Virus record (IMG/VR): IMGVR_UViG_3300028103_000018
Span: 1-61,387 of that record
DNA: 61,387 nt
Reading direction: 5' to 3' (one strand)
DNA from: a virus
Part shown: in pieces, positions 1 through 61,387 of the stretch
Layout of the letters: each line of letters begins with the position of its first letter
Position numbering within the stretch: the first letter of the stretch is position 1
Made by a program: the position numbers and the translations under genes
The notes under the pieces: generated by a model
What the model was told of the DNA's origin: nothing
Databases searched by the model: none
Seen by the model: the letters and a program-made list of their open reading frames with translations, nothing else

Positions 1-14
1 GACGGAAGCAGAGT
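1..14. repeat. Terminal direct repeat, left copy (circular closure)
   Basis: The 14 bases gacggaagcagagt open the window and are identical to its last 14 bases (61374-61387). An open reading frame is continuous across the overlap, which fits a circular or circularly permuted genome cut at an arbitrary point rather than true long terminal repeats. Confidence 0.85.
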
Positions 15-181
15 TCCAGGCAAGCATGGTGAAGGGAGGGTATGTCGAGAAGCGGTTCGGCATCCCAATGAAGTGCCAAGCAAACTACTGCGGGGTGGCA
101 CAACAGTGCGACCAGAAGCAGAGCGAGAAGTTGTACCAGATTCTAGGACGAAAGGATCCAGATGACCAATACGGGGACTAG
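1..181 (+). CDS. PD-(D/E)XK exonuclease, C-terminal part (continues from 60625)
   Basis: Reading in the frame that enters from the right end of the window gives about 59 residues ending at the TAG at 179-181. The tail carries cysteines (KCQANYCGVAQQC), reminiscent of the C-terminal Cys cluster of Cas4/AddB-type iron-sulfur nucleases. With 60625-61387 it makes one protein of about 308 residues. Its last 20 bases overlap the start of the ERF gene, so exonuclease and annealing protein are translationally coupled, as in phage recombination pairs. Confidence 0.8.
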   Translation, partial: TEAEFQASMVKGGYVEKRFGIPMKCQANYCGVAQQCDQKQSEKLYQILGRKDPDDQYGD

Positions 182-857
182 CAATATCACGAAGGCCATC
201 CTCAAGGTGATGAGCGGTGTGTCGTTCGTACAGAAGGCCGGGAAGAACGAGTTCCACGGCTACAAGTATGCGACAGAGGGGGATGCCCTTGCGGCACTGC
301 GCCCTCACCTGATCGAGAACGAGCTTGTCATCATCTCCGATGTGATCGAGCATACTTCTCCTGACGAGTTCGGCAACACGACCGTGAAGGTGCAGTACAG
401 AATCCTGCACTCCAGCGGTGAAGAGATCGTTTGCCACTTCGTTGGGTGCGGCAACGACCGCTCCAGTAAAGGTGCGGTTGGGGACAAGGGCGTATACAAG
501 GCGCTGACCGGAGCGAACAAGTACTTCCTGCTCAAGACGTTCCAGCTTGAGACTGGCGACGACCCCGAGCGGGACGAGATCAGCGCCGACAAGGGCGGGG
601 ATTACGTTGTCCCTCAGCGCCAGAAGAAAGCGCCGGAGCCCAAGCCCCAGGCGCAAGAGCAGGATGCGCCGGGGATTGATGTGGATGCCTTTCTCTCGCA
701 GGTCAAGGAAGAGCTTGAGCACTGCGGGACGAAGGATGAAGTGAAGCAAGTTTGGCGGCGCTATCAGAAAGAGATCGGCGTCATCAAGGTAAGTTTTGCG
801 GACAGGGAGCAAGAGGTAGTCTCCGTGTTCGCCAACGCAAACAAGCAAGCCAAGTAG
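162..857 (+). CDS. erf: ERF-family single-strand annealing protein
   Basis: The 231-residue protein has the ERF signature over roughly residues 15-135: a helix then FHGYKYATEGDALAALRPHL, and a conserved GDKGVYKALTGANKYFLLKTF segment followed by GDDPE. ERF proteins bind ssDNA and anneal complementary strands during phage recombination and genome circularisation. The C-terminal 90 residues are a charged, proline-rich linker and a short helical tail. The start overlaps the exonuclease stop by 20 nt, and an ssDNA-binding-like gene follows, giving a recombination cassette. Confidence 0.88.
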   Translation: MTNTGTSNITKAILKVMSGVSFVQKAGKNEFHGYKYATEGDALAALRPHLIENELVIISDVIEHTSPDEFGNTTVKVQYRILHSSGEEIVCHFVGCGNDRSSKGAVGDKGVYKALTGANKYFLLKTFQLETGDDPERDEISADKGGDYVVPQRQKKAPEPKPQAQEQDAPGIDVDAFLSQVKEELEHCGTKDEVKQVWRRYQKEIGVIKVSFADREQEVVSVFANANKQAK

Positions 858-869
858 GAGATAACTCAC

Positions 870-1145
870 ATGGAAAAGAACTACACCGACAGTGGCATTC
901 TGTTCGTCAACAAGACACAGAACGACAAGGCCCCTGCCTTCAAGGGTGACATCGAGTTGAGCGCCGAGGTTGTGAAGTACCTCGTGGACAACCTGAAGGG
1001 CGGCAAGCCTGCCAAGCTGGACCTTGCCGGGTGGAACCGGACTAGCACCAAGGGTACGCAGTTCATCAGCCTGAAGGCGTCGAAGCCGTACGTTCGTGAC
1101 GGTGCGCCTGCTAACAGGTCTGCCTCGAAGAACCCTTGGGAATAG
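870..1145 (+). CDS. Small ssDNA-binding-like protein
   Basis: A 91-residue protein 12 nt after erf, with GGAGAT a few bases before the ATG. The pattern GILFVNK...KAPAFKGDIEL...LDLAGWNRTSTKGTQFISLKASKPY resembles small phage OB-fold proteins that sit beside ERF/RecT genes, and the C-terminus is polar and ends in NPWE. A role in coating ssDNA is inferred from this similarity and from position; no catalytic motif is present. Confidence 0.5.
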   Translation: MEKNYTDSGILFVNKTQNDKAPAFKGDIELSAEVVKYLVDNLKGGKPAKLDLAGWNRTSTKGTQFISLKASKPYVRDGAPANRSASKNPWE

Positions 1146-1195
1146 CGGAGGCATGAACTATGCTGGTCACCCAGCAATACATGGAGGAATAATAT

Positions 1196-2050
1196 ATGCT
1201 GGTGGGAGATGCTTGGGAGATTTACAGGAGAGAATGTAGCGACGACATTCTCTTCTGGAATCGACAGAGACTGGCGCATGAACATCTAAAGGCGCTGGAC
1301 GGGATTGCCATTGAAAGCCTGAAGCCCTCTGTTGTTCGAGAGGCGCTGAAGGGATTGTCGAAGTATTCCAGCAGCACCCTGCGCCGGGATCTTCAGGCAC
1401 TGAATGCGGCAATCAATACCTGCCGGAAGCTGGGGCTGATCACGCATCAGCCCTACATTCCGATGCCAAAGGAGTCAGCGCCACGGAAACAGTTCGCTAC
1501 CTGGGAACAGATGCGAATGATTCTCGACGGCGCTGATCACTACGAACCGTGGATGAAGACACTGGCAATGCTTCTCTGTTACACGGGACAGCGGATGGGG
1601 ATTATCATGCGCCTGACTTGGGGCGAGATCGATCTCCAGAACCAGACGATCTGGTATAGCGCCAAGAGAAGCAGTAGGCAGAAGGGTGCGCTGGATGTCT
1701 CTATGAATGCGGAACTCTATGCGTACCTGTGGAACCTACGGCAACAGCTTGGGTATCCGGCTGACAACAGACTCGTGGTAAGCGACGAGCATGGTCGGCG
1801 TCCTGGGTCACCCAACTATTGGTGGCGCAAGTTGCTCACCTCAGTCGGGCTGGACAAGTCCTTCAGTCCACACATTATGCGGCACTCTGTTGCTACGAAC
1901 TTGGTTCGTGAGGGGGTGCCGTTGATCAAGGTCAGCAAGTTGCTGGGACACTCCAGCACTGCCATAACCGAGCGAGTTTACGCCAAGTTCTCGCCGGGAT
2001 TCACGAGGGATGCAGTCGATGCTATCAGGCCGCGCAGTTCTGGCAATTGA
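1196..2050 (+). CDS. int: Tyrosine recombinase / integrase
   Basis: The 284-residue protein has an N-terminal SAM-like core-binding region (about 1-95) and a catalytic domain with Arg133 (TGQRMG), a candidate Lys157, the HxxR box His226-Arg229, His252 (LLGHSS) and nucleophile Tyr262 (ERVYAKF). All catalytic positions are visible, so it should be active in strand exchange. It lies inside the recombination operon rather than next to an obvious attP or excisionase; the excisionase-like genes are at 42-45 kb. It could integrate the phage or resolve genome multimers. A Shine-Dalgarno GGAGG lies about 8 nt before the ATG. Confidence 0.9.
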   Translation: MLVGDAWEIYRRECSDDILFWNRQRLAHEHLKALDGIAIESLKPSVVREALKGLSKYSSSTLRRDLQALNAAINTCRKLGLITHQPYIPMPKESAPRKQFATWEQMRMILDGADHYEPWMKTLAMLLCYTGQRMGIIMRLTWGEIDLQNQTIWYSAKRSSRQKGALDVSMNAELYAYLWNLRQQLGYPADNRLVVSDEHGRRPGSPNYWWRKLLTSVGLDKSFSPHIMRHSVATNLVREGVPLIKVSKLLGHSSTAITERVYAKFSPGFTRDAVDAIRPRSSGN

Positions 2051-2501
2051 TCCAGGCCCAGTGCAATCTGCCTACGCCATCATCCGGCGCAAGGACTTGT
2101 ACGTCGAGGACTTTGGGATCCTGGAGAACAAGAAGCTGATCGACACCATGCAGTACATCTGTCAGGATGTCAACATTGACATAGCTGTGGAGATGATTGC
2201 ATCATATGGCATGGCAGTAGGTGCCACAGTGTTTGAGACGTGTGTGTGGATCGGGAGAATACTTCAATCTCTCGATCCTCACAGCCTGAGAAGCACTCGC
2301 GTGTATCGCAAGGACGTGAAGATGAATCTCTGCGGAGCTACGAAAGCCAAGGATGCAAACATCCGGCAGGCCATCATCGACCGATACTCCGCGCTGTACG
2401 GAGAGAACTGTACGAAAAAGAACGGGATGCTGTACAAGGTGTCGAAGGATGCCTGGGCGGCAATAGCCGTAGGATTAACCGCAATCGATAAGGAGATGTG
2501 A
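2019..2501 (+). CDS. RuvC-like Holliday junction resolvase
   Basis: About 160 residues with an RNase H fold signature: the first acidic strand VLAIDPGPVQSAYAII, a second acidic residue in IAVEMIASYGMAVG, a basic KAKDANIRQAIIDRY helix, and a final acidic SKDAWAAIAVGL. This is the pattern of phage RuvC-family resolvases that cut four-way junctions before packaging. ATG 2010 is an alternative start, but GAGGG lies 9 nt before ATG 2019. The gene overlaps the recombinase by 32-41 nt. Confidence 0.72.
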   Translation: MLSGRAVLAIDPGPVQSAYAIIRRKDLYVEDFGILENKKLIDTMQYICQDVNIDIAVEMIASYGMAVGATVFETCVWIGRILQSLDPHSLRSTRVYRKDVKMNLCGATKAKDANIRQAIIDRYSALYGENCTKKNGMLYKVSKDAWAAIAVGLTAIDKEM

Positions 2502-2502
2502 C

Positions 2503-2715
2503 ATGGAGATCATCGCGCTGTGTGCGCCAATTGTTATCGGGGTCCTCGTGCTGAAGTATTACCACAAGATCCCCTCGCGTGAGATGATGTGGCACCGTGG
2601 TGCTGCGTGGTGTGCCGCGAACCGTGACGCCTGTGTTCTCCGCAAGCAGCGGAAGCAGGAGTACCTGAAGATGAACGCGCCGGAGGTGGATGATGCAGCC
2701 AGCGCCAAAGCCTAA
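2503..2715 (+). CDS. Small membrane-anchored protein, unknown
   Basis: A 70-residue protein starting directly after the resolvase stop. Residues 1-20 (IIALCAPIVIGVLVLKYY) form one hydrophobic segment, followed by a basic region with two cysteines. It looks like a single-pass inner-membrane protein; the function is unknown. It overlaps the next gene by 26 nt. Confidence 0.5.
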   Translation: MEIIALCAPIVIGVLVLKYYHKIPSREMMWHRGAAWCAANRDACVLRKQRKQEYLKMNAPEVDDAASAKA

Positions 2716-3085
2716 CGATACCCAGCCGATCCACGAGCAGGTGATCGAAGACATCAAGCGCCGGGCAGAAGTGGGGAAACAGAACTACGGCACCTATCTC
2801 CAGGTCAACAACGGCAGGGATTCACTGCTGGATGCGTACGAGGAGGCGCAGGACAAGGCGCTATACCTGAAGCAAGCGATCCTGGAGCGAGATGCTCTTG
2901 TTATGGAGCTGGAGGTTGCGCGGGAGGAGTTGCGGCGGCTGACCCAGGCCAACGCCGATCTTCGCAAGGAGCGCGACCGGGCGGTAGCCGAGGCGCAGAG
3001 GCAGGACGGCGTGGCAAAGGGGCTGCGGAAGGAGCGCGACCAACTCGCCGCCGCCATCGACGCGGCAAGGAAGGAGGCGAAGTGA
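2690..3085 (+). CDS. Coiled-coil phage protein
   Basis: 131 residues. The N-terminal half has a pattern recurring in phage accessory proteins (RRAEVGKQNYGTYLQVNNGRD, then LLDAYEEAQDKALYLKQAI), a helical module found next to nucleotide-metabolism genes. Residues 70-131 are a heptad-rich coiled coil (ELRRLTQANADLRKERDRA...). The role is unknown; an all-alpha MazG-like relation is only a guess. It overlaps its neighbours on both sides. Confidence 0.55.
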   Translation: MMQPAPKPNDTQPIHEQVIEDIKRRAEVGKQNYGTYLQVNNGRDSLLDAYEEAQDKALYLKQAILERDALVMELEVAREELRRLTQANADLRKERDRAVAEAQRQDGVAKGLRKERDQLAAAIDAARKEAK

Positions 3086-3366
3086 CGCAAACTCATTCAC
3101 TGAAAACACTTCCCCAGTACTGGGATGCGGTTAAACGCGGAGACAAAACCTTTGAGGTCCGGCGCGATGATCGCGGCTTTCAAAAGGGCGACATCGTCGA
3201 ACTTGTGCGGACGGAGTATCTTCCAGATCCAAGAAATCCCACATTTGGGAGCAAGGAAATGTCTACGCTCAGGTTCCAAATCGGATACATCCTTACTGGT
3301 GGGCAATGGGGAATTGAGCCGGGGTATGTGGTTCTCGCCCTGCATCCAGTTACGGAGGCCCAATGA
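3082..3366 (+). CDS. DUF3850 / ASCH-like protein
   Basis: 94 residues starting at GTG, overlapping the previous stop by 4 nt (GTGA). The sequence HSLKTLPQYWDAVKRGDKTFEVRRDDRGFQKGD followed by a beta-rich part with GYVVLAL matches DUF3850, a small PUA/ASCH-like beta barrel proposed to bind RNA. It is common among phage accessory genes, and its target is unknown. Confidence 0.72.
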   Translation: MTQTHSLKTLPQYWDAVKRGDKTFEVRRDDRGFQKGDIVELVRTEYLPDPRNPTFGSKEMSTLRFQIGYILTGGQWGIEPGYVVLALHPVTEAQ

Positions 3367-3731
3367 CCCCCGCAGAGAAGACGCGGATGCTCGCGGAGCG
3401 GGTGATGGGGTGGCGGGTTCACTTCCGCAACACCGCGCTGTATGTGCCGATGGAGCAAGAGCATAGTGCTGGTTCGCTCAAGGTTGCCGCCCGCATATCT
3501 GACTGGTCCCCCCTCACCAACCTCTCCCACGCGGGCGAGGTGCTGGAGGCGATGGCGAAGAACGGGTGGCACGCGGTTATGCTTTGCCCTGCCAACGGAC
3601 GGCACTACTGCGATTTCTACCGTGGCCCAATGACGAATCGCGATGCTCCTCCCAATGGGCACGAGAGTTTATCTGCCGCCATCTGCCACGCCGCGCTGCT
3701 GGCCGAGGGAGTGAAGGAGGAGGAACTGTGA
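3363..3731 (+). CDS. Phage ABA-sandwich-like protein
   Basis: 122 residues, overlapping the previous stop by 4 nt. The opening LAERVMGWRVHF, the middle WSPLTNLSHAGEVLEAM and the end SLSAAICHAALLA match the general pattern of small phage proteins assigned to an alpha-beta-alpha sandwich family. No catalytic site is evident. Overlap with the next start (1 nt) implies translational coupling. Confidence 0.5.
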   Translation: MTPAEKTRMLAERVMGWRVHFRNTALYVPMEQEHSAGSLKVAARISDWSPLTNLSHAGEVLEAMAKNGWHAVMLCPANGRHYCDFYRGPMTNRDAPPNGHESLSAAICHAALLAEGVKEEEL

Positions 3732-4060
3732 TGGACAGAAATGAAGTGCTGGCCGCATTAAGCCGGGCTGAGGTGGACTACGTGAGGGTTCAGTCCGAGA
3801 CTAAAACTGTCTGGGAATTTCAAGAGGCTGAATGGAAAGCAAAGGCTCTACGCGCCGCCGCCGAGATCATCCGGGCCAGCGGGTGGAGGCCGATTGTGGA
3901 GGCTCCGGAGAAGAAGCAGCTTTTGGTCGGTGAGTGGGTAGATGAGTATTGGGACACTAGCTTGGTTTATGAAAAGGAGGTGGGTATTTATTGCGGCTAC
4001 ACCCACTACCTGCCCGAGCCCGAGCCGCCCGCGCGGGAGGTGCCCAATGATGGCGAGTGA
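3731..4060 (+). CDS. DUF551-like protein
   Basis: 109 residues from ATG 3731, preceded by AGGAGGAACTGTG. The N-terminal half is helical (a ring of Ala/Arg around LRAAAEIIRASG). The C-terminal half WRPIVEAPEKKQLLVGEW...YCGYTHYLPEPEPP has the W...P...VLV...THW-x-P-x-P-x-P pattern of DUF551, a short domain common in phage accessory genes. Function unknown. Confidence 0.5.
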   Translation: MDRNEVLAALSRAEVDYVRVQSETKTVWEFQEAEWKAKALRAAAEIIRASGWRPIVEAPEKKQLLVGEWVDEYWDTSLVYEKEVGIYCGYTHYLPEPEPPAREVPNDGE

Positions 4061-4274
4061 GCTGCGGGAGTTGGCTCGCGAAGTGCGCGAGGCTGATTTG
4101 TACAACGACAAGTTCGCCCAAGCCGCCGAGATCATCGAACTGATCGCGTGGGCGGAGGAGAACCATGTTGGAGTTGAGCGTGCTGATGGTTGGAATGTGT
4201 TCTTTTCCGGGAAATGGTATGTAGGCGACACCCTCATCTACACACTACGGCGGGCGAAAGAGGCGAGCAAGTAA
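4047..4274 (+). CDS. Small hypothetical protein
   Basis: About 75 residues starting at ATG 4047 or ATG 4050, inside the end of the preceding gene. It has two amphipathic helices (SELRELAREVREADLYNDKFAQ, then AAEIIELIAWAEENH) and a C-terminal beta-like part. No family recognised. Confidence 0.45.
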   Translation: MMASELRELAREVREADLYNDKFAQAAEIIELIAWAEENHVGVERADGWNVFFSGKWYVGDTLIYTLRRAKEASK

Positions 4275-4651
4275 TGGCCGCGCCTAAAGCAACACACTGC
4301 CGCCACTGCGGGCTGGGCGGAGAACTTTACAAGGGCGCTCACCGCAAGTGCCACGGCGAATACTGCCGCCGAATGGCTGCGACTTCGACGAGTTGCATCA
4401 GGTCGCGCAGATCGCCGCGTGGCGGGCTCCGCTGCATCAGCAGGGATCCGCTGCGAAGCGTGCGATCATCGACCATTGTCGGCGGCAAACCCACAGCCGC
4501 CGCACTCGCGGCATCCCGCACCGCGCGCTGGAGTGGCAGGAGCGGGCTGGCGTCGACCACACCGCGCGGCTGGCCGTGTCGCGGGCGCTTGACCGACTGC
4601 CCGAGCGGCTGCGCGGGAAGAGAGCAAATCCAAGAATGGAGAATGGAATGA
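4274..4651 (+). CDS. Zn-ribbon N-terminus, probably frameshifted
   Basis: The first 35 residues look genuine: CRHCGLGGELYKGAHRKCHGEYC is a Cys4-type zinc finger. After about residue 36 the frame becomes Arg/Ser-rich and looks like an off-frame reading, while the -1 frame (4348 onward) becomes protein-like with sigma-factor features. The probable original gene is zinc finger plus sigma-like domain, split by a frameshift near 4370-4385 or by a sequencing error. Confidence 0.4.
   Translation: MAAPKATHCRHCGLGGELYKGAHRKCHGEYCRRMAATSTSCIRSRRSPRGGLRCISRDPLRSVRSSTIVGGKPTAAALAASRTARWSGRSGLASTTPRGWPCRGRLTDCPSGCAGREQIQEWRME
4348..4650 (+). pseudogene. Sigma-70-like fragment fused in frame to dUTPase
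   Basis: About 100 codons in frame with the downstream dut gene and with no stop between them. The fragment FDELHQVAQIAAWRA followed by AKRAIIDHCRRQ resembles sigma region 2, and SRALDRLPERLRG resembles the start of region 4. The usual region 4 HTH that should follow is missing and dUTPase begins instead. I read it as a truncated remnant, most likely joined to dut by a deletion. GTG 4348 could initiate a natural fusion, which is less likely. Confidence 0.4.
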
Positions 4652-5100
4652 TCGTCAAACTCAAGACAACAAGTGCATCGGTTAAGATCCCCGTCTACGC
4701 ACACGGGGCTATGGAAGACGCAGGCATGGACCTGTACGCTGACGAGGAGGTGTTCCTGCGCCCCAACGAGCCGCAGGTGGTGAAGACCGGGCTACACATC
4801 GAGCTCCCCCCTGGATGCGAAGCGCAGATCAGAAGCCGCTCTGGTCTGGCTCTGAAGCATGGTATCGTAGTCCTCAACTCTCCCGGCACAATTGATCCGG
4901 CATACCGTGGGGAGGTCGGAGTGATCCTCTGCTGGAATGGATACAAGCAGATCGGAGATCAGCCGTTCGTGATCGAGAAGGGCATGCGGGTTGCCCAGAT
5001 GGTGCTGTCCAAGTACGAGCCTATCGCCTTCGAGCAGGCGCAGAGTTTATCGGAGTCCTCTCGTGGCTCCGGCGGTTTTGGTTCTACCGGAGTCCGGTAG
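4648..5100 (+). CDS. dut: dUTP diphosphatase
   Basis: From ATG 4648 (AATGGA upstream) the product is 150 residues and contains all five trimeric dUTPase motifs in order: AGMDLYADE, SRSGLALKHG, NSPGTIDPAYRGEVGV (with the catalytic Asp), KGMRVAQMV, and the glycine-rich SRGSGGFGSTG arm. It hydrolyses dUTP to dUMP plus pyrophosphate, limiting uracil in phage DNA and feeding thymidylate synthesis by the ThyX encoded at 45 kb. The reading frame is open upstream into a sigma-like fragment. Confidence 0.93.
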   Translation: MIVKLKTTSASVKIPVYAHGAMEDAGMDLYADEEVFLRPNEPQVVKTGLHIELPPGCEAQIRSRSGLALKHGIVVLNSPGTIDPAYRGEVGVILCWNGYKQIGDQPFVIEKGMRVAQMVLSKYEPIAFEQAQSLSESSRGSGGFGSTGVR

Positions 5101-5180
5101 ATCTTTAATGGTCAAGAGACCAAATCTAAATAGAAAGGAGAGAGGAATAGAGAACGCTACGCTAGACATCCACTGAGACT

Positions 5181-5199
5181 ACCCAGGTGACCCCTGGGT
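5181..5199. other. Hairpin in the dut-endolysin gap
   Basis: A perfect 7-bp stem ACCCAGG/CCTGGGT with a 5-nt loop, in the 148-nt gap between dut and the endolysin. It lacks a following T-run, so it is at best a weak terminator or processing site. The rest of the gap holds TACAAT at 5236-5241, 5 nt before the endolysin ATG. Confidence 0.4.
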
Positions 5200-5248
5200 T
5201 CACGGGAGGCTAGATGGCATCCTGTGTGCCGAGGGGTTACAATGTATT

Positions 5249-5677
5249 ATGCAAACGATACAGAGAAGCCCAGCGTGGATGGTGTCCAAGAACTTCAAGG
5301 TATCTGAGGTTGCTTGCAAACATTGCGGAAAGAACGGGATGAGCCAGGAGTTCGTAGATCTACTCCAGCAGTTCCGTGATTTCCTTGGAGCGCCAGTTGT
5401 AATTACCAGCGGTTATCGATGTGAGTTGCATCCTGTGGAAGTAACCAAGAAGGGAAGAGTTGGGCGGCACAGGATGGGAGTAGCGGTAGATATCCACAGC
5501 CCTGGCATGAGCCTGAAAGATCTCTACAGAAAGGTGGAGGAGTTCCGGCGCTTCCTTGGAGTTGGTGTGTCTATCGAGGGTGGATTTATACACTGCGACA
5601 AGAGGGAGACTAAAGCGAGATGGAAGTACTTGAACAACAAGGACGTACCGTGGGACGGAAGGTGGGAGACGCTGTAG
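5249..5677 (+). CDS. M15-family peptidase, endolysin
   Basis: 142 residues. The fold of a VanY/L-alanyl-D-glutamate-peptidase type endolysin is clear: SGYRC, then the zinc ligands His74 and Asp81 in GRHRMGVAVDIH, and the third ligand in GGFIHCD (His115). It cuts the stem peptide of peptidoglycan for host lysis. No signal peptide or membrane segment is present, so release would need a holin, which I cannot identify with certainty. A possible -10 (TACAAT) ends 7 nt before the ATG. Its 3' end overlaps the next gene by 58 nt. Confidence 0.85.
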   Translation: MQTIQRSPAWMVSKNFKVSEVACKHCGKNGMSQEFVDLLQQFRDFLGAPVVITSGYRCELHPVEVTKKGRVGRHRMGVAVDIHSPGMSLKDLYRKVEEFRRFLGVGVSIEGGFIHCDKRETKARWKYLNNKDVPWDGRWETL

Positions 5678-6111
5678 AAGAAGGGAAGTCTCTTCCGGCG
5701 CTGCTCAAGCCGATCAGGATTGTGATAAACGATCCGTCGTTTCCTATTACTATGTTCGTGAAGAACGAATCCGGGGACATGCTTCTGAGCAAGACAGCAA
5801 GCAAGGACCTGTATCGAGTGGCGCAGCAGATCTCGAAGCAGATCAAGTTCCTGCCGATAGAGGGAGTATCCCTCAGGGTCGAGTATCACGACCGGAACAA
5901 GCTGAAGGATTACTCTCTGCTGCTTGATTCTGTATTGAGGGTGCTATACCGTGCGTGCATAATCGAGTGCATGTCGAGCAACTCGGTTGAAGATATATCG
6001 GTTAAGCATGTAAGGGGTGATAGGCGCAAGGTTGTCATCAACATTACGCCTACCAGGGTGTCAGCGCCAGAGAAGCAGGCTACCGGAGTCGAAGAGGAAT
6101 CTCCTTCTTGA
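5620..6111 (+). CDS. Hypothetical protein, distant RusA-like pattern
   Basis: 163 residues starting inside the endolysin gene. The stretch PIEGVSLRVEYHDRN...LLLDSVLRVLYRACII...VEDISVKHV...KVVINI follows the order of elements in RusA resolvases, but the paired catalytic aspartates are not convincing, so this is a tentative fold guess. It ends 32 nt inside the converging virion gene. A RuvC-like resolvase already exists at 2019. Confidence 0.35.
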   Translation: MEVLEQQGRTVGRKVGDAVEEGKSLPALLKPIRIVINDPSFPITMFVKNESGDMLLSKTASKDLYRVAQQISKQIKFLPIEGVSLRVEYHDRNKLKDYSLLLDSVLRVLYRACIIECMSSNSVEDISVKHVRGDRRKVVINITPTRVSAPEKQATGVEEESPS

Positions 6112-9100
6112 ACTCCTGAGCTTCTTTCGCGAGAGAGATGATCTGCTGTTGAAGGTCGTTCAGTTCATCTCTCTTTTCACTCGGGGACAGGTCGGGGTCA
6201 GACTGGATCATTCTCTTGGCGCGATTCAGTTCCCTGATCTCTTCGACGATTGGCTTGACCTGTTCCCCAACTTCAGCCAAGGTGTAGAGTTCTTCTTCCT
6301 TCGCCTCGGATAGATCCCTTCCGCTTTCGGAGTATGCCTTCAGCGTGGTCACTGCCATCTTCGCGGCTTCGTCGATCATATACAGATCTTCGACAGCCTT
6401 CTTTCCGTCAGGAGACTTGAACAGGGGGCCAAGGATGGGCAGGAGATACGGCTCAGAGAACCTCAGCCTTTCCGGCGTCGGCGCTCCACTCCCCATGTCC
6501 AGCACCCTGCCAACTACGTCGGCAATATATGCACCATTTGTTCCGAAGTATCCACGGATGAGGTGGTCAACCATCACAGGCGAGACCGGAAGAGGCGTTT
6601 CCGCTGCGGCCTTGCCTGCCAGTTTGGCAACCCCGGTAGTGTATTCGGTGTAGCGATCTTCCGGCAGCAGGCTGGCGAGGTACTGATTCTCAATCGGCCT
6701 CTGGGTGTAGAAGTCGAAGTTCGCCATGGCCTCAACAGCAGGCAGTGCAACCTGCGGGATGGGGTTGAACGATAAGGTATCCAGCACTGCTCTCTTCATC
6801 GCGTCAACCAACTCAGCGCCATCAGAGCGCCCAAGCACCATGGTGACCATTCTCTCTGGCAGCATCTTGCTGACAATGCCGAGTTCCTGGGGGATGGGGA
6901 ACTTGATAGCCGTACCCTCACGGACTCCAGGGACAAAGTCGATTGGCAGGAACAGGTTGGAATCCCGCTCTTCGTCGGTGGCATTGACCCAGGCCGGATG
7001 GTCCGACATGAGCAGGGCATAGATCGAAGACAACCCCATGAAGTACAGGAACCTAGTAACAGCCGCCTTCTTCATCTCGGAGCTAGCTTGGTTCGGCATC
7101 ATCTTCTCGCCCCTCATGGTCCGATAGAAGACATCTAGGCCCTGGATTCTGGCGTTGAAGAACGGGATCAGCGACATAGCAATCTGGAGACCACGGGAAC
7201 TTCCCTTGCGAGAGAAGTTGATGGTTTCCATGGCGGCGAACAGCGCCTCCGCTCGATCACCAGTCTTAGCCAGGACATCCTGATAGACCTTGGTTCTCGT
7301 GCTGGATTCCGAGATCTCAGCGGCACGTTCAAGGGTGTCGTACAACTTAGAGAGGGCGCTCTTCTGCTCCTCCCCGATCTCTTGCCGGATAGCCCTGGCA
7401 ACCTCAGACAAGCTCTTCTTCCTCAGGCCAGAGCTAGAGATGCCAGCCGACTTCAGCGCCCTGAACTCAGGAGAGTTCTTGTATGCCATCTCGATTCCCT
7501 TGAACATCTCTTTAGCCGGGGGCGTGAGATTGTTCCCAAATCGGCCAAGCGTCCATGCCTGGAGGGTGTCTCTAATCGTGTTCCTGATGATGAAGGTCGG
7601 AGACAGGGTTGTGCCTCTACGGAGAGCCTCGGTAGCCAACGCCATGCCCTTGAGAACGTCCTGGACAGGGAAGCCGGATTCAGCCACAGCGTTATACAGA
7701 GACTCATCTCTGACTTCATAGTGCTTCTTGACGCCATTCTCTCGAATGGTTATCACATTGGCACCCTGGGCAGCATCTCCCGGCTTGTCGATTGGCTTCA
7801 TATAGCCAGTCAGCACGCCGTCTCTGGCAACCTTTCTTGCGGAGAAGTTCTTCGCGGCAGTGCCTACCATGTAGTAGGTGTTGGCGACGATGTTCTCAAT
7901 CGCATCATTGACAGAGAGGTCTCGGCCAGTCAGCCCCTTGGGATTCGAGAGGTTGGTGACCTGAGAGTTCATCTTCGGCGCATCGACCTCTCCAGTATCG
8001 ACCGTCCCGTCCTGCGTCTTGATCGTAGGAATACGGTAGAACGGGATGTAGAACGAAGACTTCCAGGCTTTCGCCTCTCCCACAGAGATGAACCCACTCT
8101 TGCGGAGGATATCTACTAGGTTGTCGTTGTACTGCTTGAAGTTCTTGATCTCTGCGTCTATGTCTTTATCGTTGACCCACCTGTCGTATTCACGATTGAC
8201 ATCCTGTTCGGAGATCGTGCCGCCAGGATCCTTGTTAGCGGCCTTTAGATCTCTGTACCTTTTGGCGTAAGCAAAGTTGAAGAACGCATCGAGCTTGCCC
8301 TTCTCTTTCAGGCGCTGGAAGATCTTGAGCGGAGCTATTTCAGGGTTGTCGGCAGCGAGAAGGATACTTCCCTCCAGCTTGAAGCCGCCAGTTTCAAGGC
8401 CAGTCAGCGCCATGTCCTGGGCTTTGTCCATGAACAGGAGAGAGTGATACGAACCTTCTGCGGCGCTAAGGAACCTCTTGTCGCCAGTCTTGGAGTAGGC
8501 TTCAATCGCCATCAAGCGAACTGGATCATACCTGTCCACCATCTTCTGCCTGGAGAGGTTGTCTTTGAAAGTGTCTTTGATCTTGTCAATGATTCCCTTG
8601 GGCTGCTTCTTTACAAAGAACGGGGTGACAGCGCCGGAACCCTGGGGATTGGCGAGGGGATCGTTCTTGACCGCTTGGGATTGAGAGGGTGCGAGTTCTG
8701 CTTTGCCGGGAGTGGCAGTTTTTTCAACTGATTTAGCCGTGGCCTGAGTTACCGGGCCTGCCACGGCGGGAGCAGTAGCGCCAGTCTCGATAGACTTCCT
8801 GGCCTTGTCGGAGATGTAGCGGGACTTGCCAACCCTGACAATATCCCCACTGCTCATCATTCGCTTGATGATCCCATCCACATCTTCCGGCGCGATGTCG
8901 AGATCTTGGATCAGGTACTGCTGGGGGTTCTTGATCGGAGTCTTCCGGTCGAACTTCGAGGCTAGACCAGAGAGCGCCTTCTGATACTTCTCGTCAGCGG
9001 CCTCTTCTTCCTCCCCGTATACCTTGGTCTCTACTTCTACATCCTGCTGCCCGCCAACGCGAGGAGAGACCTCCTTCATGCCAACACGCTTCACCTTACC

Positions 9101-11929
9101 ATCAACCAACTCGAACTCAGAGGTAAAGCCACGCTTGCCGATGTCGCCAGACTTGATCGCAGCCAAAACATCCTCGGCGCTCTTGTATCCAAGGGCAGCA
9201 GTGTTGCGCCCAAAGTCCATGAAGTACCGGACTTTGTTGATCAGCGAAAGAGAGGACGGATCGAGGCGCTTGGGGTCGATGTCGTTCAACTCCTTCGCCT
9301 TCATTGCGACAGCTTCTTCGTCCAGGGCTTCCTTGATCTTCTGATCGTTCATGCCCTGAGACTTGTAAAGCTGCGTGTACTTCTCGCGCTGTTCGTCGTT
9401 CAGTGTGTCTGCATTGAACTTAGTAGTAAGCAGCGCCCATTCAGGATCACTGATCAACCCGGCCTCACGCATGCCGTGAACGATCTCGTGGTCCATCGAC
9501 CCGATCATTTCCTTGACCGAACGAACCTTGCCCTCCGGTGCCACAGAGAGCCTGATCACCCGGTTGAAATACTGGCCGAGGTTGGGAGTGTCTTCGATCT
9601 TCTCAGAGAGGCCAATCGTGAAGAGGTCGCTCAGGTTCCGGCGCTTGAGTGCGTCCCTGATCTCAGGAGCGATTACGCGCTCAGTCTCTTCAAGATTGAA
9701 CGCACGCTGCTGCTGCTCGATGTTCGGGTTGCTGCTGATCGGAAGCTCAAACCTGGGGCCAGGAGCGCCTTCGTTGAGATACTGTTTGCCTTCAATCTCA
9801 ACCACATCACCACGCTCAATCATGTGCTTGAACATCTCTTTCGATGTGGCACGAGTTGGCTTAATGGTGCTTGTGGGGTCTTCAGCGGCAGTCTTTGTGG
9901 CGGCGTAGACGGTATCAGGGCCGACGGGTATCAGCCCACTCTCATCCCTTACGGTAGCGCCGAGTTCCTTCTTTACAGATCTATAATCATCCCTGTTGTA
10001 GAGGGTTTCGCGCGTCTTGAAGTCTTCTTCTTCCGCGATCTCCTCGGGGGTAACGGTCTTCCCTTGGCCGCTCTCGATTAGGGAATTAACTCGTCCCTTG
10101 TTTATATCGGAGAGGTTCTTGTACTGAGTACCGAATCGGGTGTATGCGACTCTGTTCTGAAGTTTGTAGACCGGATCTCCAAACTCAGGCAACCCAACAG
10201 CAGCGGCTTCGACGTTTGCCTGAGTCCTCTCTTGCGCCTTCTTCGCTAGTTCCTGGTTCTGGGATTCGATCTCAGATCTGCGAACATCAATCAGATCGCC
10301 AAGGGCAATAAGCTCAGAGTCCTTCAACTTCCCAAGCGGCTTCTTGAATTCAGACCGCGCCAGATCGGATGCAATGCCGAAGTTCTCATCGACCTTGATC
10401 TTGGCAGAAAGCCTTTGGCGAATGAAGTTGTCGAATCCCTCTTGGGCATATGCGTTCTTGAGGGATGCCTCTTCAGCCGCCTGCTCTTTTGAGATTTCCT
10501 TCGACCGACTCTTATCCACAAAAGACCGAGTCTCTTCCGGGGTCATGTCATCGAAGATCTTGGTTTGCTCTGGAGTCATATCCTGGACATAATTGTTCAG
10601 GATGTTTCGCTGTAACGGAGACCACTCTTCAACAGGCTTCACCGCTGGATCAGGAAGGAACCCAGGATAGTCTGGCAAGGAGTTGATTCGCTCCTCTCTG
10701 TCCGCAAGCCGTTCCTGGCTCCGAGATTCACGGTACTCTTTCCTAATCTGGCCCTGGCGCTCAAGCTCCAACTGTCTGGCGGCTTCCTCTTGGGCGATTC
10801 TGTTGGCTTCCGCTTCTTGGTCGGCTTGGGTGAGCGCCGCTTCAGTAGCGGCCCGCCGCTCTGCCAGTTGATCTTCGCCTTCAACAACGGAGATCTCCCC
10901 ATTGCGAATCTGGACAGCAGTTCTCTTGCCCCGCTCAAGCTCGGGAGAAGCACTGGATGGGCGATTTGCGAGAAGATTTCCGCCAAAAATATTCTTGCGG
11001 ATATAGTGATCCCGGTACAACTGCGCACCGCCCTGAAGGGCAGAACCAGCAATACCTCCAAGCAGCGCAGCCTCGCCAATGCCTTCAAGCGCAGCCTGCT
11101 GCTCGTTGTACTGCTTCTCGATCACATTCTGGAGAACCTGCTGCGCCGCTTCGGTGCCAGCTTCACCCACACCAGTAATGCCAGCCTCGAGCAGTCGCTT
11201 GCCTAGCGTTGTGTCAGCGGCACGGCCAAAAGCCTCAGCCTCAACAGAAGAAGGGATAGCGCCGAGGATTCTCCTCATCGGAGCAAAGCGGCCAAGCGCC
11301 TCGCCAAACGGAACAGCTTCCAGCGCAGCGGTGCCAGCGCCAGCCCCAAGAGCATAGAGTTGACGAAGCGCCGGGTCGATGACTTCACCCTGCGCTTCCT
11401 GCTCCCGCATGCGCTCAACCTGCTCTCCGGCACCCTGGACGCCAGACATGGCGGCAGTCAGGTACGGAGCGGCCTTCACCAACTTGCCAGCGCCACCAAG
11501 AACTTTGGCAGCTACGCCAGGAGTAAAGAAGGAAGCGATACCGCCGATAGTCTGGCCGATCTGAGCGCCTCTGGAAGCAGCCGCCTCTTCGCCTACAGCC
11601 TGCTTCAGCTTCTCCTGAATGTACTCGTTAACAGCAGCGCCAGCTTCTTCTACAGGCTTGATCCCAGTCAAACCACCGATACCTTCAAGCGTGCTGCCTA
11701 CTAAGCCAGACGCAAGGCCAGCAGGAAGACCAGCGATACCAGCAGCAACCTGCATAGGCAGAGACACTTCTGGCTTCTTCTCGGGTTCTTCCGGCGCAAC
11801 AGGTCGCCCCAGAGACGGCATCGACTTCCTCGCCTCTTTGGTAGCGTATTCAGCGAGTTCTCTCCCTGTGAGTTCGGCTGGAACTTCCATGTAGCCGAAC
11901 CCTCGTAGATAGATTGTTTTGGTAGCCAT
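6080..11929 (-). CDS. Giant internal virion protein with zincin motif and LPD38-like C-terminus
   Basis: 1949 residues, last gene of the virion operon. The N-terminal part has glycine/alanine-rich hydrophobic stretches (AAGIAGLPAGLASGLVG; GGIASFFTPGVAAKVLGG) typical of ejected membrane-interacting proteins. Around residue 815 is MDHEIVHGM, an HExxH zinc site, with a candidate third ligand in ALDEEAVAMKAKEL. The last 600 residues (FFNARIQGLDVFYRTMRGE, FLYFMGLSSIYALLMSD, IKFPIPQELGIV) match the LPD38 large polyvalent-protein domain. Likely ejected with DNA, possibly helping to cross the cell wall or disarm host proteins. AGGAAGG precedes ATG 11929. Confidence 0.75.
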   Translation of the reverse strand: MATKTIYLRGFGYMEVPAELTGRELAEYATKEARKSMPSLGRPVAPEEPEKKPEVSLPMQVAAGIAGLPAGLASGLVGSTLEGIGGLTGIKPVEEAGAAVNEYIQEKLKQAVGEEAAASRGAQIGQTIGGIASFFTPGVAAKVLGGAGKLVKAAPYLTAAMSGVQGAGEQVERMREQEAQGEVIDPALRQLYALGAGAGTAALEAVPFGEALGRFAPMRRILGAIPSSVEAEAFGRAADTTLGKRLLEAGITGVGEAGTEAAQQVLQNVIEKQYNEQQAALEGIGEAALLGGIAGSALQGGAQLYRDHYIRKNIFGGNLLANRPSSASPELERGKRTAVQIRNGEISVVEGEDQLAERRAATEAALTQADQEAEANRIAQEEAARQLELERQGQIRKEYRESRSQERLADREERINSLPDYPGFLPDPAVKPVEEWSPLQRNILNNYVQDMTPEQTKIFDDMTPEETRSFVDKSRSKEISKEQAAEEASLKNAYAQEGFDNFIRQRLSAKIKVDENFGIASDLARSEFKKPLGKLKDSELIALGDLIDVRRSEIESQNQELAKKAQERTQANVEAAAVGLPEFGDPVYKLQNRVAYTRFGTQYKNLSDINKGRVNSLIESGQGKTVTPEEIAEEEDFKTRETLYNRDDYRSVKKELGATVRDESGLIPVGPDTVYAATKTAAEDPTSTIKPTRATSKEMFKHMIERGDVVEIEGKQYLNEGAPGPRFELPISSNPNIEQQQRAFNLEETERVIAPEIRDALKRRNLSDLFTIGLSEKIEDTPNLGQYFNRVIRLSVAPEGKVRSVKEMIGSMDHEIVHGMREAGLISDPEWALLTTKFNADTLNDEQREKYTQLYKSQGMNDQKIKEALDEEAVAMKAKELNDIDPKRLDPSSLSLINKVRYFMDFGRNTAALGYKSAEDVLAAIKSGDIGKRGFTSEFELVDGKVKRVGMKEVSPRVGGQQDVEVETKVYGEEEEAADEKYQKALSGLASKFDRKTPIKNPQQYLIQDLDIAPEDVDGIIKRMMSSGDIVRVGKSRYISDKARKSIETGATAPAVAGPVTQATAKSVEKTATPGKAELAPSQSQAVKNDPLANPQGSGAVTPFFVKKQPKGIIDKIKDTFKDNLSRQKMVDRYDPVRLMAIEAYSKTGDKRFLSAAEGSYHSLLFMDKAQDMALTGLETGGFKLEGSILLAADNPEIAPLKIFQRLKEKGKLDAFFNFAYAKRYRDLKAANKDPGGTISEQDVNREYDRWVNDKDIDAEIKNFKQYNDNLVDILRKSGFISVGEAKAWKSSFYIPFYRIPTIKTQDGTVDTGEVDAPKMNSQVTNLSNPKGLTGRDLSVNDAIENIVANTYYMVGTAAKNFSARKVARDGVLTGYMKPIDKPGDAAQGANVITIRENGVKKHYEVRDESLYNAVAESGFPVQDVLKGMALATEALRRGTTLSPTFIIRNTIRDTLQAWTLGRFGNNLTPPAKEMFKGIEMAYKNSPEFRALKSAGISSSGLRKKSLSEVARAIRQEIGEEQKSALSKLYDTLERAAEISESSTRTKVYQDVLAKTGDRAEALFAAMETINFSRKGSSRGLQIAMSLIPFFNARIQGLDVFYRTMRGEKMMPNQASSEMKKAAVTRFLYFMGLSSIYALLMSDHPAWVNATDEERDSNLFLPIDFVPGVREGTAIKFPIPQELGIVSKMLPERMVTMVLGRSDGAELVDAMKRAVLDTLSFNPIPQVALPAVEAMANFDFYTQRPIENQYLASLLPEDRYTEYTTGVAKLAGKAAAETPLPVSPVMVDHLIRGYFGTNGAYIADVVGRVLDMGSGAPTPERLRFSEPYLLPILGPLFKSPDGKKAVEDLYMIDEAAKMAVTTLKAYSESGRDLSEAKEEELYTLAEVGEQVKPIVEEIRELNRAKRMIQSDPDLSPSEKRDELNDLQQQIISLAKEAQEFKKEIPLRLR

Positions 11930-11965
11930 GCGCCTTCCTAAGAGCTATGGTACAGGAAGACGACC

Positions 11966-13300
11966 TCAGTCTTGCCCGACGAGAGGATCGATGGCTTCAA
12001 TGCCAGCCAGATTAGCTATCGCATCCTGAAGATTACTCAATTGAATCGTTGTGGAGCTGATCTGCTCCCTGAGTTTAGCCCTGTCGGCCTCGCCCCTTCT
12101 TCCAGGGGGAAGGCTCTTCATCTGATCGTTGAGGATATTGAGCTTGCCCCTCAGGGAAGCATCTTGAGACTTGAGCGCATTCAACTTGATAACTCTGGGG
12201 TCGGAACTGCCGAGGCCCCTAGCGCCAGCAGAAATCCTGGCAATATCCTTCTGCCCGGCCAGTTGAGCGCCGATCTCACTCATCCTATTTTGATGCTGCA
12301 AGGCGTTGTTAATTTGGTTCTGAATGGCGCTGATCTGGGCGAGTTTAATCTGCAATTCTCTCTGCCGCGACTCTCGCGTTTCGCTTTGCAGATCTTCATT
12401 CATACTCCTCTTGTTTGCCTCAAGGGTTTGAAGCATGGTGAGCAGCTTGCCGCTATCCATCTGCGCCAGATTCATAGCCAACCCAGCCCTTTGCTGCTGC
12501 TCCTCGCGCTTCATCTTGTCGAGAGCAACCTGGGCAAGCATCGCCGTCTGGATGTCCTTCTTCTTCTGCTCTTCGGCTTGGCGATACGACTGAGCGCCAG
12601 CACCAAGTCCCTGCGCCAGAACGCTTGCAAGCCCAACTCTAGGGTCTCGATTGGAGGCCATCGCAGCGCCAGCAGCAATCAAGGCGTCGCCCAGTCGAAC
12701 CTTCCTGGACTTGGCCTCCTCCATCTGGCCCCTGAGGAAGTTCTCGTAAGCAGAGTAGTCGCCTTTCCCATAGAGAGACTCAGCCTGACTCATCAGTTCA
12801 AGAGGACTCTTGCCCTTGTACTGGCGCTCAATGTCAGCCTGAGAGAGAACCAGATCCGGTCTTGCGGTAGATTGAGGGGCCGGGGCAGATAACATCGACG
12901 CATAGATGTCCGACTGCTTCTTCATCAGGTCAGCCACGAACGGGTCAATAGCAGGCTGCGTCGGAGCGGTAACCCTCCCCTTGTCAGCATACCGAGCAAC
13001 ATGACCTCCACCTGCCATACCTACGGCACCCTGCGGCATCGCCTGCATAATGCCCTGGCCCTGCGGTTGAGGCTGCTGTGGCTGCTGAGGCTGACCCTGC
13101 GCCAGATTCTGCGCCACCTGCTGGATTACAGGCGGCTGCTGCTGTTGCTGCGCCTTGGCAAAGCTGGCCCTCAGTTGTTCCCGGCGCTTCATCTCGGCAA
13201 GCACCAGATAAGGAGGGATCGCAACGGGATTCTGCCCAGCCGCCATAAGCTGCTGGTCCGAAAGGTTCTTGAGATCGTCTGCTGCCTTAACGAGATTCAT
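11966..13300 (-). CDS. Internal virion protein, coiled coil
   Basis: 444 residues. A Gln/Pro-rich segment (about 50-100) is followed by long helices (KKKDIQTAMLAQVALDKMKREEQQQR, RELQIKLAQISAIQNQINNALQHQNR). One short hydrophobic patch (ALIAAGAAMAS) is visible. Composition and position between two giant proteins mark it as a virion or ejection protein; no enzymatic motif. Confidence 0.6.
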   Translation of the reverse strand: MNLVKAADDLKNLSDQQLMAAGQNPVAIPPYLVLAEMKRREQLRASFAKAQQQQQPPVIQQVAQNLAQGQPQQPQQPQPQGQGIMQAMPQGAVGMAGGGHVARYADKGRVTAPTQPAIDPFVADLMKKQSDIYASMLSAPAPQSTARPDLVLSQADIERQYKGKSPLELMSQAESLYGKGDYSAYENFLRGQMEEAKSRKVRLGDALIAAGAAMASNRDPRVGLASVLAQGLGAGAQSYRQAEEQKKKDIQTAMLAQVALDKMKREEQQQRAGLAMNLAQMDSGKLLTMLQTLEANKRSMNEDLQSETRESRQRELQIKLAQISAIQNQINNALQHQNRMSEIGAQLAGQKDIARISAGARGLGSSDPRVIKLNALKSQDASLRGKLNILNDQMKSLPPGRRGEADRAKLREQISSTTIQLSNLQDAIANLAGIEAIDPLVGQD

Positions 13301-13313
13301 GCTTCACCTAGTG

Positions 13314-16300
13314 TTATTTGTTCAACTGATTCATCAGTAGACCAGCGCCGGAAGTGAGGAGGCCGCTCAGGCCACCGCCAGCGGGACGGGCAAACTGGAC
13401 ACCCTCAACCTGCATGCCAGTCGGCACCCCGCCAAGGATCCCAGACAGGAAGTTCATCTGCTGATACGGGAAGTTCTGCTGATTGATGAAGTCTTGGTAC
13501 TGGAGATCCATAGCCTGACGGGTAAGGGCGTCGATGTACCCACCTCCCTGCTGCATAGCGGCAAGACGCTGAAGCTCAAGCTGCTGTGCCATGCCAGGGA
13601 TGCCCATCAGTGTGCCGCCCATACCAGCCAGACCTTGAGCGCCAGCCTGCGCCTGCTGTAGCGCCGCAAGTTTGTTGCCGAAGGCTTGCTGCCTAGCCTG
13701 CTGTCTTTCCGCCGAAGCCTGCTTGATCGCATCAAGCTGCATCTGGCTGATGCCAAGACCTGCGGCCTGATTAGCCTTCGCGGCTTCCAGCCCAGCCTGG
13801 GTGCCGAGTTGCTGAGTCCCGATAGCAGCGCCAAGATTCGCCTGACCAGCCGTGAGTCCAGCCTGCTGATTGGCCAACTGAGCCTCCAGGTTCGCCCGAA
13901 GGTTTGCCTGCTGGGAGGCGAGAGAAGCAGCCCGGTCGCGTTCAAACTGAGCCTGAGCAGACTCGAATGCACGCTGAGTACCTGCCGCCTCAATATCACC
14001 CAACTGGCGCTGAAGAGCTTCCTCGGCCATGCCTTCCTGAATAGCCTGCCTGGAGCCACCGAAAGCACCCGAGCGCACAGCGGCAGCACTTCGGCCAGCT
14101 TTCTGCATAGCGGCCTGACGTTGGGCCTCTCGCTTCTGGGTTTCAGTGACAGCCCGTTGGTACGGAGACATGTACTGTTCAGCCTGGGGAGTGCCGAACT
14201 CACCGACCTGGGTCCTGCCAGCGGTTACGCCAGTAGGCATCTGCATCTGAGGAGCAGAAAGATTGGAGACAGAGATAGGAGATCCGATCCCCATCTTCGA
14301 GATGTCCCCCATCTTCTCCATCAAATAGCTCTCTTGCTCCTTGGGGGCCGCGCCCATCCCAGTAAGGCCAAGCTGATCGAGGAGGTTTAGGCCAGCGCCA
14401 GCGGAAGTCCCGGCAATATCCGCAGCCCAATTCACATTCGACACGCCCTTGCCGAAGTCAGTGCCAGGAAGAATGCCAGTGTACTCCTGCTTGTCGGCAC
14501 CGATCATTTTCCCGTAGACACTGGGAAGATCGCCAAGGTTGCCAAGAGCGCCGCGAGTAAGGTTGCTGACGGTGTACCCAACTCCAGGGGTGTATTGACC
14601 GAAATCTCCACCCATCGTCAGGTTTCGCTGACCACCGTACACAGGAGGCGCATTGAATATCGAAGTGCCAACCTGAGCGTTCGGATTCACCATGTTCCAG
14701 AACCCAGCAGCCCCACCGGGACCGCCAAAGCCTCCGCTCGTCGGGGTCTGGGCCACGCCAAATCCACCTAGATTCTGGGGAGGGGGAGTCGCTTGGGCCA
14801 TGCCGAACCCACCGCCATCATTCTTCCTGATAGCGCCACCCTTGCGGTAGTTCCTTACCTTGCCGTCATCACCGATGTCGAACCGAGCGAGAGTGCCGCC
14901 GCCAGCGTATCCCTCGGTGTTCTTGCGAACCCACTCATCTTCTTCCTGAGCATTGCGGGCGGTAGTGGCGATTGGATAAGAAAGAGATTGAAGTGCGTAC
15001 TTCTCATCCTCACTGGCCCCACCTCTCTTGTCCGCCTGCGCCATGTAAGCAGGAGATAGACCGCGAACACCAGATACATCAGCCCCGCGTCCAGCGATAG
15101 GTTCGCCAATATCTCCGCTGAAATCAGCTGGAGGATTTTTGGTTCTGTCAAATCCAGAGTCGCCAGCGCCGCCCCTTCGATCAACGGGTGCCGCAACCGA
15201 CGACTGACCCGATGAAGCAGCAGGTCTCCCGATCGGAGATGTCGCAGCGCCGGAGGTATAGGCCTGGGTGTTCTGCTGGATAAGCCTGTCGATCTGAGAA
15301 GTATCCCCACCCCCAGCAGCAATCTCAGCACGAAGCCCAGCAAGAGACTGCGTCATCTCGCTAGGAGTCCTGGCGCGAGATACGCCATCAACAGTGATAT
15401 TCCCCAGAGCCTGCTGCACAAGGCCAGCATTCAACTGAGCGCCATCTCCAAAGTCCAGAATGTTTTGCGGGGGAGGTGCAACTGGACCGACTGGATTCGT
15501 CCTGGAAACTCCAGCACCAAGCAGCGAGGCGAGACCAGCAGCCTGCTGATCAGTAGCGTACTGAGCCGGGTTGTACCCACCAGCGCCCTGGGATTCAGCG
15601 GTAGTCCCGGCAGCGCCAGAAGCAAACTGAGGCAGAACAGCAGCAGAAGAGGAGGTCCCGACAGGGGGAGCGCCGATCACACCTTGAGGCCGAGACGGAG
15701 TGGATGCACCAGGAGTAATCCCAGTAGATCCGGTAGCCCTCGTTGCGCCACGGGATCCAGTGCCAACATTGCTTCCGGCACCAGTCGCAGCAACAGGCCC
15801 ACGGGTCGAGGTGCTAGATCCAGAGTCAGATACGCCGCTAGAGATGTTGGGCTGAGGTTGGTAGGTACTCACGTTGGTGCCAGAGATACCGGGAACGCTC
15901 CAGGTAGAAGCATCTCCACCACCGCCAAGCTCACCAAACGGACCCCTGATAACGGGATTCCTGACAGCGCCAGAGAGAATAGACTTGAGCAGATCATCCT
16001 GGGGCGCTCCAGAATCTTCAACAACTTCACCCTTCAAGGTCTCCGGTGCCTGCGCCCGAATAGCGGCATACTTGTCGATCAACTCGCCAAGGTCACCACC
16101 TCCAGCCATCGCCACAACGGGCTTGTACTTCTCAGGAATGTAGGTGCGGGTCTTCGGATCCCAAACCATGCCCAGGATCTTCGGCATCTGGCCGGAGGCC
16201 ATAGCCAAGGCCTTGGCGATTCCGCTATCCATCTCTTGAGTATCGGTGCGAGTGTCGCCACCGCCAGCAGGAGCGCCACCGCCAGCGCCAGAGGCAGGAG

Positions 16301-16484
16301 GAGGAGCCTGGGGAGGCTGACCCTGCGCCCCACCCGTATACCAAGTGGCACCACGGAAGTTGTTCTCCAGAAACGGCTTGCTGAAGACACTCTGGAAAGC
16401 GGCATTGAGAAGCGCCGAGCGATAGTCCCGGAGATACTCGGGGATATCCTGAACCTGAACTTGAGTCTGAAGCGGATCTGCCAT
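13314..16484 (-). CDS. Internal virion protein, Gly/Ser/Ala-rich
   Basis: 1056 residues. The first 550 are low-complexity Gly/Ser/Thr/Pro linkers with the recurrent MAGGG and YAGGG(T/D)L(A/G) motifs seen in several proteins of this operon. The C-terminal 300 residues are an Ala/Gln-rich helical region (QAGLTAGQANLGAAIGTQQLGTQAGLEAAKANQ) preceded by QRAVTETQKREAQRQAAMQKAGRSAAAVRSGAFGG, which resembles phage injection proteins. Structural role inferred from order and composition. Confidence 0.6.
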   Translation of the reverse strand: MADPLQTQVQVQDIPEYLRDYRSALLNAAFQSVFSKPFLENNFRGATWYTGGAQGQPPQAPPPASGAGGGAPAGGGDTRTDTQEMDSGIAKALAMASGQMPKILGMVWDPKTRTYIPEKYKPVVAMAGGGDLGELIDKYAAIRAQAPETLKGEVVEDSGAPQDDLLKSILSGAVRNPVIRGPFGELGGGGDASTWSVPGISGTNVSTYQPQPNISSGVSDSGSSTSTRGPVAATGAGSNVGTGSRGATRATGSTGITPGASTPSRPQGVIGAPPVGTSSSAAVLPQFASGAAGTTAESQGAGGYNPAQYATDQQAAGLASLLGAGVSRTNPVGPVAPPPQNILDFGDGAQLNAGLVQQALGNITVDGVSRARTPSEMTQSLAGLRAEIAAGGGDTSQIDRLIQQNTQAYTSGAATSPIGRPAASSGQSSVAAPVDRRGGAGDSGFDRTKNPPADFSGDIGEPIAGRGADVSGVRGLSPAYMAQADKRGGASEDEKYALQSLSYPIATTARNAQEEDEWVRKNTEGYAGGGTLARFDIGDDGKVRNYRKGGAIRKNDGGGFGMAQATPPPQNLGGFGVAQTPTSGGFGGPGGAAGFWNMVNPNAQVGTSIFNAPPVYGGQRNLTMGGDFGQYTPGVGYTVSNLTRGALGNLGDLPSVYGKMIGADKQEYTGILPGTDFGKGVSNVNWAADIAGTSAGAGLNLLDQLGLTGMGAAPKEQESYLMEKMGDISKMGIGSPISVSNLSAPQMQMPTGVTAGRTQVGEFGTPQAEQYMSPYQRAVTETQKREAQRQAAMQKAGRSAAAVRSGAFGGSRQAIQEGMAEEALQRQLGDIEAAGTQRAFESAQAQFERDRAASLASQQANLRANLEAQLANQQAGLTAGQANLGAAIGTQQLGTQAGLEAAKANQAAGLGISQMQLDAIKQASAERQQARQQAFGNKLAALQQAQAGAQGLAGMGGTLMGIPGMAQQLELQRLAAMQQGGGYIDALTRQAMDLQYQDFINQQNFPYQQMNFLSGILGGVPTGMQVEGVQFARPAGGGLSGLLTSGAGLLMNQLNK

Positions 16485-16492
16485 CTCTACTC

Positions 16493-17590
16493 CTACGCAG
16501 GGAGAACCCTGCCATCCTTGATCTTTCCAGGCTGCTTGGTCGTGCCTGTTCTGTCTTTACGAACACGATCCATCATCGCGTACAACTTCCTGGCACCAGC
16601 TTCACTGCTACCATCCCCAAGCCCTGACACAACATCAGCAGGTATGATAAACTCGTCATTCGACAGGAGGACTTTCTGACCACCATGCGCCATACGGGCC
16701 GTAGCCATGTCATCCATGCCATTGCCTGGGCCTTTTACCATGCCCTCAGGTGGGTTGTATTCCTCGTCATCCTGCTCTTCGCCTTCCTGCTCCTCTTCGC
16801 CGGACATGCGCTTGTACAGATCCTGAAGCGCCTCCTTCCCGTAGTAAGCGAGGTAGGTGTTAAGAGCAGATTCAGGATCGTCACCCTCGCCGCGAATCGC
16901 ATCCATCGCGTCACGGATAATCTGCTGCGCTTTCTGCTCTTCTGGCTCTAGCTTGCCGCCTTCGGCAACCCGCTGAACATCGTATACCTGTTCGATGCCG
17001 ACAGGGAATCGGCGCTGGGTCATGCTCCCCAAGTCCACGACTCCCATAGGCAGGGCAGCGGAAATCTCGGTAGAGCGAGGCTGCGCCTGTTGATCCTGCC
17101 GTGCGACTGGCGCATAGAAATCAGTCATGAAACGCTGGCGCTTGAGTTCAGGAGCAGAGGTCATTTCCTTCCACTTCTGAGCATCGCTGAGTTGCTGCTG
17201 GTTTTGCTTCTTGGAGTCTGGCGTAGCGGCACCGACAGCTTGAGATGCAGCGGTAGTAGCCAGAATCTTCGGGATGATGCCCTTACCAACGGTGCCGAGG
17301 GTCTGAAAAATTCCACCCAAAGCAGACCCACCGCCAAGCCAAGCCGGGAGCATACCGGCAGCAGCGCCACCCGTAAGAGCAGCAGCAGCGCCGATACCAA
17401 TTGCACCCAGCAACTTCTTCCACGAGAAGGCCTCAGGCAGTCCCGTCTCCGGGTTGATCGTCAGATCCTCTCCCAAGAGAGCGGCGATACCGGCCAACTC
17501 CTCAGGCTGAACATGCAGCAGGGTGGAGTCGCCCTTCCTGCCTTTCGAGGCAACCTGCTCTGCAAGAGCGCCGATACCTTTATTCTTCAT
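16493..17590 (-). CDS. Internal virion protein with hydrophobic segment
   Basis: 365 residues. Residues 60-125 are glycine/alanine-rich and hydrophobic (LLGAIGIGAAAALTGGAAAGMLPAWLGGGSALGG), suited to membrane insertion. The C-terminus has the MAHGGQKVLLSNDEFIIPADVVSGLGDGSSEAGARKLYAMMDRVR module, which recurs in podovirus internal proteins. Probably ejected with DNA. Confidence 0.6.
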   Translation of the reverse strand: MKNKGIGALAEQVASKGRKGDSTLLHVQPEELAGIAALLGEDLTINPETGLPEAFSWKKLLGAIGIGAAAALTGGAAAGMLPAWLGGGSALGGIFQTLGTVGKGIIPKILATTAASQAVGAATPDSKKQNQQQLSDAQKWKEMTSAPELKRQRFMTDFYAPVARQDQQAQPRSTEISAALPMGVVDLGSMTQRRFPVGIEQVYDVQRVAEGGKLEPEEQKAQQIIRDAMDAIRGEGDDPESALNTYLAYYGKEALQDLYKRMSGEEEQEGEEQDDEEYNPPEGMVKGPGNGMDDMATARMAHGGQKVLLSNDEFIIPADVVSGLGDGSSEAGARKLYAMMDRVRKDRTGTTKQPGKIKDGRVLPA

Positions 17591-17886
17591 GTGATTGATA
17601 CCGTAACCGTTCCCAGTTTGACACGGAACTGATTGGTTGGCGCGTATGCTTCTCCTGCTCTAACCATTTTCAGAAAGCCGTTCGCGTCAACATACACATC
17701 GCCATTTCTCAGCCCATAGCCTGATTCACTTGGGTTGATCACAGACATCGAGGCACACACCAGATCACCTGGATTCGCATCGTCAGACATGAACAGGTTA
17801 AGCGCCCTAACAACAAGATCCAGGTAGTCTTTCTTGTATTCAGATGGCGCTGTAGGGATGAGTTGCTTGGGTGTCTTCTTGTTCAC
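17587..17886 (-). CDS. Small virion protein
   Basis: 99 residues, overlapping both neighbours by 4 nt. It resembles the 24168-24476 product in its last part: VTLGRVTITVS there, VKLGTVTVSIT here. This suggests two related small structural modules. Function unknown. Confidence 0.5.
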   Translation of the reverse strand: MNKKTPKQLIPTAPSEYKKDYLDLVVRALNLFMSDDANPGDLVCASMSVINPSESGYGLRNGDVYVDANGFLKMVRAGEAYAPTNQFRVKLGTVTVSIT

Positions 17887-19751
17887 TTCAGGCCATCCGG
17901 CTGTATCTGGAATCTATTGGCACCAAGCCTCCAGCCAACCTGAGACCCGTTAGAAGAGACCCTGAAGGCCATCTGCCTGCCGCGAATGCGGATCCCCTTC
18001 TGTGTGTCTCCGTTCTGAACTGTGACCGTAGGACCGTTGGTGAACGACTCCATTGGGTAGTTCCTGTACTTGAAGGACATGCTGATGGCTGGAGTGCCAG
18101 AAGTGCCACGGAACATAACGTCAGGGATCACCCTGCTGACGAATGAGAACTGTTCGCCGTCATCGATGTCGAGATCACTGGATTCAACATACGAAACCAT
18201 GGGGCTACCGTCATCGTCATATCCAGTCTCGTGCTGATAGATGTACCCTGTCGTGTTCGTCTCGGCGCCAGAAGCAGCGATTCGATTCGTGGCAAGGGGG
18301 TATGTGTTATACCCAGAGTCCAGCCAAGCAGTGCGGTTCATAGTGCCGACAGACCACACCTGCTCGTCGTAGTTGTAGATAACGTAGCTGTCGGTGTCCT
18401 CTGAGTTGGCGGACGGGTAGAACCAGATCACCTCGTTGTAGAGAGAGTTGACCCCGGCGAACACCTTATACCGCTGCTCAAGGTTGATGTTCTTGAAGAT
18501 GTAGTCGCGAACTGGACACGGCAGGACCTGAATGGATCCAGCGTATTGGTAGAAATTGTTTACGTCCATCCAGAAGACAATGCTTCGTGCGTCTACGGCA
18601 GCGTTGGGGGAGATGATAGAGGCAGAGTCACTCACCTGATTAACAGAGAACGTATAGGGAGGGCCGCTGTACGCCATGACATGCGTGCTTACGTCAGTCC
18701 ACACCACGATCTGCTGCTGCGTTTCGTGGCACCCAATGATCTCAGACCCGCTGGAGATTCTGAAGTCTCCAGCAGTGTTGTCTGTGCGAGGTTCCCAGTC
18801 GAGGTAGTCCTCTTGGGAAGACCACCGGATCAGGAGAGGATCCTGTGTTGTGCCGAATACAGGGTTAGGGCCGATAGCAATGACATGCCTGTCGATGTCG
18901 CTGACGAGGATCTTGTTGGCAACAGTAGGGCATTCGTTGGCACCAGAGATGGAGGACAGTTCCACGGCGCGAACGGCAGTTGGGTTCCCGCCAGAGGTTG
19001 TCCAGTAGTAGATGCCGCCACCCCGAACATTGGTAATCAGGTCCTCGCCATAGTTGTCCTGGGACCAGAGTCTGATCTGCTGAGAGGGAACGCCAATCGA
19101 ATACCCAGACCCCCATCCACCCCGGCTCCAGGGACCAGCGCCCCAGCCACCGCCAAACACCTGAGAGTCCAGGCCAGTGTTGATCTGGTAGGCAGCGGAT
19201 ACAGAAGCCCCGCCACCAGTCACTCCACCAGCGGAAGCGCCAGAACTAGCGCCACTCACAAGGATCTTGTATTGGTTGGCGCTGACAACTTCCACAACCT
19301 GAAACTCAGCATTAAGAAGCGCCGCAGTGAACACAGTGTCGAATGTAGTAGCGCCAGAGAATGTGACGAAGTCGTTGAGTACTACGCCGTTACTTGTGTC
19401 GCTGACGAGTAGATACTTACTGCCAGCGTCTACGGTGTTGAATGGGTTGGACCCAAGCGTGACCGTTCTGCGAATAGGGGTGATGTCGTAGAGGGTGTTC
19501 CCGGTCTCTACATACAACTTCAGGTTCGTCCCGACTCCAAGGTAGGTCTCCAGGTCGAGAGTGAACCACTGGTGCAGGCTCCTGCAAGTGCCGAGAAATG
19601 TGGAGGTGACGTACTTGACCCAGCCACCGATCTGCTCAGGAAACCCCAGGCGGAACCTGACCTTGTCCGAGTCGTACCAACCACCCTCGTTAGCGTAGTT
19701 CGTAAGATCTCTAACGATCCCCTGTCTTGGCTGAATCTTAATCAGCGGCAC
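17883..19751 (-). CDS. Tail hub/nozzle-like structural protein
   Basis: 622 residues, almost entirely beta-rich. The start MPLIKIQPRQGIVRDLTNYANEGGWYDSDKVRFRLGFPEQIGGW is a conserved opening of a family of podovirus structural proteins that form the tail nozzle or stabilise packaged DNA. A central WSSQEDYLDWEPRTDNTAGDF also recurs in that family. The assignment is by remembered family pattern, so the exact position in the tail is uncertain. Confidence 0.65.
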   Translation of the reverse strand: MPLIKIQPRQGIVRDLTNYANEGGWYDSDKVRFRLGFPEQIGGWVKYVTSTFLGTCRSLHQWFTLDLETYLGVGTNLKLYVETGNTLYDITPIRRTVTLGSNPFNTVDAGSKYLLVSDTSNGVVLNDFVTFSGATTFDTVFTAALLNAEFQVVEVVSANQYKILVSGASSGASAGGVTGGGASVSAAYQINTGLDSQVFGGGWGAGPWSRGGWGSGYSIGVPSQQIRLWSQDNYGEDLITNVRGGGIYYWTTSGGNPTAVRAVELSSISGANECPTVANKILVSDIDRHVIAIGPNPVFGTTQDPLLIRWSSQEDYLDWEPRTDNTAGDFRISSGSEIIGCHETQQQIVVWTDVSTHVMAYSGPPYTFSVNQVSDSASIISPNAAVDARSIVFWMDVNNFYQYAGSIQVLPCPVRDYIFKNINLEQRYKVFAGVNSLYNEVIWFYPSANSEDTDSYVIYNYDEQVWSVGTMNRTAWLDSGYNTYPLATNRIAASGAETNTTGYIYQHETGYDDDGSPMVSYVESSDLDIDDGEQFSFVSRVIPDVMFRGTSGTPAISMSFKYRNYPMESFTNGPTVTVQNGDTQKGIRIRGRQMAFRVSSNGSQVGWRLGANRFQIQPDGLK

Positions 19752-19760
19752 ACAAACTCC

Positions 19761-20081
19761 TTAAAGCGAGTCTTTGGCCTTCATCTGCTGGTAGGCTGCT
19801 TCAACCGCCCTGGCAATGACCTCGACTGGCACGTTCTTCATCTTCTTCTGAGCAGCCTTGATTGCCAGCTCTTTCAGCATCTTACCGGATTCACCCGGTT
19901 CAGAGAGAATGAAGTCCTTAACCCCGATCAGATTGGCGCAGGCGATGATCTCGTCGTCAGCCTTCGTAGGGGTCATGGTGGCAATCAGTTCTACAACAGG
20001 GTACACGGTGCCGACAACACCCTTAACGACAGCCAGCTTCGACGGAGAGAAGATGGACTTGAGTTTCCCGAAGAAAGACAT
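19761..20081 (-). CDS. Small helical virion-operon protein
   Basis: 106 residues with a hydrophobic segment at about 16-35 (LAVVKGVVGTVYPVVELIATM) and a basic C-terminal helix. It could be membrane-active, and a holin-like role cannot be excluded because no other holin is obvious. No family recognised. Confidence 0.4.
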   Translation of the reverse strand: MSFFGKLKSIFSPSKLAVVKGVVGTVYPVVELIATMTPTKADDEIIACANLIGVKDFILSEPGESGKMLKELAIKAAQKKMKNVPVEVIARAVEAAYQQMKAKDSL

Positions 20082-20089
20082 GGCGCTCC

Positions 20090-20452
20090 TTATGCGAGGT
20101 TTTCGAGCTTGTACTTGGTGCTTGCCAGCAACGTAAGGATGCTGTCGATAGAGTTCTGAATGTGGCTCTCGTCGCCCATCTGGCTGCGGTTCCTGGTGAC
20201 GTACTCGTAGAGTTCAGAGACGAACTTTACAGGATCCTTGGGGCAGACAAACTTTTCGCTAGGGAATGACGTAGGCACACCGTGAACACCGAAGCATTCT
20301 TCAGCAAGAGAGTCGGCGGCATCAGACAGCCCATCGTAGAGAGACCCGAGAGCCTTGTGCCGAGCATAAGCGCCGGGGCCTTTCGTCATCAGGTGCAGCA
20401 TGTGCGCTGCGGTGACTCCGTGCAGGAGCTTGGAAATGAAGTCAGCGTGCAT
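20090..20452 (-). CDS. Dps/ferritin-like helical protein (DUF5856-like)
   Basis: 120 residues from ATG 20452. HGVTAAHMLHLMTKGPGAYARHKALGSLYDGLSDAADSLAEECFG has the spacing of phage ferritin-like helical bundles (a histidine-rich first helix, then ARHKALGxxYD, then D...AEE), seen in DUF5856-type proteins. Metal binding is possible; function unknown. Confidence 0.5.
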   Translation of the reverse strand: MHADFISKLLHGVTAAHMLHLMTKGPGAYARHKALGSLYDGLSDAADSLAEECFGVHGVPTSFPSEKFVCPKDPVKFVSELYEYVTRNRSQMGDESHIQNSIDSILTLLASTKYKLENLA

Positions 20453-20456
20453 AGAA

Positions 20457-20798
20457 TTACTGCTGCCACGGGGGCGGCAGGACCTCCACAGGTGGGTTGA
20501 TTTGGTTGTCGATGTCTTTGTCGATACTGGCATCGATAAGGGCAAGCTGCTCAGTGCCGAGAGAAGTCTCCACCCAGCCAATCACCTGATTCTCTGTCAG
20601 TTGATCGTAGGGGGTGAAGTTGTACGGATCCGGAGTGCCGAGGTTGGACATGCCAGAGCGAGACGCATTGTACGTAACGCTGTTGCTGACGCGAGATCCA
20701 AGCCGATCCCAGTAGACTACGATAACGACATCAGTCAAGCTACCCTCGACTGGCTTTACCGTCATGACCTTGATGTTCCAAGAGAAGCTCGTTGGCAT
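20457..20798 (-). CDS. Fibre-associated protein
   Basis: 113 residues from ATG 20798, which overlaps the stop of the preceding fibre gene. FSWNIKVMTVKPVEGSLTDVVIVVYWDRLG is beta-rich, and the C-terminal half is acidic with GWVETSLG. Probably a fibre accessory or attachment protein; inference from position. Confidence 0.45.
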   Translation of the reverse strand: MPTSFSWNIKVMTVKPVEGSLTDVVIVVYWDRLGSRVSNSVTYNASRSGMSNLGTPDPYNFTPYDQLTENQVIGWVETSLGTEQLALIDASIDKDIDNQINPPVEVLPPPWQQ

Positions 20799-21991
20799 TA
20801 GAGATCCTTCCACAAAACAGATGGAGATATTTGATAGCAACCCTGAAACGTGTCCGTGTCGGTGTTGTAGATAATCATTCCCTTGATGGCAGTCATGGCA
20901 TTCCGCTGAGTCGTCGTCATGCGGGAGAGAAGAATAGCCCTGGTAGTGCTTTGAAGCTCAATCCCAACACTGGGGCCAGAGGTTTGGTTGCCTAGACCGC
21001 CAGCGACCTGCTGCCCGATAATGAAGCGACCCCCGCCGTCAATCCTGGCTACCTGCTGAAAAGCTACAGACCCAGGAGCGGTGGTGCTAAAAACGATCCC
21101 GGTAGCCGCAGTGGAGTTCGTGTAGTTCTCCTCGGCCTGAATTGCAACCTGACCCAAGTCGCTCGTAGAGTATGCGCTGGTTAGATACCCTCGACCAGTA
21201 AAGGCAGAAAGGAAAGCCGAAGAGAGTACCGCAGACGGAGACGATGCAGTGCCAAGGCAGAGCCTCCCAAGAAACCAACCAGCATTACCAACTCCGTCAA
21301 TGGAGATCCTGGAGCTAGTAGTGATTCCATCGCCAATCAAGTGAATTCCAGTAAAGGAAGGGGCGGATATGGAGTTAGCGCCAGAGACAGAGAATGGCGC
21401 TGTCGGAGCAATGCTTCCCACACCAAACCTGCTGTTCGTGCTGTCGATAGCGGCAATCTGAGTGCCACCAGAAGTCTGGAAGGCAATGGCGGAAGTGGAG
21501 TTCGTCCCAGGCTTTACGGCAAGAGCAGCGGCAGAAGTATATGTTCCGGCGCTGAACTCGGTAGTCTTGAACTTCGTGAATACCTCAGCAACTGCGGCAC
21601 CAGATCCAGCGCCATTGCAATACACGACAGAAGAGTACCCAGCGGCAATAGTGACGCTCCCGCCACTACCCTGTGTGATGATGACGCTCTGGTTCGTGTT
21701 GTTCTGGATGAAGTAGTGCTTCTCGACTTCCGGCGGATCAATGGTAATCGTATGCGTGCCGCTAGGAGATCCGCCCAGGATCAGAATCTTGTTTCTGCCG
21801 TCAGGGCTAGCAGCAGCGCCGGGGGAGATGGTGAGGGTAGTACTTGTCCCAGACAGAGAGATCGAGACAACGCCGTCGATAGCAGTGTCGTACAGGTCGA
21901 AGTTCGTGTTGGTACTCGTTCCCCAAGTACCCGTCTCGTCACCCGTGGCGATCTTCTTGATCTTGTTGTTTGAGGTGTATGTGGGAGGCAT
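20798..21991 (-). CDS. Tail fibre protein
   Basis: 397 residues. The N-terminus NKIKKIATGDETGTWGTSTNTNFDLYDTAIDG is a common phage fibre head-binding pattern, and the middle is Ser/Thr/Gly-rich beta structure (GVGSIAPTAPFSVSG). The C-terminal RMTTTQRNAMTAIKGMIIYN motif is shared with the 26823-28490 fibre, so the two probably share a trimerisation or cap domain. Host recognition role inferred. Confidence 0.7.
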   Translation of the reverse strand: MPPTYTSNNKIKKIATGDETGTWGTSTNTNFDLYDTAIDGVVSISLSGTSTTLTISPGAAASPDGRNKILILGGSPSGTHTITIDPPEVEKHYFIQNNTNQSVIITQGSGGSVTIAAGYSSVVYCNGAGSGAAVAEVFTKFKTTEFSAGTYTSAAALAVKPGTNSTSAIAFQTSGGTQIAAIDSTNSRFGVGSIAPTAPFSVSGANSISAPSFTGIHLIGDGITTSSRISIDGVGNAGWFLGRLCLGTASSPSAVLSSAFLSAFTGRGYLTSAYSTSDLGQVAIQAEENYTNSTAATGIVFSTTAPGSVAFQQVARIDGGGRFIIGQQVAGGLGNQTSGPSVGIELQSTTRAILLSRMTTTQRNAMTAIKGMIIYNTDTDTFQGCYQISPSVLWKDL

Positions 21992-22422
21992 CAGTTTGTC
22001 ACCGAGCTAATCACAGCGATTGCGTTGTTCACATCAGCAACAGGGAACTGGATAGAGAACGTGCCGCTGGATACCGTCTTGTCAGTGCCGAAGTCCAGCA
22101 CGAAGATGGACTTGTTGGATTTCGAGGAGTTGTAGACGAGAGCGCCCCGGCAGGTGAATGTGGCGCTAGTCCAGTTCACATCGGCAAAGTCGAGGATGGC
22201 GTAGTTGCCCGTCAGCGTGACAGTGCAGGTCAGAGTCTTTCCGCCAGCAGTGTATCCAGTGCCGGTAATCTCGTTCGTCGTGCTGTAGACAGTCGTCGAA
22301 CTGTCAATCGTAGCGGCGCTTGAGTACAAGGCAATCTTGATGACATCCGTTGAGAAGTCGTGAACAGCAAGCAGAAGCTGCTCTTTGAATGAGTTCGTTA
22401 CATAGCTACCAGTGAATGCCAT
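21991..22422 (-). CDS. Structural protein, fibre or adaptor associated
   Basis: 143 residues, beta-rich, beginning FTGSYVTNSFKEQLLLAVHDF and containing IKIALYSSAATIDSST. This pattern recurs in phage virion proteins next to fibres. Exact role unknown. Confidence 0.5.
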   Translation of the reverse strand: MAFTGSYVTNSFKEQLLLAVHDFSTDVIKIALYSSAATIDSSTTVYSTTNEITGTGYTAGGKTLTCTVTLTGNYAILDFADVNWTSATFTCRGALVYNSSKSNKSIFVLDFGTDKTVSSGTFSIQFPVADVNNAIAVISSVTN

Positions 22423-22424
22423 GT

Positions 22425-23081
22425 TTAGCCAATGTTCCTTTTGCTATCGGGGTTCCGGTAGTTGTCCATCCGCTGTTCGTCCTCAGCGACATTCTTGAGT
22501 TCCATCAGACCAAGCTGATACAGCTTCTCGTACTGCTGCTGCATCTGGGGATCGCCCTTCAGGAACGTGTACGCCTCTACAAGACAGCCGTACAGGAGAG
22601 TCTGCGGGAAGTAGTTGCTGACCCAAGTTGTGTTGCTATCAGCGCCCACAATCGTGTCAGCGGTCTTGTAGTAGTACAAGGTGTACCCCAAAGATGAACT
22701 AGGGGATGGCGCTATGAGAATTGTCGTAGAGCCACCCCCAGCCGACAGGATAGCGTAGTACGCCGGAGATCCGCTGGACCCAGCAGACGAAGCGGTTACG
22801 CCAAAGGCCTCCGTCAAATACGAAGGCTCCTTGAGTAGAAGTCCAGTCTCAATTCCACCGATACTCACAAACAAACTCAGTGGCATCACAAAGTCGCTAG
22901 GCGTGGTGATCGTCTGAGTAGTCGCAGTTCCAGTAGAAGTGCTTCGAGAGTCTGGAGACTTCACATCCCTGTTGATACGCTGCTCTGCAAGCTGGATAAT
23001 GACATCCAGGTTCGCGAGGAACGTGGCTTCCTCGGACTGGACGTAATCCTTGATCTGCTCTTTGAGTTCAGCGTATGTCAT
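22425..23081 (-). CDS. Head-tail adaptor-like protein
   Basis: 218 residues. The beginning MTYAELKEQIKDYVQSEEATFLANLDVIIQLAEQRINRD and the end YGCLVEAYTFLKGDPQMQQQYEKLYQLGLMELKN match the helical termini of a podovirus adaptor family that binds the portal, with a beta insertion between them. The 30 nt before the next gene contain one AGCGCC motif and nothing else recognised. Confidence 0.6.
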   Translation of the reverse strand: MTYAELKEQIKDYVQSEEATFLANLDVIIQLAEQRINRDVKSPDSRSTSTGTATTQTITTPSDFVMPLSLFVSIGGIETGLLLKEPSYLTEAFGVTASSAGSSGSPAYYAILSAGGGSTTILIAPSPSSSLGYTLYYYKTADTIVGADSNTTWVSNYFPQTLLYGCLVEAYTFLKGDPQMQQQYEKLYQLGLMELKNVAEDEQRMDNYRNPDSKRNIG

Positions 23082-23111
23082 TTCTGGCCTTCTCCTAGGA
23101 TAGCGCCAGGG

Positions 23112-24158
23112 TTAGTTCATCGGGCCGGTCGGGCGGATCTTCTTCGAGATGCCGTAGCCTTTGCACATGCCGCCGCCAGCGTACTTCGCAGCGCCGCCCT
23201 TAGCGAACTTCTGACCAGTGCTTTGCGGGGTGGGCTTGCCCATCGCCATCTTCTTGTGCTGCGGCATTTCACCAGCAGCCTTGCCCATCTTGTCCGTCTT
23301 GCCACCCTTCGCGTACTTGGGGGTGAGCATGCTGTCCATCGAGTTCTTCGAGTTCCCTTTCATGGAACCTCCTTTGAATTTGCGGATAGCGCCGCCTTCG
23401 CTTTTCTTCGGAGGTTCACCCCCGGAAGACTTCTTCTTGCTCTTCATTATCTCGATCAGCCCAGGCAGCGCCGCCATAATCGGGGCAGCGATCTGACCGC
23501 CCTTGCCACCTTGACCAGCCATAGCGCCGAGAGCAATGAACTTGCCGTACTCCTGCATGAACTTCTTGAGGCCAGCCTTGGTCTTGGGGATCTCGCCTGC
23601 GGCTTTCGCCATATCAGCAGGAGTGCCAGTAGAAGCGGTGGCAGATTCAGAATACTTGCGCCTACCAAAGATGTCAGACAAGTCAATCTGCTTAGGCATG
23701 AAGATCATTTGAGCAGGCGGAGCAGCCGTGGGGCTAGCCACATTGGCTTGAGGCTGAGGAGATGGCTCCGGGAACCTGCTCTTGAATTCATCCATATAGA
23801 GATTGCCAACAGCATCAGGCTTGGGAGAGGCCTTGCCAGATACACCACGACGAGAAGCCGGAGGAGTTGGCTTCGGCATGCTGGCAGTCATTCCTTTAGT
23901 CAGATCCAAGGACCTTCTTCCTGTGGATTCAAGTTGCTTGTTCAGCTTTTCCTGTTCAATCCTTTGAGGAAGATCTGGATCACCACCCATTAGCCCAATA
24001 AGAAACCTACTGGCTCCAGTGATTCCCCTGCCAAGGGCGCCAGCCACTTGCCTCTCGGGGGACTGAACTTCCTGGTCAGGGAATTTCATAGGGGAACTAC
24101 CAGTGAAGGCCCCCGCCTGCGCCCTTACGACTTTCTTTTCTTTCTTGAACTTTGGCAT
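23112..24158 (-). CDS. Basic virion protein with Gly/Lys tail
   Basis: 348 residues. The C-terminal 100 residues are Gly/Lys-rich with repeated KFKGG, KYAKGG, KFAKGG and KYAGGG units. The middle has one hydrophobic patch (FIALGAMAGQGGKGGQIAAPIMAALPGL). Probably a DNA-associated internal virion protein. Confidence 0.5.
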   Translation of the reverse strand: MPKFKKEKKVVRAQAGAFTGSSPMKFPDQEVQSPERQVAGALGRGITGASRFLIGLMGGDPDLPQRIEQEKLNKQLESTGRRSLDLTKGMTASMPKPTPPASRRGVSGKASPKPDAVGNLYMDEFKSRFPEPSPQPQANVASPTAAPPAQMIFMPKQIDLSDIFGRRKYSESATASTGTPADMAKAAGEIPKTKAGLKKFMQEYGKFIALGAMAGQGGKGGQIAAPIMAALPGLIEIMKSKKKSSGGEPPKKSEGGAIRKFKGGSMKGNSKNSMDSMLTPKYAKGGKTDKMGKAAGEMPQHKKMAMGKPTPQSTGQKFAKGGAAKYAGGGMCKGYGISKKIRPTGPMN

Positions 24159-24167
24159 GCCTTCTCC

Positions 24168-24476
24168 CTAGCTGACCGTAATTGTAACCCGCCCTAGAGT
24201 AACGTAGATCTTGTTCGGCAGCACAGGGTTCCAGCCAAAATACTCTCGTGTCGGCGGATTCTGCTGCGAAGCAGTTCTTGGATTCTCCAGCGCAATAGCC
24301 TCGCCTCTGACGTACCTGCCGATCTGAAGCTGAGGATTGTCTATATCGAAGCACTCTTCGCATACAAGAAGACCATTCCATCTCTGGTTGTAGATGTACT
24401 TCTTGAGATTCGTGTACTTCACCTGCCTAGCGCAGATGTCGCACATCGCGATTGCGTGCTTACCGGAAGCGTACAT
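24168..24476 (-). CDS. Zn-ribbon virion-operon protein
   Basis: 102 residues with CDIC...CEEC, a four-cysteine zinc ribbon framing RQVKYTNLKKYIYNQRWNGLLV. The C-terminus NPVLPNKIYVTLGRVTITVS is like that of the 17587-17886 product. It overlaps its upstream neighbour by 1 nt. Role unknown. Confidence 0.5.
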   Translation of the reverse strand: MYASGKHAIAMCDICARQVKYTNLKKYIYNQRWNGLLVCEECFDIDNPQLQIGRYVRGEAIALENPRTASQQNPPTREYFGWNPVLPNKIYVTLGRVTITVS

Positions 24477-25168
24477 TACCAGCCATACCCTCCAGGCACA
24501 AGCATGACCGCAGACCGCTGACGATCTTCGTCCGCAGCCCGTTGGAATTCCTCTTCGTACAGCGCCTTCAGTTCAGGGATCCTGGCGAATGCTTCCGGCC
24601 TCTTGCAAGCAAGCTGGTAGGCCAAGCCCGCAATCAGCGCCGGAACAAACCTGAACGGCACATCCATATTGTTGTTGGCGTTGGTCCCCACATCCTGCTG
24701 CCTGCGGAGGCGGTAGTACACGAACTGCCTGGAGATCGTATCGTCAGGAACCTGCCAGAACGTGATCTGAGGCGTGGTCGTATCCCGTGCAACGTAGAAC
24801 TGGATGGGAGTGCCACGAAGCAACTTGTTGGGCAGGGTGTTGTAGGTGACGAACGATATCCGGGTGATGGCGATGTCGGTCTGCTGATTCGTCTGACCGG
24901 GGTATGTCCTGATCACACCTTCAAGGATGTCAATTGTGTCGTCAGGCAGGTTGTAGGTAGCAGTGCCAGCAGTAAGAGCAAGAGTCCCCTGCTCCACGCA
25001 CCACAGGTTCAGCCCACGGTTCGCCCACTCCATCGACAGAAGGTTCAGGCTTCTGCGGGCGGTCCTGATCTCGTAGCCACCCTTGACCTCAATTCCAACC
25101 CGCTCGTACGCTTCCTCGATAATGTCGAGGATGTTGATGTTCCAAGTTGCCGTGCCTGAAGTAGACAT
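24476..25168 (-). CDS. Tail tube/adaptor-like protein
   Basis: 230 residues. NINILDIIEEAYERVGIEVKGGYEIRTARRSLNLLSMEWANRGLNLW and ALIAGLAYQLACKRPE...LKALYEEEFQRAADEDR are conserved helices of a podovirus connector family (the T7 tail tubular A type), flanking a beta domain. It likely sits between portal and nozzle. Confidence 0.65.
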   Translation of the reverse strand: MSTSGTATWNINILDIIEEAYERVGIEVKGGYEIRTARRSLNLLSMEWANRGLNLWCVEQGTLALTAGTATYNLPDDTIDILEGVIRTYPGQTNQQTDIAITRISFVTYNTLPNKLLRGTPIQFYVARDTTTPQITFWQVPDDTISRQFVYYRLRRQQDVGTNANNNMDVPFRFVPALIAGLAYQLACKRPEAFARIPELKALYEEEFQRAADEDRQRSAVMLVPGGYGW

Positions 25169-25238
25169 TACCTGAACCTCTTGAAGGTATCAAAATTTCG
25201 ATTGACCGTATTGGTGCGCCAATGCAATAATCCACTCA

Positions 25239-25790
25239 ATGGAACACGAAACGGAAGAGATCTGGGCCGAGATTCAAGGAACCGATGGAAGGTATTCGAT
25301 AAGCAGCCTTGGGAGATTGCGGTCAAACTGGGCAGACATCCCTCAAAAGAACTTAAGGAAAAGGATGAGAATTGAAAAGCAAAAAATACTGAAACCAGTA
25401 ATCCATACAACTGGATACCTGAGAGCATCCCTCGGCAGACAGAGCTCGAAATACATTCATAGACTGGTTGCTCAAGCTTTCGTGCCAAATCCAGAGAACC
25501 TAGCGCAAGTCGATCACATTGACGGAATCCGGACGAACAACTCCGCAAGCAATCTTCGATGGGTGAGCCCGAGAGATAACTCAATATTCGGCGGAGAGAG
25601 GCACGGATGGATTTCTCAGAAAATAGCAAACGCAAAGCGAAGGATTCACGAGGCAAGAAGAAGTGAGTACCAATCCCTTGTTGAGGCTGGATACAGCTAT
25701 CGAAAAATAGCGAAGATGTTTGGCACATCGCATACCTCCATAAGGGCTGGCCTGTCCCCATACAAAGACCCAATAGCCGAAAAAAGCTGA
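25239..25790 (+). CDS. NUMOD4-HNH homing endonuclease, antisense insertion
   Basis: 183 residues on the strand opposite the virion operon. The N-terminal IWAEIQGTDGRYSISSLGRLRS is a NUMOD4 domain. The HNH module is YIHRLVAQAFVPNPENLAQVDHIDGIRTNNSASNLRWVSP, and the C-terminus has an HTH (GYSYRKIAKMFGTSHTSIRAG). Free-standing HNH enzymes of this class cut intronless or uninserted alleles and spread by homing. The base composition is more AT-rich than the flanks, which fits recent acquisition. It sits between two virion genes without disrupting either. Confidence 0.87.
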   Translation: MEHETEEIWAEIQGTDGRYSISSLGRLRSNWADIPQKNLRKRMRIEKQKILKPVIHTTGYLRASLGRQSSKYIHRLVAQAFVPNPENLAQVDHIDGIRTNNSASNLRWVSPRDNSIFGGERHGWISQKIANAKRRIHEARRSEYQSLVEAGYSYRKIAKMFGTSHTSIRAGLSPYKDPIAEKS

Positions 25791-25806
25791 GGCTTGGTGT
25801 ATCCCA

Positions 25807-25971
25807 CTAGAAGCCCTTCTTTACCTTCGGCGCTTGGAGCTTGGAGAACTTCCGAGCGACAGTAGGCTTAGAGTACGCGCCCTCTCCGAACTGGGCTTTA
25901 GCAGACTTGGCAGGCTTCCTCTTCATAGAAGGGGTGCCGACCTGCTTCCCCATGCTGAATCGACCGATCAT
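25807..25971 (-). CDS. Small basic virion-operon protein
   Basis: 54 residues, ATG 25971 to TAG 25807, overlapping the upstream stop (ATGA). Rich in Lys/Arg/Ser (MKRKPAKSAKAQFGEGAYSK...LQAPKVKKGF). A DNA-binding internal virion peptide is plausible; no family recognised. Confidence 0.5.
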   Translation of the reverse strand: MIGRFSMGKQVGTPSMKRKPAKSAKAQFGEGAYSKPTVARKFSKLQAPKVKKGF

Positions 25972-26132
25972 TTCTTAACCCTCCGAGCTTCCGACAGTGC
26001 GATAGCAATGCCCTGCTTCGGGTTCGTGACCTTCTGACCGGAGGAAGACTTGAGCTTCCCGGCCTTGAACTCGTGCATGACCTTGCCAACCTTGCCTTGC
26101 TGCTGCGCCGACATCTTCATTTGGCCCTTCAT
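25968..26132 (-). CDS. DUF6496-like small basic protein
   Basis: 54 residues from ATG 26132. GKVGKVMHEFKAGKLKSSSG followed by KVTNPKQGIAIALSEARRVKK matches a small basic family (DUF6496 type) common in phage virion operons and bacteria. Function unknown. It forms an ATGA overlap with the next gene. Confidence 0.6.
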   Translation of the reverse strand: MKGQMKMSAQQQGKVGKVMHEFKAGKLKSSSGQKVTNPKQGIAIALSEARRVKK

Positions 26133-26134
26133 GA

Positions 26135-26404
26135 TTACCCCCAGCAGACAGTGATTGCGTCAATATTTGTAGCCGATAGATAGATGTTCGTATCAAAACG
26201 AACTCCGTTACCACCAAGAGGGATGGCTGTCGTTGAGTTGTTTGGAAGCGATATGTCTATCAAGATATCTCCAGCAGCACCACCATCTCTTAACTGAAAT
26301 GAGCCAGCCAGTGCGGTATGGGCGAATATCGTTACAACCCTACCTGGACCGTCAAATACCAGTCCTGCTGCCGTCAGCTTCTTGCACGTCAAGTCGCTAA
26401 TCAT
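26135..26404 (-). CDS. Small beta-rich virion-operon protein
   Basis: 89 residues. Predominantly beta (GRVVTIFAHTALAGSFQLRDG, SLPNNSTTAIPLGGNGVRF). It resembles short virion decoration or baseplate-associated proteins. It overlaps the upstream gene by 8 nt. Function unknown. Confidence 0.5.
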   Translation of the reverse strand: MISDLTCKKLTAAGLVFDGPGRVVTIFAHTALAGSFQLRDGGAAGDILIDISLPNNSTTAIPLGGNGVRFDTNIYLSATNIDAITVCWG

Positions 26405-26735
26405 ACTTCTTCACCTTCTGGGAGGCCGGGGGTGCCTTCTTGCTACCTGAAGGCCCAGCCCACAATACCTTGCGAGACCAGTAGTTCGCGGAGAGCTTGG
26501 AGTCCTTGCCTTTGATACCGGCGCTACGAGCCATGTAGCTCTTCCTGGCAGCGGCACTGTAGTTGTGGCCCATAGAAGCGTCACCGAAGTGAACCAGCTT
26601 TACCTGATCGCCTTCTTTCGCCAGCACCATCTTCTTCTTGGCAGGATTGGACGACTTGATAGGCTTGTTGAATCCAGGGAACGTATGCCCACGATATTCA
26701 ATGCCGCCGCCGGATGTACGCTTGAACTTCTGCAT
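26397..26735 (-). CDS. Conserved basic phage protein
   Basis: 112 residues. The order FPGFNKPIKSSNPAKKKMV, KEGDQVKLVHFGDASMGHN, KSYMARSAGIKGKD, then LSANYWSRKVLWAG follows a family of small basic phage proteins that I recognise by pattern but cannot assign a function. Probably packaged. Confidence 0.5.
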   Translation of the reverse strand: MQKFKRTSGGGIEYRGHTFPGFNKPIKSSNPAKKKMVLAKEGDQVKLVHFGDASMGHNYSAAARKSYMARSAGIKGKDSKLSANYWSRKVLWAGPSGSKKAPPASQKVKKYD

Positions 26736-26822
26736 TCAGATTCTTCCCGTCTCTAAGGACATGATATTCTCTTTGGCGCTGATATAGAGGATGACTTCCA
26801 ATCGGCGCATCGTTGACCTAGA

Positions 26823-28490
26823 CTACATGTTCGCCCAGGCACCGTTGATCCGGCCCTGCATGGTGTTGGTGGTAGTGTTGTAGATGATCATGCCGTTGAC
26901 TGCGGTTAAAGCATCACGCTGTGCAGTGGTCATCCTTGGTACGATCAGAGCGCCAGTAGTGGAATCGATCTGAAGCGCCGCTGAAGTAGCAACCGTGCTG
27001 GTTCCAAGAGCCAAGCGTCCAGATGTTGACAGGTAGAAGTCGGTGACAAACCCGGTGGTGCCGTCGTTGGTGAATCTGTAGAGGCCAAAGTCATCACCCC
27101 CGTACCCCCAGTAGATCCCTCGCCTGTAACCGGAAGCGTTCGTTACGCCAATAGTGTCAAGCAGGATCGCATTGTTCGACCCCGTCTGAACCCGCATGGC
27201 GCACGCGATGTTGGACCCCTGGTTGGCAAAGCCCTGCGCCCCTGAGACTACAAACTTGCCGATAGTAGAGGAAGCAGTGCCGACAAATGTGTTCCCGCTT
27301 GTATCGATCCTCACCTTCTCAGACTGCGAAGCCGTCCTGAAGATGATGGCATCAGATGTCCCAGCGCCAGAAGTAGATTGAAGGATGAGTGTGGAGGACG
27401 CTGTCGTACCTCCATTCACTATAGGGATTACGGCGCTTGTCGTTATAGTAGGGGTGGCAATCGTAGGGCTAGTGCCGAATACAAGAGACCCTGACCCGGT
27501 CTCGTCAGAGATTACGCCTGCCAGTTGGGCGGAGGTGGTGGCAGCGAACTGAGCCAAAGTCCCGCCCGTAATCGCCATCGTCCCAGCCTGAAGGGTGGTA
27601 TTTCCGTCGGCCAGGGTGACCGTTCGGCTTGCGGTCAAGGTAGTCGGAGTGAGGGTGACCCCAAAAGATCCGGTCCCACCTGCCCTACCCGCCAAAACAA
27701 CAGCGTCCTGCGTTGCCGCCACCCTAGCGGTTATCGACCCGAATACTTCTAGCTTTGTTCCAGGACTAGCCGTGCCTATGCCAACACTCCCAACAGCATG
27801 AAGGTTGCCGCTTGCCAATAGCGCCATATTGTAAGCGCCAGTAGAAATGCCGAACAACAGCTTGCCACCAGTGTTCCTGTAGCAAATGTCTCCTGCGGAA
27901 GCATCAGAGAACCACTGGCCCGAAGCGGCAGCATAGGAAACCCACGGGTTAACGCCAGCGCCACCAGATCCGATGCCAGAGGGTCCGGTCGTAGGAAGGT
28001 TGATCCAGTGCGCGGTGTTCCCGGTAAACCAGGACGCCATCGTCGCCTGCCCGCCAACAACACCTACGGTCAGAGAGGTGGCCGTAGCTACCCCGATATT
28101 GGGCGTGACAAGTGTTGGAGAAGTTGCCAGGACAACAGACCCAGAACCTGTTACGGCGCTGACCTGAGTGCCGTTGATCCTGAGAACATTTCCAGACCCG
28201 GCGGTATCGAACGTCTTGTTCGTGAGGGTGTCTGTCGTAGCCTTGCCGACGAGAGTATCCGTAGCGGAAGGCACTGTAATAGTGCCGGAAGCAATTGCCT
28301 GCGCCTGGAGAGTAGTTGATCCAGACGTAGCGCCGTTAAGCTGTATCGCAGAGAAGGACACAGACCCGGCTGATATCGACGGCACTACAAGAGTTGAAGT
28401 AGTGAAGTCGTATCGGAAGCCACTGTACTCCGTGTACACATGAGGAGAACATACGACAGGTATGGCTCCAATTGTTTCCAGTGGCTTCAC
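26823..28490 (-). CDS. Tail fibre protein
   Basis: 555 residues, Ser/Thr/Gly-rich beta structure with the fibre repeats LTNKTFDTAGSGN and GIGTASPGTKLEVFG. The last 40 residues (PRMTTAQRDALTAVNGMIIYN, then NTMQGRINGAWANM) match the end of the other fibre at 20798. The 87-nt gap downstream holds no gene. Host-receptor binding inferred. Confidence 0.7.
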   Translation of the reverse strand: MKPLETIGAIPVVCSPHVYTEYSGFRYDFTTSTLVVPSISAGSVSFSAIQLNGATSGSTTLQAQAIASGTITVPSATDTLVGKATTDTLTNKTFDTAGSGNVLRINGTQVSAVTGSGSVVLATSPTLVTPNIGVATATSLTVGVVGGQATMASWFTGNTAHWINLPTTGPSGIGSGGAGVNPWVSYAAASGQWFSDASAGDICYRNTGGKLLFGISTGAYNMALLASGNLHAVGSVGIGTASPGTKLEVFGSITARVAATQDAVVLAGRAGGTGSFGVTLTPTTLTASRTVTLADGNTTLQAGTMAITGGTLAQFAATTSAQLAGVISDETGSGSLVFGTSPTIATPTITTSAVIPIVNGGTTASSTLILQSTSGAGTSDAIIFRTASQSEKVRIDTSGNTFVGTASSTIGKFVVSGAQGFANQGSNIACAMRVQTGSNNAILLDTIGVTNASGYRRGIYWGYGGDDFGLYRFTNDGTTGFVTDFYLSTSGRLALGTSTVATSAALQIDSTTGALIVPRMTTAQRDALTAVNGMIIYNTTTNTMQGRINGAWANM

Positions 28491-28502
28491 GTTGCACCTC
28501 TC

Positions 28503-28754
28503 CTAGTTGGGCTTAACCTGCACCCATTCCAGGGTATCGTTATCGAGAGACCAGCCGCACCCTTGAGACCAGCCCTGAAGGGAGTTGTTCTCTTTCTGGA
28601 GATCCTCGACGAGAGTCTTTTCTTTCTCGACAAGGGAGTCAAACTCCGTCTTCAGGGCGTGCTTCTGGTTGGCAATAGCGGCCAGCTTGTACTGCAAGTC
28701 ACGAATCTTCAGCTTTTGCTCTACGGTGATGTCCGTAGGTTTGGTGTTTTCCAT
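28503..28754 (-). CDS. Short coiled-coil protein
   Basis: 83 residues. Residues 8-58 form one coiled coil (VEQKLKIRDLQYKLAAIANQ...TLVEDLQKENNSLQ), followed by a Trp-rich end (GWSQGCGWSLDNDTLEWVQV). It may be a fibre-trimer clamp or chaperone; inference from position between two fibres. Confidence 0.45.
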   Translation of the reverse strand: MENTKPTDITVEQKLKIRDLQYKLAAIANQKHALKTEFDSLVEKEKTLVEDLQKENNSLQGWSQGCGWSLDNDTLEWVQVKPN

Positions 28755-28777
28755 ACACCTATGTTACATCAGGTGCG

Positions 28778-29170
28778 CTACTTCGGGGGAGCAGCAGGGG
28801 CTTCGATCAGACCGGAGGCCTTGTCGAGAGCGATCTGGTACTCAGCCTGTGCCTTGACGACATTCTCCTGCGCCGCAACAACAGAGGCGGGGGGAGCGTA
28901 GGACACAATCTGCTTGACCTGGAGCAAGATCAGATCGTTCGCGAAGTTCACCGCGATGTCGGTCGGGGTGTCGGTCGGGCTGTTCTGATACTTGTTCCAC
29001 GGCGGGCCGGTAGGATCAAGCGGGTTCGGCTTGGTCTGGGTAATCAGCCAGTTGTAGAGGCTGTCCACGCCATCCTGTGGAACCGTCTTCAGTTCACGGA
29101 CAACGGTCGTGCCGTCGTCCATATAGAAGGTGAGAGAGGGGGTGACTTTCGTCGCGAGAGGGTTTGCCAT
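28778..29170 (-). CDS. Fibre-cluster protein, unknown
   Basis: 130 residues. The N-terminal half is beta-like (LTFYMDDGTTVVRELKTV). The C-terminal half is a helix (SVVAAQENVVKAQAEYQIALDKASG) with an Ala/Pro tail. No family recognised. Confidence 0.45.
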   Translation of the reverse strand: MANPLATKVTPSLTFYMDDGTTVVRELKTVPQDGVDSLYNWLITQTKPNPLDPTGPPWNKYQNSPTDTPTDIAVNFANDLILLQVKQIVSYAPPASVVAAQENVVKAQAEYQIALDKASGLIEAPAAPPK

Positions 29171-29181
29171 ATTAGTTTCCT

Positions 29182-31125
29182 TTAGAAAGTGGTTAGCGCG
29201 ACACGCTTAATCGTGCCAGCCGCCGTTTGCACATAGATGTAGTTTGCGTCCGCCCAGATCGCCCCGGCGGTTCCGGCGTCGGTGGAGGCGGCGGGGGTGG
29301 TTTGGTCGCTGATAAAGCGGGAGGCTTGCATCTGCGTGTTTGCGCTGTCGTCCGCGAGGCGGGCTTGCAGGATCGCGGAAGAGCGCTTCAAGGAAGGGAA
29401 AGAAGAAGTAGTACCGCCGAGTTGAATGCGAGAAAAGTTCGTTCCGCTGTTATCACGAAGGCGCAACACTCCATCTCCCCCAGTATCCATTACTACACCA
29501 CCTGCATTATTTAGGAGCACATCCCCAGTAGTATGAAATCGCTGTGCGGAATAAAAAGTGCCGATGCTACTGACATACGCCAACGCCGTTCCCGCCGCAT
29601 TCTGCCACTCCGTCAGGTTTGTCGCACCCTGCCCTGCCCCGGCGCGGATAACGGCTTTGGTTACGCCGGTGGTGGGGGTCTGGTTGTAGACAGTAAATGT
29701 GCCAGCCGAGGTGAGGCTTGCCACGCTGTTCTCCGCAGCTCCAACCAAAAACTGAAAAGTGTCTGATCCCGAATTTCCTACCCGCCATGTCTGGGTACTG
29801 CTGTTTTTGAAAAATACTAGAGATGCGTAAGGAGATGCGAGTGCAGACTTTAAGGCCAGGTATGCGCCGTTCCCGAGGAATGTCCCCTGTGAATCTATGC
29901 CATCGTGGGCAACACTCGCCACCACCGTCCCAGCCGAGTTCTGCCACTCTTGGAGGTTTCCCGACTGCCCAGCGCCCGCACGAACGACGAGCTTGGTGGA
30001 GCCAGTAGCGGCGGTCGGATCAAACACCAGCAGGTTCCCATTCGTCCCCTTGTTCGCGGCGTGGAGGCCGTAGCCTAGGTCGGTGGTGGTGCCGATGAGA
30101 AAATTCCCGCTGGTCGCAATACGAGCACGCTCTAAATTATTGGCCCAAAAAGCTGGAAAGTAATTGGTATCCGCAAAGTGTCGGATTTCGCCTGTACTCG
30201 TATTTGCCGTAAGCGCGAAGACTTCCTGCGCCCCAGTGGTCCACAGGATATTGAAACCATCGGTTCCGGTGGTGGACACCGACACGCGCTTGGTCGGACT
30301 CGCCGTACCCACCCCGATCCTTGCCGCCGACAGATACCCATTCGCATTCGCCCCGCCATTCCCTACCTGAAGGACGCCAGCGGAGGCGCGGGAGATGGAG
30401 ACGTCTTTGGTATCAAACCAATTGCTCGTACTCGACCATGCAGCAAGGCCAGTAGATGCTAGATTGAGTCCCGACGTATACCCCGCCGTCTGCGTAGATA
30501 GAGCTGCGGTTGCAATGTCTACTGTAGACAGGATACCGGCGATCAATCCATCGCTACGGAAGAATGATTTGCTAGTTCCGCTCGCATCTTGGATATCTAT
30601 GACCTTATCGCCTGTTACGTTTGCTGCCCCCGCCCGCACGACTACCTTCGTCGTATCCGACACCCCCGACCCGCCGTAGAACCGCGCCGTTCCGGCGCTG
30701 CCCGAAGCAGCTACGTCGAGCTTGTAGTTGGAGTCGGTAGTGGTGCCGATGAGGAGGTTGCCGGTGGTTGACGCAAATCGCCCACGTTCTGCCGAGTTGG
30801 CAAAAAATGCAAGTGCTTGATTTCCAGTGGATGCAAGTCGCCAGGATGAACCAGAGTTATCCAAAGTAAAGGCTGAGATAGATGTGCGCGTGACGGTAAA
30901 TCCAGGTGCAGAACCAGATACCTCTAAAGTCGCACTCGGCGCATTCGTCCCCACCCCCAACCGATTGTTCGCTGCATCCCAGAACAGCGCCGTAGGGTCT
31001 TGATTCAGCGTCCCCGCCGCCGAGACGTAGGGGATAGCGCCGACAGTTGTCAGGTTGGACGCGCCGCCGACTTCGCCGCCAGGAACATCCCCGGTCAGAT
31101 CACCTTGAATCGTAATGTTTCCCAT
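29182..31125 (-). CDS. Large tail fibre with internal repeats
   Basis: 647 residues. Three or more internal repeats: GNLLIGTTTDSNYKLDVAAS, GNFLIGTTTDLGYGLHAANK, and the KVVVRAGA / KLVVRAGAGQSGN / KAVIRAGAGQGATN series, each followed by EWQN(S/A)AGT. This is a typical beta-helical fibre shaft. GC content looks higher than in neighbouring genes, suggesting a recently exchanged host-range module. Confidence 0.72.
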   Translation of the reverse strand: MGNITIQGDLTGDVPGGEVGGASNLTTVGAIPYVSAAGTLNQDPTALFWDAANNRLGVGTNAPSATLEVSGSAPGFTVTRTSISAFTLDNSGSSWRLASTGNQALAFFANSAERGRFASTTGNLLIGTTTDSNYKLDVAASGSAGTARFYGGSGVSDTTKVVVRAGAANVTGDKVIDIQDASGTSKSFFRSDGLIAGILSTVDIATAALSTQTAGYTSGLNLASTGLAAWSSTSNWFDTKDVSISRASAGVLQVGNGGANANGYLSAARIGVGTASPTKRVSVSTTGTDGFNILWTTGAQEVFALTANTSTGEIRHFADTNYFPAFWANNLERARIATSGNFLIGTTTDLGYGLHAANKGTNGNLLVFDPTAATGSTKLVVRAGAGQSGNLQEWQNSAGTVVASVAHDGIDSQGTFLGNGAYLALKSALASPYASLVFFKNSSTQTWRVGNSGSDTFQFLVGAAENSVASLTSAGTFTVYNQTPTTGVTKAVIRAGAGQGATNLTEWQNAAGTALAYVSSIGTFYSAQRFHTTGDVLLNNAGGVVMDTGGDGVLRLRDNSGTNFSRIQLGGTTSSFPSLKRSSAILQARLADDSANTQMQASRFISDQTTPAASTDAGTAGAIWADANYIYVQTAAGTIKRVALTTF

Positions 31126-31128
31126 TGG

Positions 31129-31458
31129 CTACTCCATGTTCCCGGACTGACAGACAAAGAACGTACTTGCCGCCGCGCCGATAGTCTGGTTCAACCTGAC
31201 TGCCGTGACGGGAGAGACAAGCATGACGACCGTGTTCCCGGTCTGAGTGGTGGCATCAGGGTGGTCAATCCAAGTGCCGGATCCAGCACTGTACCCTGAA
31301 GCAAAGACATCGTCCAGTGTGAACTGAATCGTGTAGGTACACCCGGCACCACCATAAACACCGAGCGTCACATTGAACGGAGAGTCCGTCAATGTACTCA
31401 AAGGAACTGGGGCGCTAGTAGCAACCCCAGTCACAGCAATGCGAACGGGCTTACCCAT
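31129..31458 (-). CDS. Virion-associated protein, unknown
   Basis: 109 residues, all beta, Gly/Thr/Val-rich (TLGVYGGAGCTYTIQFTLDDVF). It resembles small decoration or fibre-base proteins. Position immediately before the large fibre suggests attachment. No motif. Confidence 0.45.
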   Translation of the reverse strand: MGKPVRIAVTGVATSAPVPLSTLTDSPFNVTLGVYGGAGCTYTIQFTLDDVFASGYSAGSGTWIDHPDATTQTGNTVVMLVSPVTAVRLNQTIGAAASTFFVCQSGNME

Positions 31459-31478
31459 AGCGCCCCTCCTTCTCTATA

Positions 31479-31976
31479 CTAGAACGTCACGCTTCCCATG
31501 CTGTAGATCGTCACAGCGGCGGTAGTGACATCCGTGAAGTTCAAGAGGAAGTCCTTCTGCGCGTTCTGGGCAATCGTCATCGTGCCGCTCAAGGTCAGGC
31601 CCGTGTTCGTCGTCATCGTGATCGTCTCGGCAGCGTCAGCCGTGTTGCGGATCGTGACGATAAACGAGGTGCCAACGACAGCGCCAGGAACAGCGGCAAG
31701 GAGATCGGCGGCAGTCGGGAAGACATCGCTACGGCCAGCGCCGTTCGGATCGCGGAGGATGAACCCGGTCTTGAGTTGCGCCGGGGTGTAGGTCACAACG
31801 CCAGCCGTGGTCACCGCGGCCGGGTTCGCCTCAAAGAACGGGACACTGGAGGTGTTCAGTACAACACCAGTACCCTGGGCGCTGAGGGTCAAAGAAACAT
31901 TCGCGGAAGCATCGCTGCTGTAGCCCTGGAAACCGTTCTGGCTCCGTACGGGACCGCTAAAGGAAGTGTTAGCCAT
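31479..31976 (-). CDS. Virion decoration-like protein
   Basis: 165 residues. Beta-rich, with NTSFSGPVRSQNGFQGYSS and TIRNTADAAETITMTTNTG patterns seen in phage head decoration or fibre-base proteins. Its start overlaps the end of the HNH gene by 8 nt. Confidence 0.5.
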   Translation of the reverse strand: MANTSFSGPVRSQNGFQGYSSDASANVSLTLSAQGTGVVLNTSSVPFFEANPAAVTTAGVVTYTPAQLKTGFILRDPNGAGRSDVFPTAADLLAAVPGAVVGTSFIVTIRNTADAAETITMTTNTGLTLSGTMTIAQNAQKDFLLNFTDVTTAAVTIYSMGSVTF

Positions 31977-32964
31977 TGAGATTCTCCTTCTGGGGGAATC
32001 CTCGTTCCGTCTCCCAGAACGTCTGCTGTGCAGTCTGAACGAGGGTGTAGTTGATTGTATCCTCGCACCTGCCGAGATGATGATCGACGAAGTGCTTGGG
32101 TCTGGATATATTGTCCGAGTGTTTCAGGAGCCTGAGGTTCCAAGGAACATGGAGACCACAGACAGTTCTCCCGTCAAGCTGAACAATATGATCTACATCG
32201 AATTGTATACCAGTTTCAAGTTCTAGAAGTTCGGCTTGTGCATGGAGGGATTTGATGTCCTCGCGCATCTGAGAGGTGATCCAGGGAGGGGTGGCGTTGC
32301 GGAGACGGGCGCGGCGGAAGGAGCCAGAAGCTCGGAATACATGAGGATTCTTCTTTTGGTATTCTCTGGCCCTTTGGTTGATGCGCTCCTTGTTTGCTAA
32401 AGCATACCTCTTCATAGAGGCATCCCTTTTGTCCTTATTTTTGTAGTAGTCCTTTCTCTTTCTGGCCAAGACCATGGGCTTCTGCTCTGGCTTCTGCCTG
32501 TTGATCTTGTTGTTTTCAACTTGGCACACATAGCAACCACCAGAGTCGGCGTACCGCTTATTGATATGGCCTCTTTGGCAACTAATTCCATTGAAGTAAA
32601 ACTTTGAACCAGATTCTTTAGCTTTCGCTCTGGTGAACGGGAGATCGAACCCCATAGAGAGCATGATCTCTTTGACGGAATTCAGCCTGTCGGCCTCGAC
32701 AAGATCTTTGATCCGCTTCTTTTCTGCGGCCTCAAGCCTTCGGATAGCATTCTTTTTCTCTCGCAAGACCACCTTCTGATCTTCGGTAAGAGCTTCCCTT
32801 TGAGCGGTTGAAAAAAGAAAACCACACTCCACACAACCAAAAGAGGACACAAAGCGTTGAGCAATGTGTCCTCTTGGGCAGGGCTTGCCTGTGAAGTAGT
32901 GGGTTAGTCCTTGTTCTATAGCCTGGCTTCTGGTGATGACATCCATGACATCATATTGCACCAA
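31969..32964 (-). CDS. HNH homing endonuclease with duplicated zinc module
   Basis: 331 residues between the capsid and decoration genes. Two copies of one module, TRSQAIEQGLTHYFTGKPCPRGH...C..C and TRAKAKESGSKFYFNGISCQRGH...C..C, precede a basic linker and the HNH core FDVDHIVQLDGRTVCGLHVPWNLRLLKHSDN. The gene is visibly richer in A/T than its neighbours. It is an uninterrupted free-standing homing enzyme using the structural promoter. No flanking intron was seen, since both neighbouring genes are intact. Confidence 0.85.
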   Translation of the reverse strand: MVQYDVMDVITRSQAIEQGLTHYFTGKPCPRGHIAQRFVSSFGCVECGFLFSTAQREALTEDQKVVLREKKNAIRRLEAAEKKRIKDLVEADRLNSVKEIMLSMGFDLPFTRAKAKESGSKFYFNGISCQRGHINKRYADSGGCYVCQVENNKINRQKPEQKPMVLARKRKDYYKNKDKRDASMKRYALANKERINQRAREYQKKNPHVFRASGSFRRARLRNATPPWITSQMREDIKSLHAQAELLELETGIQFDVDHIVQLDGRTVCGLHVPWNLRLLKHSDNISRPKHFVDHHLGRCEDTINYTLVQTAQQTFWETERGFPQKENLNG

Positions 32965-33010
32965 ATTTCCAAGAATGTCAAACCAGGACTAACTCATTTG
33001 TTTTGATGGT

Positions 33011-33922
33011 TTAGGAAGCGCCAGGGCTACCATACACCCCAAGGGGGTCAGAATAACCTACTGAATAGCGCTCGCGTCCCTTGTACCGCATATTGCCCGT
33101 CTCGAAGTCGCCTTCCGCCGAGGTCTTCAGCGCAACACGCTCGAACATCTTCAGGCCGTTCGGCACATCCGTCTTCAGGAACCACGCATTCGTGTCCGTC
33201 AGCCAGTGGTTGACCGTGTAGCCTTCCGGCACCGACGACAGGTTGTAGATCGCGTTGATGTCGTTGTCAGCGGTGCTGGTCCGCAGAACCGACTTCAACA
33301 GGCGCTCCGCAACGAACATCAGAGCGGGCGGGACGATCAGCTTGCGGGGCTTCGCAGCGATCAGCAGGCCACGTTCGTCCGTCCACCCGGCGATCTGGAT
33401 GATCGCAGCCTCAAGCGAGGTTTCGTTGAGGTCAGCGCCAGTCGTCGGACGGTTGGAGTTCGTGCCACCCGTGATGAGCGGGTGATCCGTAGCGCAGAGA
33501 CGCTTGCCGTCACCGCCGGTGTACGAAGCCGAGAACGCATTGTTCAACACGTTCGCGCCCTTCACCTGCTTGGTGTTGGCAAACGCACGCGCCAGAGCCT
33601 TGGTGTACCGCTGGGCAACGGAGACATACAGGTTGTCTTCCATCGCTTCTTCGGTGATCGCAAAGCCGAGAGCAATCGTCTCGTGCGTGTACCGGGAGGT
33701 ATACGCTTCCTGCGCGTTGTCGTAGGCAATCGCGCCACCTTCGGACTTAACCGGGGCAGTGCCAAAGCCAGACAGCTTCACTTCTTCTTCAAAGGCGCGT
33801 TCCGAGCTAGAGATCTCGAAGATCTCCTTATGCTCTTCGCCGTACCGAGCATACTCCAGACCGAACAAGGCGTTCAGGCCAGGGACAAGCTCTTTCAACA
33901 TCTGTGAACGAGTAATCGCCAT
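33011..33922 (-). CDS. Major capsid protein
   Basis: 303 residues. MAITRSQMLKELVPGLNALFGLEYARYGEEHKEIFE and the later DHPLITGG, LLIAAKPRKLIVPPALMFVAERLL, GYTVNHWLTDTNAWFLKTDVPNGLK are conserved segments of HK97-fold major capsid proteins of this virion type. It lies downstream of scaffold and a decoration-like gene, as expected. Confidence 0.85.
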   Translation of the reverse strand: MAITRSQMLKELVPGLNALFGLEYARYGEEHKEIFEISSSERAFEEEVKLSGFGTAPVKSEGGAIAYDNAQEAYTSRYTHETIALGFAITEEAMEDNLYVSVAQRYTKALARAFANTKQVKGANVLNNAFSASYTGGDGKRLCATDHPLITGGTNSNRPTTGADLNETSLEAAIIQIAGWTDERGLLIAAKPRKLIVPPALMFVAERLLKSVLRTSTADNDINAIYNLSSVPEGYTVNHWLTDTNAWFLKTDVPNGLKMFERVALKTSAEGDFETGNMRYKGRERYSVGYSDPLGVYGSPGAS

Positions 33923-33950
33923 GATTGATTCTCCTTTCCTTGTTCAGTTC

Positions 33951-34547
33951 TTACGCGCCCGTCGCGTTCTGGTAGGCGTGGACGCCCTGGTTCCAGACAA
34001 CGAGACAGTCAGTGTAGGCATCGCCAGCCGTCGAGTACGGCGAGTCCACGAAGCCAATGATCTTCACAGCCAGCGTGTTCGTCGTGGCAATCGAGGCGGC
34101 AAGCAGAGAAGCCGTCGAGTTGCCGCTGACAGTGGAGCCAGAAGTGACAGCGGTGAGCGGAGCATTCTTGCCAAGGTCCGTGGTGGCGACGGTGCCGTTC
34201 GCCTGCACCTTGAGGACAACCCTGGGATCGTCAACAACGTACACATAGATCTTGGTCAGGCCAGCCGTGGTCGCGGTGGCCGGGAGATACTGCGCCCAAG
34301 TGGGACGACCCGTAGCATCGACATACTCGCAGCCGACAAAGATGCCGACAGGGGTATTCGTGTTCCGGGTGGTCGTGGGGGTAGCGCCACACACAGTGAT
34401 GACGCCGGAGTTCAAGCTAACGGGCGATCCAAAGTAGATGGCGTTCGTGTTGTCCGCCCCGATGGGGAACTTCCGAGCAGCGGCACGAAGAGCGCCGCCA
34501 GCCAACTCGTAGGGGATCAGGCCGTAGGGAGTAGCGGTGGAAGCCAT
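33951..34547 (-). CDS. Head decoration-like protein
   Basis: 198 residues, beta-rich (TPYGLIPYELAGGALRAAARKFPIG, GIFVGCEYVDATGRPTW). It matches the pattern of a small structural protein regularly found beside this type of capsid gene. Decoration function is inferred from position. Confidence 0.55.
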   Translation of the reverse strand: MASTATPYGLIPYELAGGALRAAARKFPIGADNTNAIYFGSPVSLNSGVITVCGATPTTTRNTNTPVGIFVGCEYVDATGRPTWAQYLPATATTAGLTKIYVYVVDDPRVVLKVQANGTVATTDLGKNAPLTAVTSGSTVSGNSTASLLAASIATTNTLAVKIIGFVDSPYSTAGDAYTDCLVVWNQGVHAYQNATGA

Positions 34548-34556
34548 GTCTATCCT

Positions 34557-34997
34557 CTAATTTCCTGTTCCGAAGGTGACCTTCGTGCTGCTGTCCTTGA
34601 ACAGCGGCATACGAGAGTCATTCTCCTTCATGAGATTATTGTTTACCGCATCGGCCTGCCTGCGGGTCAAATCCTCGTAATAACGAGTTCTTTGTTCCGC
34701 CATGGACCGAGCAGTTTTACAGAGAATCAGGCCACCGATCTCAATGGTGCCATTCTTCGATTCGTTCATGATGATCTCTGCCATGATCTCAGGATGATCT
34801 TCTGCTCTGGCAACGGTCCAGCCTTCACGGAGGCGCATGGACACGTTCGAGGGGTCAGACTCACCACGAATCGATTTACGAACCCAGCGGAACACCCAGT
34901 CAGAACTGGGGGCGGGGTCAGGCAACAACGAGGGCGGTTTCCAAGTTTCGGTGCGCGACTGAGATTCGCGGGTTTCCAACTCACGGTTCGGCTTCAT
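34557..34997 (-). CDS. Head-module protein
   Basis: 146 residues. Polar N-terminus, then WVFRWVRKSIRGESDPSNVSMRLREGWTVARAEDHPEI and a helical AEQRTRYYEDLTRRQADAVNNNLM segment. Found between scaffold and decoration genes; it may be a capsid or scaffold accessory protein. No enzymatic motif. Confidence 0.5.
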   Translation of the reverse strand: MKPNRELETRESQSRTETWKPPSLLPDPAPSSDWVFRWVRKSIRGESDPSNVSMRLREGWTVARAEDHPEIMAEIIMNESKNGTIEIGGLILCKTARSMAEQRTRYYEDLTRRQADAVNNNLMKENDSRMPLFKDSSTKVTFGTGN

Positions 34998-34998
34998 G

Positions 34999-36003
34999 CT
35001 ATTCCATCTCCTTCTGCTGCTTCAGTAGTTCTTTTGCGTACTGCTGGGGAGTGATACCCAGGCGCTTGGCGACGGCGAGAGCCGACTCGGTAAGCTGGAC
35101 TTTGGTGCGGGTCTGACCACTAGGCGTACGAGACGAGCTAATGACGACTCCGTTCTTGGGCTTTGCTGGTGCTGGGGTGGCAGGCTTCTCTTGCTCCTGC
35201 GTCCCAGGGATGTTGTTCTTGAATTGACTCACAGCGCCGTCGATAGCCTCGTAGTACTGATCAGATTCTGGATCAACTCCAGCGGAAACCAACTTGCTGT
35301 GAATGTCAATCGCGTACCCGGTAAGCGCCATGTCCTGGCCGAACCATGGATTACGCTCCTTCCACAACACAGCCTTGGCTGATACCTGTGGTGCCTGAGG
35401 TTGAGGTGCAGGCTGAGGAGGCACATACGCTTGCTGTGTTTCTTGTGGCTGTAAATAGCTTACACCCTGGCTGGGAGGCGGGGTGTACGATTCAAGCGCA
35501 CGCTTTTCGTTGGCAAGTACGGCGATCTTCTCTTGCGCCGAAGCCATCTTGTCCGTGTCGCCAGCCTCATACGCCTCGCGCAGTTCTTTCTTCGCAGCAT
35601 CCAGGTCGGAAGCCTTTTGCCTGACCGTAGTGTGGATCAACGCACGCTGGCTGGCCTCGTTCTGCTGACGGAACTGCTCGATCTGCTGCTGAAGGGCGGA
35701 AGCATAGTTGAGTGCTTCAAGTTTCTCCCGATCCGCACGCTCTTTCTGGCGGCGCTCCTCATGAAACTCGTACTTCAGGCGCTTGATCCGCTTCTGAACG
35801 CTCTCGGAGTAGTTCTTGAGTTCGTCTTCTTCGTTCTGCGGCGCTGCTTCCCTGGTTTCGTCGCGAGGAGGGCGGCGATCCTCAGGAGGAGTGTCGTCAA
35901 CTACCTCAATATCCAGTTCTTCTTCGGCCTGAGCGGGAGATTCCTTGGATTCATCCTGAGCGCCGGGAAGAATGAGTTCAGATTCCATGTATTCTTCTGG
36001 CAT
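34999..36003 (-). CDS. Scaffolding protein
   Basis: 334 residues. Acidic N-terminus (residues 1-60), long central coiled coil (KNYSESVQKRIKRLKYEFHEERRQKERADREK...), Pro/Gln-rich linker and a basic, helical C-terminus (ALAVAKRLGITPQQYAKELLKQQKEME). This is the classic layout of phage head scaffolds. It overlaps the GroES-like gene by 1 nt. Confidence 0.7.
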   Translation of the reverse strand: MPEEYMESELILPGAQDESKESPAQAEEELDIEVVDDTPPEDRRPPRDETREAAPQNEEDELKNYSESVQKRIKRLKYEFHEERRQKERADREKLEALNYASALQQQIEQFRQQNEASQRALIHTTVRQKASDLDAAKKELREAYEAGDTDKMASAQEKIAVLANEKRALESYTPPPSQGVSYLQPQETQQAYVPPQPAPQPQAPQVSAKAVLWKERNPWFGQDMALTGYAIDIHSKLVSAGVDPESDQYYEAIDGAVSQFKNNIPGTQEQEKPATPAPAKPKNGVVISSSRTPSGQTRTKVQLTESALAVAKRLGITPQQYAKELLKQQKEME

Positions 36004-36338
36004 CAGACCCTCTCTACACTGTCAGGGTTGGGGACAACAGCCTCGGGCGTGTCGTCGTTGATGAGACGGTACTCATCTCCATCAATCTTCATGCGAGTGC
36101 CGGAATAACTGCGGAGAATGATGTGATCCCCCACAGAACACCACGCACCATTCGGGAATCTGACCGGATCTTTGTAGCAATCAGACCCGATAGCGAGTAC
36201 CTGAGCAACAAGGGAGGCGGTATTCTCGTCCTGCTTGGTCTGGTCAGGAAGGTACAGCCCGCTTTTGGTCTTTTCCTCGACAACTTTACGCATCTTGACG
36301 AGGATCTTGTAGCCAACCGGGGTTGGGAGTGTATTCAT
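36003..36338 (-). CDS. GroES-like co-chaperonin
   Basis: 111 residues. LPTPVGYKILVKMRKVVEEKTKSGLYLPD is the Cpn10 opening strand and start of the mobile loop, followed by VAQVLAIGSDCY, GAWCSVGDHIILRSYSGT and DGDEYRLINDD, all GroES strands. It should cap host GroEL and, like T4 gp31, may enlarge the folding cage for the capsid. It lies between portal and scaffold, which supports a head assembly role. Confidence 0.82.
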   Translation of the reverse strand: MNTLPTPVGYKILVKMRKVVEEKTKSGLYLPDQTKQDENTASLVAQVLAIGSDCYKDPVRFPNGAWCSVGDHIILRSYSGTRMKIDGDEYRLINDDTPEAVVPNPDSVERV

Positions 36339-36370
36339 GTTGTCCTTTTTGCGCTAGAGCAGCGTTTGCG

Positions 36371-36568
36371 TCAGTCCTCTTCGGCTTGTTGCACCAGTTT
36401 GTCCCAGATTTCCTGGAATTCCTGGCGTGCCTGCTGGAGTCCTGCGAGTTTGCCAACCATCATTTTGTATTCGGCGTAGTCACCGCACGAACCAGAGACG
36501 AGATGAGTGGCGTTTGTCTCTGAAAGCTCGTCAATCCTCTTGAAGAACCTAGATCGTAGGTCCAACAT
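36371..36568 (-). CDS. Small helical phage protein
   Basis: 65 residues, overlapping the portal stop by 20 nt. FKRIDELSETNATHLVSGSCGDYAEYKMMVGKLAGLQQAR has the SGSCxDYxEYKxxVGxxxGL pattern of a small conserved protein found after podovirus portals. Structural or assembly role unknown. Confidence 0.55.
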   Translation of the reverse strand: MLDLRSRFFKRIDELSETNATHLVSGSCGDYAEYKMMVGKLAGLQQARQEFQEIWDKLVQQAEED

Positions 36569-39122
36569 TGCCTCCCATGGAGTCCATCCTGGCTAAGATC
36601 TCCGCAATCTTGGCCTTTGCCATGTCGTTTTCGGTCTGAATCCGCTGCATTTCGGCCTGGATCCTGGCCTCAGACTCCTGGCGCTCCTTCTGGAGACGCT
36701 GAACGTCGAGTTGCAGCTTCTGATTCTCTAGCGCCAGTTCACTTTGGGTCTGCTGTGCGCGCTGTGCAGCGGCCTGCTGGGCAACCTGAGCCTGAGATTG
36801 AATCCTAGCGCTCTCCAATTGAGCCTTCGTCTGGTTCTTGACGATCTCAAGCTGGGCTTTCTGCTGCGATTCCTGCGCCTTCTGCTGCAACTCAGCCTGC
36901 TTGATCTGCAACTCAGCCTGCTGAAGCTGCATAACGGGGTCCTGAGCCTGCTGCTGGAACTGCTGTTGCTGCTGTTGAGCCTGCGCCTGCTGCAAGAGCA
37001 TCTGCGAAGCATCGGCAATAGCCTTGGAGAGATTGGATTCAATATCCCCAGGCATGGGTTCTCCCGGCGCGGGAAGCGGGATACCCAGCTTCTGCTCGAT
37101 CTGGGCGCGATATGCAAAGCCTACATGCTCTGCAATGTGCGCCATGAACGAAGCAAAGATAGCGTTTGCCTGAGGATTCTGTCCCAACTGCTGTTGGACG
37201 GAAGGATTCTGCACATACGCCATGTGCGCCTTGATGTGCGACTCGTGATCCTGCACCTGATAAGCCTTCGCAGGCTTCATGTTGGTGAGGTTCAGGTTCT
37301 CTGAGATTGGATCGAGGAGTGGGGCATCCATCTTCTCAGGGATAATCTTCTTCACATCCTTAACACCCAGGACTTCCAGCATCTTCCGATGCAACTCAGG
37401 CAGGTCGTAGAACTGCGGCGCTTGCGCGGCGAGTTGGATTGCAGCCTGATACTGCATCACCCGCTGCGACATCGTGGCCGCATTCGGATCAGAGACAGGG
37501 ATCACATCGATACGGTCGTCAAAGTCAGACCGCTTATCCCCATTCATCTTCCCGAAGTCAATCTTGTAGCGGCTGGAACCGCTGTCACGGATAACCCGAA
37601 CGAGAATAGCGAACTCGTCCTGGAGAGAAGCGTGAAGTCGAGCCTGAATGGCGCTCATGACCTTCAGCGCCCGCTCCATAATCGCCAGAGTTGTGCCTAC
37701 TGGCGCTTGCGAATTGACATCCCCAATCTCAGCGTCCGCGATAGAAGCGAGTCTGCGGCCATCCTCCACCACGTTTCCGAGGAGTTGGAACAGTGTCTGC
37801 GATGGCTCTTTATAAGGAAGAGGGTAAAGCGACCTCGCAATGTCCCCGTTAGCGACATCAACGTCTCTCCATTCACCCGGTTGGATCGGAGAATCGTCTC
37901 CGGCAACCCGCATCCCCTTTGCCTTCAGCCCGCCAGGAAGATTCGAGAGAGTGCCGGAATCAATCAACTGGCGCAGAATGGCAGTCGAAGCCTTCGCATT
38001 AGCGCCGATCAGATGGATCAACCCGTAGCCGTACGCCCCAATCCCAGGGACATAGTTGTAGGAGGAGAACCAGATCAGCTTGTTCTTCTTGGGATCTTCT
38101 TCGTCCCAGTTCTTGTAGACAGAAAGGACCTTGCCGGAAGACTTGTCTACAGTGACGACATAAGGTAATGCAATGCCAGTAGGGCTACCATCATCGTCAG
38201 TATGCTCCAGGCCAGGAATATCGAGATCGATATGAGCCTCAAGAAGAGTAACGGATTCCTCGTCGCCCTGCTTGTACTCGTAGCTAACCTTGTCAATCTT
38301 GTCCTGAAGCTGAGAGTTGGATTCGTAGTCAGGCTGGATGTCAACATCGCGATAGAACCCAGTGTACTGTAGCTTCTTGACTTCGTTGATGTTCTTTGTA
38401 AGGACATGGATATACCTGCTGGCCGTCTTGAGAGACGTAGCGCCATACGGCATAATGAAGTCCTGCGCCGGAACATACTTTACCTCAGGCATGTCCGTCA
38501 GGGGATCGAAACAGATCTTCTTGAAAGCAGACCCACACAGCGCCAGACCGAAGAGCATGCGCTCGGTCTCTGGGCGGTAGTCCTTCAACTCCTGGGTCAG
38601 CAGATAGTTGAGATCCGTCTGGATGCGCAGCGCCTGATCTTCCTTCTCGTCAGTGACCTCGCCAATGATCTGAGTCTTTACCGGGCCAGATGCCGGGAAG
38701 ATCTCCATGATGGCGTTGGACTGGAAGCGGACAGCCGCCTCCATGATCATGTTGTGGTACAGCCCACAAGCGCCAGCCCAAGGCTTGTTCCTGTCCTCGG
38801 TCTTTACCCCGAGGTAATCGAGGCCATCCTTATATGCACGCTCCCAGTCCTGCCGGGAGTTCAGGTCCTCTTGAAAGACATCCTGGATCTTGCGACCGAT
38901 AGAGGCAAGCTCAGAGTCGTCGATATGCTCTGCGAGGTTCGCGGAGTGGGGGAGGTCGCCCAGTGACTCTCCCCCTTCCTCCGGCGGTCCGAATTCGATG
39001 ATCATGCCACCGTCTTCGGTTTCGATAGACACAGCCTCTGGATTTAGAACACCGATTTCAATCTCGGCGCTCTCTTCAACTTCAGGACCGAAGTCCATTT
39101 CATCAAGAGGCTTGTCAATCAT
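36549..39122 (-). CDS. Portal protein
   Basis: 857 residues. The wing/stem region ELASIGRKIQDVFQEDLNSRQDWERAYKDGLDYLGVKTEDRNKPWAGACGLYHNMIMEAAVRFQSNAIMEIFPA and the later LIGANAKASTAILRQLIDSGTLSNLPGGLKAKGM are strongly conserved in P22/N4-like portals. The last 170 residues are a Gln-rich coiled coil (QAQAQQQQQQFQQQAQD) that may form the barrel inside the head. It forms the DNA gateway and docks the terminase. Confidence 0.85.
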   Translation of the reverse strand: MIDKPLDEMDFGPEVEESAEIEIGVLNPEAVSIETEDGGMIIEFGPPEEGGESLGDLPHSANLAEHIDDSELASIGRKIQDVFQEDLNSRQDWERAYKDGLDYLGVKTEDRNKPWAGACGLYHNMIMEAAVRFQSNAIMEIFPASGPVKTQIIGEVTDEKEDQALRIQTDLNYLLTQELKDYRPETERMLFGLALCGSAFKKICFDPLTDMPEVKYVPAQDFIMPYGATSLKTASRYIHVLTKNINEVKKLQYTGFYRDVDIQPDYESNSQLQDKIDKVSYEYKQGDEESVTLLEAHIDLDIPGLEHTDDDGSPTGIALPYVVTVDKSSGKVLSVYKNWDEEDPKKNKLIWFSSYNYVPGIGAYGYGLIHLIGANAKASTAILRQLIDSGTLSNLPGGLKAKGMRVAGDDSPIQPGEWRDVDVANGDIARSLYPLPYKEPSQTLFQLLGNVVEDGRRLASIADAEIGDVNSQAPVGTTLAIMERALKVMSAIQARLHASLQDEFAILVRVIRDSGSSRYKIDFGKMNGDKRSDFDDRIDVIPVSDPNAATMSQRVMQYQAAIQLAAQAPQFYDLPELHRKMLEVLGVKDVKKIIPEKMDAPLLDPISENLNLTNMKPAKAYQVQDHESHIKAHMAYVQNPSVQQQLGQNPQANAIFASFMAHIAEHVGFAYRAQIEQKLGIPLPAPGEPMPGDIESNLSKAIADASQMLLQQAQAQQQQQQFQQQAQDPVMQLQQAELQIKQAELQQKAQESQQKAQLEIVKNQTKAQLESARIQSQAQVAQQAAAQRAQQTQSELALENQKLQLDVQRLQKERQESEARIQAEMQRIQTENDMAKAKIAEILARMDSMGGNVGPTI

Positions 39123-39127
39123 TTCGG

Positions 39128-39418
39128 TTACTCTTCTTCTTTAGGGGCGGTGGCGACAGCGTCAGCCTGAAGCATGACCTGCCAAGTGTTCGGGTTATTT
39201 TCGATGGTAACCCGAATCAGGCCCACGTTATGACCAGTGGAGCCATTGTTGTACGTCAGGCAATACTGACGGGCTTCACCATCGCTGGGTTCAGGAAACG
39301 GGCCGCTCCACTCGGGAATGTAGATGGCAGCAACACCATTGCCAATGTTGGCAGCATTCAGTTGAGCGACAGTCTCATCGACTTGCGCCATGGTAGTCAG
39401 TTGGTTCGGATTGAACAT
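39128..39418 (-). CDS. Small protein between TerL and portal
   Basis: 96 residues, 2 nt after the TerL stop and 5 nt before portal. Acidic; begins MAQVDETVAQLNAANIGNGVAAIYIPEWSGP and then becomes beta-rich. Small head-completion or packaging accessory proteins often occupy this place; no family recognised. Confidence 0.5.
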   Translation of the reverse strand: MFNPNQLTTMAQVDETVAQLNAANIGNGVAAIYIPEWSGPFPEPSDGEARQYCLTYNNGSTGHNVGLIRVTIENNPNTWQVMLQADAVATAPKEEE

Positions 39419-39420
39419 GG

Positions 39421-41949
39421 TCAGTAGTAGTCTGCTTTCTTTCTCGAAATAGGCTCTTCATCTTCATCAGACTGCGTTGAGATAAAACCGCCCTGTCTAA
39501 ATCTCAACAGAGCCTGAGTAGAACTGTCAACAAGATCATCGTGGTCAGAGTTTGGAAAAGAAGCAAACTGCTCGATAACCTCTTCCGCCCATCGCAACGG
39601 AGGAGCATAGACAAAGCCAGAAGCAAATATGTCGCTTACGGCATTAACACGAGCAATCTTGTCATTCCCTCGTGATGGAGTGTAATCCTGTATCGGTATG
39701 CCCATGCGGCGCATTTCAAAGACAAGGGGAGCGCCAGCAGCTTTTGCTTCGATGATGCAAGAGTCTGGCTTCCAATACCTGTACTCCTCCAGTGCCTTCT
39801 GCTTCAACTCTGGGAACTCTAGCTTGTCCTGGAATGCGTTCAGCAGGATGATGTTCGTCCGCTTCTTCCCGTCAGAGTCGCTGTCGTAGAAGACGCCCCA
39901 GGTCGTGCAGGCAGAGTAGTCCGAGCGGGTTCCCTTGGTCAGCGCCGTGTCCCAGCTTTGGATGATGTATTCGCAGTTTGGCGGGTCGTCCCTGTCCCAG
40001 ATCTTCCACCAGTCCCTCTTTATAAGCGCACCTTCTTCTGAGGTGGGATTCTGCTGGTACTGGGCAGACCACTTTGAAACAGGAAGTTCGGCACGGATCT
40101 TGGAGAGTTCGTCCAGAGACCAGAATTCAGGCCAGAGCGGCTGGCCGGAGGGCATGATGGCCGGGAACTCGATGACTTCCCACTCGTCCACGCCATCTCT
40201 CTGCGCTGCTGCTTTCAATATTTGCCCACAGAGATCACGCTTGCTCCAGCGCGTCATGACGACCACGATGGCACCTCCAGGCTGAAGACGCTGCCTGGGG
40301 CCTGATGTGTACCACTCATACACACCATCGTAGATTGCTGGATTTGTTGCAGCCAGAGTAGCTTCCTGTTCGGAGTTGTGGGTAACGACATACCCCCTGC
40401 CAGCCAGGAAGAGTCCATCTGGCCTATTCACGGTGATGCACTGAACGTCTCCCCGCAGGTCGGTCTTCTCGATCTTATAGGACCTCTGCCTCTTGTCGGT
40501 TGGAGTCCTGGTTCTCTCTCTCTTTCGCGGGAGCCTACAGCACCCGAACAACTTGAAGTTGACCCTATAGACAGTGGACTCGCTATACCCCTTGGCTTCG
40601 TATTGCTTGACCGACGCCTTGACCCCAAGGCTATGCACGAGTTCCCTCAGGCCAGAAGAGAGGAGGCGGTTCGTGTTGTTGAAGGAACACTGCCCGTCGA
40701 TGGTCACATTGCCATCAGAATCCATCAACCCCTGAATCAAGGAGAGGCGCTGCTCAACGGAAGATGTGAAATATTCCTCTGGGATGTGCTTGTTGTTGAG
40801 AACCCCGATGTCCCTCAACTTCACCATCAGCTTTAGAGCGCCAAAGGAGTACGGGTCAGCGTGATCTGTAGTCTCATACCCCGCAAGTTCAAACTGAGAA
40901 CGGATGAACTGAATATCGATGGTGTCGGCGCTTATCCTGCCCAAACTGGAAGTGCCGTTGCCAAGCCAGTAGCCGAGGACGTATGGGTCAATCGGCAGGT
41001 CCTTGTGCGGGTATTGAACCTCGTGGTGCCGAGGAAGGCATGGCCTGTTTGGCTTCGACCATTCCGCAAGCTCCCTGGCTGTCGCGTTCTTGACCTTGGC
41101 CTTCTTGATATTCGTGTCGGACATGTAGGGCCAGAGATGCCCGCCATCACACATGATGGATTCCCCATCATCCGTCGTCAGGCGATAGAGTTCCCTGTCC
41201 TTCCAGACCTCAGACTTCGCCAGCACCTCAACCGGAAGACCGTCAGGGCCGTACACAAAGTCGCCAACACGAAGCTCCTCGACAGTCTTGAAGCCATTTG
41301 GTGTTGGTATGCATTCAGTGGTAAGGAGTGCATGAGGGTCATCAATAATTAAAAGGTCACTCCCTTTACCACTTACAGATCCCCCGACGCCAATGGCAAA
41401 GTACTCACCCTGCTTACTGGTGTTCCACCTTCCTGCTGCTTTGGAATCTGATGACAAGGCGACTCCAGGGAATACTGTTTGGTAATGACTGCTACCCACT
41501 AGATTCCTGACCTTTCTACCGAACCCAACGGCCAATTCGGCTGTGTGAGAGGTTTGGATGATCTTTCGATCAGGATACTTCCCCAAGTACCATGCAGGCA
41601 AAAGATATGAACTGAATTCGCTTTTTGAGTGACGAGGCGCCATGTTGATGATGAGACGCTTACATTTGCCTTCAGCCACCCTCTCGAATGCGTCTGCCAT
41701 GATCGCATGGTGCCGACCAGGAATGAACGCAGGCCACATCTCCTTGACGAAGTCTATGAACTTGGTCTGGCACGCCTGGACCTTCAACTGCTTCTCATAC
41801 GCTTCCAGCAGGCTCATCAACTCCACCTGCTCGTGGTACGGCAGCTTCTTCGCGTTCTGGATGATGGTGTCGATCTGCTGCGGAGTGTACTTCCCCGCAA
41901 GGACATTCCTTATATTCACACCACCATCATCTCCCACCCAGTGCCACAA
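39421..41949 (-). CDS. terL: Terminase large subunit, interrupted by an intein
   Basis: 842 codons. ATPase part: Walker A-like MAPRHSKSE (about residues 103-111) and Walker B DLLIIDDPH (198-206). Nuclease part: SWDTALTKGTRSDYSA, IIEAKAAGAPLVFEMR and NSDHDDLVDSSTQALLRF. Residues 207-525 are an intein; the mature enzyme would be about 523 residues, normal for the family. The frame opens at a TTG (41949); GTG 41919, with GGGAG 11 nt upstream, is an alternative start. It translocates DNA into the prohead and cuts concatemers. TerS lies 6.4 kb away, not adjacent. Confidence 0.92.
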   Translation of the reverse strand: MWHWVGDDGGVNIRNVLAGKYTPQQIDTIIQNAKKLPYHEQVELMSLLEAYEKQLKVQACQTKFIDFVKEMWPAFIPGRHHAIMADAFERVAEGKCKRLIINMAPRHSKSEFSSYLLPAWYLGKYPDRKIIQTSHTAELAVGFGRKVRNLVGSSHYQTVFPGVALSSDSKAAGRWNTSKQGEYFAIGVGGSVSGKGSDLLIIDDPHALLTTECIPTPNGFKTVEELRVGDFVYGPDGLPVEVLAKSEVWKDRELYRLTTDDGESIMCDGGHLWPYMSDTNIKKAKVKNATARELAEWSKPNRPCLPRHHEVQYPHKDLPIDPYVLGYWLGNGTSSLGRISADTIDIQFIRSQFELAGYETTDHADPYSFGALKLMVKLRDIGVLNNKHIPEEYFTSSVEQRLSLIQGLMDSDGNVTIDGQCSFNNTNRLLSSGLRELVHSLGVKASVKQYEAKGYSESTVYRVNFKLFGCCRLPRKRERTRTPTDKRQRSYKIEKTDLRGDVQCITVNRPDGLFLAGRGYVVTHNSEQEATLAATNPAIYDGVYEWYTSGPRQRLQPGGAIVVVMTRWSKRDLCGQILKAAAQRDGVDEWEVIEFPAIMPSGQPLWPEFWSLDELSKIRAELPVSKWSAQYQQNPTSEEGALIKRDWWKIWDRDDPPNCEYIIQSWDTALTKGTRSDYSACTTWGVFYDSDSDGKKRTNIILLNAFQDKLEFPELKQKALEEYRYWKPDSCIIEAKAAGAPLVFEMRRMGIPIQDYTPSRGNDKIARVNAVSDIFASGFVYAPPLRWAEEVIEQFASFPNSDHDDLVDSSTQALLRFRQGGFISTQSDEDEEPISRKKADYY
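40375..41331 (-). mobile_element. Intein with LAGLIDADG domain inside TerL
   Basis: 319 residues, inserted between His206 of the IDDPH motif and SEQEA. It starts ALLTTECIPTPNGFKTVEELRVGDFVYG (splicing block A, with Ala at position 1, not Cys/Ser), has CDGGHLWPY as block B, and ends GRGYVVTHN before Ser+1. The two endonuclease motifs are VLGYWLGNGTS and LIQGLMDSDGNV; the first has Asn where the catalytic Asp is usual, so cutting may be impaired. An Ala1 intein would use the Ser+1 or an internal nucleophile pathway (class 2 or 3 type). Confidence 0.9.
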
Positions 41950-41957
41950 CGGTAGAA

Positions 41958-41963
41958 TCTATA
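41958..41963 (-). promoter_or_regulatory. Possible -10 element for terL operon
   Basis: TATAGA on the - strand, with a poor -35 (TTTCCA) 18 bp upstream, places transcription start close to the TTG 41949 and 30-40 nt before GTG 41919. It matters because a terminator (42277-42305) blocks read-through from the upstream - strand genes, so the virion operon needs its own promoter. Confidence 0.3.
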
Positions 41964-41980
41964 CGAGGGGAAAAGGCTGA

Positions 41981-42265
41981 ATGGAAACTTCTTGGATCTC
42001 CATTGGGATCACCGCTTTGGTTCTGATCGTGCAACTCACGAACAGATACAACAAAGACGGAGCGGCTTCCGAGATCAACATCCGAAGCCTTGAGAATTCA
42101 ATCACCCAAGAGATGGCGAAGATCCAGGTCCAGATCGCCAAGCTACCCGACGACCTGATGACAAGAGTCGGGCAGATCTACGTTACCAGCGACAGGTACA
42201 TCGCTGAACTCGAAGGCATTCGCGCTAGGCTCCGCAACGTAGAGCAGTCGATCAACAATCAATAG
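41981..42265 (+). CDS. Membrane-anchored coiled-coil protein
   Basis: 94 residues, divergent from terL. Residues 4-20 (SWISIGITALVLIVQLT) are one hydrophobic segment, followed by helical DGAASEINIRSLENSITQEMAKIQVQIAKL and IAELEGIRARLRNVEQSINN. GAGGGGAAAAGG lies just before ATG. Topology would suit a spanin or holin-type accessory, or a membrane tether; the function is unknown. TAGAAT at 41953-41958 could be its -10. Confidence 0.55.
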   Translation: METSWISIGITALVLIVQLTNRYNKDGAASEINIRSLENSITQEMAKIQVQIAKLPDDLMTRVGQIYVTSDRYIAELEGIRARLRNVEQSINNQ

Positions 42266-42276
42266 CGCCAGAAAAA

Positions 42277-42305
42277 AGGGCTTGCCCAATTCGTTGACAA
42301 GCCCT
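42277..42305 (-). terminator. Intrinsic terminator, - strand
   Basis: 8-bp stem AGGGCTTG/CAAGCCCT with a 13-nt loop. On the - strand it is followed by a run of six T (the AAAAAA at 42272-42277 on +). It ends the three-gene - operon starting at 43209 before it reaches terL. In the + direction there is no T-run. Confidence 0.8.
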
Positions 42306-42374
42306 GTACACCAAACCGATAGGAGACTTTCGGAGCGCCCAGCCGTCAGACTGGACAGACCCATCCTATCACAC

Positions 42375-42635
42375 TCATCTGCTTCCATAAACCCTGATCT
42401 CGTAGACCCCGTCCACGATCTTCATACCGTACTCTGAATCCTCTCCAGGCTCCACCAAGCAAGACTCAACCCAACTCATAACCTCAGTTCTTTCGTACCG
42501 GACAACCCTACCCTTGTACTTGAGATACGAAGGCCCGTAGCCTATACTGCGCCAGTGCTTCAGGCATGGGATTGAGATCCTTGTGTACTCAGACAACTCC
42601 TGTTCTGTCATGAGCATAGTGGCGTCTGGATTCAT
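42375..42635 (-). CDS. AlpA/excisionase-type HTH protein
   Basis: 86 residues. MLMTEQELSEYTRISIPCLKHWRSIGYGPSYLKYKGRVVRYERTEVMSWVES is a HTH_17 (MerR/AlpA-like winged helix) domain: first helix, turn, recognition helix, and the RYxxxEV wing with a Trp. Such proteins act as excisionases or small repressors. It is the distal gene of the - operon; three similar proteins are encoded on + at 44.2-44.9 kb. Confidence 0.75.
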   Translation of the reverse strand: MNPDATMLMTEQELSEYTRISIPCLKHWRSIGYGPSYLKYKGRVVRYERTEVMSWVESCLVEPGEDSEYGMKIVDGVYEIRVYGSR

Positions 42636-42647
42636 AGACCGAGAATA

Positions 42648-42908
42648 TCAATACTCGATCTTGAAAGTCCTTCTGCCGTCCTTAAACCCCACATAGTTGG
42701 ACAGGAACGGCTTTCCTCCATTGAAGAGCTTGACGGTGTCAGCGAGGTGTTCCACCCACTCCTCTCCTTCCTTTACCTTCTGCTCTTCCCTGGCGATCTC
42801 TTCTGCCAGCGCCGAATCAATCTGAGTACTCGTCAGCTTGCCCATGCTCTTCGCCTTGCGCCGTAGAACTCTTTCGGCTTCTTGTTGAATCAGCTTGTCT
42901 CTTTCCAC
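42648..42908 (-). CDS. Small charged protein, unknown
   Basis: 86 residues from GTG 42908, chosen because AGAGGAG lies 5 nt upstream. Highly charged helices (ERDKLIQQEAERVLRRKAKSM; LAEEIAREEQKVKEGEEWVEHLADTV), then NGGKPFLSNYVGFKDGRRTFKIEY. It overlaps the previous gene by 92 nt. Function unknown. Confidence 0.5.
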   Translation of the reverse strand: MERDKLIQQEAERVLRRKAKSMGKLTSTQIDSALAEEIAREEQKVKEGEEWVEHLADTVKLFNGGKPFLSNYVGFKDGRRTFKIEY

Positions 42909-43209
42909 CTTTGCTCCTCTTTGTGATCTTCCATCCCCCAGGCGGCATGCCGTACATGTACTCGGCGCACATGACGAGGTGGTCTCCCCAAGGCGAGGCG
43001 CAAGTCTGTCGCATAGCGGCACGCCCTTCCTTCAGGAACAGTTCCCACTTCGTCGGCTCCTTGCGCATGATGATCTTGCGCTTGAGTTCTGGGAACTCCC
43101 CGATAATCTCAGCCGCATCCCGATAGGGATTAGCGCCGGAATACAGGTCCTCTTGGTTCGCAATGAACTCCGACAGGCTCAGGGAGTTCAGCCACTCCTG
43201 GTATAGCAT
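42817..43209 (-). CDS. Unknown protein, first gene of a leaderless operon
   Basis: 130 residues from ATG 43209 (GTG 43215 is possible). Patterns: MLYQEWLNSLSLSEFIANQEDLYSG, EIIGEFPELKRKIIMRK, PWGDHLVMCAEYMYGMPPGGW, then a basic low-complexity tail. No Shine-Dalgarno; a promoter (TTGCAC-17-TACACT) ends 6 nt before the ATG, so the mRNA should begin at or next to the start codon. Function unknown; it may be early or regulatory. Confidence 0.5.
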   Translation of the reverse strand: MLYQEWLNSLSLSEFIANQEDLYSGANPYRDAAEIIGEFPELKRKIIMRKEPTKWELFLKEGRAAMRQTCASPWGDHLVMCAEYMYGMPPGGWKITKRSKGGKRQADSTRSRKSSTAQGEEHGQADEYSD

Positions 43210-43237
43210 GAACACAGTGTACTACTGTGGTTCATGC
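43206..43237. promoter_or_regulatory. Operator-like inverted repeat over a leaderless promoter
   Basis: Arms GCATGAACACAGT and ACTGTGGTTCATGC (one extra base in one arm) around a 5-nt centre. The repeat covers the -10 (43216-43221) and the ATG of the - strand gene. The -35 TTGCAC is at 43239-43244. A dimeric repressor bound here would block transcription; alternatively the RNA could fold. Confidence 0.65.
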
Positions 43238-43238
43238 C

Positions 43239-43295
43239 GTGCAATAGGGGCTACTCGGAGGCGGATGAGATACCTCGGGGAAACCCCTATTGCAC
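43239..43295. repeat. 12-bp perfect inverted repeat in divergent promoter region
   Basis: GTGCAATAGGGG (43239-43250) and CCCCTATTGCAC (43284-43295) are exact reverse complements, 33 nt apart. The left arm contains the -35 of the - strand promoter. The repeat lies between that promoter and the + strand ncRNA promoter, so it is well placed to coordinate both. Confidence 0.65.
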
Positions 43296-43340
43296 AATGG
43301 TTACCCCAGTCAAGGGTGAGCCTTGATTGTATCATTTTTA

Positions 43341-43368
43341 TTGACCAGAATCCCAACGCTGGTAGAAT
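43341..43368 (+). promoter_or_regulatory. Promoter of the large ncRNA
   Basis: TTGACC (43341-43346), 16-bp spacer, TAGAAT (43363-43368). Near-consensus sigma-70 promoter. Expected start at about 43375. No convincing + strand protein gene follows for 800 nt. Confidence 0.7.
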
Positions 43369-43374
43369 GGAATT

Positions 43375-43895
43375 GAGAGTCTGCTCGAAACTGCGGCTTG
43401 CCGCTGAGAACAAAAGGCAAACTTTTCATGCCGGTTACAACCAGTCCCGGTGTTGGTGCGAGGGGTTGCGGTGAGAGATGAGACCGATCCGCGTAGTAAA
43501 CTCATCAGCCAGCTCGGTTCAGACGCCCCGCAGTGAATCTGGGTGAGCCAGTAAGGGGTCTAACGGTCCACCGAAAGGTGTCCCAGGCGCAAGAGTCTGG
43601 ATGAGGTTGCTACGGAGGCATGGCCCCGATAGATTGTCCCGCTTCGTGGACTTGAGATAAGGGCGCAGGTGAAACTCCAGATCCGTAGCCGAGAGGACAG
43701 GTTGGTGCCACACCAGATAAGGCACCTGTGAAGTAGCGACGGTGGCTCCATACCGGATAGCCTAGTTCACAACGAGAGGGAGGTTACCTCTCGTGTGTCC
43801 ACGCTCTGGTTCACCACCCGGATAGAGGGGTCGGGTTGGTGCTTGAGAAAAAGGGGGGTGGGTCCCCGGGAGGGGGGAAGTCCCCCTCCCGTTAT
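43375..43895 (+). ncRNA. Large structured non-coding RNA (about 520 nt)
   Basis: A strong promoter and a strong terminator bracket a stretch without a plausible gene but with many helices: GCGGC/GCCGC (43393/43400), GATGAG/CTCATC (43477/43501), GACGCCCC/GGGGTC (43522/43555) enclosing CTGG/CCAG, CACC-GAAA-GGTG (43569-43580), GCTACGGA/TCCGTAGC (43609/43682, long range), GGTGCC/GGCACC with extension (43704/43721), GGCT/AGCC (43744/43759), ACGAGAGG/CCTCTCGT (43772/43787), and CACCA-CCCG/CGGG-TGGTG (43812/43832). It recalls ornate phage RNAs such as GOLLD or ROOL in size and in lying near a tRNA. I cannot assign it to either. Confidence 0.65.
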
Positions 43896-43897
43896 TG
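43868..43897 (+). terminator. Terminator of the large ncRNA
   Basis: Perfect 9-bp stem GGGAGGGGG/CCCCCTCCC (43868-43876 and 43882-43890) with loop GAAGT, followed by GTTATTGT. Very stable stem; the U-tract is short and mixed. Confidence 0.65.
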
Positions 43898-43961
43898 TCG
43901 CGCTCATGATCAAGCAGTCCGGCCCTCGTCCCTGAGGGTCGAGACAAGCGCGACGAATAAC
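43891..43961. repeat. Long hairpin directly after the ncRNA terminator
   Basis: GTTATTGTCGCGCT (43891-43904) pairs with AGCGCGACGAATAAC (43947-43961), 14 bp with one bulge. An inner CCCTC/GAGGG pair (about 43923-43937) is present. It starts at the base after the terminator stem, so it may be a second RNA domain, a DNA cruciform or a protein-binding site. Confidence 0.6.
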
Positions 43962-44007
43962 CAAGCGGGAAAGAGGCAAGCTGAACCTCAAAGACCCTCA
44001 AAGAAAA

Positions 44008-44085
44008 AACACTGTACGGATGATCCGCGCTAACGGAAACCGGGCTACAGGATCACTCTCAATCAACACTGTACGGATGATCCGC
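44008..44085. repeat. Two direct repeats with palindromic core
   Basis: The same 21-nt sequence beginning AACACTGTACGG occurs at 44008-44028 and 44065-44085 (period 57). Each copy ends in the odd palindrome CGGATGATCCG. Related GCTAAC.../CTAACC and GCTAC words follow each copy. They lie 110-190 nt upstream of three HTH genes and look like iterated operators. Confidence 0.6.
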
Positions 44086-44195
44086 CCTGGCTCTAACCGT
44101 GCTACCGAATGCGAAAACCAAGTACATGCACTCGGGATCTAAGGCGAGTACCGTCCATTCTCCTAGATCAATACTTCTGGCGCTAAACTATACCT

Positions 44196-44474
44196 GTGCA
44201 AGAGACACAAGAGAAGAGAAAGCATCTCCTGCTAGACACAGAGGTTGCAGAGATCCTGGGCGCTTCTATATCCAGCGTGAGGAAGTGGAGACTCCAAGGG
44301 AGAGGGCCACGCTTTGTTCGTCTTGGTGGCGCTGTAAGGTACAGAGAATCCGATGTACTTGAGTATGTCGAATCTGGTAGACTGTATACTGAAACAGGCA
44401 TAGGCCGCACAAGGAGCAACCGTGGACACCTCGTTGAACAAAGACGCAATCGAGAGTCTTCTGAGAGAGAATGA
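44196..44474 (+). CDS. AlpA/excisionase-type HTH protein
   Basis: 92 residues from GTG 44196. LLLDTEVAEILGASISSVRKWRLQGRGPRFVRLGGAVRYRESDVLEYVES is a HTH_17 domain with complete wing. A candidate -10, TAAACT (44184-44189), ends 6 nt before the GTG, matching the leaderless pattern found at other operon heads in this window. The gene overlaps the next one by 53 nt. Confidence 0.75.
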   Translation: MQETQEKRKHLLLDTEVAEILGASISSVRKWRLQGRGPRFVRLGGAVRYRESDVLEYVESGRLYTETGIGRTRSNRGHLVEQRRNRESSERE

Positions 44475-44697
44475 AGTAGCCAAGATCCTAAACATATCTG
44501 TTGTAAAGGTCAGGCTACTCAGAAGGTTTGGTGGAGGTCCAGAGTTCATCAGGATCGGTAAGGCAGTACGCTACCGAAGGGATGACATCCGGCGCTTCAT
44601 CGACAGTGCCACCTCATTCGAGACCATCTCCGGCAAGGTTGCTCCCAAGCGTGAGCCTATTACCCTGAGCGAAATCTTCTCCAAGGAAAGCGAGTAA
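44422..44697 (+). CDS. AlpA/excisionase-type HTH protein
   Basis: 91 residues from GTG 44422. LLRENEVAKILNISVVKVRLLRRFGGGPEFIRIGKAVRYRRDDIRRFIDS is a second HTH_17 domain, clearly related to the previous one, followed by a polar tail (VAPKREPITLSEIFSKE). Likely a tandem duplication that diverged. Candidate phage repressor, activator or excisionase. Confidence 0.75.
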   Translation: MDTSLNKDAIESLLRENEVAKILNISVVKVRLLRRFGGGPEFIRIGKAVRYRRDDIRRFIDSATSFETISGKVAPKREPITLSEIFSKESE

Positions 44698-44701
44698 CGA
44701 C

Positions 44702-44902
44702 ATGGAAATTGGTCTGGCTAAGATCTCTGAGGCTGCTGCCTTCTTGAATCTCTCGAAGGCGATGGTGAACAAGATGCTGCGTGACGGGCGCATCCCGTCC
44801 AAGCGGTTTGGTAAGGTGTACCGGATCCCGTGGTCCTGGCTGCACGGTGAAGTGAACGGCACTCCGGTTGCCAAGCCCAATACGGACGAAGCTGCCGCCT
44901 AA
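44702..44902 (+). CDS. Excisionase-family HTH protein
   Basis: 66 residues. LAKISEAAAFLNLSKAMVNKMLRDGRIPSKRFGKVYRIPWSWLHGEV is the excisionase DNA-binding domain (HTH_17) with the shorter wing typical of TIGR01764-type Xis proteins. It is the most excisionase-like of the four and could pair with the recombinase at 1196. It ends just before a bidirectional terminator. Confidence 0.75.
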   Translation: MEIGLAKISEAAAFLNLSKAMVNKMLRDGRIPSKRFGKVYRIPWSWLHGEVNGTPVAKPNTDEAAA

Positions 44903-44920
44903 GCCGCTCCTCACAAACAA

Positions 44921-44948
44921 GAAGCCCACCTTTCGGTGGGCTTTCTTG
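44921..44948. terminator. Bidirectional intrinsic terminator
   Basis: AAGCCCACC-TTTC-GGTGGGCTT stem-loop with TTCTTGT on the + side and GAACAAAC (read TTCTTGTTTG on -) on the other. It ends the HTH operon on + and the thyX/tRNA transcription unit on -. Confidence 0.85.
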
Positions 44949-45032
44949 TGCGACTGCCCTGTTTCCAGAGCATTGTGCCACGTTTCCGTGGCGAGTGGTG
45001 GGTACTTCTATTGTACAGCATCCACCTGATTC

Positions 45033-45108
45033 TGGCGCTCCCGGCAGGATTCAAACCTGCGACCTACTTCTTAGGAGGAAGTCGTTCTATTCGCTGAACT
45101 ACGGGAGC
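45033..45108 (-). tRNA. tRNA-Arg (anticodon CCU), CCA encoded
   Basis: 76 nt read on the - strand. Acceptor GCTCCCG/CGGGAGC, D stem GTTC/GAAC, anticodon stem ACTTC/GAAGT with loop CTCCTAA (anticodon CCT), T stem GCAGG/CCTGC with loop TTTGAAT, discriminator G and encoded CCA. All stems pair perfectly. It reads the AGG codon. It is the only tRNA I found. Confidence 0.95.
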
Positions 45109-45114
45109 TTGGCA

Positions 45115-45936
45115 CTACAGAATATCCGCAACTTCCTCGACGATGTGCCGGAACTGAACCCAGCCCTGGAAGTTCCCCTTCTGCACATCCTTGCTCGTCA
45201 GGGGACGCGCCACATGCTCGAAGGGAGACAGGTGCGGCGGCATCGCGTTCTTCAGCTTCTTGAAGAGGTCCATGTCCTTCTGTACGCTGTATGTGCCGTC
45301 GTGATTCAGGTAGGACACACGGGCGCACCGGGCAACAGACATCGCCATACAGGTGAACTTCGGCACGGAGGTCAGTTCTTCGGGCTGAATGTAGGGCAGG
45401 TGGAAGTCCCCTTCGGCCAGATGCAACGGCACGCTAGCGTCAATCGCATCGCGCATGACCCGCGCCAGTTGTCTGATCTCCGGCTGGGCATCGTGATTCA
45501 GGCGCTGCGAGAAGAAGTTCTCCCACTCCGTCGCGGAGATGATGGCCTTGTGCCAGAGAAAAGGCTCCAGCAGTCTGTTCACAACTTCCTTATGAATCCC
45601 GGCGCTTGCCATAATCCTGGCAGAGTACACTGCATTGGCGGCAGCAGATTTCCAGGCATTCTCTGCCGCCCACTTCTGCTGCACGGACACCTGCGGCCCT
45701 GACTGCATCCCAGGTTGGTTAGCGCCGAGGTAGATAGGGATGTACGGATCCTCCTCTACTTCTTGCAGGCGCTTGTGAATTGGGATGGCGCGAGAGGAAG
45801 CGGAGTTCCTGGAGAAGTCACGGTGTGTGTTGACTTGCGCCAGGATGAACCTTGGGAACTGGCACTCCATTGTGATAAGCCTAACGCCCTTAGGCGATAC
45901 AGAGTCTGCTACTACCTTTGCAGAGATTTGCTTCAA
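45115..45936 (-). CDS. thyX: FAD-dependent thymidylate synthase
   Basis: 273 residues from TTG 45936. The ThyX signature THRDFSRNSASSRA (RHRxxSxNxxSxR type) and the second motif RLNHDAQPEIRQLA are present, as are PEELTSVPKF and SVARCARVSYL. It makes dTMP from dUMP using FAD and methylene-THF, consuming the product of the phage dUTPase. The TTG start overlaps the upstream stop as TTGA, with GGAG 10 nt before; an ATG 42 nt upstream is possible but lies within the preceding gene. Confidence 0.9.
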   Translation of the reverse strand: MKQISAKVVADSVSPKGVRLITMECQFPRFILAQVNTHRDFSRNSASSRAIPIHKRLQEVEEDPYIPIYLGANQPGMQSGPQVSVQQKWAAENAWKSAAANAVYSARIMASAGIHKEVVNRLLEPFLWHKAIISATEWENFFSQRLNHDAQPEIRQLARVMRDAIDASVPLHLAEGDFHLPYIQPEELTSVPKFTCMAMSVARCARVSYLNHDGTYSVQKDMDLFKKLKNAMPPHLSPFEHVARPLTSKDVQKGNFQGWVQFRHIVEEVADIL

Positions 45937-46166
45937 GTGTTTGATTCTCCTTGTGTTTTGAAAGCGCCTGATATACATCCTAGCACTCTTATGGCATGTT
46001 CGGCTTCGACTGCGGTGGTGTCTGCGTAGGTTTCGGGGCTGAAATTATCGCCCGGCATGATGAAGTAGTCCTGAAGTTCGTCGTTGTGAATGACGTACAA
46101 ATTCTCTCCCCCCTCAAAGATCCACGACCTTATCTCGTCAAACTCTTTCCCTCTAAACGCAGGCAC
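45933..46166 (-). CDS. Small-array protein 9 (next to thyX)
   Basis: 77 residues. MPAFRGKEFDEIRSWIFEGGENLYVIHND...VEAEHAIRVLGC. Closely similar to the next gene upstream (MPTFEGPNAERIRAYMFDGGEGVWL...EEEYNHAKRILKL), showing tandem duplication. It carries the shared C-terminal ExxHxxxxL motif of the nine-gene array. Function unknown. Confidence 0.6.
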   Translation of the reverse strand: MPAFRGKEFDEIRSWIFEGGENLYVIHNDELQDYFIMPGDNFSPETYADTTAVEAEHAIRVLGCISGAFKTQGESNT

Positions 46167-46374
46167 AGTCGGAGGCCTCCAGTTTTAGAATCCGCTTGGC
46201 GTGGTTGTACTCTTCTTCTGTGATATTGCAGGACTGGTCAGCCTGCTCCCATGTCCTTGGCGATATGCATGGAGGAATTCCTGCATTAGAACCAGGACAT
46301 AGCCACACGCCCTCCCCGCCATCAAACATGTACGCCCTGATCCTCTCGGCATTTGGTCCTTCAAACGTAGGCAT
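46153..46374 (-). CDS. Small-array protein 8
   Basis: 73 residues from ATG 46374 (GAGGGAAC upstream; a TTG 12 nt earlier is possible). Paralogue of the downstream gene, with IRAYMFDGGEGVWLCPG and the shared EEEYNHAKRILKL motif. Cysteines at the end (SDCACV). Overlaps the downstream gene by 14 nt. Confidence 0.6.
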   Translation of the reverse strand: MPTFEGPNAERIRAYMFDGGEGVWLCPGSNAGIPPCISPRTWEQADQSCNITEEEYNHAKRILKLEASDCACV

Positions 46375-46648
46375 GTTCCCTCGCAAGCGCCTCTAGTACC
46401 GTCTTGGCGTACACACCTTCCTTGTCCCGGCACACAACGCCCAGGTGATCCCGGTTCGGCCCGTGCAGGGTGAAGTGATCTGAGTGCCGCATTCCCTTTG
46501 CCCAGATCCTGTGGCACCCGTGCCAAGTGCCGTGGATGAGCAGCATGTCAGATGGTTGCGGGCAGAAGTAGGCTGTGATCTTCAGTGCCACAAGCCTTTC
46601 CGGCGCTGGACCAAACAAGGGCCTACGACTTTGAGGCAGTGTACTCAT
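46361..46648 (-). CDS. Small-array protein 7
   Basis: 95 residues. Histidine-rich middle (MLLIHGTWHGCHRIWAKGMRHSDHFTLHG) and C-terminal EGVYAKTVLEALAREHAYV, the array motif in variant form. Metal binding is conceivable from His/Cys content. Function unknown. Confidence 0.55.
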   Translation of the reverse strand: MSTLPQSRRPLFGPAPERLVALKITAYFCPQPSDMLLIHGTWHGCHRIWAKGMRHSDHFTLHGPNRDHLGVVCRDKEGVYAKTVLEALAREHAYV

Positions 46649-46832
46649 ATCCGAACCATGCTCCTTCTGTGGACATTATCTTCGCTGCGTGGGTCCATTC
46701 GTCTCCGTACATGGGGGCCTCGTTAAAGGAATCGAACATTCCAGCGGAGTCCATGTAGAAGGTATTGGCTTCGGAGTCAGGCCCCCACATCAAGCGGGTA
46801 GCGGTCTTTACGATAGCGCCGGAGTACTTCAA
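46623..46832 (-). CDS. Small-array protein 6
   Basis: 69 residues from a TTG start that overlaps the previous stop (TTGA). Acidic and aromatic: MWGPDSEANTFYMDSAGMFDSFNEAPMYGDEWTHAAKIM, with the array motif EWTHAAKIM. Function unknown. Confidence 0.55.
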   Translation of the reverse strand: MKYSGAIVKTATRLMWGPDSEANTFYMDSAGMFDSFNEAPMYGDEWTHAAKIMSTEGAWFGYEYTASKS

Positions 46833-47044
46833 GCTACTTCAACTCCATGCCTGTTTATGGCGTCGAATAGGGCGTTGATGTAGCCACGTTCTTTGGTTGT
46901 GATGCTGATAAACCCAGGGTGCAGATGCCTACGAGACGTACTGCATCGGTGGTCGTACCAGTTCGGCATATCATAGTAGAGCCTGCGGATCTTCTCAGAC
47001 TCCACAAAGTCGTAGATCTCATCGTCGTAGATCTCATCCGCCAT
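46829..47044 (-). CDS. Small-array protein 5
   Basis: 71 residues. Begins with repeated acidic DEIYDDEIYDFVES, then RRLYYDMPNWYDHR and the array motif ERGYINALFDAINRHGVEV. Overlaps the gene upstream by 11 nt. Function unknown. Confidence 0.55.
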   Translation of the reverse strand: MADEIYDDEIYDFVESEKIRRLYYDMPNWYDHRCSTSRRHLHPGFISITTKERGYINALFDAINRHGVEVA

Positions 47045-47321
47045 CGTTGTCCTCCGTGTAGCGCCAGTGTTTGAAGACGTTGAATATGTACCGATGTTCC
47101 CTTGGGGTCAGTTCGATTGCATCCCACGAGAGGTCCAGCCAGGGTGGAAGGGATGTTACGTCAGGCGTGAACCCGGTGCCTTCCTCCCTCTCTCCAGCGC
47201 CATAGAGACAGATGATGTAGTCGTCTGCTGATATCATAAAGTCGTCCAGTAGCTCGATGTCCTCCGCAGTCATAAGCCTTGCGAGGCGAGAGTTGGTGGC
47301 GCGGTCCAGCGGCTTAATCAT
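47034..47321 (-). CDS. Small-array protein 4
   Basis: 95 residues from ATG 47321. TAEDIELLDDFMISADDYIICLYGAGEREEGTGF...WDAIELTPREHRYIFNVFKHW. It shows the fullest form of the shared layout: a central beta strand (YIICLYG), a W...I.LT strand, and the helix motif REHRYIFNVF. Function unknown. Confidence 0.55.
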   Translation of the reverse strand: MIKPLDRATNSRLARLMTAEDIELLDDFMISADDYIICLYGAGEREEGTGFTPDVTSLPPWLDLSWDAIELTPREHRYIFNVFKHWRYTEDNDGG

Positions 47322-47523
47322 TCTCTCTCTCCAGCGCCAGGAAGATTCGGCAGGAGTGATCCATCTCCCTATCCCCCACAAGCTCGTCGCTCATTACATC
47401 GTGCATTCCGGGGATAATCTTGTCGGCCAGCATCATTGCGGCGGCTCTCTTGAAGTACCCATCGGGGTGGGAAAAGAAGTACTGGATGGTCACATCGCTC
47501 CAATCTATTTGTTTGTGGGTCAA
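47314..47523 (-). CDS. Small-array protein 3
   Basis: 69 residues. SDVTIQYFFSHPDGYFKRAAAMMLADKIIPGMHDVMSDELVGDREMDHSCRIFLAL, with the array motif REMDHSCRIFLAL. Overlaps both neighbours. Function unknown. Confidence 0.55.
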   Translation of the reverse strand: MTHKQIDWSDVTIQYFFSHPDGYFKRAAAMMLADKIIPGMHDVMSDELVGDREMDHSCRIFLALEREND

Positions 47524-47786
47524 TGACTTAGCTCCTTCGGTAGTCCATCCTCGTTCATAGCGCGGATCAGCTTGACAGCATACTTTACTTCAGGCACTGT
47601 GGCTTCGTGTAGGCTCATGTAGGTGCTGTCGATCCAGGCATACTTCTCGCTTGCGTATGCCAACAGCTTGTCTCTCGTGTACCTGCCTTCCGTGAAGCCT
47701 TCTTTATCCGGCATCTGGCAGAAGAGGTGTGACAGTACGGCAGAGTCTGGAATGCTCTGTAGCGCCGCTTTGATTTCTCGGGGCAT
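47520..47786 (-). CDS. Small-array protein 2
   Basis: 88 residues from ATG 47786, 1 nt after the preceding stop. SVLSHL-type N-terminal helix, WIDSTYMSLHEATVPEVKYAVKLIRAMNEDGLPKEL. The motif VKYAVKLI followed by NxxGLPKxx is shared closely with the next gene upstream. Function unknown. Confidence 0.55.
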   Translation of the reverse strand: MPREIKAALQSIPDSAVLSHLFCQMPDKEGFTEGRYTRDKLLAYASEKYAWIDSTYMSLHEATVPEVKYAVKLIRAMNEDGLPKELSH

Positions 47787-47787
47787 G

Positions 47788-48051
47788 TCAGATTCCTTTC
47801 GGCAGGCCGTTGGAGTTGATCTTTCCGATGAGCAGGCAGGTGTGCCGGAATTCACTGGCGCTGATGGTGATGCCAATCTCAGTCCAGTCGGGACTGTACA
47901 GGTAGAAGGACTCGCTGCCAAGGTACTCTACCCTCTCAACCCCAACAGCATCATAAAGGCGACTGCCCTGGTATCCGCCAGCGCATGCGCTAAACAGCCT
48001 GCCTATCCGGTAAGAATCTCCTTCGTACTTTAGGCGTGCCAATCTCTGCAT
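47788..48051 (-). CDS. Small-array protein 1, leaderless operon head
   Basis: 87 residues from ATG 48051 (GTG 48057 possible). ESFYLYSPDWTEIGITISASEFRHTCLLIGKINSNGLPKGI carries the array motif EFRHTCLLI and the NxxGLPKGI end like protein 2. A promoter (TTGCAC-17-TATACT) ends 6 nt before the ATG, and no Shine-Dalgarno exists. Function unknown. Confidence 0.55.
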   Translation of the reverse strand: MQRLARLKYEGDSYRIGRLFSACAGGYQGSRLYDAVGVERVEYLGSESFYLYSPDWTEIGITISASEFRHTCLLIGKINSNGLPKGI

Positions 48052-48086
48052 GCACACAGTATACAGAGGTGTGGCGCTGTGTGCAA
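48052..48086 (-). promoter_or_regulatory. Leaderless promoter of the thyX array operon
   Basis: On the - strand TTGCAC (48081-48086), 17-bp spacer, TATACT (48058-48063), then GTGTGC and the ATG. It is nearly the same as the promoter at 43216-43244 (TTGCAC-17-TACACT-GTGTTC-ATG). A perfect 8-bp inverted repeat GCACACAG/CTGTGTGC (48052-48059, 48077-48084) overlaps both elements and is a likely operator. Confidence 0.75.
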
Positions 48087-48175
48087 GGGGGTGGTGTGTG
48101 GACAGAAAAAGGGGCGGCGGACGAGGGGACCGCTTGCTGTCGGGAGCATGTTGTAAGAATGTGCCGTGTGTGCAA

Positions 48176-48219
48176 GGGACCCTGAGATGAAGGGGGTGGT
48201 GTTCTGTGTTCAGGGTCCC
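48176..48219. repeat. 10-bp perfect inverted repeat between terS and array operon
   Basis: GGGACCCTGA (48176-48185) and TCAGGGTCCC (48210-48219), separated by 24 purine-rich bases. It lies in the 269-nt gap 48052-48320, which otherwise holds the array promoter and a G-rich + strand. It may form a hairpin in the terS 3' UTR; no T-run follows, so termination by it alone is uncertain. Confidence 0.5.
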
Positions 48220-48320
48220 GGTGGGTGGAAGGGGCTAGGGAGAAAGGGGTGGGGGGTGTGTTTTTAGGAGGTGATGGAATGAGTGGAATGCTATGCATAG
48301 CACAGCACAGCGCACCCGGC

Positions 48321-48923
48321 CTACTCCCCCTCCCCGCCCCCGGTGGGGGTCTCCGTATCCCCCATATCGCTTGAGGGTAGCTGGGTGCATTCGGTGTCCA
48401 AAGTTGGACCGCTGGAGTCTTCAGCGCCTACGATAGGCGATGAAAGCCCTAGCAAAGATTGGAGTCTTGCCGCAAGGGTATCCACCATCGCGCCGGATAG
48501 CGCGGTATTCACCTCATTTGCTTGTGGCTCTTCGAACACGGAAGCATATCGCGTGCGACCAACCAGTTCTAAGGCTTTCAGTCGGGTGATGTCTGATTCA
48601 GTCTCACTGGCGGTTCGTGTCAATCCATCCATGACGAATGTTTGTAGCTTCTGTTTGTTCTCCCACCAGCGCGCAGTTCTCTCCGCCTCCATTGCATCCA
48701 TTGCTAGTTTGACGCTAGTCGCCTGCGAAGTCTTTACCGCGTTCGTTTGTAGCCCCTTCAAACTACTACCCTTGTAGTTGTAAGCCTGTCTGTAAGCCTC
48801 AGCTTTGCTCAACCCACCATAGACCAACCCCTCGGCAAACTTGCGCTGTTTAGGCGTCAACCGCGCCAATATCTCATTCACCTTCAATCGCTTACCGTCC
48901 GCATGTACTCTCGTTTGCGCCAT
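48321..48923 (-). CDS. terS: Terminase small subunit
   Basis: 200 residues. ARLTPKQRKFAEGLVYGGLSKAEAYRQAYNYKGSS...QTNAVKTSQATSVKLAMDAM is the N-terminal HTH of the Terminase_2 small subunit family. Central helices and an acidic disordered tail follow. It would recognise the packaging site and recruit TerL. It lies alone, 6.4 kb from terL and separated by unrelated operons. A candidate -10 TAGAAT ends 6 nt before ATG 48923, giving another leaderless start. Confidence 0.75.
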   Translation of the reverse strand: MAQTRVHADGKRLKVNEILARLTPKQRKFAEGLVYGGLSKAEAYRQAYNYKGSSLKGLQTNAVKTSQATSVKLAMDAMEAERTARWWENKQKLQTFVMDGLTRTASETESDITRLKALELVGRTRYASVFEEPQANEVNTALSGAMVDTLAARLQSLLGLSSPIVGAEDSSGPTLDTECTQLPSSDMGDTETPTGGGEGE

Positions 48924-49038
48924 ACGTCTATTCTACCCCTACACGTGCATATGCACTCATCCCCCATTCCCGTTCCTATCAAATTGCGTGCGCACGCACA
49001 CACATTCTATTTTCCACCCGTAAACCGTTGATTCTACA

Positions 49039-49054
49039 TGTCCAAATTTGGACA
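49039..49054. promoter_or_regulatory. Operator-like palindrome, site 1
   Basis: Exact 16-bp palindrome TGTCCAAATTTGGACA, 33 bp before the -35 of the promoter at 49087, in the divergent terS/early gap. That 243-nt gap holds no gene. Confidence 0.65.
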
Positions 49055-49086
49055 AAAAATAAATCAGAAAATATCGCATCAACCCA

Positions 49087-49116
49087 TTGACACCATAAAC
49101 CACTATCGCTTACCAT
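49087..49116 (+). promoter_or_regulatory. Early promoter 1
   Basis: TTGACA (49087-49092), 18-bp spacer, TACCAT (49111-49116). Same spacing as the promoters at 50146 and 54380. Drives the gene at 49167 with a leader of about 45 nt. Confidence 0.65.
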
Positions 49117-49166
49117 GGGTTTGTTGGCACACGGTGCTACATCAAACCAAACCAAGGACACTCACA

Positions 49167-49793
49167 ATGAACACCAATTACCTGCTCACCTCTACCCCCC
49201 CTTCCGCCAAGGAGAATTACGAAATCATTCGGTCTAAGCAGGCCGAAAAAGCCGCGAACTTCATTGATTGCGCTATTGCGGTCTTTTGGATCAGAGAACT
49301 AAAGCAGTATGAGCAGTTGGGGTTCACGCGCCTTGAAGTCTTCCTCGCGTCACAAGGAATAGAAATGAGCAAGGCCGATTATCACAATAAGGCCAATCTT
49401 GGCGAGATGTTGCGTTGGATTAACGCAACCCGCGAAGAGTTGGTAGATTGCGGCCCTTCCGCACTTCAGGAAATTTCCCGCCTAGCCAAAGGCAAAGGCA
49501 TGGCGGAAAAGAACAGGGCCGCTATTTGCCGCCTAATCAATGGAAAGGCGAAGGGGCTGCTAGATGTAGATCAGGTCAAAGAACAGGTTCGGGCGATCTT
49601 GGGCGGCGACAAAAAACAGGCGGATTCCACCCCCAAGCCCCCCGCCGCCCCGGCCCCCGTCGAAACCGAAGACAACACCGACGAAACCGCGCCCACCTCT
49701 ACCGATTGGCGCACCAAGTACCGCGCCATGCTGGGACGCGCGGCCGACGAGGCCGACTTCCTCGCGATGTTGGCCGACCTGCGGGGGGAGTAA
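49167..49793 (+). CDS. Early protein, unknown
   Basis: 208 residues from ATG 49167. First gene of the rightward early region. Helical: SKQAEKAANFIDCAIAVFWIRELKQYEQLGFTRLEVFLASQGIEMSKADYHNKANLGEMLRWI, a long disordered Pro/Ala/Asp-rich linker, then a C-terminal helix pair (WRTKYRAMLGRAADEADFLAMLADL). The N-terminal half could be a DNA-binding bundle. No family recognised. ORF extension upstream to 49038 is only the palindrome read as codons. Confidence 0.55.
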   Translation: MNTNYLLTSTPPSAKENYEIIRSKQAEKAANFIDCAIAVFWIRELKQYEQLGFTRLEVFLASQGIEMSKADYHNKANLGEMLRWINATREELVDCGPSALQEISRLAKGKGMAEKNRAAICRLINGKAKGLLDVDQVKEQVRAILGGDKKQADSTPKPPAAPAPVETEDNTDETAPTSTDWRTKYRAMLGRAADEADFLAMLADLRGE

Positions 49794-49807
49794 CTCCCCC
49801 CTTCAAG

Positions 49808-49823
49808 TGTCCAAATTTGGACA
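49808..49823. promoter_or_regulatory. Operator-like palindrome, site 2
   Basis: TGTCCAAATTTGGACA between the stop at 49793 and the ATG at 49837. No separate promoter seen here, so the site may act on RNA or on an undetected promoter. Confidence 0.6.
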
Positions 49824-49836
49824 AACAGGAGACAAG

Positions 49837-50028
49837 ATGAGACTAGAAAAAGCGGAAAAGATCAAACAACTGGCCCTCGAAGTCCACAAGACAGTGGCAA
49901 GGATGTCTGCACTCGAAGGCGCAGAATGCAGGAGTAAGGCGTCCGCAGAGAGGGCAGAAGAGCGCCTCATGGAGCTAGAGCGCAAGCTGAATGAAGCTAT
50001 GCGCCAACTACACTCTATGACGTACTAG
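49837..50028 (+). CDS. Short coiled-coil protein
   Basis: 63 residues from ATG 49837 (AGGAGACAAG upstream). Almost wholly a charged coiled coil (EKAEKIKQLALEVHKTVARM...RAEERLMELERKLNEAMRQL). Its TAG stop (50026-50028) is part of stem II of the first hammerhead ribozyme. Confidence 0.55.
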   Translation: MRLEKAEKIKQLALEVHKTVARMSALEGAECRSKASAERAEERLMELERKLNEAMRQLHSMTY

Positions 50029-50092
50029 TCGAAACGCGGGCTATGCCCGCTTCTACGGGAATTAGCCTACCCGTACTGATGAGACAGGCTAG
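50025..50092 (+). ncRNA. Type II hammerhead ribozyme 1
   Basis: Permuted hammerhead with open stem II. Order: stem II strand ending GTC (50028-50030), GAAA (50031-50034), stem III GCGGG/CCCGC (50036-50040, 50046-50050), cleavage dinucleotide UC (cut after C50053), stem I TACGGG/CCCGTA (50054-50059, 50070-50075), core CTGATGA (50076-50082), and stem II strand GAC (50083-50085). Loop I contains TAGCCT (50063-50068), complementary to AGGCTA (50086-50091), a pseudoknot as in known phage and metagenomic type II examples. One mismatch (C50035/T50051) lies in stem III. The upstream gene's stop codon is inside stem II. Confidence 0.85.
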
Positions 50093-50094
50093 AG

Positions 50095-50110
50095 TGTCCA
50101 AATTTGGACA
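50095..50110. promoter_or_regulatory. Operator-like palindrome, site 3
   Basis: TGTCCAAATTTGGACA, 2 nt after hammerhead 1 and 35 bp before the -35 at 50146, mirroring the position of site 1. Confidence 0.65.
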
Positions 50111-50145
50111 AACATGGTAGGGCGTGAACAAACTCCATGCCCTAC

Positions 50146-50175
50146 TTGACAAATAAACTATCAGTGTGTTACACT
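50146..50175 (+). promoter_or_regulatory. Early promoter 2
   Basis: TTGACA (50146-50151), 18-bp spacer ending TCAGTGTGT, TACACT (50170-50175). The spacer end is identical to that of the promoter at 54380. Leader to the ATG 50250 is about 68 nt and contains palindrome site 4. Confidence 0.8.
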
Positions 50176-50215
50176 GTAGTTAACAGTGGCACAGACCGCT
50201 GAACAACAAGCTGAG

Positions 50216-50231
50216 TGTCCAAAATTGGACA
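50216..50231. promoter_or_regulatory. Operator-like palindrome, site 4 (one change)
   Basis: TGTCCAAAATTGGACA, one central base different from the other sites. Located downstream of the start site of promoter 50146, 19 nt before the ATG 50250. Confidence 0.6.
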
Positions 50232-50249
50232 CGCGATAGGAGACAAGTT

Positions 50250-50981
50250 ATGAAGTACACCGCTGGATTCAGCAAATTGCTGACCTATGGCACGGCGAAG
50301 ATCGACAAGTCCCGCGCCAACTCAAACGTGTGGGAGGGCGTGGTTTACATGTCCCCTGCGGACGAGTCTGTCCCGTACGGTGGCGCGAATATGTGCGCCA
50401 ACGCTACGGTGGGTTGCAAGTCCCTGTGCCTGGGCAAGTATGCGGGACGCATGCATATGCCCAATGCCATGCGGGCGCGGCTCAATCGCACGTTCCTGTA
50501 CTTGCGGGAACGCGACAGATTCTATGCCCAGCTGGGCAAAGAGATCGACGCGCACGTCCGGCGCTGCCGCCGGAAGGGTATGCGTCCCGCCATCCGGCCT
50601 AACGGGGCGCAGGATCTGCGAGGACTAGGCGCGTGGGTGGCGCGGTACTGCGCGAAAAAGTACGGGAACGAGGTCGCGGTTTACGATTACACAAAGATCG
50701 CGCCGTCCCAGATCGACGGCTACCACCTCACCTACAGCCACTCCGAGCGCCCGGAATCCTTGCGCGTGTCCCTCGATTGGCTGGCGCGTGGCGGTAGCGT
50801 GGCGGTAGTTTTCGCCGTCCGCAAGGGCCAACCGCTACCAGAATCCTGGCACGGATACCCTGTCATCGACGGGGACAAGTCGGACGCGAGGTTTATGGAC
50901 GCGCCCGGTTCCGTAGTCGGTCTGCGGATCAAGGGGAGCTTCAAGAAGGCCATCGGCAACCCGTTTGTGGTTCTAGCGTAG
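50250..50981 (+). CDS. GP88-like phage protein
   Basis: 243 residues. The cysteine motif GGANMCANATVGCKSLCLGKYAGR near residues 45-68, followed by RLNRTFLYLRERDRFYAQLGKEIDAHVRRCRRKGMRPAIRPNGAQD and YDYTKIAPSQIDGYHLTYSHSER, is the pattern of the GP88 family, named after a mycobacteriophage protein. Function is not known; the Cys cluster suggests a metal or cluster. It is the single gene of promoter 50146's first segment. Confidence 0.7.
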   Translation: MKYTAGFSKLLTYGTAKIDKSRANSNVWEGVVYMSPADESVPYGGANMCANATVGCKSLCLGKYAGRMHMPNAMRARLNRTFLYLRERDRFYAQLGKEIDAHVRRCRRKGMRPAIRPNGAQDLRGLGAWVARYCAKKYGNEVAVYDYTKIAPSQIDGYHLTYSHSERPESLRVSLDWLARGGSVAVVFAVRKGQPLPESWHGYPVIDGDKSDARFMDAPGSVVGLRIKGSFKKAIGNPFVVLA

Positions 50982-51037
50982 CGCCGGATGTATAGGGTAG
51001 GCGCGTGCCTACCCTTACCAGAGTGTCCAATCGAAGA

Positions 51038-51053
51038 TGTCCAAATTTGGACA
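51038..51053. promoter_or_regulatory. Operator-like palindrome, site 5, with extra half-site
   Basis: TGTCCAAATTTGGACA at 51038-51053, preceded by a half-site TGTCCAA at 51024-51030. In the 94-nt gap before ATG 51076. Confidence 0.6.
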
Positions 51054-51075
51054 AACCAAACCTCAGGAGAATACC

Positions 51076-51354
51076 ATGCCTACCCTCACCCCTTCCCTCG
51101 AAACGCCAATGCGGCGCGCCATCAACAAAAACCTTCTCAAGTCTATCGCCGGGCAGCTGATCTTCTGCCCCGTCTGTAGCGACATTATGGACTACCGCCG
51201 CACCGTGGCCGTGTCATTCATGCGCGGGGACAACCCCGTGGCAACTAAGGGTTGCTGCGGCAGCTGTTTTGATGACGTGATGCGCGGCAATGCCGAACGC
51301 ATCGCGCAGGAACATAACCTGACCCTCGATATCGTCGACGGGCGCGCCAAGTAA
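51076..51354 (+). CDS. Zinc-finger early protein
   Basis: 92 residues from ATG 51076 (CAGGAGAATACC upstream). LIFCPVCSDIMDYRRTVAVSFMRGDNPVATKGCCGSCFDDVM gives a CxxC...CxxC zinc ribbon. Co-transcribed with the Csx16-like gene 27 nt downstream. Function unknown. Confidence 0.55.
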   Translation: MPTLTPSLETPMRRAINKNLLKSIAGQLIFCPVCSDIMDYRRTVAVSFMRGDNPVATKGCCGSCFDDVMRGNAERIAQEHNLTLDIVDGRAK

Positions 51355-51381
51355 CAGAACCAAACCAAACCAGGAGTGTAT

Positions 51382-51705
51382 ATGTACATCATCATCTCGC
51401 GGCACCCTGCCGCTATCGAGTTCATCCGCGCCAACGATGCGCGATTTCTGGCGGCACCCGTCATCACGGGCAACGCCACGCCCGACGATGTGCGGGGCAA
51501 GGTCGTAGCGGGTAATATCCCGCTATCCCTCGCATCAATGGCGGATGAGGTGGTAGCCGTCGAGTTTGACGGCGCGCCTCCGCGCGGGGCGGAGTACACC
51601 GCCGCCGACATGGTCGCCGCTGGTGCGCGTCTGGAAGCGTATGTGGTCAAGCGCAGCATCGCGTTCGACTACTGCGTGACGCACTCTCGCAGCGATGGGT
51701 ACTAG
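51382..51705 (+). CDS. csx16: Csx16-like protein (possible anti-CRISPR ring nuclease)
   Basis: 107 residues from ATG 51382 (AGGAG 5 nt upstream; GTG 51376 is less likely). Family pattern of Csx16 (VVA1548): opening IIISRHPAAIEFI (SRHP at 6-9), middle GKVVAGNIPLSLASMADEVVAVEFDGAPPRGAEYTAADMVAAGARLEAYVV. Csx16 is associated with type III CRISPR loci and has been reported to be a ring nuclease that degrades cyclic oligoadenylate. A phage copy without any cas genes would plausibly shut off type III immunity. The TAG stop is inside hammerhead 2. Weak point: C-terminal 20 residues are unlike the family. Confidence 0.65.
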   Translation: MYIIISRHPAAIEFIRANDARFLAAPVITGNATPDDVRGKVVAGNIPLSLASMADEVVAVEFDGAPPRGAEYTAADMVAAGARLEAYVVKRSIAFDYCVTHSRSDGY

Positions 51706-51769
51706 GTCGAAACACGGGGGTTCCCGTGTCTGTGAGGGATAGCCTCCTCACACTGAAGAGACAGGCTAG
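51702..51769 (+). ncRNA. Type II hammerhead ribozyme 2
   Basis: Same architecture as ribozyme 1. Stem II GTC (51706-51708), GAAA (51709-51712), stem III CACGGG/CCCGTG (51713-51718, 51723-51728) closed by A51712-T51729, cleavage after C51730, stem I TGTGAGG/CCTCACA (51731-51737, 51746-51752), core CTGAAGA (51753-51759, allowed by consensus CUGANGA), stem II GAC (51760-51762) plus CTAG/CTAG (51702-51705, 51766-51769). Loop I TAGCCT (51740-51745) can pair with AGGCTA (51763-51768). Stems I and III differ in sequence from ribozyme 1 but keep pairing, strong covariation evidence. Confidence 0.9.
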
Positions 51770-51778
51770 GAGGGTTGC

Positions 51779-51940
51779 ATGAAAGCCAAACCGTGGAGAG
51801 TTATCTCCACTGCCGATCAGGACGGCAGAAACCACACCATCAGCATCTTGGGGCCTGGAGAACTGACCCCTGACGATGCGTTCGTTATGTTCCAGTGCGA
51901 CACCCTCGAGGACGCCATCCTCGCCATGGAGGAGGAGTAA
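51779..51940 (+). CDS. Small early protein, unknown
   Basis: 53 residues from ATG 51779, 9 nt after ribozyme 2; GGAGG lies 5 nt before. MKAKPWRVISTADQDGRNHT...DDAFVMFQCDTLEDAILAMEEE; acidic C-terminus. Overlap of stop TAA and the next ATG is immediate. No family recognised. Confidence 0.5.
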   Translation: MKAKPWRVISTADQDGRNHTISILGPGELTPDDAFVMFQCDTLEDAILAMEEE

Positions 51941-52120
51941 ATGTATCGCTTGCAGATGAAATCAGGTGTCAAGCGCGACACCTGGAAAGACAGTAGCGGG
52001 TCGGGGTCTATCAGCAGTCTGAAAGACATTTGCACCGTTTGTCGGATGGACTACCGGATCATCGACGGTAGAGGAAAAGTGGTATGGGCCGATCTGTGGC
52101 CTAAAAAGGGGAGAAAATAA
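51941..52120 (+). CDS. Small early protein, unknown
   Basis: 59 residues starting directly after the previous stop. RDTWKDSSGSGSISSLKDICTVCRMDYRIIDGRGKVVWADLW with one CxxC. The stop shares its last base with the next ATG (TAATG). No family recognised. Confidence 0.5.
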   Translation: MYRLQMKSGVKRDTWKDSSGSGSISSLKDICTVCRMDYRIIDGRGKVVWADLWPKKGRK

Positions 52121-52371
52121 TGTACATCAAAACTTTCGACGGCGCTGCCGTCATCTTCTGCGAAGAGCAGGACCGCACCTGCTCTCACCCGGACGGTCAC
52201 GAGTTGAACCAAGACCGGGGCGCTCTCAACGGGGAGTACGGAAGCTACTGCATCCACTGCTCCCACTATGTCGGGCGGGTCGAGTACTTCAGCGCGGCCA
52301 ACGGTGCCGAAGAGGCCCAGGCCTACGCCCAGGTCATGCTGGGCGCTACCGGACCTGTTGAGGTGCGGTAA
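52120..52371 (+). CDS. Small Cys/His early protein
   Basis: 83 residues, start overlapping the previous stop (TAATG). FCEEQDRTCSHPDGHELN...GSYCIHCSHYVG has a possible C..C-H-C..C..H zinc site. Function unknown. Confidence 0.5.
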   Translation: MYIKTFDGAAVIFCEEQDRTCSHPDGHELNQDRGALNGEYGSYCIHCSHYVGRVEYFSAANGAEEAQAYAQVMLGATGPVEVR

Positions 52372-52401
52372 GCGTCCAGCATTACTGGGAGTAAATCTAT
52401 T

Positions 52402-52596
52402 ATGTACATGACACAAGCGGAGCTGGCTTTAGCAGAGCGTACAGCCAATATCCTCGCAGAACTCATTAGCTCTATCGAGTCTCGTGATCCCGGGCACAGG
52501 GAGATCGCCGTCCTAAAAGATGCATACGGGAGTATTACACACGCCGCAGTGCGCGGCATTCCCCGAGTCAACGTGGAAGAGGTGCGCCATGCGTAA
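52402..52596 (+). CDS. Small helical early protein
   Basis: 64 residues (ATG 52402, or 52408). Single long helix (QAELALAERTANILAELISSIES), then REIAVLKDAYGSITHAAVRG. Overlaps next gene by 8 nt. Function unknown. Confidence 0.45.
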   Translation: MYMTQAELALAERTANILAELISSIESRDPGHREIAVLKDAYGSITHAAVRGIPRVNVEEVRHA

Positions 52597-52801
52597 TCCA
52601 CCTCTCGACGCTGAAGTCTGCCGCGAGATCGTGCGCGAGATCCTCGACGAAGAGGGTCCGCTCACGGTCGGGCAGCTTGCCATCCGCATGGGGCGCGTGT
52701 TCCAGGTGAACACCGCTTACCTTGCGATGACACTGTGCAAGAAGCGCAGTGGGTTCGTGATCGACAACGGCATCGTATATGCCACGCGCCGGGGAAAGTA
52801 A
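52589..52801 (+). CDS. Winged-helix-like early protein
   Basis: 70 residues. EVCREIVREILDEEGPLTVGQLAIRMGRVFQVNTAYLAMTLCKKRSGFVIDNGIVYATRRGK has the layout of a small winged helix (two helices, recognition helix, beta wing). Possibly a transcription regulator; no family recognised. Confidence 0.5.
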   Translation: MRNPPLDAEVCREIVREILDEEGPLTVGQLAIRMGRVFQVNTAYLAMTLCKKRSGFVIDNGIVYATRRGK

Positions 52802-52811
52802 AGGAGAACAA

Positions 52812-52985
52812 GTGACCAGGAAGAATGCGCGATTCAGCATCTCCGAGATCGAGGATGCAGATGGAAACATAACAGAGTGGATCGTGTCCGACAGTGAGAA
52901 CGATTACGACCCGGTGTCTTTCGGCTCAGAGCAAGAGGCGCTGGATGAGGTAGAAACGCTAATGGAATCGGAGGGTATCAAATGA
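52812..52985 (+). CDS. Small acidic early protein
   Basis: 57 residues from GTG 52812 (AAAGGAGAACAA upstream). Beta-then-helix pattern: RFSISEIEDADGNITEWIVSDSENDYDPVSFGSEQEALDEVETLMESEG. Strongly acidic. ATGA overlap with the next gene. Function unknown. Confidence 0.5.
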   Translation: MTRKNARFSISEIEDADGNITEWIVSDSENDYDPVSFGSEQEALDEVETLMESEGIK

Positions 52986-53101
52986 AGTGCCGTGTGTTCA
53001 AAACGATGGAGCGGTACGACTCTGTCGTAAAAGATGTGTTAGGGTATACGTTGTGGGCGCTGCTGTTCGCAGCAGTGATCTACATGAGTTTCAAGGCATA
53101 G
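52982..53101 (+). CDS. Short membrane protein
   Basis: 39 residues, ATG 52982 overlapping the previous stop (ATGA). Basic start, then one transmembrane helix YTLWALLFAAVIYMSF. A small inner-membrane peptide; could serve in lysis, superinfection control or immunity evasion. No family recognised. Confidence 0.5.
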   Translation: MKCRVFKTMERYDSVVKDVLGYTLWALLFAAVIYMSFKA

Positions 53102-53110
53102 GAGAGTACG

Positions 53111-53326
53111 GTGAAACGAGTCAGCATCACGATTCAATCCTGTGGGCGCTGCCCACACTACGGGGAGACGTATATCCCCTACCCCAACGGGCGCGGACAC
53201 CTAGCAGAGTGCCGCAACTTCCCCGCCCCTGTCCTGATCCAGCGGCCCGACGAAGAACACGGGCCGTTCCCCGAGTGGTGTCCGCTGGACGCTGCGCCAG
53301 AGGCTTCGCTGAAGAGCGCCGAGTAA
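53111..53326 (+). CDS. Cysteine-rich early protein
   Basis: 71 residues from GTG 53111. SCGRCPHYGETYIPYPNGRGHLAECRNFPAPVL...EWCPL gives four to five Cys/His ligands typical of a small zinc-binding fold. Function unknown. Confidence 0.5.
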   Translation: MKRVSITIQSCGRCPHYGETYIPYPNGRGHLAECRNFPAPVLIQRPDEEHGPFPEWCPLDAAPEASLKSAE

Positions 53327-53336
53327 AGGAGGCAAC

Positions 53337-53660
53337 ATGACCTACAGCATGATCATTTCCACTGAAGACGTTTACGGGAACAGCAACCCCAAGATCCCGT
53401 CTGGCTACGTGAAGACCGGGGAGTTTCGACCGCCTCGCACTGGCGACTTCTTCCTGAACTCCACCGAAACTTCTGCCATGCGGGCCTCGCACAACCACTC
53501 GACCGGGAACCCGCGCATTATCCTGCGAAAGCTCGACGAGAAAGAGTTGTTCATCCAACAGGCGCTCTCGTTCCTGAAATCACTGCCTCTCAATGGGGGC
53601 CGCTACTCTCAGGATCACTGGGATCTGATCCTTAAAGCGGAGGAACTGCTCGATGTTTAA
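53337..53660 (+). CDS. Early protein, unknown
   Basis: 107 residues, GGAGGCAAC before the ATG. Loop-rich N-terminal half (VYGNSNPKIPSGYVKTGEFRPPRTGDFFLN) and helical C-terminal half. Overlaps next gene by 8 nt. The SGYxxTGEFRPPRxGD(F/W)FL pattern recurs in phage accessory proteins; function unknown. Confidence 0.5.
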   Translation: MTYSMIISTEDVYGNSNPKIPSGYVKTGEFRPPRTGDFFLNSTETSAMRASHNHSTGNPRIILRKLDEKELFIQQALSFLKSLPLNGGRYSQDHWDLILKAEELLDV

Positions 53661-53976
53661 CCCTACCGAACTCTTCGGCGCGATCAGCGCAATCGCCCTG
53701 CGCGATGGCTTTACCCAGCTATCCGCACTCCGCAAGCGCCTGGAAGATCAGCCAAGCTTGGCTTCTCAGGATTGCTACATCATCCTGAACGAGTTCGAGT
53801 CCGACATCTTCCCGGTCACTGACTGCGAAGCCAAGTACACGGCTACGGTGAAGCCGTTCTTCATGAGCTTCGCGAAGAAGCACCAGACCTACTTGTACAA
53901 GTCCCAGGAGGAGTCCATCGATACGGTTGAGCGTGAAACCATGGTCAACCAGATTATCGACGGCGCGAAGTTCTAA
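53653..53976 (+). CDS. Early helical protein, unknown
   Basis: 107 residues, mostly helical (FGAISAIALRDGFTQLSALRKRLEDQ, TVKPFFMSFAKKHQTYLYKS). 1-nt overlap with next gene (TAATG). No family recognised. Confidence 0.45.
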   Translation: MFNPTELFGAISAIALRDGFTQLSALRKRLEDQPSLASQDCYIILNEFESDIFPVTDCEAKYTATVKPFFMSFAKKHQTYLYKSQEESIDTVERETMVNQIIDGAKF

Positions 53977-54383
53977 TGCGCCTAGTGATCGACGATGCCG
54001 GGAGATCCGCATCCCGGCACCCTCAAGAACAGAACGACTGCTCCGTCCGCGCTATCGCAAAGTGCCTGGGTATCCCCTACGACAAGGCATACTCCATGCT
54101 AGTCCGGCAAGGCAGGGAGCAGGACAAGCCGTTCCATGTAGTCGCGTATCTCAAGCGTCACCGCAAGTTCGACGGCGCTCAACACAAGGTCAAGTACGGG
54201 TATCGAATCATCAAGCTGCATCAGTTTGCCGAGGACAACCCCGAAGGCTCGTATGTAGTCCTGGTCAATCGGCACGTCACAGCGTGCATAGACGGGATCA
54301 TATACGACGATCATACACTGGCACCCTATCGCAGAGTGTATGCATCCTGGAAGCTCAAACAACACAAGGTAGCCACAACTTGA
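53976..54383 (+). CDS. Papain-like cysteine peptidase-like protein
   Basis: 135 residues. NDCSVRAIAKCLGIPYDKAYSML places Cys22 at a helix start; NRHVTACIDGIIYDD gives His100 and Asp111. This Cys/His/Asp order matches a group of small phage proteins with a peptidase C39-like fold. Activity (protease, amidase or deamidase-like) is not established. Last gene before promoter 54380. Confidence 0.55.
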   Translation: MRLVIDDAGRSASRHPQEQNDCSVRAIAKCLGIPYDKAYSMLVRQGREQDKPFHVVAYLKRHRKFDGAQHKVKYGYRIIKLHQFAEDNPEGSYVVLVNRHVTACIDGIIYDDHTLAPYRRVYASWKLKQHKVATT

Positions 54384-54409
54384 CAACATACTTGTCAGTG
54401 TGTTATCCT
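54380..54409 (+). promoter_or_regulatory. Early promoter 3
   Basis: TTGACA (54380-54385), 18-bp spacer ending TCAGTGTGT, TATCCT (54404-54409). The spacer end matches promoter 50146. Leader to ATG 54485 about 70 nt with palindrome site 6. Confidence 0.8.
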
Positions 54410-54448
54410 ATAAACAAGTGGGCATAAGTCCACTGCAACCCAACAAGA

Positions 54449-54464
54449 TGTCCAAATTTGGACA
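54449..54464. promoter_or_regulatory. Operator-like palindrome, site 6
   Basis: TGTCCAAATTTGGACA in the leader of the MoxR-VWA operon, 20 nt before ATG 54485. Confidence 0.65.
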
Positions 54465-54484
54465 CAAACCCAGGAGACAATCAC

Positions 54485-55513
54485 ATGTTCGCCACTCAAT
54501 TCAAGAAGGCTCTTCAGTACGCCATCAATGCTCAGGTCCCCCTGTGGGTCTGGGGTCAAGCGGGTATCGGCAAGTCTGCCATCATCCGCACCGTCACCGC
54601 CGCCCTGCGCCGGGAGCATATCGACGTGCGCCCTACTCAGATGGACCCCGTTGACATGGGCATCCCCTACGTCAAGGACGGTGTCTGTTTCCGCGCCATC
54701 CCCAACTGGCTCCCCAAGGACGGCAAAACCCTGATCGCCGTCGAGGAACTGCCGGATGCCCCCATGTCCGTGCAGTGCGCCCTCTACCAGTTGGTCCTGG
54801 AGCGCCGCCTGGGCGACTACCAGCTTCCTGACGGCGCGTACATCTGCGCCACGGGCAACCGGGCCAAGGACGGCGGCAATTTTAACCAGCCCCCGGCACC
54901 CTTGATGAACCGATTCCTGCACCTCGAGCTTGAGTCGGGCTACGACTCCTGGCTGGAGTGGGCAGCGGGTGGATACAGCAACGACGAGGTGGAGATCATC
55001 GCCCCTCGCCCGATCACCCCGCACATTCGCCCCGAGATCCGCGCCTTCTTTGGCTACCGCAAGGATCTCCTCGTGCAGCAGCCGCACAAGAACGACTACG
55101 CCTTCTGCACCCCGCGCTCTGTCGAGTTCCTCTCCCGCATCCTTGACCAGCAGCCGAGCGAGGACGTGGTTGGCGAGATGATCCGTGGCACCATCGGCAG
55201 TGGCACCGGGTACGAGTTCCTGGGCTTCCTGAAGACGTGGCAGAGCCTGCCGCAACTGAGCGCCATAATCCGCGATCCCGAGTCCGTCCCCGTGCCGAAG
55301 GATCTGTCGGCCAACTACGCGACTGCGATCTACTTGTCCTCCAACTGGGACAAGCAGAACTCGAAGCCGCTCTGCACCTACATCCAGCGCCTCTCGCCGG
55401 AGTACGGATGCCTCTTCCTCAAGGACGTGTGCAAGCGGGACAAAGCTGCACCCACGTCTCGCCCGATCATCGAGATGATCTCTCGCCCCGAATACTCGCA
55501 GTTGATGTTCTAA
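54485..55513 (+). CDS. MoxR-type AAA+ ATPase
   Basis: 342 residues from ATG 54485. Walker A GQAGIGKS (24-31), Walker B-like KTLIAVEELPDAP with sensor region ICATGNRAKDGGNFNQPPAPLMNRFLHLELE. MoxR ATPases act with VWA-domain proteins to remodel or activate targets. Here it is followed by a DUF3150-like and a VWA/metallopeptidase gene, a known phage and bacterial triad. Confidence 0.85.
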   Translation: MFATQFKKALQYAINAQVPLWVWGQAGIGKSAIIRTVTAALRREHIDVRPTQMDPVDMGIPYVKDGVCFRAIPNWLPKDGKTLIAVEELPDAPMSVQCALYQLVLERRLGDYQLPDGAYICATGNRAKDGGNFNQPPAPLMNRFLHLELESGYDSWLEWAAGGYSNDEVEIIAPRPITPHIRPEIRAFFGYRKDLLVQQPHKNDYAFCTPRSVEFLSRILDQQPSEDVVGEMIRGTIGSGTGYEFLGFLKTWQSLPQLSAIIRDPESVPVPKDLSANYATAIYLSSNWDKQNSKPLCTYIQRLSPEYGCLFLKDVCKRDKAAPTSRPIIEMISRPEYSQLMF

Positions 55514-55537
55514 CACCAGGAGATACAGGAGAATACC

Positions 55538-56449
55538 ATGCTCAACAACAATGCAGTCCTCGTTCGCTTCGCCGTCAGCCAGTGGACGGCCAGGAAGTTC
55601 GACAAGAAGGCGACCTCTGAGGTTGAAGCCATTCACAGCGCCAATCGTCCGGTCTATCGATCCGTACCGATAGCCGTTGACTCGCTCGGGCGCTTCAACA
55701 AGCAGCTTGCTGCGAAGAAGTACCTCCAGGAACTCTCGAGCAACATTGCCCTGGCGCGTAAGTTCCACTACGAGCAGACCCTGCCCTGGCTTGACGCGGA
55801 TGGCGTCCGCATCCTGCCCACGGCCAACTTCAATGCCTACCAGGAGGGCATGTCTGCCTTCCACTCGAAACATCAGGCGGCGCTTGACCGATTCGTGGCA
55901 AGCTACCCCGATGTAATCGACGAGGCGCGGTATCGTCTTAACGGATTGTTCGATCCGACCGAGTTCCCGCACGTCACCGAGATTCGCGGCAAGTTCGACT
56001 GGTCGGTCAGCTTCTCTCCGGTGCCTGAGGCCGGGGACTTCCGGGTGGATCTCCAGCAGTCCATCCTTGATCAGATGGAGCGGGACATGCAGCAGCGCCT
56101 GTCTGCCAACTACGACAGCGCCGTGCTGGATCTCTTCGAGCGCATCTACGTCCAGACTTCGCACGTTGCCGAGCGCCTGGAGAACTACACGGGTACTCGT
56201 GAGGGCTGCTTCCGCGACAGTCTGATCGAGAACACCGTCGAGCTTGCCTCCCTCTTGCCCCGGCTGAACGTCACGGGCAACCGGAAGCTCAACGATCTGG
56301 CGCGGCGCATCGACGAGGAACTGTGCCAGTACAAGCCTGATGTCCTGCGAGAGAATGACGCTGCTCGTATCGATGTTGCTGCTCAGGCGAAGTCGATTGC
56401 CGAGGACGCTGCCGCTATCGCGAAGAGCATGGGGGCGCTGTTCGCCTAA
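55538..56449 (+). CDS. DUF3150-like helical partner protein
   Basis: 303 residues. AVSQWTARKFDKKATSEVEAIHSA...GRFNKQLAAKKYLQELSSNIALARKFHYEQTLPWLDADGVRILPTANFNAYQEGM is the opening of DUF3150 proteins, mostly alpha-helical. It lies between the MoxR ATPase and VWA protein, the standard middle position of the triad. Precise role unknown, probably an adaptor. Confidence 0.65.
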   Translation: MLNNNAVLVRFAVSQWTARKFDKKATSEVEAIHSANRPVYRSVPIAVDSLGRFNKQLAAKKYLQELSSNIALARKFHYEQTLPWLDADGVRILPTANFNAYQEGMSAFHSKHQAALDRFVASYPDVIDEARYRLNGLFDPTEFPHVTEIRGKFDWSVSFSPVPEAGDFRVDLQQSILDQMERDMQQRLSANYDSAVLDLFERIYVQTSHVAERLENYTGTREGCFRDSLIENTVELASLLPRLNVTGNRKLNDLARRIDEELCQYKPDVLRENDAARIDVAAQAKSIAEDAAAIAKSMGALFA

Positions 56450-56472
56450 CCAAACTACACAAGGAGAAACAT

Positions 56473-57657
56473 ATGAACATCACGATGTACACCCCGTCTA
56501 CCGATCAGCAGCGCGAAGCTGCCGCCAAGATCATCCGTCAGAACGTACGCATGGCAATCGGCAACGAACCCTTCTTCGGTTCCATCGCCCTGCGCCTGCC
56601 GTGGGTTGCCGACGACACCTGCCCCACCATGGCGACCGATGGCAAGTGCGTGATCTACAACCCCGCCTTCGTCCTGGAGATGAGCGCCGAGGAAGTCAAG
56701 GCTGTTGCGATTCACGAGATCATGCACGTTGCCCTGCTCCATCCCCTCCGGCTGAACGGGCGCGACCCGATGCGCGCCAACATGGCGATGGACTACGCTA
56801 TCAACCTCTTGCTGGCTGATGCTGGGTACAAGCTGCCGCAGGGTGCGTTGATCGACCGGACGTATGCCGATATGTCCTGGGAGCAGATCTACGATCTCCT
56901 TCCGGCGCAACCGAAGGGCAAGGGCAAGAGCAGCGGTGACGGCTCCGGCTCCGGTCGCGACTACAGCAACGGCGATGTCCTCGACCCCAAGGGTACTGTC
57001 GAAGAGCGCCAGAAGATGGAGGAGGAGATCAAGACCATCACGACCCAGGCTGAGTCCAACGCCCAGGCGGCTGGCAAGATGCCGGGTAACCTGCGCGATG
57101 TTCTTCTCAAGTCCCGCGAACCCGAGGAGGACTACCGCCACCTCTTCGAGAAGTTCGTGGCACCGATCTACCCTCGCGATTACACTTGGCAGCGCCCCTC
57201 TCGCCGCTTTATCGGGCAGGACATGTACCTGCCGAGCGTCCTCAAGGATGGCGTGGGTGAGTTGATGGTCGCCGTCGATACCTCCGGCTCTATCTCGCAT
57301 GACGTGCTGGAGAACTTCGTCGGCATGATCAACCACTTCCTGACCCGCGTGAAGCCTGAGAAGCTCCACGTTGTGTACTGTGATGCCTCCGTCTACAAGC
57401 ATGACCAGTTCGAGCCGGGAGCGCCGATGGAACTGGACGGGTGCAAGGTGCAGTCTGGCGGCACTCGCTTCTCTCCGGTGTTCAAGTACGCCCAGGATAA
57501 CGAGATCAAGCCCAAGTGCTGCGTGTACCTGACGGACCTGGAGTGCTACGACTTCGGGCCGGAGCCGGAGTACCCGGTGCTGTGGATGCAGTACGGCGGA
57601 TTTAGGGGCGAGGTTCCCTTCGGGCAGATTGTGAAGATCAAGACCGTCAAAGCCTAA
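56473..57657 (+). CDS. Metallopeptidase-like / VWA-like protein (DUF2201 type)
   Basis: 394 residues. N-terminal HEIMHVALLHPLR (His81, Glu82, His85) is a zinc-peptidase motif. The centre is a disordered Gly/Ser/Glu linker (GKGKSSGDGSGSGRD). The C-terminal VWA-like domain has the MIDAS VAVDTSGSIS (about 268) and YLTDLECYDFG. MoxR partner; target unknown. Confidence 0.8.
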   Translation: MNITMYTPSTDQQREAAAKIIRQNVRMAIGNEPFFGSIALRLPWVADDTCPTMATDGKCVIYNPAFVLEMSAEEVKAVAIHEIMHVALLHPLRLNGRDPMRANMAMDYAINLLLADAGYKLPQGALIDRTYADMSWEQIYDLLPAQPKGKGKSSGDGSGSGRDYSNGDVLDPKGTVEERQKMEEEIKTITTQAESNAQAAGKMPGNLRDVLLKSREPEEDYRHLFEKFVAPIYPRDYTWQRPSRRFIGQDMYLPSVLKDGVGELMVAVDTSGSISHDVLENFVGMINHFLTRVKPEKLHVVYCDASVYKHDQFEPGAPMELDGCKVQSGGTRFSPVFKYAQDNEIKPKCCVYLTDLECYDFGPEPEYPVLWMQYGGFRGEVPFGQIVKIKTVKA

Positions 57658-57688
57658 CGACAAACATCAGGAGACTTCAGGAGACTTT

Positions 57689-58648
57689 ATGATTACCGAC
57701 TACACTGCACTGCTATCCATGGGGAAGGCGGAGATCCTTCTCCATGACGGGACCACTGTCGAGAAAGACATTATCTGGAACAAGGACTGTGCCATCGACA
57801 TCCAGGGAAAGCGAGGGGAGTTCTCGTACCAGAGGATTCGCTGGGACGGAGAGAGGTGGAGGGCGGTTGAAATCTATGTGCGGGGTAACGAGGACAGGGC
57901 TATATCCCGGCTGCTGGTCGAAAGGTTTCTCCAAGTTGTTCCCTGCTCTTCCCCTCGCAATCGGCTGAAAGAGTTGGCCTTATTCCTTGGGCAATCGGTT
58001 CGCAGTCTGTCTGCGGCGAACCATGTTCTTGAACTGGTCAATCGCAGGCTGCTGAAACTGGAAAGAGAACCCAAGGCTTTCGGCAGGCCAGCCTACACTG
58101 GCTACTACTCGCATAACGTATTTATCAAACGAGAGGATAAGTACACCGACAGGCAGCGGGATGTAAGAAGGTTGTCATCTAAGCGCAACTCCGATCTCAA
58201 AGCCCTGGTCTCCTCGTGCGTGAACGCTTACAGCAATTTCTGCGCCGACTTCAACTACGGCTCCAGCATGGCGCTGGCCGACAGGAGAAGGGGGTGGACC
58301 CTGCGGTTTCGGGACATGAAAGTGGTTGCCTACAACGATGACGGCAACATCAAGAGGGAGGTGGACCTCTCTCCCTTCGACCTTACTTCTCCCTCTTTTG
58401 TGGCGCTCTTTGGAATCCGCAATGCGTTCTGCGCCAGTATCGTAGAGGAAACAGGTGATACTGTATGCCTCCAGGTGTACAGCAAGAACTCAAAGCCCAA
58501 GGGATATATTTGCGCCGACAAGAACAGCAAGGGGCATATCTTCAACCAGAAGGACCCTGGCAGGTGGATCAGCCTGTACAAGTACTCGCTTGATGATATC
58601 GGAGCCAGCAAGGCAGAGGCGTATGCCAGAATGCTTGCCAAGTCCTGA
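57689..58648 (+). CDS. Unknown protein after the MoxR triad
   Basis: 319 residues. N-terminal beta part (LLSMGKAEILLHDGTTVEKDIIW), a helical centre, and a basic beta-rich C-terminus (KGYICADKNSKGHIFNQKDPGRWISLYKYS). No motif recognised. It converges with the primase-helicase gene, 4 nt apart. Confidence 0.5.
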   Translation: MITDYTALLSMGKAEILLHDGTTVEKDIIWNKDCAIDIQGKRGEFSYQRIRWDGERWRAVEIYVRGNEDRAISRLLVERFLQVVPCSSPRNRLKELALFLGQSVRSLSAANHVLELVNRRLLKLEREPKAFGRPAYTGYYSHNVFIKREDKYTDRQRDVRRLSSKRNSDLKALVSSCVNAYSNFCADFNYGSSMALADRRRGWTLRFRDMKVVAYNDDGNIKREVDLSPFDLTSPSFVALFGIRNAFCASIVEETGDTVCLQVYSKNSKPKGYICADKNSKGHIFNQKDPGRWISLYKYSLDDIGASKAEAYARMLAKS

Positions 58649-58652
58649 AGAC

Positions 58653-60449
58653 CTACATGTAGTCGGGGTCGCTGTCATCGCCAAACATTTCCGCCACCGA
58701 AGGCGATTGGTTCAGGCTAGGCAGTTCGTAGTAGGTACTCGTGGGGATGTCGTACTTCAATCGCGCCATCCCTTGCTTTCCTACCCACTTGAAGCGGCAC
58801 TTCCAGGAATGGATCTCAACGTACCCATCCATGTCTCGGCGCTGTACAGTGATCCCGCAGTCGGTCTTGTTGTACCAGTGGGCTGACCCGCTGATGTCGT
58901 ATCCAGTCGGCACTGGGATCTTGCCGCCCTCTCGCATCATTTTGGCCGGGTGCGCCACGAACCAGACGTGTACCTGATACGTCTTGGCAAACGCAGACAC
59001 GCGGGATAGCATGCTGGACACCGCTTCAGTCTCGTTTGAATCCTTACTACGCTGAACCTCGATGCAGTTGTAGGGATCTATAACCAACCCCTTGATACCG
59101 AATCTAATCACGGCAGCGTATGCTCTATCCAGCAAGCTGTCGAGTGTAGGCAGATCCTTCGAGGATGCAAAGTCCAGGAAGACGAAGTGATCCTGGCACC
59201 ACCTGTGCGCCCTCTTCGCCTCATCAATCGTCATGCACCCAGGCCAACCCTGGAAGAAAGGCTTCTTCATGTACATCTCGGACAGCTTCGCCAGATGTTT
59301 GGCGGGTTCGTTCTCCATGCTGGCTACAGCGAACTTCCACTCGTTACGCTGCGCCAGATTCACCATGATCTGGTCGAGGAAGTTGCTCTTGCCGGAGGAG
59401 GGGACGCCAGTCACTACGGTCATCTGCCCCGGCGCTACAGTATAGATCTCGTCCACGTTGGCAAACCCTGTACTCTCACCCTTACCATCGCCCTTCAGGA
59501 ACAAGTCCATGACCTGCTCGTAGTAGTGGTCAGCGGTGTTCAGCGCCGTCAATGGAAGGGGCTTGGCGTTGTCGAGGATGTTCTGTAGTGCATCCCTGCC
59601 GTGCTTCATCAGCACATCGTTCAGGTCTTTGCAGTTGTTCGGGTAGTCCAGGGTCAGGCACTTCGAGCGCCCGAATCTGCGGGTCAGTTCTTCTTGCAGG
59701 GCTTTGCCGGGTCCATCGTTGTCGGTCGCCAGGACGTAGGTCTTGAACCGCTCCAGGAAGTCCTGCAACTCCGAGAACCACGAGAACCTCTGGCTTGTGT
59801 TCTTCTCTCCCTTCGCTGGCGCTCCAGCAGGGACAGACACCCAGTTGGAAGCGCCAACCTCAGCCACACTCAGGGCATCCATCTCGCCCTCGCAAATCAC
59901 AAGCGGCAGTTCGTAGTCGAACTTCTGCTGCAATCCAAACAACAACCCTCCAGCGCCAGGATCTTGTGTGAACTTCTTCTCTCTCACCGAGCGATACTTG
60001 GAGGAAATGAGAGTGCCGGATAGATCGTAGTAGGGGAAGGCGATGCACCGTGTCTCCCCTCCCTCACGGAAGAACTTAGTCACACTGAAGAGCTTCGCTT
60101 CGGTCGCTGTCCTGAGCGAGATCCCACGCATCTTCAGGTACTCCATGTGATCAAGCTCTACTCGCACTTCACCCAGCACTGGTTGTGGCGCTGGCTCCGG
60201 CTCGTCCGCAAATAAAGAATCGAGGTCTTCAATGTTCATATCGTCGTCTCCCATGTCTCCAATCACTCCCGAGATAGAGCAGTGGTGGCAGCAGTACACT
60301 GCCCCCTTGTCTCCGTGCGACCAGGACAGCACTGGCTCTGTCGAGTTCCTGCGGTTCGGGCTGCATGCAGGACACGGTGTTCTCCATGACCCACGGTTGC
60401 TCTCCATGAACTGCTCTGCCAGTCTTCGTAGTTCGGGCGTCTCCATCAC
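58653..60449 (-). CDS. Primase-helicase, T7 gp4 / Twinkle-like
   Basis: 598 residues from GTG 60449 or ATG 60446. Zinc-binding CPAC...CCHHC (26-57), TOPRIM ICEGEMDALSV (Glu187) and ATDNDGPG (Asp243, Asp245), then DnaB-like helicase with Walker A GVPSSGKS (348-355), SMENEP, VIDPYN and HVWFVAHPAK. It unwinds DNA and makes primers. No phage DNA polymerase is encoded, so it presumably works with the host enzyme. TACCCT ends 6 nt before ATG 60446, a candidate -10 for another leaderless start. Confidence 0.9.
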   Translation of the reverse strand: MMETPELRRLAEQFMESNRGSWRTPCPACSPNRRNSTEPVLSWSHGDKGAVYCCHHCSISGVIGDMGDDDMNIEDLDSLFADEPEPAPQPVLGEVRVELDHMEYLKMRGISLRTATEAKLFSVTKFFREGGETRCIAFPYYDLSGTLISSKYRSVREKKFTQDPGAGGLLFGLQQKFDYELPLVICEGEMDALSVAEVGASNWVSVPAGAPAKGEKNTSQRFSWFSELQDFLERFKTYVLATDNDGPGKALQEELTRRFGRSKCLTLDYPNNCKDLNDVLMKHGRDALQNILDNAKPLPLTALNTADHYYEQVMDLFLKGDGKGESTGFANVDEIYTVAPGQMTVVTGVPSSGKSNFLDQIMVNLAQRNEWKFAVASMENEPAKHLAKLSEMYMKKPFFQGWPGCMTIDEAKRAHRWCQDHFVFLDFASSKDLPTLDSLLDRAYAAVIRFGIKGLVIDPYNCIEVQRSKDSNETEAVSSMLSRVSAFAKTYQVHVWFVAHPAKMMREGGKIPVPTGYDISGSAHWYNKTDCGITVQRRDMDGYVEIHSWKCRFKWVGKQGMARLKYDIPTSTYYELPSLNQSPSVAEMFGDDSDPDYM

Positions 60450-60492
60450 TCAAGGGTACATCAGGAACCCGAAAAAAGGAACACATTTGCGC

Positions 60493-60521
60493 TTGTCAGC
60501 ATTCGCGCATTCCTGTATCCT
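60493..60521 (+). promoter_or_regulatory. Leaderless promoter of the recombination operon
   Basis: TTGTCA (60493-60498), 17-bp spacer, TATCCT (60516-60521), then GTCTTC and ATG 60528. The expected start is at the ATG. The intergenic gap 60450-60527 holds only this promoter and the opposing candidate for the helicase. Confidence 0.7.
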
Positions 60522-60527
60522 GTCTTC

Positions 60528-60782
60528 ATGGCGCGGCTCACAGTTGAGATCCCCGACAAGCTGCATCGGGATTTAAAAGTAGCAGCGATTGAAAGGGAAA
60601 CCACGGTCAAGAGACTAGCAACAGATGCCCTATACAACGAGATCCTTCGGGAACAGACACGACCTACCGGAGCCAGTGTGCGCGGTGCTGACGGCGGACA
60701 CCTACGACCGGGGCAATGCAAACATATCGGTCACGGGCCTGATCCAATCCCCACGGGTTCGGATCCTGAGCAAGAGTGGTAA
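60528..60782 (+). CDS. Ribbon-helix-helix regulator, leaderless
   Basis: 84 residues. Residues 1-42, LTVEIPDKLHRDLKVAAIERETTVKRLATDALYNEILRE, are a CopG/Arc-type ribbon-helix-helix DNA-binding domain. The following 40 residues are loop-like and overlap the exonuclease by 158 nt, so the C-terminus may be constrained by that frame. It may autoregulate its own promoter. No Shine-Dalgarno. Confidence 0.6.
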   Translation: MARLTVEIPDKLHRDLKVAAIERETTVKRLATDALYNEILREQTRPTGASVRGADGGHLRPGQCKHIGHGPDPIPTGSDPEQEW

Positions 60783-61387
60783 CCGCTTCGACGTAGCAGA
60801 CATGGTCTGGCCTTCGTTTGGGACGGCATGGCACTCACATGCCCAGGCCGCACTTCAGGACTACAATCCCGATTGGATCGTCGAGGAGCGGTACTTCGTC
60901 GATGTCAACGGCTGGGTTGTCTCCGGTCAGGCGGACCTCCAGACTACCAAAGATGACGGCACGATTCACCTCTGGGACTGGAAGGTTACGACCACCTCAA
61001 AGATTGCCAAGGGCTTGGCGGCAGAGTGGGAGCAGCAGTTGAATTGCTACGCCTATCTGATCCGGCGCTCTACGGGAAAGATCGTCACCAGCGCCACGGT
61101 TCTGGCAATCATGCGAGACTACAGGCGGAACCTCTTCAAGCGCCAGGGTAACGGTGAGTGTGCGGTGAAAGTGATTGAGATCAATCTGTGGCCGAAAGAG
61201 CAGCAGGAGTCGTACATCAAGCAACGTGTGGCGCTGCACCAGGAGGCAGAGATGTCTCAGGCGATGGGCGAAAGGCTGATATACTGCACCGGACTGGAGC
61301 AGTGGAGGGGTCCTGACTCCTTCGCGGTGATGGTCGAGGGCAAGAGCCGTGCCAAGATGATCTGCGAAACCGAGACGGAAGCAGAGT
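60625..61387 (+). CDS. PD-(D/E)XK exonuclease, N-terminal part (continues at position 1)
   Basis: From ATG 60625 the frame is open to the window end and continues to 181. NRHDLPEPVCAVLTADTYDRGNANISVTGLIQSPRVRIL, then WPSFGTAWHSHAQAAL, SGQADLQ and HLWDWKVTT are the motifs of Cas4/RecB-like phage nucleases (the Asp of SGQADLQ, then xWK). It would resect DNA for ERF annealing. The true start is uncertain because of the long overlap with the RHH gene. Confidence 0.78.
   Translation, partial: MPYTTRSFGNRHDLPEPVCAVLTADTYDRGNANISVTGLIQSPRVRILSKSGNRFDVADMVWPSFGTAWHSHAQAALQDYNPDWIVEERYFVDVNGWVVSGQADLQTTKDDGTIHLWDWKVTTTSKIAKGLAAEWEQQLNCYAYLIRRSTGKIVTSATVLAIMRDYRRNLFKRQGNGECAVKVIEINLWPKEQQESYIKQRVALHQEAEMSQAMGERLIYCTGLEQWRGPDSFAVMVEGKSRAKMICETETEAE
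61374..61387. repeat. Terminal direct repeat, right copy
   Basis: Identical to positions 1-14. See left copy. Confidence 0.85.

Follow-up and report, generated by a model that had tools for sequence, protein, structure and literature searches.

Examination of the window, a 61,387-base IMG/VR virus record whose sequence is called W below, indicated that the intergenic stretch at 43375-43895 (+) almost certainly specifies a real, conserved and structured non-coding RNA, to judge from comparison with homologous sequences. On the evidence of alignments and covariance models this RNA, termed RNA A, is an unlisted class of large phage RNA, and RNA B, which lies in the same genomic slot in related phages, is a second unlisted architecture. 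An earlier note on this DNA had proposed a large structured non-coding RNA, possibly of a new class, and strong covariation and the lack of a matching Rfam family both bear this out. Two unlisted architectures at one interchangeable genome position of a single lineage would constitute a natural experiment, in which the features common to A and B (position, HTH neighbour, perhaps timing) should point to function. The size of both RNAs is within reach of cryo-EM and probing.

The evidence for RNA A comes from six members, three of them near-identical, belonging to one lineage of uncultured tailed phages. Mapped on alignment A2 of these six sequences, a structure of 77 pairs in 14 helices has 96.9% of its cells paired and shows two-sided changes in 24 of the 77 pairs. 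Shuffles average 10.0 two-sided pairs, and sliding the structure by 1-3 columns gives 1-5. Permutation of whole columns of equal variability, a control that keeps the relatedness of the sequences, yielded 2.0 +/- 1.3 pairs, and never more than 7 in 2000 permutations of the six sequences, against 23 fully paired ones observed; the maximum was 8 when four representatives only were used. An unseeded exhaustive search, which considered every column pair and required at least 4 pairs and at least 2 two-sided changes per helix, recovered five helices, all already in the model: H10, H7, H3, H5 (43447-43450/43514-43517) and the CUUG hairpin at 43391-43406. The covariation on related phages that the note had called for is thus present, far beyond the controls. 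Since 32 cells are G-U and none A-C, the plus strand is the RNA. The folding energy of the region is uninformative (z = -1.56, with 5 of 100 shuffles as stable). That it barely beats shuffled sequence would suit an explanation by chance, namely GC-rich DNA that merely looks foldable, but the covariation statistics lie far outside every control and leave this explanation a negligible probability. A coding function for 43375-43895 was rejected as well: indels between homologues scramble any shared reading frame and mismatches are without codon periodicity, so that the region is non-coding, in agreement with the note's view that it holds no convincing gene.

The conserved structured core of RNA A spans approximately 43375-43820 (+), as delimited by alignment A2, pair counts and covariance models. 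The note's count of at least nine stems was right or low, as the 14 formally supported helices are joined by four (outer P1, H8, H8b and H9) that pair in each sequence of a hand alignment, as does a register-corrected H13. Near the 5' end, the hairpin CUGCGG-CUUG-CCGCUG (43391-43406) has two-sided changes in 3 of its 6 pairs. The 7-bp long-range helix H3 (43426-43432 with 43617-43623) is 100% paired and covaries at four of seven pairs; H4 (AACC/GGUU, 43439-43442 with 43605-43608), directly beside H10, is also 100% paired and covaries at one of four. A branched arm at 43447-43517, made of H5 (43447-43456 with 43509-43517) and H6 (43463-43471 with 43489-43503), is 100% paired where letters exist, its inner part being deleted in homologue L088. 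It is followed by an arm at 43518-43601 closed by the 7-bp H7 (43518-43524 with 43595-43601; 100% paired, five of seven pairs covarying). Within the latter arm lies the GNRA tetraloop hairpin that had been noticed previously, CACC-GAAA-GGUG at 43569-43580; its stem is paired in each sequence of the hand alignment, and the GAAA loop recurs in L017, while in L021 and L088 the stem keeps its position and the loop is not conserved. The 8-bp long-range helix of the note proved to be H10, GCUACGGA/UCCGUAGC (43609-43616 with 43682-43689), fully paired and with covariation at five of eight pairs. RNA A is pseudoknotted, because the covarying helices H10 and H3 cross; this is the one covarying pseudoknot found. 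One arm each of H4 (3'), H10 (5') and H3 (3') together make up an uninterrupted strand, 43605-43623. The 3' domain (43668-43820) pairs GGUGAA 43668-43673 with UUCACC 43810-43815, carries hairpins at 43704-43726 and 43777-43793, and includes the invariant segments GAGGACAGGUUGGU and GGUGGCUCCAUA.

The distribution of RNA A is narrow. A terminase search of IMG/VR provided 80 related loci, four of which (L021, L017, L011 and L016) hold RNA A in synteny, and a DNA pattern search added L088 as a fifth homologue; these five contigs are 65-70% identical to the window in DNA sequence. Four RNA A DNA-pattern scans of IMG/VR, checked with the models, and a scan for the HTH1 gene described below yielded, above the level of chance, no contigs other than these five. 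Covariance models R1 and R3 match RNA A in the six members only, R1 with 162 to 196 bits against at most 17.5 bits for everything else, and each phage record has a single copy. DNA searches of INPHARED phages with RNA A of W, L088 and L017 and with RNA B of L109 gave nothing relevant, and neither an HTH1 alignment nor the RNA pattern found any match among GTDB genome contigs. The closest cultured phages by portal protein (33-44% identity) include 023Pt_psg01, DSL-LC04, and Pelagibacter and Planktothrix phages. Neither RNA was found in the stretches around the portal and terminase genes of DSL-LC04 and 023Pt_psg01, nor in distant terminase relatives. Unannotated gaps of 500-700 nt do occur around the terminase genes of DSL-LC04/023Pt_psg01 (L120 1028-1672, 3016-3529 and 7116-7818; L121 3139-3776); they match neither RNA A, RNA B nor any Rfam family.

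Comparison of the whole window with Rfam 15 identified a tRNA, a hammerhead of type II and nothing else, and cmscan of the window, the region and its relatives against 4227 families, at gathering thresholds and at E up to 10, gave no relevant match. The models named in the note (GOLLD, ROOL, OLE, HEARO, group I and group II introns) and that of the phi29-type pRNA were without a match at E up to 10, so RNA A is not a GOLLD, ROOL, OLE, HEARO or intron RNA. A Clostridiales-2 match was discarded (15 bits against a cut-off of 58.6, covering only the GC-rich terminal hairpin). A ribozyme, self-splicing element or decayed intron would account for the intricate pseudoknotted core and the invariant unpaired segments, and the same phage carries an intein and a hammerhead ribozyme elsewhere. 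However, the models of group I, group II and other ribozymes are all without a match, even with E up to 10, and RNA A is intergenic, interrupts no gene and has its own promoter sequence, which makes such an origin quite improbable. The hammerhead (RF02276, 50027-50093 (+)) scores just above the curated cut-off.

Among known large RNAs, GOLLD is a structured non-coding phage RNA of unknown function with a conserved and a less conserved region, ROOL is phage-encoded and pseudoknotted, with no coding potential and no known function, and both form cages; OLE is large and ornate as well and covaries extensively (PMC12286853). RNA A resembles GOLLD in being a large structured non-coding phage RNA with conserved and less conserved parts. 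It differs in its length of ~450 nt, against 800 nt or more, in the conservation of its 5' part and core and not of its 3' tail, whereas the 3' region of GOLLD is universally conserved, and in its lack of linkage to tRNA genes, near which GOLLD often lies. With ROOL, whose secondary structure has multiple pseudoknots where RNA A shows the one formed by H3 and H10, it shares a large, phage-encoded and non-coding nature, but it is shorter, confined to one uncultured phage lineage and without a conserved tRNA neighbourhood or a model match. The resemblance to GOLLD and ROOL drawn in the note therefore stands by analogy only: RNA A falls outside both because it fails their models, their size and their tRNA association. 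Proximity to a tRNA did not hold as context, since tRNA-Arg (CCT) at 45033-45108 (-), which adjoins thyX, is kept in two relatives with RNA B (L003 and L007) and is absent from L088 and the other RNA A contigs. OLE, a bacterial RNA and not a phage gene, is likewise large, ornate and covarying, but its model does not match RNA A. To our knowledge, only a few large ornate RNAs have been described from phages, none with an established function; GOLLD and ROOL, whose cages are homo-oligomeric, were recently found to build them from RNA alone. The put sites are short two-hairpin antitermination elements; like them RNA A is structured and upstream of phage genes, yet it is several times larger and pseudoknotted.

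RNA A is located between a leftward gene cluster and two rightward HTH_17 genes. The leftward cluster, of terminase and structural genes, begins with a small protein gene (42817-43215 (-)) divergent from RNA A, whose product had no match in Pfam or PHROG and is 64-93% identical in L088, L007 and L003; it continues with the large terminase subunit (39421-41949 (-)) and the portal (36549-39122). The window terminase gene contains a LAGLIDADG intein-like insert at W 40372-41332; L003, L007 and L088 have none, and L021 and L011 have inserts near the same residue. On the right are HTH1 (44196-44474 (+); PF12728, E=7e-11) and a second gene, HTH2 (44422-44697). The phi29 pRNA, of ~170 nt, is part of the phi29 packaging motor, which is another packaging system; RNA A is likewise a phage RNA near packaging genes, and it might similarly aid the terminase or DNA replication. 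The large terminase gene is indeed only ~1.4 kb away in a conserved arrangement, and HTH1 is weakly similar to a terminase small-subunit family. Against a role in packaging or genome handling, transcription of RNA A would lead away from the terminase, the window already encodes a classical terminase as well as a distinct candidate for the small subunit (48321-48923), and Rfam reveals no similarity to pRNA; we consider such a role improbable.

The ends of RNA A bear on whether it is a transcript of its own. The near-consensus promoter announced in the note was found at 43341-43368 (+), as an extended -10 sigma-70-type sequence (TTGACC-16-TAGAAT, the -10 box being preceded by TG) with a predicted start at ~43375. 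L088 has a full promoter, TTGACC-16-TACAAT, at the equivalent place, and TGnTAnAAT lies 5' of the RNA in all six homologues. The strong terminator of the note fared less well: the variable 3' tail (43821-43895), not conserved in sequence, ends with a GC-rich 11-bp hairpin at 43867-43891, a possible terminator, but its T tract is poor (TTATTGTC) and the hairpin is not conserved. Directly 3' of the core, the RNA strand of L088, L021 and L011 has no comparable terminator, and none is conserved between RNA A and the downstream genes.

This arrangement would also suit a long cis-acting 5' leader controlling the HTH1-HTH2 operon, such as an antitermination or ligand-sensing element. It is the main rival explanation because RNA A or RNA B always precedes HTH1, in the same direction, in the window and in all 15 other HTH1 contigs found, with no strong conserved terminator in between in the three contigs inspected. 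However, the distance to HTH1 varies from ~170 to 890 nt (roughly 320-890 nt across the RNA A homologues), two paralogous ORFs are interposed in L088, and the same cis role would have to be filled by two unrelated large RNAs. The phage leader elements known to us are also far smaller than RNA A. We regard a leader as unlikely, and a packaging or ribozyme role as less likely still. A discrete transcript is favoured over a leader because of the promoter, the variable spacing to HTH1 and the two ORFs of L088.

Ten of the other HTH1 contigs have no RNA A and carry instead, in the same slot, a different conserved sequence of ~300 nt, RNA B (L003:5005-5301(-), L007:2412-2708(-), L014:4671-4980(-), L018:2403-2712(-) and L098:9838-10139(+), among others), for which one IMG/VR DNA-pattern scan was also run. 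RNA B covaries in 21 of 66 pairs (97.0% paired), while slid versions of the structure give 1-3. Each of the 15 contigs has RNA A or RNA B and never both. Homology of the two RNAs was rejected, as their models do not cross-match. The flanks of the RNA B relatives are 80-90% identical. The alignment of W with L003 breaks off at 43282 and is taken up again at 44176, identity being 85-90% on either side; in L003, RNA B and a DUF559 endonuclease gene stand in place of all of window positions 43283-44175. On a terminase tree with some weakly supported inner nodes, the RNA B contigs L003 and L007 sit with W and apart from the other RNA B contigs, which implies that there has been at least one replacement. 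Since an unrelated folded RNA fills the same spot in close relatives, the slot itself seems important.

By analogy with GOLLD and ROOL, we tentatively propose, with somewhat less than even confidence, that RNA A is a separately transcribed RNA. It would be made as its own transcript from the promoter-like sequence just upstream and would act in trans during infection as a folded scaffold or assembly, in which the strand common to H4, H10 and H3 would hold the 5' and 3' domains in a fixed position relative to each other. The occupation of this slot by the unrelated RNA B in relatives points to a single role of the slot, which either RNA could serve. A bolder extension, which we hold to be doubtful, is that the slot is dedicated to a large folded RNA and that RNA A (~450 nt, with a pseudoknot) and RNA B (~300 nt) replaced each other as convergent RNA machines with the same job. 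If true, GOLLD and ROOL would have another functional counterpart in this slot.

Several minor features were observed around the slot. The endonuclease gene within the RNA B cassette of L003 (5436-5915(-)) is DUF559/Vsr-like, and its product might drive cassette exchange. A perfect 12-bp inverted repeat, GTGCAATAGGGG/CCCCTATTGCAC, is present at 43239-43295 of the window; in L003 and L007 the replaced cassette is bordered at one end by the left arm of this repeat and at the other by a copy, CCCCTATTG, as though the arms marked the boundaries of the cassette. Just 3' of RNA A, at 44008-44110, a 46-nt repeat occurs twice (80% alike, 57 nt apart). Finally, in L021 and L109-L117 the interval from the RNA to HTH1 harbors a short element (consensus RGCGTGGAAACYGTGGA) within a stem whose sequence differs while its pairing is kept (GATCGGTCA/TGACCGATC, GACTGGCTAA/TTAGCCAGTC, GTAACCCA/TGGGTTAC), which is possibly another small structured RNA.
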